Shown piece by piece: positions 1 to 41,436 of a stretch of 41,436 nucleotides of DNA (position 1 is its first letter; each line of letters begins with the position of its first letter). The translations under genes and the position numbers were made by a program. The stretch covers positions 1-41,436 of the forward strand of contig BAXO01000049.1 in the NCBI GenBank assembly GCA_001310555.1, written 5' to 3'. Source of the stretch: Bacillus sp. JCM 19058. GTDB lineage: Bacteria > Bacillota > Bacilli > Bacillales_H > Bacillaceae_D. Under the pieces are notes generated by a model, which was given only the letters and a program-made list of their open reading frames with translations, was not told where the DNA came from and searched no databases.

Positions 1-122
1 AAAAAACCGCTCCATTGGATTACAATCGACACCCTCGGTCTAAAAAAAACCGCTCCATTGAATCACAATCGGCGACCTCGGCTAAAAAACCGCTCCATTG
101 GACACAATCGGCGACCTCAGCT
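1..122. repeat. Three degenerate tandem copies of a ~41-bp unit
   Basis: Copies lie at about 1-41, 42-83 and 84-122. Each begins with a run of A, then CCGCTCCATTG, then a variable CACAATCGGCGACCTC-like segment and ends in GGTCT, GGCT or CAGCT. Unit lengths are 41, 42 and 39, so spacing is not exact. The array starts at the window edge and may continue outside. It lies downstream of the first minus-strand gene, beyond its terminator. No coding role is apparent. Confidence 0.75.
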
Positions 123-160
123 GAGAGACCTGCTTTACAGCCTTTCTATCATTGGTTAAC

Positions 161-198
161 AAATACAAGGGTAGCAGTTTATCTGCCACCCTTGTATT
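161..198 (-). terminator. Rho-independent terminator of the first binding-protein gene
   Basis: The arms AATACAAGGGT(A)GCAG and CTGC(C)ACCCTTGTATT form a long stem around a short TTTAT loop, only about 13 bases past the stop at 211. On the minus strand the stem is followed by TTGTTAACC, a weak T tract. Confidence 0.75.
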
Positions 199-210
199 AA
201 CTATATTCCC

Positions 211-1588
211 TTATTCATTCGCTCGTAATTCCTCAACCATTGTATTAATTTCCTCATCCATCTTTCTTAAAAATGTAACGACATCATCGTCACCATGTAC
301 AAATTCGGACATCCAGTTTTGCATGTCGGAGCGAACGGCAGCCTCGTACGGTGAACGATCTTCTGGAGGACCGTATTCGTGATACCAACGGGCATCCATG
401 TTTTTATCCTCCATTACCGGGTGCATTTCGACTTGCTCATGCACGTTCGGATCCTCTACCGGCAAGCGAGCAGAATCATAAACATTGGAGCCGAGGAAAA
501 TTTGAAATTCGTCCGTAAATGCTGTTTCTAAAACACGAAATGCATCTTCTTTATGCTCACTTGTACTGGAAATCGTATATGTCCATTGACTGCCTATCGG
601 TGCCGGTTCAGCATCTTCAAATTGAGGAGCTGCGACAATATCCCAATCTCCCCCTCTTTCAACTGTCCACGGTACGGCAACGTGCGCTGCCCACCACGGT
701 TGCATCGCAATATGATTCACATGGACAAAAGAAGAATAAGGATTAATTTCCCACATATGCCGATCATTTTCCGGATCTACTTGACCAGGTAGGCTGTAGA
801 TTTGTTCAAGCGTATCAAACCCTCGTCGCCAAATTTCGCTTTCGCTGACGACTGATTGATGCGTTTCCGGATCAAGAATTCTATGGCCGTTGCTCATATA
901 CTCTACTAAAAACTCCAAGTGAAATTGCAAGCCGTAATAATGAATACCGTCTCTTTCACCAGTAACCTGGGCAGCTAAGTCAATGACTCATCCCACGTCA
1001 TTCCGTCGGTTGGGTAAGGCGCACCAAACAAATCAAAAATATCTTTGTTATATGTCATAACTCCAGCCTGTGGTAAACCCCAAGCGCGTACTTTAGGAAG
1101 GCCTAATATCCCGCCATTTCTGGAAAAATTACGAATGCTCTCGACTGTCCCTTGATCCAGACGGCTTAAATCGAAGTCAAACTGCTCGATCATATCTGAT
1201 AAATCGTTGTCCAGTTCAAAGTTGTATAAGTGGTGTGAATGAATGGCCGGAAGAATATTAAACAGATCAGGTACTGAATTTGTCAAAATAGCTTCCTCAA
1301 CGCTATCTGTATCAGATACATCAAAATGCTCAACGAGCTCTAACGTAATATGCGGGTAACTTTCGTCCAGCAATTCTTGTAAGTACTCGATTTCGTCCTC
1401 ATTCCATGCCTGCCCTACCGTAAGGGTAACAGGTTCAAATTCTTCCTGTTCCGTCGCAAGCTCCCCTGATTCGGGCGGCTCCTCATTGGTCCCATCATCA
1501 GGCTCGCTGTTTCATCATTATTGCAAGCGACAACCCCAGCTAGCAACAGACTTAAAGGTACTAAATAAAATGCTCTCCATTTTAGCAT
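211..1588 (-). CDS. Extracellular solute-binding lipoprotein, family 1 (frameshifted)
   Basis: Predicted substrate-binding lipoprotein of a carbohydrate ABC importer, anchored outside the membrane. The start at 1588 follows a GGGGGAAGAG ribosome site and encodes a signal peptide ending in a lipobox (VVAC). An acidic linker rich in E, D and P follows, then a family-1 binding-protein fold: a YNKDIFDLFGAPYP motif, a WDE segment and a C-terminal APIGSQWTYTISSTSEHK region. Two one-base losses break the frame, near 1505-1512 and near 985; joining gives about 458 residues. It is a paralogue of the binding protein at 2896-4206: both share the YNKD, FDxFGxPY and STSEYK/STSEHK motifs. No permease genes sit beside it, so it must share a transporter encoded elsewhere. 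Palindromic operator-like sites lie upstream at 1751, 1811 and 1887. The sugar it binds cannot be told. Confidence 0.85.
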
Positions 1589-1750
1589 GACTCTTCCCCC
1601 TTCTTATAATAAGTGAAACCGCAAACTGTTTATATTTGCAAGCAAAACTCCTATGTTAACTCGGAGTTGTACTAAAATAGTGAACCTTCACTGAGCAAGG
1701 AACACATTGATTAAGCTTTCATTTTTCCTATCTCCACCTCATGTTTTTTT

Positions 1751-1762
1751 TGAGCGCTCCCA
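1751..1762. promoter_or_regulatory. GCGC-centred palindrome, operator-like
   Basis: TGAGCGCTCCCA is one of five related sites in the first 6 kb built on (T)GGGAGCGCTCC. The form is typical of LacI/GalR-family operators. It lies about 165 bp upstream of the start at 1588. Confidence 0.5.
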
Positions 1763-1810
1763 CTTTTAATAAACTATGCTGAAGGAAGCTGCTTGAATCT
1801 CCCACTATAC

Positions 1811-1823
1811 TGAAGCGCTTTCA
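1811..1823. promoter_or_regulatory. cre-like palindrome
   Basis: TGAAGCGCTTTCA differs from a consensus catabolite-responsive element (TGWAANCGNTNWCA) by one missing A, which could itself be a sequencing loss. CcpA control of a sugar-binding protein would be expected. It could instead be a variant of the neighbouring GGAGCGCTCC operators. Confidence 0.45.
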
Positions 1824-1886
1824 TTTCTAGGTTTGCAATAATACTCTCAGATCATTTTTCCAATGCAGTAAGTTTTCGCACTATAT

Positions 1887-1900
1887 TGGGAGCGCTCCAT
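1887..1900. promoter_or_regulatory. GGGAGCGCTCC palindrome, operator-like
   Basis: TGGGAGCGCTCCAT is identical over 14 bases to the site at 5925-5938 upstream of the FAD oxidoreductase gene. The repeat in two promoter regions suggests one LacI-type regulator for both. Confidence 0.55.
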
Positions 1901-2030
1901 TTTTGAAATAATTGAAATTTAGGTAATTTATTTATATCATATAATTATGAAAATGTAAATTACTTATTTTTCTTCCCCACCTAGCTATACGCTTCTCGGT
2001 ACTTACTCATGCTGGGGTTAAAGTCCTTTA

Positions 2031-2842
2031 TTATTTTTGAATTCGAACTTTATACGGCTTCTTATTTCGAAAAATTGTCCACTCCTTAAAGCCAATGTCG
2101 CTCAACACGCTACAAGCCTCATCCCAGTGTCCATTAAGCTGTTTGAGCTGATGCGCATCAGAACTAACGTTATCTCGTTTCCATAATGGTAAATTCGCTC
2201 CAATATATCAATAGACGGAAACCAATCCCCTACCTCTCTTTTTCCACCCGAAGTATTAACTTCAATTACGGTTCCCTCCTGTTTGATGATTTGCAACGTA
2301 TCATCTATCACCTTTGGAACGAGTAAATTAAAATCGGGAACATAGACTTTCAATGCATCGATATGACCTAATATTTGATATGCCCCGCTTTTAGCGGATT
2401 GCTGGACATAATGATAATAAAGCGATTTGATTTGCTCCAGCTCTCGTATGTCCATTCGCTCCCACTCTTTCTTGGCGAAAATGGAATGTCGATCGATCCC
2501 GTGGACGGAGCCGATAATATAGTCAAAGGGGTAGAGGTTGTATACGTTGTGATAGAAAGTCGTTTTACCTGGAATAAAATCGGATTCGATCCCTAGTAAT
2601 ACTTCAATTTCGCCATGATACTTATCTTTTAATTCCATCACTTCAGCGACATAATAAGGAAATTCGCTTTTGGCCATTTTTAGTCTCGGTGTCGGCTGAT
2701 CGTCATCACTGGAAAAGTTAGGACAGTGATCGGAAATGCCTATGATGTCCAACCCTAATTCAATTCCACGCTGAATATACTCTTCAATTGTTCCATGAGC
2801 GTGTCCACACCTATGATGATGAGTATGCAAATCAATTTTCAT
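2031..2842 (-). CDS. PHP-domain phosphoesterase, HisJ/HisK-like (frameshifted near the C-terminus)
   Basis: Metal-dependent phosphoesterase of the PHP superfamily, the fold of Bacillus histidinol-phosphatase HisJ. Metal-ligand motifs are visible: DLHTH at the N-terminus, HRCGHAHG, GISDHCPNF, LGIESD, GSVHGID, LGHIDALK and EVNTSGG. As read, the frame ends at 2102 with an unrelated tail. A one-base loss near 2168 hides the last motif; restoring it gives SSDAH and a normal C-terminus ending at 2031, about 270 residues, the usual length for HisJ. No other his genes are nearby. It lies between two sugar-binding-protein genes with close spacing, so a sugar-phosphate or other phosphoester is a more likely substrate than histidinol phosphate, but that is inference from context. 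Confidence 0.8.
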
Positions 2843-2895
2843 ATCCTTGTCCCCCTTTCTTCATTTAAGTGACCGAGCTGATTCAGGCTAATCCG

Positions 2896-4206
2896 CTAGT
2901 TTTTCTTTTTAAGCTCTTCCACCTCTTGGTTGATTAAGTCTTCTGCTTCCCTTAAAGCGGTAGAAATATCTTTTTCATCGTTTATTACAGCTCTGAAAGC
3001 ATCGTGCATAATCGGCCTCACGGCAACTTCATACTCTGATTGACCTGGAGGTGACGGGGCAAAATCATGCTTGAAAATGGAAGATAAACTAACATTCTCG
3101 GTGATAGACGGATAATCCATGGCATAATATTGCTCCATGTTAATGCTTTCAACCGCCACCTGCCGGCCCGTTTTTACGAAGTCTGTCAATACGTCATCGG
3201 TAAGTACATACGATAGCACTTGGAATGCTTCTTCTTTATACTCAGAGGTCGATGCAATTGAATATTGCGTGTAATAGGCTTGAATCGTTAATTCCGGGGC
3301 TTCAGTGAAGGTTGGTAAAGTCACAATACCTAACTGAAACGTATCCTCTGCTTCGGTACTAGTAAAAGGGGCAACAGTTTGCCCATTCGTCATCGCCAAT
3401 TCTCCCGCTAAAAAGGACTCCAGCCGATCCGGCTGCTCTTCTCCAAAATAAGTTCCCGGAATATCATAAAGAAGTCTCATCGTGTCAAACCACATCCGCC
3501 ATTCATCTGTATTGACGATAGCTTTATCCGTTTCAGCATCTAAGAGTGGGAGCGACAATTGATTCCATGATATGAGTTTGGACCAATCTAAATCAATGCC
3601 ACGATACAAAACCCCATCGTGCTCTTGAGTTAATTGCTGTGCAACACGATAAATCTCTTCCCAAGTAACACCATCTTCAAGATAGGGCACTCCAAACTGA
3701 TCAAAAAGATCTTTATTGTAATACAAAAACTCCCGATTTGCCGTTAAAGGAAACGCGTATAGTGCATTGTCAGCATAACCTCGAATCGAGTCCATGACGG
3801 TTTCGTTATATCTGCTCAGATCCACGTTATGTTTGTCGATGAACGCTGATAAATCGTAAGCGAGCTCATTGTTTATGACTAAATTCCTGAATTGATTCGC
3901 ATTTGAAAAAATAATGTCGGGCAATTCATCGTTGGCAATTAGCTCGGGTAGCGGCGTACCGGGCGGGATCACTTCAATCTTAATGTGTGGGAATTCCTCC
4001 TTTGCCGGTTGAATAATCATGTTGTTAATCGCATCTTCATCCGTTCCGACAGCATTAAGAAACTTTAAGGTGAACGGCTCAGGTACATCCTCTTCGACGT
4101 TATCGAGTGAAGATTCTGTGCCGCGTTCTTCCGTACACCCTAGCAAAGCTGCTAGCATGAAGACGGCTATGAGCCAATACAGACGACGGTCGTTAATCAC
4201 TTTCAT
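2896..4206 (-). CDS. Extracellular solute-binding lipoprotein, family 1
   Basis: Intact 436-residue lipoprotein, predicted to be the ligand-binding subunit of a carbohydrate ABC importer. The start at 4206 is preceded by GGAGGGATGTAA. The signal peptide ends in the lipobox LLGC, followed by an acidic linker (EERGTESSLDNVEED). The mature part has the family-1 layout, including a YNKDLFDQFGVPYLEDGVTWEE segment near residue 160 (first 20 residues quoted would be the key part) and STSEYKEEAF near 320. The protein is acidic, as expected for the outside of an alkaliphile. It is paralogous to the gene at 211-1588, with the PHP gene between them. A possible short ORF overlaps its start, which would allow translational coupling. 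No ATPase or permease is encoded nearby. Confidence 0.88.
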   Translation of the reverse strand: MKVINDRRLYWLIAVFMLAALLGCTEERGTESSLDNVEEDVPEPFTLKFLNAVGTDEDAINNMIIQPAKEEFPHIKIEVIPPGTPLPELIANDELPDIIFSNANQFRNLVINNELAYDLSAFIDKHNVDLSRYNETVMDSIRGYADNALYAFPLTANREFLYYNKDLFDQFGVPYLEDGVTWEEIYRVAQQLTQEHDGVLYRGIDLDWSKLISWNQLSLPLLDAETDKAIVNTDEWRMWFDTMRLLYDIPGTYFGEEQPDRLESFLAGELAMTNGQTVAPFTSTEAEDTFQLGIVTLPTFTEAPELTIQAYYTQYSIASTSEYKEEAFQVLSYVLTDDVLTDFVKTGRQVAVESINMEQYYAMDYPSITENVSLSSIFKHDFAPSPPGQSEYEVAVRPIMHDAFRAVINDEKDISTALREAEDLINQEVEELKKKN

Positions 4207-4363
4207 TTACATCCCTCCAGACCAATGATTTTAATCGAGCAATAGGATGAATGGCAGCTTTGTCTCCCTCTTGCCCCTTCAAATAATCAGGGCGGACAAG
4301 ACTATATATCAAATCGAACATGAACACAATAACGAGTTCAACTGCATTGGCATAAACAACCAT
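4193..4363 (-). CDS. Possible small hydrophobic protein, 56 residues
   Basis: An ATG at 4363 opens a frame that ends in TAA at 4193-4195, overlapping the start of the binding-protein gene at 4206. The product begins MVVYANAVELVIVFMFDLIY, a plausible membrane segment, followed by a basic and acidic tail. The same frame stays open upstream of the ATG for about 10 codons to a TGA. It may be a small real gene coupled to the binding protein, or the tail of a decayed permease. I do not recognise it. Confidence 0.3.
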   Translation of the reverse strand: MVVYANAVELVIVFMFDLIYSLVRPDYLKGQEGDKAAIHPIARLKSLVWRDVNESD

Positions 4364-4416
4364 TATTCGACCTTGCGCCGCTAATTTTTCGTAAACATAT
4401 CACCCTTCCATTCACA

Positions 4417-5794
4417 CTAGCAAGGAAACATTCCTTTTGGCTTTTCCGAAGAAAGCCCTATCCCTAATTCAGCACCTGCGTCAATTAGTCGTGCTTGCAG
4501 CTCGGCTATACTTACATCGAGCGGTCTGGAGTTACTCTTAGCCGCAAGGGCTGCTGCAATACCTGCCGCTTCACCGATTGCCATGCAACTAGGAGTCAGC
4601 CTTGTCGTCGCCTGTGCTTCATGGGATGCAGAAATACATCGTCCAGCTAATAATAGATTGTCTATTTTCTTAGGTACAATCGAGCGATATGGTATATCAT
4701 ACGCTCCTCCTTCTTTAATAAAATTTGCGGTAATTCCCGTACCCTTTGGGTTGTGAATATCAATTGGATAACCGCTTCTGGCAATCACATCATCAAACCG
4801 GCGACTTGTTAATACATCCTCTCGCTGCAATACATACTCACCAATTACTCTTCTAGTTTCCCTTACACCGACCTGCGTCGCCTGCTGCGATACATACGCT
4901 TCCTCGAAGCCAGGAATATACTCTTTAAAAAACCTTTCCAGCATTCTCACTTGGAAACGCCCTTCCACCTCAGCAGTCGTTAAGTCATCCGCTTTTGTCG
5001 CATCAAGTCCTGAAATTCTTGACACATTGACAAGCACCTCATCTTCGCACGGGCCCGTAAAAAATAACACCCCTTCCCTTGGAATCGGCAGAGCCGCCTC
5101 CTTCCATTTCTTATAAAACCCCATCACTCCTGTTAGTGGCAACGTATCTAATTGCTCGATCAAAGACTTGTGATAAAACTCCTCAGGGTGTTGCTTCATA
5201 TACTGTTTGACTTGCTCAAGTTTTACTCCACGCATTCTAAATTTCATCGTCAATGGCTGAGTATGCTGATCATGATTCCCTTGCTCCCAAGCGCTCCAGC
5301 GAAATAAGAAACGTCAGCATCCCCGGTAGAATCCACATACGTTTTGGCAACTACTTCTGAAACACCATTCTTATTATGGATGAACACTTTTTCAATTACC
5401 CCATTGTTAACGTCGACATCCGTTACGGTAGAATGCAGTAGCAGGTCAACCCCCGCTTCTTTTAACAAATCCAAAATTAGAATTTTATACTCCTCAGGAT
5501 GGTAAGGAGTGACAGAATAAACAAAACCAACGGTATCTCTCATATGACCGGGCGACGCCTTTCTCGCCACTAGATGATCAACAATTTCCTGGGCCATCCC
5601 TTTAATGACTTGCAGTCCCGTTGAGGTATGAAAGGTCATCCAAGGATAAACCAAGGCCAAGGTTGACATTCCTCCTAAAAATCCATACTTTTCAATAAGT
5701 ATGGTCTTCGCACCATTCTTGCGGAAGATAGAGCAGCTACTACCCCAGCCGGTCCTCCTCCTAAAACGGCGACATCGTACTGTTTGTATTTCAC
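4417..5794 (-). CDS. FAD-dependent oxidoreductase, FAD_oxidored family (frameshifted)
   Basis: Flavoprotein of the FAD_oxidored type (Pfam PF12831-like), often found in sugar gene clusters; its reaction is unknown. GTG at 5794 follows AAAGGTG and opens onto a dinucleotide-binding motif LGGGPAGVVAA (residues ~11-21) and an IEKYGFLGGMST segment. The C-terminal region has the family's LLLAGRCISASHEAQATTR and GEAAGIAAALAAK motifs. The frame is broken near 5728 (one base lost in the N-terminal region) and near 5250-5285. Joined length is about 459 residues, normal for the family. Two GGAGCGCTCC palindromes lie directly upstream (5814, 5925). A sugar or polyol could be the substrate, given the binding proteins downstream. 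Confidence 0.82.
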
Positions 5795-5813
5795 GTTAAA
5801 CCACACCTTTTTT

Positions 5814-5826
5814 TGGAGCGCTCCCA
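5814..5826. promoter_or_regulatory. GGAGCGCTCC palindrome, operator-like
   Basis: TGGAGCGCTCCCA sits 20 bp upstream of the GTG start at 5794, a position where a bound repressor would block transcription or initiation. It is the same motif as at 5925 and 1887. Confidence 0.55.
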
Positions 5827-5924
5827 AAATGGGTACTAAAAAACGTATGAACAATTATATGCTCTATCAATGTCTTCAAATGGTTTAAAGCGTGAATATG
5901 TTATTGCATAATTCACCCTTCAAC

Positions 5925-5938
5925 TGGGAGCGCTCCAT
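5925..5938. promoter_or_regulatory. GGGAGCGCTCC palindrome, operator-like
   Basis: TGGGAGCGCTCCAT lies 111 bp upstream (centre to centre) of the site at 5814. The pair would suit looping by a LacI-family regulator. No such regulator is encoded in the window. Confidence 0.55.
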
Positions 5939-6007
5939 TTTATAAATAAATACTGATAACTTTATTTATAACACACGAATGATTCGGTGTAAAGATGAAT
6001 TTCGCAC

Positions 6008-6045
6008 GCAAAAAGACTAGGCAACAACAGCGTGCTGTTGTTGCC
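6008..6045 (-). terminator. Rho-independent terminator of ytkL-like gene
   Basis: GGCAACAACAGC and GCTGTTGTTGCC form a perfect 12-bp stem at 6020-6045 with a two-base loop. On the minus strand TAGTCTTTTTGC follows. It lies 10 bases past the stop at 6055. Confidence 0.85.
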
Positions 6046-6054
6046 AGTTAAAGG

Positions 6055-6737
6055 CTAAAGGACGACGGATCCACCTATGTCCAGCGCTAAGCCTTTTTTG
6101 CCGTGAAGGCTATCGACGAAGGCCTGTGCATCCTGTTCAATAACTGGAAACGTGTTGTAATGAATCGGAACGACTTGCTTTGCCTGAAGCCATTCGGCCG
6201 CTAAGGCAGCGTCCTCCGGCCCCATCGTGAAATTATCGCCAATTGGGAGAAACGCCAAATCGATCGAATTGCGCTCCCCGATTAATTTCATATCTGAGAA
6301 AAGCCCGGTGTCACCGGCGTGGAAAATCGTCTTTCCTTCAGATGTTAACAAAATTCCTGACGGCATCCCAGTGTAAATGATGCTCTGTTCATCATCAACC
6401 GTGTAGGAGGAGCCGTGAAAAGCTTGAGTCAGCTTGACCGTGCCAAAATCAAAATTATACGCTCCACCAATCGACATAGGATGGGTTTTAATATCCTGCC
6501 AGCCCAAGTACTCCGCTAACTCAAATGGGGCAACGACAAGCGCATTGTTTCTTTTTGCTATTTCAACCGTATCTCCGACGTGATCATTATGTCCGTGTGT
6601 CAATAAAATAGCGTCAACCGCTACGTCCTCTGCTTTTAAATCGGTCATCCCGTTCCCAGTAATAAAGGATCAATAATGATTCGCTTTCCGGCTGTTTCCA
6701 CAAAAACGACGGAATGGCCATGGTAAGTCAATTTCAT
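6055..6737 (-). CDS. ytkL: Metal-dependent hydrolase, UPF0173 / YtkL-like (frameshifted)
   Basis: Metallo-beta-lactamase-fold hydrolase of the UPF0173 family. The restored protein begins [19 protein letters not shown] (start 6737, AAAGGAG upstream). Metal-ligand motifs are [11 protein letters not shown] near residue 50, a HAGDTGL near 140 and PIHYNTFP near 190. One base is missing near 6650 in the sequence for LLLGNGMTD, splitting off the first 30 residues. Restored length is about 228, as in the family. In Bacillus subtilis the homologue YtkL is encoded close to argH and ytkK, so this gene fits the conserved backbone of the window. Its physiological substrate is not known. Confidence 0.88.
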
Positions 6738-7081
6738 TCATTCTCATCTCCTTTACTTTTTTTTATTCGCATATGCCTTACGCTATAATAGGATCATAAC
6801 CGTTTTCCTCCGAAAACAAATATCTCTTTAGTGATCGTAATGGAACTCTGTTCAACAAAACTCCAAGAAAGAATTGCCTGCTCGATTGACAACCTTCACT
6901 ACGCCTCGCGCAAAGACGGGGAACCGGCGAGTAAGTCGCGGGTTGGCGAGCTGGTATTAGCGAGCTCCTACTGACCGGCTAGAACATAAGTTTCGTAGGG
7001 TTAGTCCAAATAAACGGTTCTTTCTTTCTCATTGTACCTGATCATGATACATTAGAAAACAAAGACGGGAGGAGAAAATCT
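6738..7081. other. 344-bp intergenic region between divergent genes
   Basis: The region separates the divergently read ytkL-like gene and the M24 peptidase and must hold both promoters. I could not assign clear -35/-10 pairs. It carries the ribosome site GGGAGGAG for the peptidase at 7067-7074. No ORF, hairpin or repeat stood out. Confidence 0.4.
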
Positions 7082-8182
7082 ATGAATGAAAAAAGACTAC
7101 AGCAGTTTCAGCGTTACTTAAAAGAAAAGCGAATCCCCATGGCGTTTATCCAAGGAAAGGCAAACCTTTTCTACTTAAGCGGCTTTCGTTGTGAGCCTCA
7201 CGAACGCCTCGTTGCACTACTTGTTTTTGCTGAGGAGGCTCCTTGCCTTGTTGCTCCGCATATGGAAACAGCGCTTATTCAAACGGCTGGCTGGAACGGC
7301 GAGTTAATCAGCTATCACGATCATGAGAATCCTTGGCAATTGCTCGGACAATATTTGAATAAATTCTCGCTTTCACCGAAAAGAGCGGCATTCGAAAAAG
7401 GGCTTTTGTCATTCGCCCGATACGAGGAGCTTCAGCACCTGCTCCCTGAGGCGAGCTTTGTCGACTGTGAACAAACAGTCATGGGACTTCGTTTGATTAA
7501 GGATGAATCGGAAATCGCGATATTGCGAGAGGCAGCTAAGCTTGCCGACTTCGGCATCGAGATCGGCGTTCAGGCGATTCAAGCCGGACGAACCGAAATG
7601 GAAATCCTCGCCATGATTGAATACGAACTAAAGAAAAAGGGAGTTGCCGAAATGTCGTTCAGTACAATTGTCTTGAGTGGACCACAATCAGCCAACCCTC
7701 ACGGCAAACCGGGGATGCGGACGATTAAGGACGGTGATTTCGTTCTCTTTGATCTCGGTGTCGTGCTTGAAGGATATTGCTCCGATATTACTCGTACAGT
7801 TGGTTTCGGACCATTGTCTAAGCAACAGCAGGAAATTTACCAAACAGTTTTAGACGCGCAACTCGCGACCCTTGCAATAAGCAAGCCGGGTACCGTTTTA
7901 GGAGAGCTTGATCGGACAGCAAGAAAAATTATTACAGACGCCGGGTACGGTCAATATTTCCCTCACCGGATCGGGCACGGTCTAGGAACAGAGACTCACG
8001 AATACCCGTCCTTACACGAAAACAACGAACACACATTGCAGCCCGGAATGGTCTATACGATTGAGCCTGGTATTTACATACCTGAAGTCGGTGGTGTGAG
8101 AATTGAAGACGATGTCGTTGTCACTGAGCAGGGAGTCGAGTGCCTCACCTCTTATCCAAAAGAGCTGCAGGTGATTGTCTAA
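7082..8182 (+). CDS. Xaa-Pro dipeptidase/aminopeptidase, M24B family
   Basis: Cytosolic metallopeptidase that releases residues ahead of proline. The 366-residue protein is intact. A creatinase-like N-terminal domain (1-130) precedes the pita-bread catalytic domain. All five metal ligands can be seen: D224 in LFDLGV, D235 in SDITRTV, H299 in RIGHGLGTETHE, E328 in IEPGIY and E342 in RIEDD. The ATG at 7082 follows GGGAGGAGAAAATCT. It resembles B. subtilis PapA/PapB (YqhT/YkvY). It is one of the few plus-strand genes and stands alone. Most likely a housekeeping peptidase. Confidence 0.92.
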   Translation: MNEKRLQQFQRYLKEKRIPMAFIQGKANLFYLSGFRCEPHERLVALLVFAEEAPCLVAPHMETALIQTAGWNGELISYHDHENPWQLLGQYLNKFSLSPKRAAFEKGLLSFARYEELQHLLPEASFVDCEQTVMGLRLIKDESEIAILREAAKLADFGIEIGVQAIQAGRTEMEILAMIEYELKKKGVAEMSFSTIVLSGPQSANPHGKPGMRTIKDGDFVLFDLGVVLEGYCSDITRTVGFGPLSKQQQEIYQTVLDAQLATLAISKPGTVLGELDRTARKIITDAGYGQYFPHRIGHGLGTETHEYPSLHENNEHTLQPGMVYTIEPGIYIPEVGGVRIEDDVVVTEQGVECLTSYPKELQVIV

Positions 8183-8451
8183 AAATTGACAGAGTTCGTC
8201 CATTTCTTTAACACGATTGACAAATGGACTGGCCATAGAAATAGACAGCTGCCTCCGGTATGAATACTTATAGCGCTACCTATCAATTTGTGCGATGTAA
8301 AGTTGGTTGCTTGAGGCTAATTGAACATTCGTATTTCTTTAAAATCCAGGCTAAGTACTGCAAGCCAATCGTTTAATTTTAGTGAGATACAACCGATGGT
8401 GAGCTCACAAAAAGGGCAGAGGTTTAACCATGATACGTTCGAGGTGATTTC
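8183..8451. other. 269-bp intergenic region
   Basis: No promoter or terminator is clear. On the minus strand from 8236 a short peptide resembling the start of an AAA-type ATPase (FVNRVKEMDELCQFL) can be read, but the frame runs straight into antisense of the peptidase gene. I treat it as chance or an old remnant. Confidence 0.35.
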
Positions 8452-9013
8452 ATGTGGGAAGAATATGATGTTAACATTGATTCTATCTTAATCGCTAACA
8501 ATAAAAATACCTTTGTGACCAATAAAATTGCAGAAACGGAATTGGACTATGGCGGGATTGCCGGAGACTTGCATTTTGGCTTGACAAAATCAGCTGGCGC
8601 AAGGGAGCCAATGTATCCGCGAGGAACTACGATTTTTAATCGTCGGCAAATCACGATTGTTTCAGTCGAAGAATGTGCAACCATTGCTGAGAAGCTTCGT
8701 ATTGACTTCGTCTTACCCGAATGGCTAGGAGCCAACATTGCGCTGGGTGGTTTTCCAAATCTTACACAATTGCGCGAAGGAAGTCGTATCCTTTTTCCGA
8801 GTGGCGCAGGACTGTTGTGTGAAGGGGAAAATCTCCCTGCATCCAGCCCGGAGAAGTCATTCAACAAAATTATCCTGACAAGCCCAAACTGTCAAATCGC
8901 TTTGTTAAAGAGTCGATGGGCCTGAGAGGAATCGTCTGTCTAGTAGAGCATACCGGTAAAATCGTTCTGGTGAAACTGCGAAAGTTATTGAGTACCATCC
9001 TCCAAACAGTTGA
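8452..9013 (+). CDS. MOSC-domain protein (frameshifted)
   Basis: MOSC domains occur in molybdenum-cofactor sulfurases and in YiiM-like enzymes. The start ATG at 8452 follows GAGGTG. The N-terminal part has AGDLHFG and RQITIVSVEE segments, then the family core PEWLGANIALGGFPNLTQL. As read it ends at 8925. Restoring a base near 8838 recovers ENLPC, the conserved MOSC cysteine, followed by IQPGEVI and KESMGLRGIVCLVE. A second restored base near 8969 gives GETAKVIEYHPPNS and a stop at 9011-9013. The joined protein has about 188 residues, typical for a stand-alone MOSC protein. No Moco genes are nearby. The function is unknown beyond the family. Confidence 0.82.
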
Positions 9014-9232
9014 GGTTAATATCGAATTAAGGAATCGGACTCGTTCAAATTAAATTGAAGGAAACGCCCCGCCCCTTTAGGGATTCTCCGTTTATACAAA
9101 CGTCATCAAGACAAGCTTCATCATGTTAATTGAATTGCCCGGCATCAAGCCCGTTTGAACGCGAATTAGCGAAAAACCACTTGATGCTTCCAAGCCCTTT
9201 GCGATTGCACGCTGAGGGTTTTTCGATCAATC

Positions 9233-9249
9233 GTTTTATAATATAAAAC
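9233..9249. promoter_or_regulatory. 17-bp palindrome, likely IclR-family operator (copy 1)
   Basis: GTTTTATAATATAAAAC is a perfect palindrome around a central base. Its exact reverse complement occurs at 14090-14106 in front of the FAH-family gene of the same pathway. It ends 15 bp upstream of the -35 box at 9265. An IclR regulator is encoded at 14145-14908, making it the obvious candidate to bind here. Confidence 0.75.
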
Positions 9250-9264
9250 ACTGTTTCATTATGA

Positions 9265-9294
9265 TTGACACGGAAAAAGATCATCCACTATAAT
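9265..9294 (+). promoter_or_regulatory. Sigma-A promoter of the xylonate dehydratase gene
   Basis: A perfect -35 box TTGACA (9265-9270) and a perfect -10 box TATAAT (9289-9294) are separated by 18 bases. Transcription would start near 9301, about 120 bases before the ATG at 9422. Confidence 0.8.
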
Positions 9295-9421
9295 AATTCA
9301 AACAGACTATGAAAACGCTTTACTTTCGTCCTTTCTTGTAAAACTGCTAATAGTTTGCTCCCATTGACCTCTTCTACACTTTCGCTCTGCTAAATCAATT
9401 GATATAAAGGAGAGATAAACG

Positions 9422-11406
9422 ATGACTCATTCAGTTGAACGGCTGATGCACTCTAGCGCTCCTGACATTTATCGCATAGAAACAAATGCGGCCGGCCCTC
9501 AAGGAAAATTGCCATTGACTGACCAAATGCTTCGCCATTCCCCAAGCGGAGACTTATTTGGATTATCGCAAAACGTTGGAATGGGTTGGAAGCCCAATCA
9601 ATTAAGCGGAAAACAAGTACTATTGCTAAGTACTCAAGGCGGAATGAAGGACCATCACGGAGAACCTATTGCCCTTGGCTATCATACCGGTCATTGGGAG
9701 GTTGACTTATTGATGAAAGAGGCAGCAAAGGAAATTACGAGCTTTCAAGGAATTCCTTTCGCTGCTTATGTCAGTGACCCGTGTGACGGACGCACTCAGG
9801 GAACAACTGGAATGTATGATTCCTTTCCTTATCGAAACGATGCAGCGATCGTTTACAGGCGGTTAATCCGTTCTTTACCGACGCGTAAGGCCGTTATTGG
9901 AATCGCCACTTGTGATAAAGGGCTTCCGGCGATGCTCATCGCTTTAGCATCCGTACATAATCTCCCGACAGTCTCGTCCCTGGAGGAGTTACTCTTCCTC
10001 CTGCTTATGGAGAGGACGCCGGAAAAATACAAACGATCGGGGCGCGTTATGCTAATAATGAGCTTAGTCTGGAAGAAGCGTCCGAGTTAGGATGTCGTGC
10101 GTGTGCAACGTCTGGAGGAGGCTGTCAATTTCTTGGGACGGCCGCTACCGCCCAAGTCGTTAGCGAAGCACTCGGTTTGTCTGTTCCCCATTCCGCCTTA
10201 GCGCCATCAGGACAGGAGGTCTGGTTGGAAATGGCGAGACAATCGGCTCGGGCAGTTATCGCACTCGAGTCGCAGCAGATCACAACGAAAGAGATTTTGA
10301 CAGATGCCTCGATTCGAAATGCAATGGTACTCCACGCGGCATTTGGCGGTTCGACGAATTTACTGCTTCATATTCCTGCGATTGCCCATGCTGCCGGCTG
10401 CACGCTGCCAACAGTGGAAGACTGGCATACAGTTAATAAAGAGACGCCTCGCCTCGTGAGCGTATTGCCGAACGGACCCGACTATCATCCCACCATCCGC
10501 GCATTTTTGGCCGGCGGCGTTCCAGAGGTTATGCTCCACCTGCGTGCTCAAGGCTTGCTAGATGAAAATGTTATGACCGTAACCGGAAAGACTTTGCGCG
10601 ATAACTTGGACTGGTGGGAGCAGTCCGAGCGAAGGTTTAACATGAAGCAACGCTTAAAAGAGAAAGATCATCTGGACGCTCACTCGGTGATTATGTCACC
10701 TAGCCAAGCGAAGGCACGAGGCTTAACGTCTACACTCACATTTCCGGTCGGGAATATTGCCCCCGAGGTCGGTCATTAAGTCAACCTCGATTGATCCATC
10801 AAGGCTCGACGATTATGGGGTATACGTTCATAAAAGTGAAGCAAAGGTGTTTACAAGTGAACACGAGGCGATTCGAGCGATTAAGAATGGCAACATTCAA
10901 AAGAACGATATTATGATTGTCACTGGCTGTGGCCTCTAGGAACGGGAATGGAAGAGACGTATCAGTTAACCTCTGCGTTAAAGCATCTGCCGTTTGGAAA
11001 ATATGTCACCTTATTGACTGATGCTAGGTTTTCGGGAGTATCCACCGGGGCATGTGTCGGTCATATTGGTCCAGAAGGGCTTGCCAATGGCCCGATCGGA
11101 AAATTACGGGACGGTGATGTAATCGATGTTCGGATCGATACGGTTAATCTGGAAGGGCATCTTCATTTTGTCGGAACGAAGGAGCAGGAGGTTTCACCTG
11201 AGGAAGGCGAAAAAATTCTGCAACGCAGAGAGCAAAATCAACAAATCATGCCCTCACCCGAGCTTCCGGATGATACGCGCCTGTGGGCCGCACTGCAATC
11301 AGTTAGCGGTGGAATTTGGAAAGGTAGCATTTACGATGTCGAGCGAATAATTAACGTATTGGCTGCTGGCGAAAAGGCGTTAAAAGAAAAGTCCGCAAGG
11401 AAGTGA
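9422..11406 (+). CDS. yjhG: D-xylonate dehydratase, YjhG/YagF type (frameshifted)
   Basis: Iron-sulfur dehydratase of the IlvD/EDD family, converting D-xylonate to 2-keto-3-deoxy-D-xylonate in the cytosol. Similarity to E. coli YjhG is close over the full length: [81 protein letters not shown], [14 protein letters not shown] and [20 protein letters not shown] segments all appear in order. The cysteines expected for the cluster (PCDGR, TCDKG, GGGCQ) are present. The start follows AAAGGAGAGATAAACG. Frames break near 9971, 10764 (two bases) and 10935; each repair restores family sequence such as [17 protein letters not shown] and APEGSVIKST. Joined length is about 662 residues, normal for YjhG. 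It converges on the aldehyde dehydrogenase and shares an operator with the FAH gene. Confidence 0.92.
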
Positions 11407-11580
11407 ATATTGTAACAGCTAGCATAAGGCTGTAGGGCAAACCCTTGCTCGGTTACTTCGTTAATACGGAAGAGCCCATCTCATTGATGCTACTGCAAGC
11501 AACTTCGACCAGTTTACACTGCAATGAACTCACTTTAGCTGAGCTTGCCAGCACGGTTGGCGGCCTGCCTAATAAGGACA

Positions 11581-11613
11581 GCGGCTACCTTGTCACAGAA
11601 ACAAGGTAGCCGC
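11581..11613. terminator. Bidirectional hairpin between converging genes
   Basis: GCGGCTACCTTG and CAAGGTAGCCGC form a perfect 12-bp stem with a 9-base loop. It lies between the ends of the dehydratase gene (11406, plus) and the aldehyde dehydrogenase gene (11635, minus). T tracts on either side are weak (TTATGTTTAATT on plus). Confidence 0.75.
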
Positions 11614-11634
11614 TTATGTTTAATTCATTTATCC

Positions 11635-13103
11635 TTATCGTTTCACAAAAACGGTCTTTGTCGTCGTAAAAAAAACTCCTTTGCCGCTTCTCCTTGCTCG
11701 CGAGAGTGCGAGCTGGAAGCTTTCATCCCTCCAAACGGAGCCTGCAGTTCAACCCCTGCCGTCTCCGAGTTAATCCGGACAAGACCAGCCTCTATTTCAT
11801 CAATAAAAGTTAGAATTTGATCGATATTTTTTGTGAAGATTGAAGCACTTAAACCATATTTTACATCATTGGCAGTTTCGATCGCTTCCTCAACGGTATC
11901 AGCCTTCATGAGAGTAAGCACCGGTCCAAAGATCTCTTCCTGGGCAATTGTCATCGATGAAGAAACTTGCTCAAATATTGTCGGCTTTATATAAAGTCCA
12001 TTTTTTTAGCTCTTCGTTGTCTGGCCTTTCGCCCCGTAAAGTAACCGAGCCCCTTCATCCAACCCTTTCTGAATGTAGCCTTCGATGGTTTCCAATTGAT
12101 GGGCGCTTGCACACGGTCCCATCCATGTATTAGCATTTAGCCCGTTGCCGACTGTTATTTGACTTACCTTTTGCAGCAGCTTCTCTTTGAAAGCGTCGTA
12201 AATACTGCTTTGAACAATGACACGACTGCTGCACGTACACTTTTGACCAGTTGATTTTAGTCCGCCGCTAATTGCTGCGTCGACGGCGAGGTCCAACTCG
12301 CAGTCCTCCATGACTAATATCGGGTTCTTTCCACCCATTTCTAGTTGATATTTTCCGCCGCGCTCAGCCACAGCTTGAGCAATTGTATTCCCTGTTTGAT
12401 TGGAGCCCGTAAAGGTTACGGCGTCTACATCCTTACTCGCTGCAAGCCCTCGTCCGATCACTGAGCCTTTCCCGGTTACTAAGTTAATGACTCCGTTAGG
12501 CAGTCCGGCTCGTTCGAAGCACTCGATGACTTTAGCAGCTGTTACGGCTGCTTCCGTTGCTGGCTTCAGCACTACAGTATTACCATAAATAAGGGCGGGG
12601 GCTACTTTCCAAATTGGGATAGCGACGGGAAAGTTCCACGGAGTAATGACCCCGACGACCCCGAGCGGAACTCGCTTACTGAACATCAACGCAGAGCTAT
12701 CCGTCGATGGGATGACATCGCCAATTTTACGCATACCCTCTCCCGCATAATAGCGCAAAATGGCTATGCCTCTGGCCGTTTCACCTTTTGCCTCTACTAG
12801 TGTCTTTCCCATTTCTCGAGTCATTGTTTCGGCAATATCATTCAAATGGTCTTCCAACATTTGTGCAGCCTTAAATAAATGATCGCCTCGCTCCGCTCCG
12901 GAAAGCCTTTGCCAGCACTTTTGTGCTAATTTCGCAGACTCGATTGCTTGCTCGAGATCGACGTGTGTCGAGCTTTGAACATTTCCAACGATTTCACGCG
13001 TATCTGCCGGATTGTAACTCGGAATCACCTCATTCGCTGACGAGGCTTGCCAAACGCCGTTAATATAATTTAAATACGTTTTTGGAGTTGTAATAGTAGA
13101 CAT
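11635..13103 (-). CDS. Aldehyde dehydrogenase, probable 2-oxoglutarate semialdehyde dehydrogenase (interrupted)
   Basis: NAD(P)-dependent aldehyde dehydrogenase, most like B. subtilis GucD (YcbD). In this operon it would oxidise 2-oxoglutarate semialdehyde (2,5-dioxopentanoate) to 2-oxoglutarate. The start at 13103 is chosen over an upstream ATG because GAGGAGG lies just before it. Visible are the [11 protein letters not shown] segment, the FTGS nucleotide loop, the general base E255 in LEMGGKNP and the nucleophile C289 in TGQKCT. An apparent TAA at 12006-12008 interrupts the frame before [11 protein letters not shown]. Two compensating one-base errors (one missing before GAAGAG, one extra A in A7) would read TTEELKNGLY, a normal sequence. 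A further A8-run shift near 11668 hides the C-terminus [10 protein letters not shown] ending at 11635. About 488 residues when joined. Confidence 0.88.
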
Positions 13104-13195
13104 TCTGTTCCTCCTCGCATAGTTAATCCTGGCCATGAGTGTCAAATTAATTCCCTACCTTTAAGCTCAAAGGTAGCCATTTTTCAATTTTTCGT

Positions 13196-14077
13196 TTATA
13201 TTTTCACACTGACTTGCTCTTTGACCGGATTTGACAATAGACCAATCTCCGGGATTTCGATGTCAATGCGATCCTCTACTTTTAACGTAAATTGGCTGTC
13301 CGGTACGATGCATGTACCCGTTAGCAGCACTGTTCCGTCAAAGATTTCATTATCCCGCAATAAGTAGGAAACCAATTCGTCATATGTTCTTTTTAGCTGG
13401 GACGTGCTTGCACTGTCTTCAAATACGATTGCTCCATCTCTGACGATTCGGCAAGTAATCGTTAAACGATAAGGATCGGCAACTGTTTCAGCTAATCGAA
13501 TCGCGGGACCAATTGAGCAGGAATGCTTCCAGATTTTTGCTTGGGTTAAATACAGTGGATTTTCCCCTTCAATGTCACGGCTACTCATATCATTTCCTAT
13601 CGTGTAGCCGACTATTTTTCCTGCTCGATTTAAGACGAGTCCGAGCTCCGGCTCAGGAATTTGCCAGTTAGAATCACTTCTCAAGTAGAGTGGTGCCCTT
13701 GGTCCAATCGTCCGACGTCCGGTTGATTTTAAGAACAGCTCCGGTCTGTCGGCTACGTACACCTTATCATAGTAAGAATCAGTCACTGCCTTTGATTCAT
13801 AATTCCTTGCATCCCTACTTTTTACATAAGTCACCCCTGAAGCCCATACTTCATAAGCGTCAACCGGGACTTGTAAGGATAAATCGTCTAACTTTTCCTC
13901 TAGGGGAAGCGAGTCCTGTATCACCTGCTTAACTAATGATAAGCACGTTCCACCCTTCCTTTCCGCTTCTTCCATTAATGATAAGAAATTAGCAAACGGC
14001 AATGCATATATGTTTGCTTCGTCCGTAACTGCCGCCAATTGCAACTCTCCTTCTTTTGAAAAACGGATAATTCTCAT
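13196..14077 (-). CDS. FAH-family 2-keto-3-deoxy-aldonate dehydratase
   Basis: Intact 293-residue member of the fumarylacetoacetate hydrolase fold. Its best functional match is 2-dehydro-3-deoxy-D-pentonate dehydratase (XylX/KdaD type), which dehydrates 2-keto-3-deoxypentonate to 2-oxoglutarate semialdehyde. The C-terminal catalytic domain has metal ligands E142 and E144 in PEPELGLVL and D163 in GNDMSSRDIEGENPLYL, a stretch characteristic of this subgroup; KIWKHSCSIGPAI follows. Start at 14077 with AAGGAGG. It precedes the aldehyde dehydrogenase by about 90 bp and is its likely operon mate. A 17-bp palindrome identical to that before yjhG lies just upstream of the ribosome site. The pairing with a pentonate dehydratase makes the assignment fairly strong, though the exact sugar (xylose or arabinose series) is not fixed. 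Confidence 0.87.
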   Translation of the reverse strand: MRIIRFSKEGELQLAAVTDEANIYALPFANFLSLMEEAERKGGTCLSLVKQVIQDSLPLEEKLDDLSLQVPVDAYEVWASGVTYVKSRDARNYESKAVTDSYYDKVYVADRPELFLKSTGRRTIGPRAPLYLRSDSNWQIPEPELGLVLNRAGKIVGYTIGNDMSSRDIEGENPLYLTQAKIWKHSCSIGPAIRLAETVADPYRLTITCRIVRDGAIVFEDSASTSQLKRTYDELVSYLLRDNEIFDGTVLLTGTCIVPDSQFTLKVEDRIDIEIPEIGLLSNPVKEQVSVKI

Positions 14078-14089
14078 CGGTTCCTCCTT

Positions 14090-14106
14090 GTTTTATATTA
14101 TAAAAC
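14090..14106. promoter_or_regulatory. 17-bp palindrome, likely IclR-family operator (copy 2)
   Basis: GTTTTATATTATAAAAC is the exact reverse complement of the site at 9233-9249. It directly abuts the AAGGAGG ribosome site of the FAH gene and contains a TATAAT on the minus strand, so a bound repressor would cover the promoter or early transcript. Confidence 0.75.
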
Positions 14107-14144
14107 CCCGTTCTCATAAAAGAGCAAAACAAAATACTGACTAA

Positions 14145-14908
14145 TTACACGTTTCGATACCCTAGGCGTAAAGAAATGGATAAGGCGGTCTCCTTTAATA
14201 AAGCAATCATTTCGTCCTTGTTCTCGAGAGTTATTCGAGAAATCGGACTAGACATACTAATGGCCGCTGTCACACCTCCTTTATAGTTGTAGACCGGGAC
14301 AGCAATACAACAGACCCCGGGCTCGTTTTCTTCATTATCTGTCGCAAATCCGCTTTGACTTACTTGCTCCAGTTCTTGCAAATAAGCGCTTTTTTTCCGT
14401 AATTGTATTCGAGGTTTGCTGAAAGAATTCGTATCCAGCTATCAACTTTCCTATTTCTTCGCTTGTTTTTAAAAGCTACGAGCACTTTTCCAACTGCGCT
14501 TGAATGGATCGGAACCCTTTTTCCGATCCTAGAAAAAACTATCGTCGCTGCCGTTCCTTCCACTTTATCGATATACACTCCCGTTTTTCCGTCGAGAACG
14601 ACGAGATGAACGGTTTGTCCGCTTATTGCCGACAATTTTGTCAAATATGGCTTTGCAACAGTACGAATATCTAACGTACTTAGTGCATAGTTCCCTCGCT
14701 CTACTAGCTTTAACCCTAAGCTGTACTTTCCCGTTTCATCATTTTGCTTAATATAGTCGTGCATTTTTAAGGTTTTCAGTAACGAATGCGCTGTGCTTTT
14801 ATTTAGTCCAAGCTTGTTACTGATTTCCGTAATTCTAAGCTCTCGATCCGTCTCGTTGAACAGATCGAGTATGTTTAATGCTCTATCCAAGGATTGAATG
14901 ATCGGCAT
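14145..14908 (-). CDS. IclR-family transcriptional regulator (frameshifted)
   Basis: DNA-binding regulator with an N-terminal winged helix (residues 5-65; ITEISNKLGLNKSTAHSLL) and a C-terminal effector domain. The ATG at 14908 follows AAGGGAG. Two one-base shifts fall in a TTTTAAAAAC stretch near 14470 and an A7/T7 run near 14390. Repairing both gives FKTSEEIGKLIAGYEFF, then EKKSAYLQELEQ joined to VSQSGFATDNEENEPGVCCIAVPVYN-type effector-domain sequence. Joined length is about 254 residues, standard for IclR proteins. It is encoded beside the pentonate pathway genes and probably controls them, sensing a pathway intermediate such as 2-keto-3-deoxypentonate. Its own promoter carries a related but imperfect palindrome. 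Confidence 0.9.
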
Positions 14909-14938
14909 ATGTCGTCTCCCTTACTGTAAGCATTTTCA

Positions 14939-14978
14939 TGTTATACTTTTACTTTATAACATTATGCCCCCTTGTCAA
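14939..14978 (-). promoter_or_regulatory. Promoter of the IclR gene with overlapping palindrome
   Basis: On the minus strand TTGACA (14973-14978) and TAAAGT (14951-14956) are separated by 16 bases. The arms TGTTATA (14939-14945) and TATAACA (14955-14961) form an inverted repeat over the -10 region. The arms resemble the half sites GTTTTATA/TATAAAAC of the two operators, so autoregulation is possible. Confidence 0.5.
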
Positions 14979-15178
14979 GAGCTGTTCTGTTTTTTCAATA
15001 AAATGATGATGCGTTATCCATGAACAAAAATCGATGCTTTCCCTTCATTCCGTTCGTGCTTTGTCTCGCTGCATAGCCATCAAAGCTCGCCTAAAAGACG
15101 GCAGCAGTATGCCCAGCCAAGACTACGTTTTTTTAGCGTTTCTAGCTCCTCTGAAAAAGAAAAAGTGGTAGCTCCCTG

Positions 15179-16062
15179 TTATTCCTTCTCTGCTCCTAAA
15201 ACGATCCCTTTGACAAAGTACTTTTGGATAAAAGGATAGACAATTAGCATCGGCAACGCTGAAATAAAAATTTGCGCTGATTGAACAGTCCGTTGCGACA
15301 AGTTCCGCAACGTCTCTGCGTCTGTAATTTGGCTAAAGTCTTGTTGAACAACGATAGTTTGTAAAAAAGTTTGTAATGGGTAGTTACTGGCGTTATTATT
15401 ATAAATTAACCCGTCAAACCAGGAATTCCAGTGAAACACCATCGTAAATAACGATACGGTGGCGATTGCCGGTACCGAGATCGGCAAGTAAATTTTTAAA
15501 AAAGATCGTAAAGTGGCCGGCGCCGTCAATAACAGCTGATTCCTCCAACGATTTAGGGACGGACGTTCGAAAAAAAGTTTAGCAGCAATATCAAATTAAA
15601 AGCATTAATGGCAGTCGGTAAAACTAATGCCCAAATCGTATTCGTTAAGCCTAAATTAGTAACGACCATATATGTAGGAACTAGTCCACCATTAAATAGC
15701 ATCGTAAAAACAAAAAACCACATGTACACTTTGCGCCCTTTAAATTCATGGTCATTCTTCGCTAACGAATAAGCGGCACACAGTAATAGTCCCATGGAAA
15801 TAGCCGTTCCGAGTATGACACGGACAACCGAAATGACAAATGAGCGAATGAAATTATCGTTATCCAGCGTGCGCTCATACGCATCTACCGTAAAATCAAC
15901 GGGCCACAAGGCGACAAGGTTTGCCGTCGCAGCACCGCTTCCGCTTAAAGACACTGCGAAGATGTGTACGAGGGGAAGCAAGCATAGAATAGCCGTCAAG
16001 GTTAAAAAGCTATAATTGATGATCGTAAATGTTCGATAGCTTTTCGTCTTATAGAGTCTCAT
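15179..16062 (-). CDS. Carbohydrate ABC permease, LplC/YtcP type (frameshifted)
   Basis: Inner-membrane subunit of a CUT1-type importer. ATG at 16062 with AAGGAGG upstream. The protein begins MRLYKTKSYRTF, has several hydrophobic helices and the family's GGLVPTYMVVTNLGL segment. The ATPase-contact EAA loop is restored after repair: LEESAVIDGAG. Shifts occur in a T7 run near 15573 and an A5 run near 15505; with both repaired the frame runs to 15179 and ends LGAEKE, about 294 residues. As read, the upstream half appears fused to the LplB-type permease, which I judge an artefact of a miscalled A8 run. No ATPase gene is in the cluster; Bacillus systems of this type commonly use the shared MsmX ATPase. 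Confidence 0.88.
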
Positions 16063-16075
16063 CGGATTTTCCTCC

Positions 16076-17047
16076 TTAAAAAAAATTCTCCAGTTTGCAT
16101 ATTTATAGGCCAGTCGATACCCGAGCACAATCAAAAATAAACTAATGACCGATTTGAATAACCCGACTGCCGTTCCGTAACTAAACTCACCACTAATGAG
16201 TGACACACGATAAACATACGTATCGATAATATCACCTGTTTGATAGACTAATGGATTGTATAAATTAAAAATTTGGTCAAATCCGGCATTGAGAATGTTT
16301 CCAAGCGACAACGTCCCGACTACGATTATAATCGGCAGCATCGCTGGCAAAGTAATATAAAGCGTTTGCTTCCAACGATCGGCTCCATCAACAACCGCGG
16401 CCTCATACAAGCTAGGATTCACTGCAGTTATGGCAGCAAGGAAGACGATTGTGTTAAACCCCGTTTCCTTCCACAGATCGCTAATAACGATAGTTACCCG
16501 AAACCAATCATTGCTACCGAGAAAAAAGATCGGGTCAATTCCAACTAAGCCGATAACTTGGTTGACGAGTCCTCCGTCAGGCGAAAGCAAATCTAGCAAA
16601 ATACCACCTAAAATAACCCAGGATAAAAAGTATGGTAAATAAATGACGGTTTGGATCGTCCTTTTCACAGTCATGTGATACACTTCATTGAGTAAAAGGG
16701 CAAAGGTGATCGGCACAAATAACCCAAAGATCATTTTCAATATCGAGATAACGAGAGTATTCCAGATGACCTGTCTGGCGTAATCGTACTCAAACATCGT
16801 TCGAAAATGTTCAAGCCCGACCCACGCGGAGTTAAAAAAACCTAACCAAGGCTTATAATCTTGAAATGCCATTACGATACCGAACATAGGTCCGTACTGA
16901 AAAATAATACCAATAATCACAGCAGGAAGAACGAGTACGTGTAACGGCCAAGTGTACTTTAAATTCCAGCCTTGTTTTCTTTTTTTCAATTTTCACATTT
17001 GCTACAGCGGTCGAACTTCCTTTTCCGATCTCTGGCTGACTCGCCAT
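16076..17047 (-). CDS. Carbohydrate ABC permease, LplB type (frameshifted)
   Basis: Second membrane subunit of the importer. ATG at 17047 follows AGGAGGG. The restored N-terminus reads MASQPEIGKGSSTAVANVK, then after an A7-run shift near 16985 KRKQGWNLKYTWPLHVLVLP. Six membrane segments, the YGPMFGIVMAFQDYKP motif near residue 50 and the EAA loop EAAVVDGADRWKQTLYITLP are present. The reading frame continues without a stop into the next permease because an A8 run (16078-16085) seems to lack one base; with nine bases the protein would end ANWRIFF at the TAA 16076-16078, overlapping the next gene's ribosome site as usual. About 324 residues. Confidence 0.88.
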
Positions 17048-17401
17048 GACTTTCCCTCCTATACCTGGAAATAGTCCCTCTTCATGAGTAAAAAGGGACT
17101 CCGTTTTTATAGTACCTTAGCTCGGAATATTATTTCGAAGGATGCAACAGTTCAATGAGCGTCTGCTGTCCAAACAACTGGCGGCTGAAGACGTTCTCTG
17201 TCGCTAGCATAAATGGAACAAGTCAGAAATGAACGGAAAAGTCTCGCTCATTTCTGTCAGCTGAAGCCTACCCTCGAAGGGAGAACTGCTCCTCTCTTAC
17301 TTCCGAAAGTGTTACGAATGGGAGCAGAGTATGGACTTCCTAGCTTAACGGCTTTGATGAATGGGTAGCAGAGTATGGATCTTCTAGCTTATCGGCTTCG
17401 A
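17048..17401. other. 354-bp intergenic region between binding-protein and permease genes
   Basis: It holds the AGGAGGG site of the LplB-type gene at about 17051-17059, an inverted repeat CAGAAATGA (17224-17232) / TCATTTCTG (17248-17256) that could attenuate transcription after the highly expressed binding protein, and a tandem duplication listed separately. Such stem-loops between binding-protein and permease genes often lower permease expression. Confidence 0.5.
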
Positions 17402-17402
17402 T
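17316..17402. repeat. Tandem duplication of a ~43-bp unit
   Basis: Unit one (17316-17358) begins GAATGGGAGCAGAGTATGGA and unit two (17359-17402) begins GAATGGGTAGCAGAGTATGG; both end in CTAGCTTA-CGGCTT-GAT. They differ at only a few positions. The second copy reaches the stop codon of the binding-protein gene. Confidence 0.75.
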
Positions 17403-19058
17403 TACTGAACCGATTCGTACCATTCATTGACCTCTTCCGTTATTTGGTCGCCGCCGGCGCTCTTCCATTCTTCGATAAAGTCGTCAAAGGCATCAAGCGG
17501 TTTATTTCCATAAATAATGTCAGCAAATAATTCTTCTTCCATTCGTTCTAAATGCTCTTGCCTCGATTGCATCGTTTCCGTAGGCGGTCCACTAAATTCA
17601 TTGACGATGCGAATATCGTTTTGCTGATTCACGATAGCAGCCGCCTCAATATAGTCCTCATGTCCTCCTGCGAGACTTGATTCGTACCCATTGTTAGGCT
17701 CCCTGCCCATTTCGTGAAAATCTTCTAAAATCCCGTACATAACAAATGGAATCGTCGGAACATTAGTTGGCAAAAGGTAGCGACCCGGATCGATCCTCTC
17801 TTCTCCGGTAATCTCTTCAAACCTTTCATGATCGTGAACAGGCTCCCCTTCATCGATTACGAAATCGTAGCCCTCGAACAGCCCGTGCTCAAAATGCTCC
17901 GATTCCCCTAACGTATAGCCAAAGATTGCATCCCAATATTCAAAAAAATTTATCCATATGCTCAAATTCGCTGTTAAACAAGAAGGAACCGACAATATAG
18001 CCTTCTCCTTTTCGACCGGCCTGGTTTCCCGGACCGCTTACGTGTGGATATGGCTTGACGATCGCATCGGGATTAATTTGCGCCATCTCTCCCAATGGAT
18101 AGCCGTGCGCCCACGGTGGCGCTGCCATGATTCCTGATCTCCCGGAGATAAAGCTATCCTGAGCATCTCCCCCGCTTAAAATAGCTACATCACGTGCTAA
18201 GTATCCTTTCTCATACCATTCATTTAGCTTCGCCAAGCCTTCTTTTATGGAAGGCTGGATCGAGCCATAAACAAGTGAACCGTCTTCTGCCTGACTCCAA
18301 TATCCAGGGGTATAATCTCCATAAGCACCGAACACAAAACTAGAGTCGGTAATGTTCGCCCGGCCGAAGCCTCCATCTCCGCCCGAGAGTGTGATGCCTA
18401 GCGTATCGTCTTGACCCGACTCATTCGGATCCTCATTGACAAAAATCTCCATAACTTCCTCTAATTCTTCGATCGTTTCTGGCGCCTCTAAATCGAACTT
18501 ATCTAACCAGTCTTGCCTGATCCAAAGTAGCGTGTCAGAACCATTTCCACCTGAGTATCTCGGAATCCCGTACCGTACACCATCTCTAGTTGATGGGTAA
18601 AAGGCTTGCGGAAATTCATCAAACAGCTCCTTCAGTCTTGGAGAAGCATACTCTTCAATCGCATCTTCGATTGGCATCACAAGACCTGACTCGATTAAAT
18701 CCGCCTTAATACTTCCATTGGATACTAAAAATACGTCTGGTAATTTTTCGCCAGATGACATCATTAATCGTAATTGTGTATTAAGCTGTTCATCATTCGG
18801 CTGCGTCCATTCCGTTACGAACTTAATACCTAATTCTTCTTCAGCCCAGTGTGTGACAACGTTATCGTGAACGTCCTCGCCGTCCTTAAACACGGTTCCA
18901 TCGTCAAGGGTGCGCGCAGTCGTTATTGTCACAACCTCAGGTTCCTCACCGTTACCATCTGGAATGTTTTCAGAGCTCGTATTTTCGTCTGAACAACCGA
19001 TTAATAGTCCAATAGAAAACAAGGTAAGAGACAGGATCAGCTTTTTATTTTTCTTCAT
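17402..19058 (-). CDS. Extracellular solute-binding lipoprotein, LplA type (frameshifted)
   Basis: Large (~550 residue) binding protein of the LplA/YtcQ group that partners LplB/LplC-type permeases and usually binds oligosaccharides. ATG at 19058 with GGAGGG. Signal peptide and lipobox LIGC (residues 19-22). The protein is strikingly acidic, including the C-terminal EEWKSAGGDQITEEVNEWYE region. An A7 run near 17942-17948 breaks the frame; joining the halves gives FEHMDKFFEYWDAIFGYTL without loss. It opens the importer operon. Two palindromic sites of the form ACTAGTATACTAGT lie about 310-360 bp upstream. The pentonate pathway next door suggests a pentose- or uronate-containing oligosaccharide, which is inference only. 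Confidence 0.88.
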
Positions 19059-19360
19059 AATTTACCCTCCATCGCTTAATACTCAGACATTTAGGCGGCT
19101 TTACACCGATAATCAGCGAAATCAATCGTCGGTAAAGAAACCCGTAGTGAAACGCTTACAAAATCGTTTTTATATCCCCCTTTCAAGTGTCCATTCATGT
19201 TGTAAACTGCTTCTCAGAAGCGATTCACGGTCGCACCTTCGACATTTTGAGGCCGCTCTCCATTCGCCTTATGCTACTCCAATTCAAAAGTAAGCGCCTC
19301 CAATTGATAACTTCATTTGTGAAAAATCTCATGCCCGGCGACTAGCTTCACACACAGTAG

Positions 19361-19382
19361 TTACACTAGTATACTAGTTAAC
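19361..19382. promoter_or_regulatory. ACTAGTATACTAGT palindrome, operator-like (site A)
   Basis: A perfect 14-bp palindrome at 19365-19378, flanked by TTAC and TTAAC. The TATAC-type centre resembles GntR-family operators. It lies upstream of the importer operon and differs from the 17-bp palindrome of the catabolic genes. Confidence 0.5.
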
Positions 19383-19408
19383 CCTAAAAATAAAGAGGCA
19401 TTTTACTA

Positions 19409-19434
19409 TAACTAGTATGCCAGTAAGCTGGTTA
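19409..19434. promoter_or_regulatory. Imperfect second copy of the palindrome (site B)
   Basis: ACTAGTATGCCAGT at 19411-19424 matches site A at 12 of 14 positions, 46 bp away, about four to five helical turns. Two spaced sites support cooperative binding of one regulator. Confidence 0.45.
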
Positions 19435-19683
19435 CATTATATCGTTAAATTTCTGTGAAAACAACCACTTTTTTTTCTTGAATGAGCTGACTTCATCAAT
19501 GCTGCTTTATCATACGAATGATTCCATCCTGCTACGGTGCAAATAGTAAAGCAGCGCGTTCCTTTCTTTTGCACCTTGCTATACCCGAGCGCGTTCCTTT
19601 CCCTTCCATTCTAGCTACCCAGGCACGAGCTGGAGAGGCAGACAGCCCTTTCACTCCCCCTCCTTAGCTGGCGCTCATCGAAT

Positions 19684-19717
19684 GAAAAAAAGAGCACCGA
19701 TATAAAATCGATGCTCC
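19684..19717 (-). terminator. Rho-independent terminator of ald
   Basis: GAGCACCGAT and ATCGATGCTC pair with one mismatch around ATAAA (19692-19715). The minus strand continues TCTTTTTTTCATT. It lies just past the stop at 19719. Confidence 0.85.
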
Positions 19718-19718
19718 T

Positions 19719-20901
19719 TCATTTTGGCTTCAATGTAAATGGGCTGGCTACTTCCATATAGATAAGTAACGGCTCCACAATTATTTTTTTTAATAATTCT
19801 TCACTCTTCCAGTATTCCAGCCCTTGTGCTTCCGCAACCGCTTGGTAGGTTACATGGCCAGCAAGAGTATTAATTCCTTGCAATAGTGCCCCGTTATCCC
19901 GACACGCTAGTTCAAATCCTTTGTCGGCAATTTGAAGCGCGTAAGGCACTGTCACATTAGTTAAAGCAATCGTCGATGTCCGCGGTACGGCGCCAGGCAT
20001 ATTCGCAACCGCATAGTGGAGAACGTCATGTTTTACGTAGGTTGGGTTATCGTGTGTAGAAATCCGATCAGTCGTTTCAAAAATCCCACCTTGGTCAATA
20101 GCGACATCGACGATGACTGAACCAGGACTCATTTGCCTGACTACTTCTTCGCTGACGAGCCGCGGAGCCTTCGCGCCTGGAATGAGAACGGCACCGATGA
20201 CTAAGTCAGCCCGTTTTACGGCTTCAGCAATATTGAGCGGATTGGACATCGTCGTTTGGAGCAAGGTGCCGAACTGATCGTCGAGCTGGCGCAAACGAGC
20301 TGGATTAACATCCAGAAGTGTAACGTCCGCACCGAGACCTATCGCGATTTTAGCAGCATTTGTTCCGACTACACCACCACCGATAATGGCCACTTTTCCT
20401 CTCGATACTCCTGGAACACCTGAAAGCAAAATCCCTTTGCCGCCTTTTGTTTTTTTCCAAAAATTGAGCACCGATTTGAGTTGCCATCCGCCCGGCAACC
20501 TCGCTCATCGGCGTCAGCAAAGGAAGTGAACCGTCAGGCGGCTGCACAGTCTCATAAGCGATCCCGGTTACCTTTTTTTTCTAAGAGAGCTGCTGTCAGT
20601 TGTTTCTCGGGTGCAAGGTGCAAATATGTGAAGAGAATTAAACCTTCATGAAAATAACGATATTCTTCAGGCAATGGCTCCTTTACCTTCATGACCATTT
20701 CTGCTGCCCATACTTCCTCCGTCCGCTCGCTCAGTATCGCTCCGGCTTCTACATACTGTTCGTCTGTAAATCCTGAGCCTAGACCCGCACCTTTCTCAAG
20801 CACTACTTGGTGCCCACGCTCACTTAAGGCGACTACCCCGGCCGGAGTAATAGCACCCTGTTCTCGTTATTTTTCACCTCAATCGGAACGCCGATTTTCA
20901 T
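19719..20901 (-). CDS. ald: Alanine dehydrogenase (frameshifted)
   Basis: NAD-dependent enzyme interconverting L-alanine and pyruvate plus ammonia; important for growth on alanine and in sporulating bacilli. ATG at 20901 after GAGGAGG. Segments in order match B. subtilis Ald closely: [91 protein letters not shown] (NAD fold), [18 protein letters not shown] and [16 protein letters not shown]. Three one-base shifts split it: near 20862 (a lost G), in a T8 run near 20575 and in a T7 run near 20455. Joined length is about 394, slightly over the usual 370-380 owing to the C-terminal tail. It is monocistronic with its own terminator. Confidence 0.93.
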
Positions 20902-20989
20902 AACTGACCTCCTCATCAAATGTCGTGAGAAAGCAAGAAGTAGTAAGCAATGTGATTAATCAGCAGCTTTCCAAACCCAGGTAAACAGC

Positions 20990-21334
20990 TTACTGTCTCC
21001 ATTCATAAAACGTACATCCATTTTTTTCAAGCTGTGGAAACCTTCGTTTTAACCGTTCTGCCATCTCTTCTGCCTTCGCTTTTTCATTTAAACCAATTTC
21101 TTTTACAATCGCTTCTACTTTCCCCTTGGCTTCTTCGCCTTTTATGACGTAGTTCCTTCTTCATACTCGTAATGATTGGGATTATCGTACTCCCATTCAT
21201 AAATAACATCCTGTTCAACTACAGTGATTCGAACCGAAAATGCTTGCATCAGCTCAGAGGCCTGAGTATACATAGCCATCGTCAGGATTGAGCAAACAAG
21301 GACAAATACGGGAAGTACGCTCCATTTTTTTCAA
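20990..21334 (-). CDS. Small membrane-anchored protein of unknown function (frameshifted)
   Basis: A TTG start at 21334 preceded by GAGGTGA opens a frame that, after removing one A from an A7 run, reads KKWSVLPVFVLVCSILTMA, a good N-terminal membrane anchor or signal. It continues with SVRITVVEQDVIYEWEYDN and, after restoring a base near 21152, NYVIKGEEAKGKVEAIVK and KKNGCTFYEWRQ-like C-terminal sequence, with a stop at 20990. Total about 114 residues. The coherent charged and hydrophobic pattern, ribosome site and stop support a real gene. I do not recognise a family. It lies between ald and the ytkK-like gene in the same direction. Confidence 0.55.
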
Positions 21335-21385
21335 TGCTATCACCTCATCCTTAAGGTGTAACAAAATATGGAACCCTATACATAC

Positions 21386-22143
21386 TTATCGGTGACGATG
21401 GATAACGTCGATGGCTCCGGTCACTTCCATGACCGCACCCGTGATCATATCGGCATTGTCATCACAGAGGAATAAGACGGTACGAGCGATATCTTCTCCT
21501 GTTCCCGACCGTCCAATCGGCGTTTTGTTGTCATTGACTCGCCTCGCCTCGGCGATAGTTGCCTCTTTCATTTCGCCAGTAATATCGCCTGGACAAACCA
21601 TGTTAGCGGTAATACCATTTTCAGCTTCTTCAACAGCGATGGATTTCATTAGTGAAACGAGGCCGACCTTGGCTGCTGCATAAGCAGAACGATACAGCCA
21701 GCCAGGTGCATTCGAGGCCCCCTGAAAACCGTATGTAATGATGCGCCCATATTGCTGCTTTCTCATAATCGGTATAACCTTCTTCAGCATATGGAACATG
21801 GCGCTTAGGTTCCTTCCAGCATGTCATACCACTCGCTCTCCTCATAATCGAGCAGCTTTTTTCGCTCAAAGAAATACGGACCCGCGTTATTGACTAAAAC
21901 ATCAATTCGTCCGAACTTCTGAAAGGCTTGATCAACCCTATCCGCAATTTCCTGCTTGTTTGTCACATCTAAAGGCAAGAGCTGGATTCTGTCTTCAAAC
22001 CTCGACCATCTTTCTTTAAGCTGCTCGGCAGCCCCCTTATCATTCCGGTAAGTGACAGAAACAGAATATCCACTTTCGAGCAATGCTTCTGTTACTTTCA
22101 AACCGAGTCCTTTTGCTCCAGCAGTCACTAAAGCATGACGCAT
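21386..22143 (-). CDS. ytkK: Short-chain dehydrogenase/reductase, YtkK-like (frameshifted)
   Basis: NAD(P)-dependent oxidoreductase of the classical SDR fold. Start ATG at 22143 is preferred because AAAGGGGGAAGC precedes it. Motifs: cofactor loop TAGAKGLGLK (residues 8-17), VLVNNAG near 90, the active-site YRSAYAAAK (Y and K of the YxxxK pair) near 155 and a PGDITGE segment. One base is missing near 21805 in the codon run for EGNLSAMF, which splits the gene. Joined length is about 252. B. subtilis YtkK is encoded near ytkL and argH, so this fits the conserved backbone. The substrate is unknown. Confidence 0.87.
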
Positions 22144-22708
22144 CTGCTTCCCCCTTTCAATCACCTTTATCTCCTTTGATCATACTATATTTTCCGCTCT
22201 TTTAGAAAAAAAATCTTACTTTTTTCTAAAATGGAATGGAGAATATACGTATTAGCGCCTTTTTTTGAAGCCTGTTCGATCGTAGATTATAATCATTTCG
22301 CTTGTCCTTTAGCTCGTTCCTTTGCCTAGCTTTTACCGAAAAACTTCGCTAGCTCGATTGTACACGCTTCTAAAAAAAGCGACATGCTTTAGTTTATTCT
22401 GAGCGTTTATGCAAAGGATATGTGAACCATCTATCTTAGTTACTACGCATACGCAGAGGGGTTTATCTGGGGAATAACTTCTGTCGGTTGGGGTTACTGG
22501 CCGTTTCGTCAGGACTTTTTACAGGAGTTACTGCCTATGTATCCGCGGTAAAAGAAGCTTCTATCAGCTAGTGATAATGCATTCCGCAGCTTGCCAATAG
22601 GTGACTTTAACAGGATCAGCAGGTCAAGCACTGACACTATGACCCGAATCATTTCTCAATTTTTGGGGTTTTTCACCTTTTATCACTATAGAAATTCAGA
22701 CCGGACTA
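22144..22708. other. Intergenic region, no supported gene
   Basis: About 565 bp between the SDR gene and the terminator of the GH35 gene. A short hydrophobic reading (LGLLAVSSGLFTGVTAYVSA) on the plus strand near 22480-22560 could be a relic of a membrane protein, but there is no start or homologue I can name. Nothing else stands out. Confidence 0.4.
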
Positions 22709-22748
22709 AAAAGCGCATACCGGTAATGAATGCCGGAATGCGCTTTCA
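22709..22748 (-). terminator. Rho-independent terminator of the GH35/sulfatase operon
   Basis: AAAGCGCATACCGG and CCGGAATGCGCTTT pair around TAATGAATG with one mismatch. The minus strand then reads TTTTTAGTC. It lies directly after the restored stop at 22751. Confidence 0.87.
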
Positions 22749-22750
22749 AT

Positions 22751-24494
22751 TTATCCTAATTTCGGAGTGTCGCCTAGAACGATTTCAGCGTTAGACGTCT
22801 GATGCAGTTCGAATACAACGATTTCGTTTGTTCCTTTTTTTCAGAAGCGGTCCTGGCAAATACAACGTTTCCTGCGGGCCGACTTCCCAATAACGCCCTA
22901 AATTGAAACCGTTAATAAAGACGACTCCTTTCGTCCATCCTTGCAATTCGACAAACGTATCGCCAATTTCATCGACCTGGAAATGTCCTTTATAAAACGC
23001 CGGTTTGTTATGCGAGGCAGGTGCTTGTGTGAAGGAGAGGCCAGTCAAATTCTCCAAAGGCAATGAATAGATTGTCCAATCATAAAGAAACTGTCGTTCA
23101 AAGCGAACCCCTTCAGTTATTCCTTTTGGATCCTTCATTCGAAAGCCGTAATTAATTCTACCGAGATTTTCCACTAGAAGTTCGACCTTTGCGCCTTCCT
23201 CTGGTATAGCAAAGGAGATCGTCGAGTCCTGCCAACGGTCAATAATGCCTTTATATTCATCATTGACAAAGACTAAAGCACGGTCACGGATCTCCTGAAT
23301 CGTTAATTTCGATTCGGGACGCGGCCCTTCAATGAAGGTTCGGTATAGAACGAAGCCGTAATTTTGCCCGAGCCGTTCCATCGACTCTGTCTGGACGCTA
23401 TGAACCGCCTCACTAATATGCTCGAGATTAGAAAACAGCTCAGCGCTTTCGGTCAATTTCACCTTGCCGTAAGCTATCTTCGGAATTGGTTCAGGAAGCT
23501 TTAATTCGCCTAACGGCTGGTGTTTGGCGATTGCAGCACGAACCGCGTAGTACTTTGGCGTTAAATCACCCGATTCGCTTATCGGGCAATCATAGTCATA
23601 GCTCGTGACAGTCGGTGCGTAATCAGCATCAAAATTTGCACCATTGTAGAAACCGAAATTTGTGCCCCCGTGAAACATATAAAAGTTAACTGATGCTCCG
23701 CTTTCTAACATCTCTGTAAAGGCGGCGACTGCATCTTGCGGATCCCTCGTATGATGCTTCTCACCCCAATGGTCGAACCAACCGTTCCAAAATTCCATGC
23801 AAATGCGTGGACTCTCAGGTCGATATTGATGCAGCTTATCAAAGGCTTGCTTTGACCTTGATCCGAAATTAACGGTAGCCAGTACATCTGGAACCATTCC
23901 CCCTTGCAGCATCGCATCAGTCGGACCATCGGATGTAAACAAGAGCACGTCGATTCCGCGCTTAATTAGTCCCGCCTCTACATATTGTAGATATTTCGTG
24001 TCATTTCCATAGCTGCCATACTCGTTTTCTATTTGCATCGCGATGATCGGGCCACCATTCGTGCGCAAATATGGCTTCAGCTTAGGTAACAGCACATCGT
24101 AGTATCGATCAACCTTTTCAAGAAATGGTAGGTAATATGTTCGCAGTTTCATATTCGCATCGGCAAGTAACCAGCCCGGTAAGCCACCAAATTCCCATTC
24201 GGCACAAATATACGGGCTTGGTCGAACAATCACATATAGGCCAAGCTCATCTGCAGTCCGTATAAAACGCTCAATGTCAGCAAGACCTTCAAAATTATAC
24301 TGACCTTCCTTCGGCTCATGCAAATTCCAAGGGACATACGTTTCAACGCAATTGAAGCCGCATGCCTTTAATTTTAATAAACGATCCTTCCAATAGTCAG
24401 GTACAACGCGAAAATAATGAATCGCACCAGAGATAAGTTGAACTTTTTCGTCACCTAAAAATAGTTCGTCTCCCCGCACTGCCAGTATAGACAT
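22751..24494 (-). CDS. Beta-galactosidase, GH35 family (C-terminal frameshift)
   Basis: Retaining glycosidase that removes terminal beta-galactose. ATG at 24494 follows GGAAGGAG. The (beta/alpha)8 catalytic domain has the GH35 signature GGPIIAMQIENEYGS with acid/base E158 and the nucleophile region ICMEFWNGWFDHWG with E234; FHGGTNFGFYNGAN follows near 290. Beta-sandwich domains make up the rest, with the typical VFINGFNLGRYWEVGPQ near 540. There is no signal peptide, so it acts inside the cell on imported oligosaccharides. An A7 run near 22836 seems to carry one extra A; removing it replaces an odd tail by GTNEIVVFELHQTS and a stop at 22751 next to the terminator. About 581 residues. Downstream partner of the sulfatase. 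Confidence 0.92.
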
Positions 24495-25964
24495 TCGTTC
24501 GCTCCTTCCTCATTTATAAAATATGGCTCAGACAAGCTCTTGGTTTTTTTTCCGACAACTAAGCATTGCCCGTCAGAATAGCCTTCCTCACGACCCTTTA
24601 ATTCGTGAATTAACCGAAGCCTTAAAGCTGACACTCGCTCCTCGTAACCTTCGTCCTTGCTTCTATCCGTTAATTCGTGCGGATCGTTCTCCAAATCAAA
24701 ATATTGCTCTTCACCCGTTTGTGAAAACCAAATATACTTTTCCTTGCCGTTCGTTACATAATGGTTCGAAATTGCACCATATGAGTGCTCGCCATGAATG
24801 TACTCTCGCCACTCGGTCTTCTTTCCTTGCGCCAACGGCAGGACACTTTTCCCGTCGACCGTATCCGGACTCTCTACCCCAGCCGCATCGAGCAAGGTCG
24901 GCATAATATCGCGCAATTCTACGGTCTGCTCAACTCTCGAGCCTCTCTTCAGCTTCAGATGATTGCCGCTATCATGGATAATGAACGGAACAGCGGAACT
25001 GCCTTCGTACGGTAAAGACTTTGCAAAACGGTGATGATCGCCCAGCATTTCTCCATGATCAGATGTAAAGAGAATGATCGTATTGTTTAGGACTCCAAAT
25101 TCCTGCATAATATTAATAAATTTACCGATTTCAAAATCGAGATGGGCTATTAATGCATAATAAGCGGCTCGAGCGCGCCTTAACCTGTTTTCAGGCACTT
25201 TGCCTTTTCGCGTTACCGGCATATAGCCGCTATTGTCATCCTCTATGTCAGCCCATTCACCGATAACCGGCTCCGGAATCTCACTATCTAAGTATTGCTG
25301 ATAAAGCTCTTGTGGCGGATCAAATGGAGGATGAGCGAACAAACGACATTTTTAAAAAGAAAGGCTTCGTCGGATCGCGTCTGCGCAAAAAGTCAGTCGA
25401 GCGCTCAACAACCCATTGGTAGGATGATATTTCTCCTCCATTCCCCAGGCTCTCGACATCGTCGAGGAATTACAATCAAGACCAAGATCACCAACATCGT
25501 GCTGTGCTCCTTTTTTTATCCCTCAGCCAAATCAAATAATCATCACAATACTCAAACGACTCCAAAGTATTCGTCTGATGCTTAAAGCGCTTGTAATGCA
25601 TGTAGCCATCATGCAGCTCAATGTTGTGAAAGCCCATGAGCTTCCGGGTCGGATAAACATGCATTTTTCCAATGCATTGAGTGTGATAGCCGGCGTTGGC
25701 TAGCTCACCTGGCAGCGTCCGTTCATAATTCCAAGGAACTTTATCTGCATAGCCGACTCTTCCGTGAGAAGCTTGCCCCATCCCGGTCAGCAATGCTGCC
25801 CGAGCAGGTATACAGGATGGCGTCGCTGTATACGCATTGGAAAATAGGACACCTCCTTCAGCCAGCTGATCCAAGTATGGCGTTTCTACGGCTGGATGTC
25901 CGAGAATACTTAAACAGTCTGCACGCATTTGATCGACCGTGATCAGCAAAATATTTGGCTTCAT
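24455..25964 (-). CDS. Cys-type sulfatase (multiple frameshifts)
   Basis: Type I sulfatase of the alkaline-phosphatase superfamily. ATG at 25964 follows GGAGGAGATAGA. The N-terminal part has [14 protein letters not shown] and the sulfatase signature [11 protein letters not shown] with C51, the residue converted to formylglycine, and R55. A GKMHVYP segment follows near 120, and [17 protein letters not shown] and the [17 protein letters not shown] ending lie in the second half. At least three shifts (A7 near 25512, one near 25412 and one near 25330) break the middle; repair gives [20 protein letters not shown]. The end is uncertain: as read it overlaps the GH35 start to 24455, while one added A in an A8 run near 24545 would end it at 24528. 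No signal peptide. Together with GH35 it suggests removal of sulfate and galactose from an imported sulfated galactoside. Confidence 0.9.
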
Positions 25965-26064
25965 TCTATCTCCTCCCTCTCTTCATTTATCGTTATTCCT
26001 TCATTTAGGATACCATCATTGGGTTGTTGGGTCTAGATTTTTTAGACGTTAGAATGATCACGAT

Positions 26065-26392
26065 GTGAAGACAATTTTTTTTGAGTCCATTTGGTCACTG
26101 AATTGTCTTCTTCACACTCCAAAGGAAAGAAGTCGAGACAGCCTTAAAGAAATAAAAAGGGTATTAAAACCGTCAGGTCTATTTTATTTTGGGTTGTACG
26201 GTGGGAAGAATTTTGAAGGGATTTGGAAAGAGGATCACTATGTACCTAAAAGGTTCTTTTCTTTTTTTTCAGGACGATTTAATCAAGCGGCTACTCTCGG
26301 AATTACTTGCGATTGAGTACTTTAACATCGTACCTACTGAAGTAGTAGGTGGAGATTATCACTTTCGGTCGATCGTGTTGAGAAAACTTTGA
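26065..26392 (+). pseudogene. C-terminal remnant of a class I SAM-dependent methyltransferase
   Basis: The plus strand encodes ESIWSLNCLLHTPKE, LKEIKRVLKPSGLFYFGLYG, EGIWKEDHYVPKRFFSFF and, after a shift in a T8 run near 26270, DDLIKRLLSE and EVVGGDYHFRSIVLRK. These are motifs from the second half of a Methyltransf_11-type enzyme. The SAM-binding first half (GxGxG) is absent: upstream sequence to 26000 has stops and no match. No ribosome site precedes 26065. It is probably a true remnant, left beside the sulfatase operon, rather than a sequencing artefact. Confidence 0.75.
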
Positions 26393-26463
26393 TATTACTT
26401 ACGCGCCTTCCGTTTCGTACTTATTCAGCTCCAATTGCCATGATGCGCCGTGCGAATTGAACG

Positions 26464-26500
26464 ATTAAAAGCACAGCTATGTTTACTCTGCTGTGCTCTC
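26464..26500 (-). terminator. Rho-independent terminator of the argGH operon
   Basis: AAAGCACAGC and GCTGTGCTCT pair around TATGTTTACTCT. The minus strand continues TTTTAATCG. It lies about 40 bases past the argH stop at 26537. Confidence 0.8.
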
Positions 26501-26536
26501 ACTTTTAGACAAATAACTCGGGGGCGAACAACTCAT

Positions 26537-27916
26537 TTATTCGGACGACAAATGCTTCTCTGCTTTAACCAAGGCTTGGCGTACTTGGTCAAAGCCTGTA
26601 CCACCCGCACTGTTTCTTCGAGCGACGACCGTATTCGGCTGCAGCACGTCAAAAATATCATCACTGAATAACTGGCTCGCTTTTTTATATTCTGCAAAAG
26701 GCAGATCAAGCAAGTAGATTCCTTTCTGAATACAAAGAAGAACGAGCTTTCCGACAACCTCGTGAGCCTTACGGAAGGGCATTCCTTTTGTCGCTAAATA
26801 ATCGGCGAGCTCAGTCGCATTAGAAAAATCCTGATGAACGGCTTTCTCCATCGTCTCCGATTTCACGAGCATCGTTTCTATCATTCCGGCAAAAATTTGC
26901 AAGGAGCCTTTCACCGTTTCTACCGTATCAAACATGCCTTCCTTGTCTTCCTGCATATCCTTATTATAAGCAAGGGGCAAGCCTTTCAACGTCGTTAATA
27001 ATGAAAAAAAGGTTGCCATACACGCGACCAGTCTTGCCACGGATTAACTCCGCCATGTCCGGATTTTTTTTCTGCGGCATAATGGAGCTCCCGGTAGCAA
27101 AGGTATCATCAATTTCAATAAATTGAAATTCCTGTGAAGACCAGAGAATCAATTCCTCACATAAGCGAGAGAGATGCATCATCAAAGCTGAAGAAGCGGC
27201 CAGAAATTCGACGATGAAATCCCTGTCACTCACAGCATCGAGGCTGTTTTCGTAAATGGATTCAAAGCCGAGCAACTCAGCGGAGAATTCGCGATCAATC
27301 GGGAAGGTTGTCCCAGCCAAGCTCCCGCTCCGAGAGGGGACACATTCAGCCGCTTGATGCTGTCTTTGTAGCGCCCGTAATCGCGCTCAAGCATCCAAAA
27401 GTATGCGAGCAAATGATGAGCAAAGGAGACCGGCTGCGCTCGTTGCAAATGGGTATAGCCGGGAATCAAAGTTTCAACATGCTGTCCTGCTTGGTGAAGC
27501 AAGGCTTGTTGTACGGTCTTCACCGCTGCCATAATGTCCTTTGTTTCAGTTCGTAAATAAAGATGCATATCGGTCGCCACTTGATCGTTTCGGCTTCTCC
27601 CGGTGTGTAACTTACCGCCAACTGGACCGACCTCCTCAATGAGCAACCTCTCTAGATTGAGGTGAATATCTTCATTTTGAACAGAAAATTCAAGCTCCCC
27701 TGCCTTTGCTTTTTCACTCAAGCTCATTAATCCATTTTTGATGAGTTCAACCTCATCCTCCGGCAAAATTCCACACTTGCCGAGCATCGTCACATGGGCC
27801 AGACTGCCTTCGATATCCTGATGAACGAGCCTCTGATCAAAGCTGATCGACGCCCCGAAAGCGTCGACCCACTCTTCTGCGGTTTTGGTAAAACGTCCAC
27901 CCCATAGCTTAGTCAC
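26537..27916 (-). CDS. argH: Argininosuccinate lyase (frameshifted)
   Basis: Last step of arginine synthesis: argininosuccinate to arginine and fumarate. The GTG start at 27916 overlaps the argG stop by 4 bases (GTGA), showing tight coupling. [11 protein letters not shown] at the N-terminus, the [13 protein letters not shown] region near 110, [22 protein letters not shown] sequence near 155 and the fumarase-superfamily signature [15 protein letters not shown] near 280 with its catalytic serine are all present. Two shifts: a lost base near 27318 (restores [18 protein letters not shown]) and an A7 run near 27005 (restores [20 protein letters not shown]). Joined length about 460, as expected. 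Confidence 0.95.
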
Positions 27917-29131
27917 AATGTTACCTCTTTCTTGTTTGCGTTTTTGTTAATAAGGCTATGCACTTTAGTTGGCAAGCCCCAAAGTGAAATAAAGCCAACG
28001 GCTGCGCTATGATCAAATTCATCCTCTGGCGTATACGTTGCCAGCTTTTCATCATATAGTGAGTATGCCGATTTACGACCTTCTACTATTGCGTGACCTT
28101 TATAAAGCTTGACGCGTACAACCCCCGTCACGGATTTTTGTGTCTCCTGCAAAAAGGCAAGCAGCGCTGGCTGTAACGGTGAAAACCAGAGACCTTCATA
28201 AATTAACTCAGTTAGCTTTTTCTCAACTACCGGCTTAAAGTGAGCGACCTCCTTAGGCTGAGTTAGATCCTCTAGCTCCTTATGGGCTTGAATGAGCGTA
28301 ATTGCGCCAGGACACTCATATACTTCACGCGACTTGATGCCAACTAAGCGGTTTTCCACATGATCAATTCGACCGACACCGTGCTTGCCGGCAATGTCAT
28401 TCAATGTCAAAATTAAAGCATCGAGCGGATAGCTCTGCCCATTTAATGACACTGGTACCCCTTGCTCAAAGCCGATTTCGATCCACTCCGCTTGATCTGG
28501 AGCTTTTTCAATTGGCACAGTTAGCTCATACGCCCCCTCAGGTGGAGTAGCCCAAGGATCCTCGAGAATACCACATTCGTTGCTGCGCCCCCATAGATTT
28601 TGGTCAACCGAATACGGGTTATCCAAATCGATTGGAATCGGGATATTGTTCTCTTTTGCATACTGAATTTCTTCGTCTCGGGACCAAGCCCATTCCCGCA
28701 CTGGAGCAAGAACCTCCAGGTTTGGATTAAGGGCTTGAATCGATACTTCAAAGCGAACCTGATCATTCCCTTTACCCGTACAGCCATGCGCAACAGCATC
28801 TGCCCTGTTTGCTCTGCAATTTCTACGAGCTTTTTTTTGATATCAATGGTCGGGAAAGAGCGGAGACGAGAGGATACTTCTGCTCATACAATGCATGTGC
28901 CTGCAATGCCGGCAATACGAAATCCTCGGCATATTCTTTTTTTGCATCAATTGTATACGATTGAATGGCACCGACTTTAAGTGCTTTCTCCTTTATAAAA
29001 GCCAAATCCTTTCCTTCCCCAACGTCGAGACCGACAGCAATTACATCGTAGCCTTTGTCAGCCAACCATTTAATCGCTACGGAAGTATCCAATCCTCCGG
29101 AATATGCCAATACGACCTTTTTTTTACTCAT
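27913..29131 (-). CDS. argG: Argininosuccinate synthase (frameshifted)
   Basis: ATP-dependent ligation of citrulline and aspartate. ATG at 29131, GGAGGG upstream. The N-terminal ATP-binding loop reads [27 protein letters not shown] follows near 95. An A8 run near 28830 and a lost G near 28804 break the frame; repair restores [31 protein letters not shown] sequence. Downstream are [42 protein letters not shown] and [19 protein letters not shown], matching B. subtilis ArgG throughout. About 406 residues. A promoter with ArgR/AhrC-like boxes lies upstream. Confidence 0.95.
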
Positions 29132-29139
29132 AGTTACTT

Positions 29140-29213
29140 TCCCTCCAATGAATATTCATGCTTCGAACATTATTTTTATACATTAATTCTAAAAAGAAAA
29201 GAGCATTTAACAA
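29140..29213 (-). promoter_or_regulatory. argG promoter with ArgR/AhrC-like boxes
   Basis: On the minus strand TTGTTA (29208-29213) and TAGAAT (29186-29191) are 16 bases apart. Two ARG-box-like elements follow: ATGTATAAAAATAATG (29168-29183) and the palindrome ATGAATATTCAT (29148-29159), just before the GGAGGG ribosome site. AhrC boxes in bacilli are AT-rich with TGAAT/ATTCA arms. The matches are partial, so the boxes are plausible rather than certain. Confidence 0.5.
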
Positions 29214-29359
29214 GCCCTAATCGTATCTGCATAAAATCAGCAAATAAATTTATTAATATACATTACTTTACCAACGACTGCTCGTTTTGGCAAGAGGTAA
29301 ACACTTATTAATTTTAATTTTTTTTAGATAGCGAGGATGGTGCGATGCTCCACCTCTCC

Positions 29360-30189
29360 TTATTGCCTTTCCAACAATAAGCGTTTTTGATAAAAATGTC
29401 CTGCCACTTCGATCACTTGCTGTGAAAACCGGTAATTCATACCGGCTCCAAAGGCAATACCGACAAGCGGAACACCTTGAATCACTTTTTTTCCGTACGA
29501 TCGATATGACCATATTTTTAGCACATTGGCTTAACAATTGATGAAGCCAGGCTGTCTCGAGCACGTCTTCTTCCCCTTGATAAAAGAAATCGACTTGACC
29601 ATACTGTTCAACCTCGTTGAATAAATTATCCCAAGCCTTTGCTTGAAATGGCTTCGGTAAGGTCGCGGTATGAAAGATTTTCAAGACGAGGGCCATTTCA
29701 AATGGATGATTCAAATCATAGCCGTATATAGATGCAAGCTGCTGTATAGAACGAAGATTGACGCTGCTAGAGCCGGAAGATCAGTCGCCAGAAGAAGGAG
29801 GCCGCCCATTCCCGATATTCCTCCTTGTCCAAAGGCAAGGAGTCGCTGCTTTGCCATATATTGCTCTGCAATAAAGGCGAGCTGGTTTAGCGGTAACGTC
29901 TTCAAGTCTGTAATATCATCGATGGCAGCGTCAAATGTACGAGCATGGCTTACGATTCTCTTTTTTTGTTTCTTCATGCATCCGGCTATGCTGGAGCGAG
30001 GCTTGAATCTGAAAAAAACACAGAATCGAGCTGCTTTAACAACCGGTGCTTTCGCTTATCTCCCCATTTTTCCAACAATCTATCTGTCCATTGGTAATAT
30101 GCATATTCAATATCAGTAACCTCATGGGCGAAATATTGCTCTTCCCACTGAGTGATTTCCACTAACCGCCGCTGCTCATAATTTTTCAT
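29360..30189 (-). CDS. EcsC-family protein (frameshifted)
   Basis: Homologue of the EcsC-type proteins of bacilli, about 275 residues, of unknown biochemical role. ATG at 30189 follows GAAGGTGA. The N-terminus YEQRRLVEITQWEEQYF and a following KHRLLKQLDSVFF segment are typical. The middle has FGQGGISGMGGLLLLATDLPALAAS and the C-terminal half FHTATLPKPFQAKAWDNL. Three shifts (near 29990, 29735 and 29495) break it; repair gives RFKPRSSIAGCMKKQKKR, FVLRSIQQLASIYGYDLNHP and VIQGVPLVGIAFGAGMNYRF, with a stop at 29360. It overlaps closely with the YhaM-like gene upstream and is probably co-transcribed. Possibly membrane-associated. Confidence 0.82.
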
Positions 30190-30199
30190 ACGTTCACCT

Positions 30200-31151
30200 T
30201 CAATCTAATTTTTCTATCTTTGAGTACATTTTCCGTTTAAACATCGGTGAATAGTTCCAATCGCCGGACGTTTGCTCGCGTACTTGCTCAAGAGCATTGA
30301 GCTGGCTGTTCATTTGCTTCACTTGTTGTAAAAATACTGCCTCATTCGTTTTCGGCGAGATCGCACTACCCCATCCTAGCTCAACGTCACCGTTCTGACT
30401 CAGAATACAATGCTTTAATGCTAGTAATTCTTCATTGCTGGAGTCAATTCCTGCTTCAAAAGCCGCCTCATTGATCAGCTCAATTCCGAGTACCACCTGA
30501 CCAATCAACTCTGCTTCGATCGAGTATTCCGGAGCAATCGGTTCAGAAAACGCCTTTGTTTTGCCGATGCCATGCAAAAGACAAGCAGTGAGGATTACAT
30601 CCTTCTTGAGCTGTGGATAAAGTGGCAGCAGTTCAATCGCATTGTTAGTCAGCTCAACCGTTTGCTGAAGCAATCCGGCATAATAGGCATGATGAAACGA
30701 CTTCGTTGCCGGAAGCGTCGTTAAACGTTCACGAACATTCGTTCACTCAGCAATTTAGTAATAATCGCCCTTAAAGGCTTGGATTCAATTTCCTCCATTT
30801 GGCTCTGAGCCGATTCCATAATTCCTCCCGCGACAAGCCTTTTCTCGAGATCAGCTCCGTCACATTGACAGCATCCTCTTCCTTGGCAAGGCGGATTCGC
30901 TGAATTTGTAGCTGCTTTTGCTGACGATAAAGCGTTACCGTCGCTTCGACCTTGACGACAGCTTTGCGTTTAAGCTGTTGCTTTTGCTCTTTTGAAATAT
31001 CCCAAAGCTTGGCAGGAATAAATTCCAGGTTTCTTTCAAGGACAAAATTCGCATAATCGCTCCCATTTGCTGCCTGTTTCAGCTCTCTTTCTCGAATAAG
31101 AAAAAAGCCGATTACCTTTTCGCCTTCTTCTGCATGAAGAAACGTCGCCAT
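30200..31151 (-). CDS. YhaM-like 3'-5' exoribonuclease with altered HD motif (frameshifted)
   Basis: Two-domain protein like Bacillus YhaM: an OB-fold nucleic-acid-binding domain (residues ~10-95: FFLIRERELKQA, LERNLEFIPAKLWDIS, QLQIQRIRL) and a C-terminal HD domain. Start 31151 is chosen because GGAGG lies 6 bases before it. Shifts near 30790 and 30735 separate the domains; repair gives MEEIESKPLRAIITKLL and ERLTTLPATKSFHHAYYAGLL. The family HD motif (LHDLGK in YhaM) reads LLHGIGKTKAF here: GGC where GAC is expected at about 30570. It is either a degenerate, possibly non-nucleolytic paralogue or a base error. Co-directional with the EcsC gene, 10 bp apart. Confidence 0.75.
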
Positions 31152-31535
31152 TGCCATCCTCCTTCCACCATTCCCGCACCATTTCTCAATTCTATTTTAT
31201 CTTGCTTTATACGACAAAGCAAAAAGGAGCAGCTTTTGAGGCGGTATGTCCACCACGCTCGGTCACGGCTAGCCGTTCAGCGTTCAGCTTATATGCCCAA
31301 TCGATTCCAAGCGAAAACAAGAGAGCTTGCGACCAGATTGAAAGGTAGGTTGAGCGCGGTGGCCTTACTCACAACTAAGTCATGTTGAGAAGAATAGGAA
31401 TGAGAATCGACTAGATAAGGGCGTACACTTAAAGTAGCCTCTAGTTGACTATGGAAGCATTGCGCGCGAGACGTTCACGTTCCTTTAAGGTGCGGGGTCA
31501 CAAAGCTCGCTCCTTTGTCTCCTTCTAGTCATTCG
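31152..31535. other. Intergenic region, no supported gene
   Basis: About 385 bp upstream of the YhaM-like gene. It holds the GGAGG site at about 31158-31163 and an inverted repeat CCACCACGCTC (31248-31258) / GAGCGCGGTGG (31351-31361) with a long loop. No coding match on either strand. Confidence 0.4.
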
Positions 31536-31536
31536 C

Positions 31537-31583
31537 TTAAAAAAAACAGCCTTCTTCACGTTTATCCATGAAAAAAAGCTGTT
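31537..31583 (-). terminator. Rho-independent terminator of ackA
   Basis: AAAACAGCCTTCTTCACG pairs with a CATGAAAAAAAGCTGTTTT arm with mismatches; the minus strand ends in a long T tract. It lies just past the ackA stop at 31599. Confidence 0.65.
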
Positions 31584-31598
31584 TTAAGTCATTCAAAT

Positions 31599-32786
31599 TT
31601 ATGACGACAAGCGCACGGTATCCCGGGCAATCATAATCTCTTCATTAGTAGGAATGATCAGAACCTTCACTGGAGAATGCGGATAGTTTACAAAGGCTTC
31701 CTTTCCCTTGACTTGATTCAAGGAAGGATCCCAGTAAATTCCCATAAACTCTAATCCTGTCAGTACTCGCTCTCGAATTAGTTGACTATTCTCACCGATA
31801 CCGGCAGTGAAAATAATAGCATCGATCCCGCTCATTCGAGCAGCGTACGAACCGATGTACTGATGAATCCGCGAAGTAAAAACGTCAAGCGCCAGCTGTG
31901 CTCGGCTATTCCCTGCTTCGGCCTCCTGCTCAATATCTCGTAAATCACTGGAGAAGCCTGTAATACCAAGCAGGCCGCTCTTTTTATTTAATGTATTAAT
32001 AACCTGAGCGGCTTCATCGCCCGTTTTTCCCATTATAAAAGGAATGAGGGCTGGATCAACATCCCCTGATCTTGTCCCCATCGTCACTCCGGCCAACGGT
32101 GTGAATCCCATGGACGTATCAATGGATTTACCGCCATGAATTGCGGCAATACTCGCTCCATTACCTAAATGGCACGATACTAGGCGCAATTGCTCAAGCG
32201 GCCGTCCGAGAATTTCAGCTGCCCTTTGTGATACATATTTATGTGAGGTCCCATGGAACCCATATTTGCGAATGCCATAATCCTTATAATAAGCGTAAGG
32301 TAAACTGTATAAGAAAGAGCTCTCGGGCATCGTTTGGTGGAAGGCCGTGTCAAACACCGCAACCGCAGGGACGTCTGGCAGAACTTTTTGAAACGCCTTG
32401 ATCCCAATAATATTCGCTGGATTATGGAGAGGGGCAAGTTCTGAAATTCTTTCGATTTCGGTAAGCACCTCAGTCGTTATTAAAACCGAATCATGAAAAC
32501 TTTCACCACCATGAACAACACGGTGGCCAATGCCATCAATTTCCGCCAAAGAGCGAATAACCTGATGCTTCTCAAGCTGTTCAAGTAAGATTCTTACAGC
32601 TTCAGCATGATTGGCTATTTCGATCTCACTTTTATATTTTTTTTCATTAACTTCAATCGTGAGCAGGGCTCCTGTTAATCCAATTCGTTCAAACAAACCT
32701 TTCGTTATTACGTTTTCTTCAGGCATTTCGAGCAATTGAAATTTTAACGATGAGCTACCAGCATTGATAGCCAATATTTTTGTCAT
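31599..32786 (-). CDS. ackA: Acetate kinase
   Basis: Intact 395-residue enzyme that makes ATP and acetate from acetyl phosphate in overflow metabolism. The N-terminus [18 protein letters not shown] is the ASKHA phosphate-1 motif with N7. [11 protein letters not shown] near 85, [12 protein letters not shown] near 145, [18 protein letters not shown] sequence near 180 and [11 protein letters not shown] near 210 are characteristic, as is TAGIGENS near 330. Length and motifs match B. subtilis AckA. Two cre-like sites lie 130-180 bp upstream, in keeping with CcpA activation of ackA. It lies in the conserved order ackA-ytxK-tpx. Confidence 0.97.
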
Positions 32787-32914
32787 TCACTTGACAGCTC
32801 CTTTTTTCTATACTCAATCCTCACAATATCGGATTATCATCAAGCAGTAGTATAAATAAGATACTCCTACATTTAAGCACTCACAACCTTGTTTTTCAAG
32901 TAAATCCGCGATTT

Positions 32915-32928
32915 TGTGATCGTTTTCA
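32915..32928 (-). promoter_or_regulatory. cre site upstream of ackA
   Basis: On the minus strand TGAAAACGATCACA matches the CcpA consensus TGWAANCGNTNWCA at every fixed position. It lies 129 bp before the ackA start. In B. subtilis CcpA activates ackA through a cre upstream of the promoter. Confidence 0.7.
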
Positions 32929-32951
32929 CATAATTTCTTTATTTTCAGATT

Positions 32952-32964
32952 TGAAACCGTTTCA
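32952..32964. promoter_or_regulatory. Second cre-like palindrome upstream of ackA
   Basis: TGAAACCGTTTCA is a 13-bp palindrome one base short of the cre consensus. It lies 37 bp beyond the first cre. Confidence 0.45.
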
Positions 32965-33217
32965 TAACCGTCCGATTTTTATGAAGTAAATGGAGCAAAA
33001 GGACAGTAGTTGAAACGTCATAGCAACAGGCTACAATCGTCAAAAAGGGAGCTGCCATTGGTCATTGTCTAAACCCGTCAACAGCAATTGACGGGTTATC
33101 TTTGAACGGCTAGGTAAATGACAAAAATGTTTGCATTGCTGGCAATTTCCTGAAACAGGTCTGCACAGGAAATCACCAGCCGAAAAACGGAGAGAGAAAT
33201 AGCGTACTGCATCTTGC

Positions 33218-34195
33218 TTAAATTCCTAGTTCTTCGGTAAACCAATGATCAATCTGACGAATCATATCCGCTAAGGAATCCTTTTTGCTGAAGGAAGGGA
33301 GCTCAGCAAGCAAGGCTTGTCTCGCCTGACGTGCGCCGTTTCCATGTTTTTGTAATATCAGTATACTCTTGGAAAATTGATCTGATTGAAACATCGTCTG
33401 CGGCAGTTGCAGCAATCCGTGGATAAAAACATTTTCTTTTAAAAAAGAGTGAAGCTTCTTTGCTTGCTCACTCTCAAATAAAAAATTTGGAATGAGCAAA
33501 CAAATAAATCCTCCTGCCTTTGTATGCTCAATCGCACGTTCAACCATCAGATGATGGATCAAGGAATGACCGTTTTCCTCCTTTAATTCATACCTTTGGG
33601 CGACTTCATCCTTTGGATAATAACCAACTGGCACATCGGTAACAACAACATCAACAGTCGGAATTGATGTTGCCTGGATACTGTCTTGATGAAATAAGTC
33701 AACTTCTTTTCGCTGTAAATTGGCACTGACGAAGGCAAGCTTTAACAGCGTTTCATCGACTTCATAGCCGTACCCCTTAACTGGTACTTGTGCCTGATTC
33801 AGAAGGGCAGATAACAGATTGCCTGAGCCTACAGCTAAATCAAGTACTGTCTGTATCGTCTCTTTGCCTTGTGTTACTTTATTGACTAAATAGCTTATAA
33901 ATAGGCAGACAGCATCCGGTGTCATCGAATGGTGAGGCTGGATCGCTCCCTTCATTCCTTTTAAAACGGCAAGCTGAAAAGCCTTTCGAACAGTTTCCGC
34001 CTTAAGCTCTTCTATATTTAATTGAACACGCTTTTGTTGAAGCCGATTGTGTATCGCCTGATTCTCAATCGGTAAAGCTCTTCCTGTAAAAAGGGCATCG
34101 CCAAACTCGGCCAACCCCTCCAAATAGGTGAGCGAACCACTTTGTGCGAGTTCTGTTGCTCCCTCATTTAACAATTCAAAAAAACTGATCGACAT
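33218..34195 (-). CDS. ytxK: Class I SAM-dependent methyltransferase, YtxK-like
   Basis: Intact 325-residue protein resembling adenine-specific DNA methyltransferase domains, as does B. subtilis YtxK. The SAM-binding motif reads LDLAVGSGNLLSAL near residue 120, and the catalytic region VVVTDVPVGYYPKDE near 185 stands where N6-adenine enzymes carry (N/D)PPY. FICLLIPNFLFES near 230 fits the fold. ATG at 34195. No restriction genes are nearby. YtxK has no proven target, so the reaction is unknown. It sits between ackA and tpx as in B. subtilis. Confidence 0.9.
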   Translation of the reverse strand: MSISFFELLNEGATELAQSGSLTYLEGLAEFGDALFTGRALPIENQAIHNRLQQKRVQLNIEELKAETVRKAFQLAVLKGMKGAIQPHHSMTPDAVCLFISYLVNKVTQGKETIQTVLDLAVGSGNLLSALLNQAQVPVKGYGYEVDETLLKLAFVSANLQRKEVDLFHQDSIQATSIPTVDVVVTDVPVGYYPKDEVAQRYELKEENGHSLIHHLMVERAIEHTKAGGFICLLIPNFLFESEQAKKLHSFLKENVFIHGLLQLPQTMFQSDQFSKSILILQKHGNGARQARQALLAELPSFSKKDSLADMIRQIDHWFTEELGI

Positions 34196-34244
34196 ATAAT
34201 AGTCCCATCTTCCTTTGCCCCCTGCTATTCAAGCCTTTTTCAAA

Positions 34245-34273
34245 CAAAAGCCCGATACCTCAAGGTAACGGGC
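34245..34273 (-). terminator. Rho-independent terminator of tpx
   Basis: GCCCGATACCT and AGGTAACGGGC pair with one mismatch around CA; the minus strand continues TTTTGTTTG. It lies between tpx and ytxK. Confidence 0.8.
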
Positions 34274-34286
34274 GCGCTTTCCGCAC

Positions 34287-34787
34287 TTATTGTGCTGCCT
34301 TGGCAGCTTCAATGGCTGCTTCATAATTCGGGTGATTTGTTGCCTCGCTCACATATTCTGCGTAGCTCACCTTATCGTTAGAATCGACGACAAACACGGC
34401 ACGGGCGAGCAGACGAAGCTCCTCAATCGCCACTCCAAATGCTTGACCGAACGACAAGTCACGATGATCGGATAAGGTCTGAACATTGTCAATCCCAGCG
34501 GATGCACACCAACGCTTTTGTGCAAATGGCAAGTCTACACTCACTGTCAATATTTTGACATTATTCAAAGCCGACGCCTCTTCATTAAATCGACGTGTTT
34601 GCTGATCGCAAACACCAGTATCAAGAGATGGGACCACACTAATTAAACGAACCTGTCCTTTCGAATCAGCTAAATGAACCTCCGATAAATCATTGGCCAG
34701 CACCGTAAACTCAGGCGCCTGTTCTCCTACTTTCACTTCATTCCCAAGCAATGTTATAGGATTTCCCTTGAATGTAACTTGTGCCAT
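34287..34787 (-). CDS. tpx: Thiol peroxidase
   Basis: Atypical 2-Cys peroxiredoxin that reduces hydroperoxides with thioredoxin. Start 34787 ([10 protein letters not shown]) is chosen because AGGGGG lies 7 bases before it; ATGs at 34793 and 34808 are too close to or ahead of that site. The peroxidatic cysteine is C60 in [15 protein letters not shown] and the resolving cysteine C94 in QKRWCASAG. Length 166, standard for Tpx. Intact. It has its own terminator. The upstream region contains a tandem-repeat block. Confidence 0.96.
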
Positions 34788-35305
34788 GTTCATCCCCCTC
34801 GTCCTCATTTTAAATTGATGTACATGCCCATCATACTGACAATTCTCATTTTTTTCAAGTGATCCACAGGAAGAATGCCTTTCATCGGCTCAGTTGCTTT
34901 CTCGTCAATTCTGATAACAGGAGAGCTTCCGATTCCGACGGAAAGGCCACGGGAGAGCTTTTTCCGACAGGAGAGCTCCTTTTTCCGACGGGAGAGCTCT
35001 CTTTCGACAGATGAGACACTTTTTTTTCGTCAGGAGAGCTCTCTCTTCAGACGGATGAGACACTTTTTTTCGTCAGGAGAGCTCTCTTTCGACGGATGAG
35101 CACTCTCACCCTACAGGTACTCCTTGCTTCGGCGATTCAGGTGCCCTTTTCGGCGATTCTGCCGCCTTTTTGTCGGCAGATGCTCTAAACTTGTGGTTTG
35201 AGCGCCTGTGCGCCGGTTTTATTTGCAAAATTTTTGCTACGACGAGCAGCTAAGTTTTGCTCCTTCCTAGTTATGACTTTTTTCAATCGACTCATTAAAG
35301 ATATA
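34788..35305. other. Intergenic region between tpx and ytfJ
   Basis: About 520 bp. The central part (34912-35107) is a repeat block listed separately. A hairpin TCTGCCG/CGGCAGA lies at about 35157-35180. The open plus-strand frame across the repeats (RQESS-type repeats) is a by-product of the repeat period, not a gene. No promoter for tpx could be fixed. Confidence 0.5.
34912..35107. repeat. Tandem repeat block with GGAGAGCTC core
   Basis: Two nearly identical ~41-44-bp units (35006-35049 and 35050-35090) each read GACRGATGAGACAC, a T run, CGTCAGGAGAGCTCTCT. Partial units precede (34912-35005, with CCGACRGGAGAGCTC spaced about 20 bp) and follow (35091-35107). The core GAGAGCTCTC is itself palindromic. 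At least six GGAGAGCT cores occur. Confidence 0.75.
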
Positions 35306-35336
35306 GAAAAAAAGGAATGGATAATCCCATTCCTTA
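35306..35336 (-). terminator. Rho-independent terminator of ytfJ
   Basis: AAGGAATGG and CCATTCCTT form a 9-bp stem around ATAATC; the minus strand continues with TTTTTTCTATATC. It precedes the ytfJ stop side at 35374. Confidence 0.8.
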
Positions 35337-35373
35337 TAACGGTGGCTGTTGAGTATTCGTTTTTTTTGTTTGT

Positions 35374-35766
35374 TCATCCGGTTGTAGCATTTGCTGTATT
35401 TTTTTCGACGACCTGTGGAGCAAAGTCAAGCAGTCTTTCGTATAGATGAGTTTGACTGTCCAAATGTACCATTTTAATACCGGAGCTGTTTACAATTAAA
35501 AAGGCTATTGGTGTAATGGAAACACCGCCACCGCTTCCTCCACCAAATGGATGATTGTGTTCTTCGTGGTCATTGCCCCGTTGCTGATTTTCAAGCACGA
35601 ATTCGCTTCCTCCTGCCGCAAAGCCAAACCCTACCTTAGAAACGGGCATGATGACGCTACCGTCAGGGGTCTCTACCGGATCTCCTACAATTGTATTGAC
35701 ATCGACCATTTCCTTCAGATTTTCCATCGCTGTTTTCATCAAGCCTTGAATTGGATGATCGTTCAT
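35374..35766 (-). CDS. ytfJ: Sporulation/germination protein YtfJ (GerW)
   Basis: Intact 130-residue protein of the GerW family, made in the forespore in B. subtilis and needed for normal germination. The protein starts MNDHPIQGLMKTAMENLKEM, has VNTIVGDPVETPDGSVIMPVS-type sequence (residues 23-43), VGFGFAAGGSEF and a glycine-rich FGGGSGGGVSITPIAFL segment characteristic of the family. GGAGGAA precedes the ATG at 35766. It follows ytfI as in B. subtilis. Its presence shows a spore former. Confidence 0.93.
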   Translation of the reverse strand: MNDHPIQGLMKTAMENLKEMVDVNTIVGDPVETPDGSVIMPVSKVGFGFAAGGSEFVLENQQRGNDHEEHNHPFGGGSGGGVSITPIAFLIVNSSGIKMVHLDSQTHLYERLLDFAPQVVEKNTANATTG

Positions 35767-35787
35767 GTTTATTCCTCCTTCAACAAA

Positions 35788-36455
35788 CTAAATATTTTCT
35801 TCTTGCGTATGATTGGCCCGGGAAAACAACGGCCTGCCTTTCCAGTGCTTTACGATCATTAGACCTGCAATGATAGCATGTCCAGCTCGAAAGGAGATCA
35901 TGCATGAAAAATCAGTTTGTGAAATCAGTCGTTGAAACTGAGGAGTAATTGACAGCTTTGGCACTTGCTTCATTCTCATATATCGGGCCATCGTTCCGAT
36001 GATTAGACCTTTTAGCGTCCAAACTGCTCCTGAAGCTTGACCGGTTAATACCGCATCGCCGAGTCCTAGCTCCGAATGCCAGTAAAGCTCTTTTATGTGA
36101 ACCTTTTTCAAAAACCGTTTTACAATTGTGTGAAGGGTTACGACATGGTTAATGATGTCTCTCGTCCTTCTTATCCAATTGACTATCATTTGAATCGTTA
36201 TTTTCTTTTTTTGTTCCTGCTGAGGTCTGATCTCCGAATGTATTTTTTTTCATTTATTAACAAGGCGGGGGAGTCCGCAGCGATTTTTATGATAGGAGCT
36301 TCGAACGTATAAACATGAATCGCCCAAACAAAGATGTTAACCGATAACAAATCATCGTCTTTGTTGTGCTTATATTGTAGTTTGAATGTTAGCTTAGCAA
36401 AACAAAGAATAAGTAATAGAAAAACAAGGCATAAGGAAATGATAAACCAGATCAT
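35788..36455 (-). CDS. ytfI: DUF2953 membrane protein YtfI (frameshifted)
   Basis: About 222 residues. The N-terminal part (ATG at 36455) has one membrane segment, MIWFIISLCLVFLLLILCF, and a VNIFVWAIHVYTFEAP stretch. The second part contains the family's ELYWHSELGLGDAVLTGQASGAVWTLKGLI region and ends KGRPLFSRANHTQEENI. A T7/A7 run near 36205 breaks the frame between them. Function unknown; B. subtilis YtfI is encoded with ytfJ and thought to act in sporulation. Confidence 0.88.
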
Positions 36456-36515
36456 GAGTGAGGCCCCTTTTTCTTTTTCTAGTTTTTTTTCTATACTTTC
36501 CTATTTGTACAAAAA

Positions 36516-36545
36516 TAAACCCGCCAGCAAAATGTGGCGGGTTTA
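36516..36545 (-). terminator. Rho-independent terminator of yteJ
   Basis: TAAACCCGCCA and TGGCGGGTTTA form a perfect 11-bp stem around GCAAAATG; the minus strand continues TTTTTGTAC. Directly past the yteJ stop at 36553. Confidence 0.88.
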
Positions 36546-36552
36546 ATAAGGC

Positions 36553-37096
36553 TTATGAACGATCATGAATGACATAAGAGTCAGCAATCATATCATGAAT
36601 TCCTTGCTTATTACCAGTAAAAGCAATCGTAAGATAGAGCAAATTTAATAACATAAAAGCTTGTTGAATATAGCGGCCGATTCCTTCGCGAAAAAGAACT
36701 TGCGGCCAGCTAAGCAATTGCCCTTCCTTTGTGATCACTCGCAGGCCAAAGACCATTTTTCCGATTGTTTGACCATAATATTTTGTCATAATCGCAAAAT
36801 AGAGAAAAAAAGGTGGCGGCAGTTAGCAAGGTCGCCAGTCCAACAATTCCTAAATCAAGCGATTGTATTCCTAATAGCTGTAGTACTGGGAAAATGATTA
36901 TTCCATTGACAGCAATTAAAACAAGGCTATCCATTAGAAATGCCCAAAGGCGCATCCAAAAGCCAGCGAACTGGGCGTCAGCCAGAGGGTTTGCCTCTTG
37001 CTCCGGAGGCATGAAGACTGGTGGGCTTTCATTATTTGAACTTTGGCCAATCGACTTTCTCGCTCGCTTAAGCGGCGGGTGGATTAACTGTGACAT
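36553..37096 (-). CDS. yteJ: RDD-family membrane protein YteJ (frameshifted)
   Basis: About 181 residues. After a cytoplasmic, proline-rich N-terminus, the RDD motif region reads FAGFWMRLWAFLMDSLVLIA with the arginine and aspartate expected. Later helices include GQTIGKMVFGLRVI and a terminal NKQGIHDMIADSYVIHD, both hallmark RDD sequences. An A7 run near 36806 splits the gene; repair reads ATFFFYFAIMTKYYGQTIG. ATG at 37096 with AAGGAGG. In B. subtilis yteJ is co-transcribed with sppA and helps in resistance to lantibiotics; the same arrangement is kept here (16-bp gap). Confidence 0.92.
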
Positions 37097-37111
37097 CGTT
37101 CCGCCTCCTTT

Positions 37112-38113
37112 CTATTCAGCATAAATGTATTTCAAAGTCGGTGCACGATGCTTACTAATGTACTCCTGAATGCGATTCAATTCTTGCTTTTCAGATGAAA
37201 ATATCCTTTGCATACTCATCGACCATAAATTGGACAAACTGTTACTCATTTGATAACGGACAACAGACAAGTCTCCGAGCTCCTCTTTCATCCACGAAAT
37301 CGTATCCTCCAATGAGCCAAGCTCGTCAACCAAATTCAGATTAAGGGCTTGATTCCCACTGTATATGCGACCGTCGGCAATTTGTCGGACTTCCTCCTCA
37401 TCGATTTGTCTGCCCTCAGCAATAATGCGGACAAATTCATCATAGGATTCGTCAATTAAGGATTGCAAAATTTCTCGCTCTTCAGAAGTCATATCCCTTG
37501 TTGAGGACATAATGTCTTTATATGGCCCACTTTTAATCGTTTCAACCTTTACACCGAAATTTTCCGCCAGTTCAGCAATATTAATCGATTCCATAATGAC
37601 TCCGATAGAGCCGGTAATCGTATGGGGACTAGCGATTATCCGATCAGCCGGGGCTGAAATGTAATAACCACCAGAAGCAGCCATGCTCCCCATCGATACG
37701 TAAACGCTTTTCCCAAAGTTTTCTTTGGCTTCGACGATTTTGTCGTAAATCTCGGCGCTTTCAACCACCCCGCCACCCGGCGTGTTAACTCGTAAAATGA
37801 TCCCTTGAACTTGCGGATCGCTCATCGCATGATCGATCTGGGAAATAAATTGCTGATGATTATACCCGGCAGCATCAAACAAACCGCCTCCACCTGTATC
37901 CTGGATGACGCCGTCTACATCCAAAATAGCTATTGAGCCGTCAGCCGTTCCATATTCAACAAGCTCTGCATTCCAATCCCCACTTAACAGTGAATCCACT
38001 TCCGTCCAGGCGCCTGATGACGAAAATGAGGCAAAGTTAATAGCAGATGAAACAACTAACAGCATGGCAAAAGCTATTAAAGCTAACCAACGTTTTCGAC
38101 TCACTTTTTCCAC
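37112..38113 (-). CDS. sppA: Signal peptide peptidase SppA
   Basis: Intact 333-residue membrane-anchored serine protease that degrades leftover signal peptides. The N-terminus has one membrane helix (residues 9-27). The catalytic pair sits at the same positions as in B. subtilis SppA: S147 in MAASGGYYIS and K199 in SGPYKDIMSS. Other family motifs are GIILRVNTPGGGV near 105 and ITGSIGVI near 166. ATG at 38113. Expressed with yteJ downstream. In B. subtilis the sppA-yteJ pair is induced by envelope stress and lantibiotics. Confidence 0.96.
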   Translation of the reverse strand: MEKVSRKRWLALIAFAMLLVVSSAINFASFSSSGAWTEVDSLLSGDWNAELVEYGTADGSIAILDVDGVIQDTGGGGLFDAAGYNHQQFISQIDHAMSDPQVQGIILRVNTPGGGVVESAEIYDKIVEAKENFGKSVYVSMGSMAASGGYYISAPADRIIASPHTITGSIGVIMESINIAELAENFGVKVETIKSGPYKDIMSSTRDMTSEEREILQSLIDESYDEFVRIIAEGRQIDEEEVRQIADGRIYSGNQALNLNLVDELGSLEDTISWMKEELGDLSVVRYQMSNSLSNLWSMSMQRIFSSEKQELNRIQEYISKHRAPTLKYIYAE

Positions 38114-38286
38114 TCCTTAAAATTCAAATCAGTTCCCCTTTTTCCTAAACAATGGTTATGATAACATAAATTATAATGCTGGTCATGTAATAAACGATTC
38201 CGCATCGACCACTAAAGACATGTATGCTTCTATACGTGAAATGTTTCAAAGAGGTTTCAGCATTTTATGGAAGGAATGAATATGGA

Positions 38287-39088
38287 ATGATTGACGGTCG
38301 TAACCTTTTTCTTTTTTTATAAGAGATCAGCACAAATGGAGTCGCTAGCTACTCGCTTAAACAACCTCGCCCTTAATAAGGGGTTCACTGTCGTTTCAGA
38401 CATTAATAGCGCAAACATTATTATTAGTCTGGGCGGCGATAACGCCTTTCTTCAGGCAACACGAAAAACAGGCTTCAGAGATGACTGCCTTTATGTCGGA
38501 ATCAATACCGATCAGTTAAGCTTTTATACAGATTTTACTCTTAAGCACCCTGAGGCAATGTTTGATGCGATTATGAACGAAGAGTTGGAGGTTCGCCGCT
38601 ATCCTGTGATCGAAGTTACGATTGATGAACGAATGTCCTTCTACTGCTTAAACGAATGCTCCATTCGTTCACACGTGACTAAAGCGTTTGTCATGGACGT
38701 TTATATTGACGATTTCCTGTTCGAAACCTTTCGTGGAGACGGAATGATTATTTCAACGCCGACTGGTAGTACAGCCTACAACAAATCTGTTAATGGAGCA
38801 GTCATTGATCCGACTCTCCCCTCAATGCAAGTTAGTGAAATTGCCTCTCTAAACAATAATGAATACCGAACATTAGGCTCTTCCTTTGTACTTGGATTGG
38901 GTCGAGCTCTGACACTAAAGGTTGATCAAAAGGGCGGTAATACATACTCCGCTATCGCTGTCGACAATGAGGCCTTGAATGTCGGGCATGCAAAAAAATT
39001 ACAGGTTCAGCTAGCCGATCGACACATTAACGTATTAAAGCTTAAAACTAATTCGTTCTGGCAGCGGGTGAAACGCAAATTCCTTTAA
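38287..39088 (+). CDS. nadF: NAD kinase, NadF/YtdI type (N-terminal frameshift)
   Basis: ATP-dependent phosphorylation of NAD to NADP. The true start is the ATG at 38287 (MIDGRNLF), with GAAGGA upstream; a T7 run near 38312 shifts the frame so the first codons are otherwise lost. Restored length is about 266. Conserved regions are FRDDCLYVGINTDQLSFYTDF, RYPVIEVTID, CLNECSIRS, FETFRGDGMIISTPTGSTAYNKS and NSFWQRVKRKFL, closely matching B. subtilis YtdI. The nucleotide-binding GGDGTF motif reads GGDNAF near residue 50, an unusual replacement of its second glycine. Plus strand, divergent from sppA as in B. subtilis. Confidence 0.92.
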
Positions 39089-39091
39089 ACC

Positions 39092-40687
39092 TCAGCCTTT
39101 TATAGCGTCGTACATAATCGTATTGTCAACGACAGTCATTAACACGTTAGTGCTCAAAATCCGCTCGGGAGGAATATGAAACAAATTTTGATCGAGTACG
39201 GTAAAATCTGCGACATAGCCTACCGCAATTTTCCCGCGAGTATGCTCCTTCCCGATCGCAAAAGCGCTCCCGGTCGTAAAAAGCTGAACGGCTTCATGGA
39301 CAGTCAACCTTTGCTCGGCACCAAACACCTCTCCATCCCCTTCAGGCTTTTGTCTCGTCACTGCTGCATGAATTCCAAGCAACGGATCCGCCGGTTCAAT
39401 CGGTGCGTCCGAGCCACCCGCACAGCGCAAATCATGGTTGAGTAAGGTTTTCCACGCAAAGGCATAAGGCATTCTTTCCAGGCCAAGCCTTTCCCGAACC
39501 CACGGAAAGTCAGCGGCAACAAAGCGCGGCTGCAAATCGAGAATGACATTTAATTTCTTAATGCGCTCAATCAGCTCCGGTCTTATTACCTGAACGTGGA
39601 TGAGACGGTCTCTTCCATTTCGCACCGGATACGCTTCGAGGGCAGACAAGGCAAGCTCTAATGCAGCATCACCGATCGTATGGATAGCAACTGGCATCCC
39701 TTTACTTCGTGCCTTTTCTACAAGGGTCATAAGTTGATCCTCCGAATGAACGCAACTCCCATTGTCGTGGGGTCATCTGTATAAGGCTTTGTCAGCCAAG
39801 CCGTTCTTGCACCAAGTGCTCCGTCTGCGAAGATTTTCATTGCACCTAGCTCTAGAAACGTAGATACCTCACCGAAACCAAGCTCGGTAGCTTCCATTTC
39901 TTTGACAGCTTCATGGTGGACGAGCAAATGAGCTCGAAATTTACGCTTCTTACCATCAATTATTTTCTGGAAAGCAGAGAGCGTTGACTTAAACCCTTCA
40001 TAATAGTGGAGATCCTCAGTATGGCCGCCGACAAGGCCGAGTCGAAGCAGATCGTCAACCGCTGTTTGTAATGCCCGTTCCACATAGCCTGACTGCACTT
40101 GTGGGAGAACCTGTTTCACTAGCTCTGTCGCTGTATCAAGCAAATAGCCGGTCGGCACACCATTAGCATCGCGGACAATGATTCCACCGGCAGGATCAGG
40201 GGTATCCTTCGTAATTCCGGCAAGGTTTAACGCATACCTGTTAACAAGAGCAGCATGCCGGCACACTCTTGTTAAATACAGCGGCTGGTCGGGAGCGATT
40301 TGATCAAGCTCCTCGCGATGAAAAATTTTCCGATCGGGAAAATTGTTTTCATTCCAGCCATCGCCAAAAATCCATTCGCCCCTGTTCGATTGCTCGACTT
40401 CCTTTTTAAGCATAGCAGCTAAATCGTTCGCTGTTGCTGCGTTGGATAAATCAAGGCGTATTAGCTTTTCTCCGTGACCAACCATATGAAGATGACTATC
40501 TACGAAGCCTGGATATACATAAGCGCCATTGAGGTTAATGCTATCTGCAATGCTCTCGTGATATTGCTTTTTTTAAGGCTGACTCTTCGCCGATTGCTTG
40601 GATGATTCCGTTTTCAACATAAACCGCATTCACATCCGGCTCATTCCCCATCGTAATAAATGTTCCATTCCACCAGAGCGTCCCCAT
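39092..40687 (-). CDS. Amidohydrolase, YtcJ/AepA-like (frameshifted)
   Basis: Metal-dependent hydrolase of the amidohydrolase superfamily, YtcJ subgroup (~530 residues); natural substrates are unknown. Start 40687 (MGTLWWNG) follows AAGGGATGGGAG. After an A7-run repair near 40570 the metal-binding GFVDSHLHMVGHG appears near residue 62. Further motifs are GWIFGDGWNEN-like near 105, AGGIIVRD near 160, ALGARTAWL near 300, AIHTIGDAALE near 345, LQPRFVAADFPW near 390 and RCAGGSDAPIEPADPLLGIH near 430 (catalytic aspartate). A second shift near 39748 separates the halves. The stop lies only 4 bp past that of the convergent NAD kinase gene, with no clear terminator. Confidence 0.88.
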
Positions 40688-41410
40688 CTTTGCTCCCATC
40701 CCTTCTGCCATTCACCATTCATTCGTTTTCTTCTATCGTGGCAGAAATTAAACGTATTAGCAACTCTGAAGGCACCGTACCTTCACTTTTTTTAATAGGA
40801 TAAGAGTATTCCCACGAACCCGAGCATTTTCGGACAATAACGTGTACTCCACCGCCTTGTCCGTTCCGTTTTCTTAGACAATTGAATTCGAGAAAACCCG
40901 CTGCCCTTTCTTTGTTATGAATATATGCTGCTCGTTAAGTACGTTTTTTCTTCCTAACAGAAGTAAGCAGTCAAAAACGGGCCTGCTCGCATTTCCTTTG
41001 CCGTTAATGACCCCAATGGCTGGAATCACTTCGAAACACGAACTGCTGGCATTTCTTTCCCTCTTCAGCAACAACGGTCGAAGTACTAATTTGATTAGCC
41101 GCTCTCACTACCTTATGTACGGATCCGTATTCAGCGGTTCAACCTTTTATGTATCGAGACTCATAAAGTCGGGATATGCTTTTTTTGCCCTCACTTTGTG
41201 GGCATTAACCAATCGGAATCGTCCGGGAACATAGAGAACTTCAATTGCTACCGCGATGCTTCTGCTGCTTACACCACCCTGTTTCCTTAGTTTTAAAACA
41301 ATAACTACTTTGGCTCCTGCTGACTTCTCATGATACCCGGTTGGTGCCCCTTCCTTCGGCTATTTCCTACTGCCAAGCCACCAAATGATGCTCATGCCTA
41401 GCACCCACAA
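40688..41410. other. Terminal region without a supported gene
   Basis: About 720 bp. On the minus strand one frame is partly open from about 41340 to 40874 and includes a 66-codon stretch (41074-40874), but it is broken by four stops and shows no family I recognise. Given the error rate of this sequence a damaged gene cannot be excluded. A short C-terminal-looking run (GTVPSELLIRLISATIEENE) ends just before the amidohydrolase start, in another frame. Confidence 0.4.
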
Positions 41411-41436
41411 AAAGGGAGTGGAAACATCCACTCCCT
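41411..41436. terminator. Hairpin at the right edge
   Basis: AGGGAGTGG and CCACTCCCT form a 9-bp stem around AAACAT, preceded by AAAA. On the minus strand the stem is followed by TTTTTGTGGG, so it most likely ends a minus-strand gene just outside the window. Confidence 0.7.

Follow-up and report, generated by a model that had tools for sequence, protein, structure and literature searches.

What does a 17-bp palindrome do that stands, identical, in front of two transcription units at one pentonate locus? We analysed a stretch of 41,436 nucleotides from Bacillus sp. JCM 19058 (contig BAXO01000049.1; the window), in which the 17-mer GTTTTATAATATAAAAC occurs exactly at 9233-9249 on the plus strand and, as a perfect reverse complement, at 14090-14106. 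The features of the locus are as follows.

9233..9249, plus strand: predicted operator core on the dehydratase side, centred at about -60, upstream of the dehydratase promoter
9253..9260, plus strand: third box GTTTCATT, facing the promoter, with 3 bp between it and the core
9265..9294, plus strand: predicted sigma-A promoter of the dehydratase gene, TTGACA-18-TATAAT
9310..9323, plus strand: cre-like (CcpA) site TGAAAACGCTTTAC, just past the predicted start
9422..11406, plus strand: D-xylonate dehydratase gene by homology, frame-broken
11580..11614, no strand assigned: inverted repeat between the convergent units, 14-bp perfect arms and a 7-nt loop
11643..13103, minus strand: alpha-ketoglutaric semialdehyde dehydrogenase gene, single frame with a stop codon near 12006
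13196..14077, minus strand: gene for an FAH-superfamily protein, a homologue of 2-keto-3-deoxy-D-arabinonate dehydratase (PDB 2q18), intact
14090..14106, minus strand: predicted operator core on the FAH side, between iclR and the FAH gene
14110..14117, minus strand: third box (GTTCTCAT on the plus strand), separated from the core by 3 bp and distal to the FAH gene
14145..14908, minus strand: gene for a XynR-clade regulator of the IclR family, with a frame break between ~14423 and 14462

The first-pass annotation had reported this pair in front of the dehydratase promoter and the FAH ribosome site, on two convergent units and with no third copy in the window. The match is exact at both coordinates, the gene orientations confirm the convergence, and a window-wide scan allowing up to 3 mismatches finds no place beyond these two. 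Since the 17-mer is an 8+1+8 palindrome, it is its own reverse complement except for the central base. Counted by strand at the same threshold there are 4 matches in the window compared with 0.27 expected in shuffles, and 4 were reached in 0 of 100 shuffles. The two copies are identical over 18 bp. The dehydratase-side copy ends 15 bp 5' of a perfect TTGACA (9265), and the FAH-side copy ends 12 bp 5' of the FAH ATG, adjoining the AAGGAGG ribosome site. Both score ~29.3 bits, compared with 6.4 bits for the best unrelated position in the window, on a matrix built from the FAH sites of relatives, themselves picked by likeness to the 17-mer.

Comparison with the genomes of relatives, on which all genome-wide statements rest, indicates that the 17-mer is a conserved operator tracking the IclR gene, as had been anticipated. 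Among 120 genomes of the family, sites are present in all 11 that have an orthologue of the regulator (23 sites). Of the 109 without it, 18 have one or two sites (0.18 per genome), which is the level of chance and not above a reversed-pattern control (27 in 120). In a sample of FAH-holding genomes (37 genomes, 38 of the 80 FAH loci), 25 of the 26 that have the orthologue also have a site (24 of 25 by genome scan; G072 through its locus L080), as does 1 of the 11 that lack it, and that one site is without the third box. The regulator and FAH genes of G003 are 2.4 Mb apart on one contig, with sites at both. Counting against our reading, G043 has the orthologue and no site within 1 mismatch; a 2-mismatch site is found in its locus L033. 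Of 80 related loci, 36 have the 17-mer (up to 2 mismatches) within 100 bp upstream of the FAH gene, as compared to 0.02 expected. Neither scattering over unrelated loci nor absence from relatives with the same genes, both named by the first-pass annotation as refuting an operator, was found, yet 44 of the 80 FAH loci are without a site at this place and count against our reading; some of them have no regulator nearby or have the site elsewhere, and others are unaccounted for. At eight loci a site (up to 3 mismatches) falls on codon 45 of the FAH reading frame; these were set aside as a possible coding coincidence.

The 127 proteins encoded beside 139 sites form clusters of 34 (the scanned member is TRAP DctP), 31 (FAH), 14 (dehydratase), 10 (IclR) and 6 (solute-binding protein), plus small ones. 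Thus in relatives the operator often also precedes a TRAP transporter gene and other genes, among them a DHDPS-family gene in some relatives (e.g. L106). The proposal of a self-contained regulon holds for the operator in front of both convergent units and is incomplete with respect to these additional targets.

The palindrome is a real core, but by sequence comparison the operator is longer than 17 bp: it is a three-box element, an inverted repeat with a direct-repeat half-site 3 bp off. Of 162 unique sites, 120 have the third half-site, GTTY, at a spacing of exactly 3 bp from the core, while none of the other offsets between 0 and 39 has it in more than 7. Both window sites have GTTY at this distance, so that a GTT-N11-AAC core is joined by a third box in alternating direction to make a 28-bp element. 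All seven sites picked as likely chance occurrences lack the third box. The strict third box is also missing in 42 of the 162 sites, which counts against our reading.

A further palindrome at 14939-14961, in front of iclR, had been described as an imperfect version of the operator. It scores at most 2.7 bits on the operator matrix, below the best unrelated position, and is a different palindrome, ATGTTATA-N9-TATAACAT, in both sequence and spacing. When its 16 arm bases are compared with the iclR upstream regions of 16 relatives, even the best match differs at 4 or more positions. We rejected it as a third operator, given its background score and lack of conservation.

The regulator encoded beside the FAH gene belongs, by identity and tree placement, to the clade of E. 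coli XynR. Its two pieces contain PF09339 (HTH) and PF01614 (effector domain), and the N-terminal piece is 77% identical to the intact orthologue of Aquibacillus koreensis at L001:9164-9931, 62% to XynR (over 146 aa) and at most 46% to 11 paralogues. The L001 orthologue is itself 52% identical to XynR over 252 aa. In a tree of 25 proteins from E. coli and Bacillota only, with the window piece left out and placed by identity, a 10-row clade (99/98) holds XynR nested among Bacillota orthologues (99/96), separate from KdgR, PlaR, IclR, YjhI and Bacillota paralogues. The label KdgR (the best NCBIfam match, below cut-off; some JGI names read 'KDG regulon repressor') was dropped in favor of XynR because of this identity and placement.

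Known boxes of the clade agree with this assignment. E. coli K-12 XynR (YagI) has the box GTTCTATAATGTAGAAC before yagE, with 3 mismatches to the core and GAAC 3 bp away, and the gel-shift probe of Serratia sp. ATCC 39006 XyrR contains GTAGAAC-TTA-GTTCTATAATATAAAAC, with 16/17 core identity plus the third box. The 17-mers are very probably landing sites of a XynR-type regulator. The earlier suggestion of a specific, possibly undescribed operator therefore stands as to specificity and the tie to the IclR gene and fails as to novelty: the regulator is of the XynR clade, and the E. coli and Serratia boxes match with 3 and 1 mismatches. XynR is reported to be a repressor with the effector 2-keto-3-deoxy-D-xylonate, and XyrR has been shown to bind and repress the yagE promoter. 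The XyrR box overlaps the -10 element, and XyrR is pleiotropic and serves the aldolase branch, unlike the window system. E. coli yagEFG shares its dehydratase family with the window, but that pathway ends in the YagE aldolase; no YagE-type aldolase was found among the window regulon genes, which instead encode the FAH-family dehydratase and the semialdehyde dehydrogenase. We thus assign the locus to a predicted XynR regulon on a Weimberg-type branch.

The GTT-11-AAC layout and three-box arrangement are those given for the IclR family by Suvorova and Gelfand 2021 (PMC8222616), who find the motif enriched in Firmicutes and alongside sugar-acid genes. Its commonest centre is -22 from the start codon, as compared to about -21 for the window FAH site, and the window operator differs from the printed consensus GTTYCRYW3RYGRAAC by T for C at 5 and A for G at 13, symmetrically. 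The main text does not name this regulon under the terms looked for; the supplementary tables may list it. The accessible text on Salmonella SL1344_3500 (PMC12445098) reports no box, and that of a Thermotoga KdgR paper gives no comparable sequence. In the open-access listings searched, no description of this Bacillota regulon was found.

Near strong sigma-A promoters the operator often lies at one of two distances, about -58 or +31, a preference established by comparing predicted promoters, and there the third box usually faces the promoter. Of 15 promoters of this kind, window included, 11 have a cre-like pattern similarly placed (a raw count with no chance control). These placements and cre-like sites are a feature of the Bacillota loci, unlike the E. 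coli XynR system. Against our reading, only 44 promoters within 1 mismatch lie near 138 sites, 20 of the 44 fall outside both preferred distances, and 6 of 15 dehydratase upstream regions, window included, lack the -58 placement. The TATAAT inside the FAH operator was considered as a -10 element and rejected, because the central base varies among relatives and only at L071 does an FAH upstream promoter fit within 1 mismatch. The window FAH leader has no promoter within 2 mismatches, also a point against our reading, and we therefore infer a roadblock or readthrough there.

The explanation we favor, with a probability of about 0.8, is that the three-box operators of the XynR-clade regulator (14145-14908) jointly control both units, most likely with the regulator as a repressor. 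One protein would govern the D-xylonate dehydratase unit and the unit of the FAH-family dehydratase and alpha-ketoglutarate-semialdehyde dehydrogenase, together a Weimberg-type route from pentonate to 2-oxoglutarate. It would repress both and release them when 2-keto-3-deoxypentonate, the dehydratase product and the likely inducer, builds up. Bound in the leader between iclR and FAH it would act as a roadblock; bound at about -60, with the third box beside the -35, it would block or destabilise RNA polymerase. The site past the start may add carbon catabolite control by CcpA. A repressor upstream of the -35 is unusual, and this counts against our explanation, as does the finding that the literature searched yielded no footprint or other binding data for any Bacillota member.

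It is possible, if doubtful, that the regulator is dual, activating the dehydratase promoter from -58 through contact with RNA polymerase and repressing from +31 or the FAH leader. The geometry is in its favor: the final set has 15 promoters with the operator between -57 and -60 (9 such placements in the first set compared with 0 in 20 shuffles), and in 13 of these 15 the third box faces the promoter (2 ties). Among 7 held-out relatives that have a dehydratase gene, 6 have the operator at exactly -58. The regulator of G003 is a neighbor of XynR in the tree, and its dehydratase site is also at -58 (L107), whereas L108 and L136, likewise next to XynR, have the dehydratase operator near +30 of weaker predicted promoters (2 mismatches). 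The -58 promoters, with a perfect TTGACA and a near-perfect -10, should need no activator, and XyrR as well as XynR, itself a member of the clade, act as repressors. According to PMC8222616 the family includes activators and dual regulators, and PcaU and PobR, activators by titles cited there, have three-box sites. E. coli YjhI, an IclR-family protein with the same dehydratase family in its operon, is reported to activate the xylonate operon yjhIHG; its identity to the L001 orthologue is 31% over 224 aa, and the E. coli yjh region has no operator site with up to 3 mismatches. A bolder and similarly tentative version would have one asymmetric three-box operator, its third box toward RNA polymerase, activate from -58 and repress from +31, two fixed places at opposite edges of sigma-A promoters, with E. 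coli XynR, in a cryptic prophage, as an offshoot of the Bacillota system.

Binding of the palindrome by a regulator other than the neighboring IclR protein is highly improbable. AT-rich palindromes are common targets, and no Bacillota footprint was found in the literature searched, but site presence follows the IclR gene and falls to about chance without it, the third-box pattern fits IclR-family three-box motifs, and the nearest characterised orthologues have or bind near-identical sequence. That the repeat, short and AT-rich as it is, arose by chance or is a leader-RNA element or mobile remnant is hardly credible: base composition predicts 1.8e-5 exact copies in the window, the copies in relatives precede functionally linked genes, and the dehydratase-side copy, being upstream of the predicted promoter, would be absent from the transcript.

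With these results, pentonate catabolism in many Bacillota gains a predicted regulator together with a fuller operator and a set of genes, and the regulon is tied to a regulator already characterised in enterobacteria, whose effector is known. The -58 and +31 geometry, with the third box promoterward, offers a testable model of how an IclR-family protein meets RNA polymerase, and the sites may serve as xylonate-responsive promoter parts for Bacillus hosts.

The Weimberg-type set (pentonate dehydratase, keto-deoxypentonate dehydratase and semialdehyde dehydrogenase) is complete by homology, and two of its three genes, like the regulator gene, are interrupted, which counts against our explanation; if the interruptions are real, the pathway may be non-functional in the source organism. 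Sequencing error and decay are both candidate causes; indels at long homopolymer runs do not fit the mapped breaks throughout. No homopolymer of 4 or more adjoins the dehydratase break (9964-9973), a T5 run at 14466 is next to the iclR break (14423 to 14462), and the semialdehyde dehydrogenase stop near 12006 falls in an A7/T7 run with no shift of the frame. The inverted repeat between the convergent units is a putative terminator with a weak T-tract.

The window holds the 17-bp palindrome at 9233–9249 and its exact reverse complement at 14090–14106, as the first-pass annotation had reported, and each site reads as the same 17 letters in the direction of its gene. No third copy was claimed, and the 41,436 bases indeed contain no other place within 3 mismatches of the 17-mer. 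Scored with a matrix built from 38 FAH sites in relatives (those within 3 mismatches, hence selected by likeness to the 17-mer), both window sites reach 29.3 bits, and no other window position exceeds 6.4. The first site ends 15 bp before TTGACA (9265–9270), which with TATAAT (9289–9294) makes a near-perfect predicted promoter 133 bp upstream of the dehydratase start; the second ends 12 bp from the FAH start codon. A proposed imperfect copy at the iclR promoter was not borne out: the perfect palindrome ATGTTATA-N9-TATAACAT over this predicted promoter (14938–14962) does not fit the operator, and in 16 relatives the best match to its arms has at least 4 mismatches. The genes on the FAH side are:

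14145–14908, minus strand: IclR regulator, in two frame-broken pieces
13196–14077, minus strand: FAH-superfamily protein, intact
after the FAH gene, minus strand: alpha-ketoglutaric semialdehyde dehydrogenase (best match NF042993), with an internal stop

The dehydratase, FAH protein and semialdehyde dehydrogenase presumably catalyze the three steps from pentonate to 2-oxoglutarate, of the Weimberg type. Residues 1–288 of the 293 in the FAH protein match 2-keto-3-deoxy-D-arabinonate dehydratase (PDB 2q18) with 226.6 bits, and the protein's nearest non-self relative among the 120 proteins listed is from Virgibacillus necropolis (74% identity). Four of 80 FAH loci (L001, L003, L005 and L040) share the window's layout of IclR-FAH-dehydrogenase opposite a convergent dehydratase, as do seven more relatives (L146 to L152). 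Three of the four pathway genes are broken: the dehydratase twice (9964–9973, 10745–10933), the semialdehyde dehydrogenase by a stop near 12006, and iclR at 14423–14462. Sequencing error and decay are both possible, because homopolymer runs adjoin only some of the breaks. Between the convergent units, a perfect 14-bp stem with a 7-nt loop (11580–11614) is perhaps a two-way terminator, though its T-tracts are weak.

We kept the best 80 of 134 places encoding FAH relatives, 79 of them Bacillota by name and one (L046) Pseudomonas by title. The 17-mer, at up to 2 mismatches, occurs within 100 bp before FAH in 36 of the 80 loci, compared to 0.02 expected from shuffles, and 30 of these 36 sites end 12–18 bp before the start. 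Eight loci without a site right before FAH (L053:10135, L080:10135 and six more) contain an operator-like sequence (1–3 mismatches) at codon 45 of the gene itself, which is either a coding coincidence or an internal site.

The suggestion that the 17-mer tracks with the IclR gene holds in 120 genomes of one family, searched at up to 1 mismatch: the orthologue is present in 11, all 11 of which have sites (23 in total). Eighteen of the 109 genomes without it have one or two sites, 20 in all, and a reversed control pattern gave 27 matches in the 120 genomes. In 37 FAH-holding genomes, covering 38 of the 80 loci, the orthologue (at least 50% identity; next group at most 43%) is present in 26, of which 25 carry a site (24 of 25 from the genome scan, plus G072 via its locus L080). 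The exception, G043, has no site within 1 mismatch. Among the 11 genomes without the orthologue a single one has a site, which lacks the third box. In G003 the regulator and FAH genes share a contig but lie 2.4 Mb apart, with sites at both.

Of 162 unique sites (window left out, related promoters counted separately), 119 have this third box, GTTY exactly 3 bp outward of the 17-mer, on one side and 1 has it on both; no other offset between 0 and 39 shows GTTY in more than 7 sites. The window third boxes are GTTTCATT (9253–9260) and GTTCTCAT (14110–14117), and none of 7 sites picked as likely chance has one. The same three-box arrangement is reported for some IclR-family groups, including PcaU and PobR (PMC8222616).

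Over 146 aa, the N-terminal piece of the window regulator shares 62% identity with E. coli XynR, and the intact L001 orthologue is 52% identical to XynR over 252 aa and 31% to YjhI. In a tree of 25 proteins from E. coli and Bacillota only, with weak deeper branches, XynR (L161:505-1263) falls within a Bacillota clade (99/96) beside orthologues L106, L108 and L136, apart from KdgR, PlaR, IclR, YjhI and 11 Bacillota paralogues. The XynR gene sits on cryptic prophage CP4-6, and its nesting in this narrowly sampled clade suggests that the regulator moved between phyla. The E. coli box before yagE, GTTCTATAATGTAGAAC, has 3 mismatches to the 17-mer and GAAC 3 bp off, and the Serratia XyrR probe contains GTTCTATAATATAAAAC, with 1 mismatch and AGAAC 3 bp off. 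In the Serratia report, purified XyrR shifts the probe and XyrR expression shuts down a yagE-promoter reporter. In E. coli, 2-keto-3-deoxy-D-xylonate is the effector of both XynR, which represses, and YjhI, which activates (PMC13279387). The operator, earlier called possibly undescribed, thus has a layout, three-box form, regulator family and box that were already described, the box in enterobacteria. Our searches of an open literature library turned up no account of the Bacillota regulon, though the PMC8222616 supplement could list it.

Promoters with up to 1 mismatch to TTGACA-16/18-TATAAT were sought near 138 sites, excluding those overlapping the operator. Relative to starts predicted from hexamers, with an error of a few bases, the operator centre lies at −57 to −60 in 9 of 44 promoters, at +26 to +34 in 15 and elsewhere in 20; shuffled flanks gave 0.0 and 0.05 for the two ranges, which were chosen after a first inspection of upstream regions. 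The upstream placement occurs in 9 of 15 dehydratase upstream regions, counting the window (−60), and is missing from L074, L108, L115, L124, L136 and L137; the downstream placement is found mainly at TRAP and IclR promoters. Among eight held-out relatives, seven have the dehydratase, and in six of these (not L147) the operator is exactly at −58. With these added, the third box faces the promoter in 13 of the 15 operators placed upstream, the other 2 being ties, and in 14 of the 15 placed downstream. Shared ancestry of the dehydratase promoters explains part of this regularity. The placement rule is worth testing.

On the plainest reading, a keto-deoxy acid would release repression at the FAH leader and +31 sites. 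For the dehydratase site at −58 to −60 we also favor repression (probability about 0.65), with the third box of the complex abutting the −35 element. The fixed spacing at an activator-like distance and the three-box activators of the IclR family would fit activation, but promoters of consensus strength and the repressor XynR argue for repression and make activation rather unlikely. Of 15 upstream-type promoters, 11 (the window's among them) have a cre-like pattern 5–20 bp past their predicted start, a count that has no chance control.

In the relatives, 139 unique sites (up to 1 mismatch) have 127 proteins within 400 bp, in a chosen set rather than a census (loci picked by FAH gene plus 40 stretches by hand). 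These form clusters of 34 (scanned member TRAP DctP), 31 (FAH), 14 (dehydratase), 10 (IclR) and 6 (solute-binding protein); the remaining clusters are small and include an MFS transporter, whose best NCBIfam hit (D-galactonate transporter) falls below cut-off, as well as a DHDPS-family protein and aldehyde and 2-hydroxyacid dehydrogenases. Given the IclR cluster, the operator precedes iclR itself in some relatives; none precedes the window iclR. An Anaerobacillus contig (L133:744-16579) has six operators in 16 kb, a larger set than the window, and the neighbors there include TRAP and peptide/nickel-type binding proteins. Two or more operators about 50–150 bp apart share a promoter region in L016, L034, L039, L048, L072, L114, L123 and L127, and such an arrangement may support looping.
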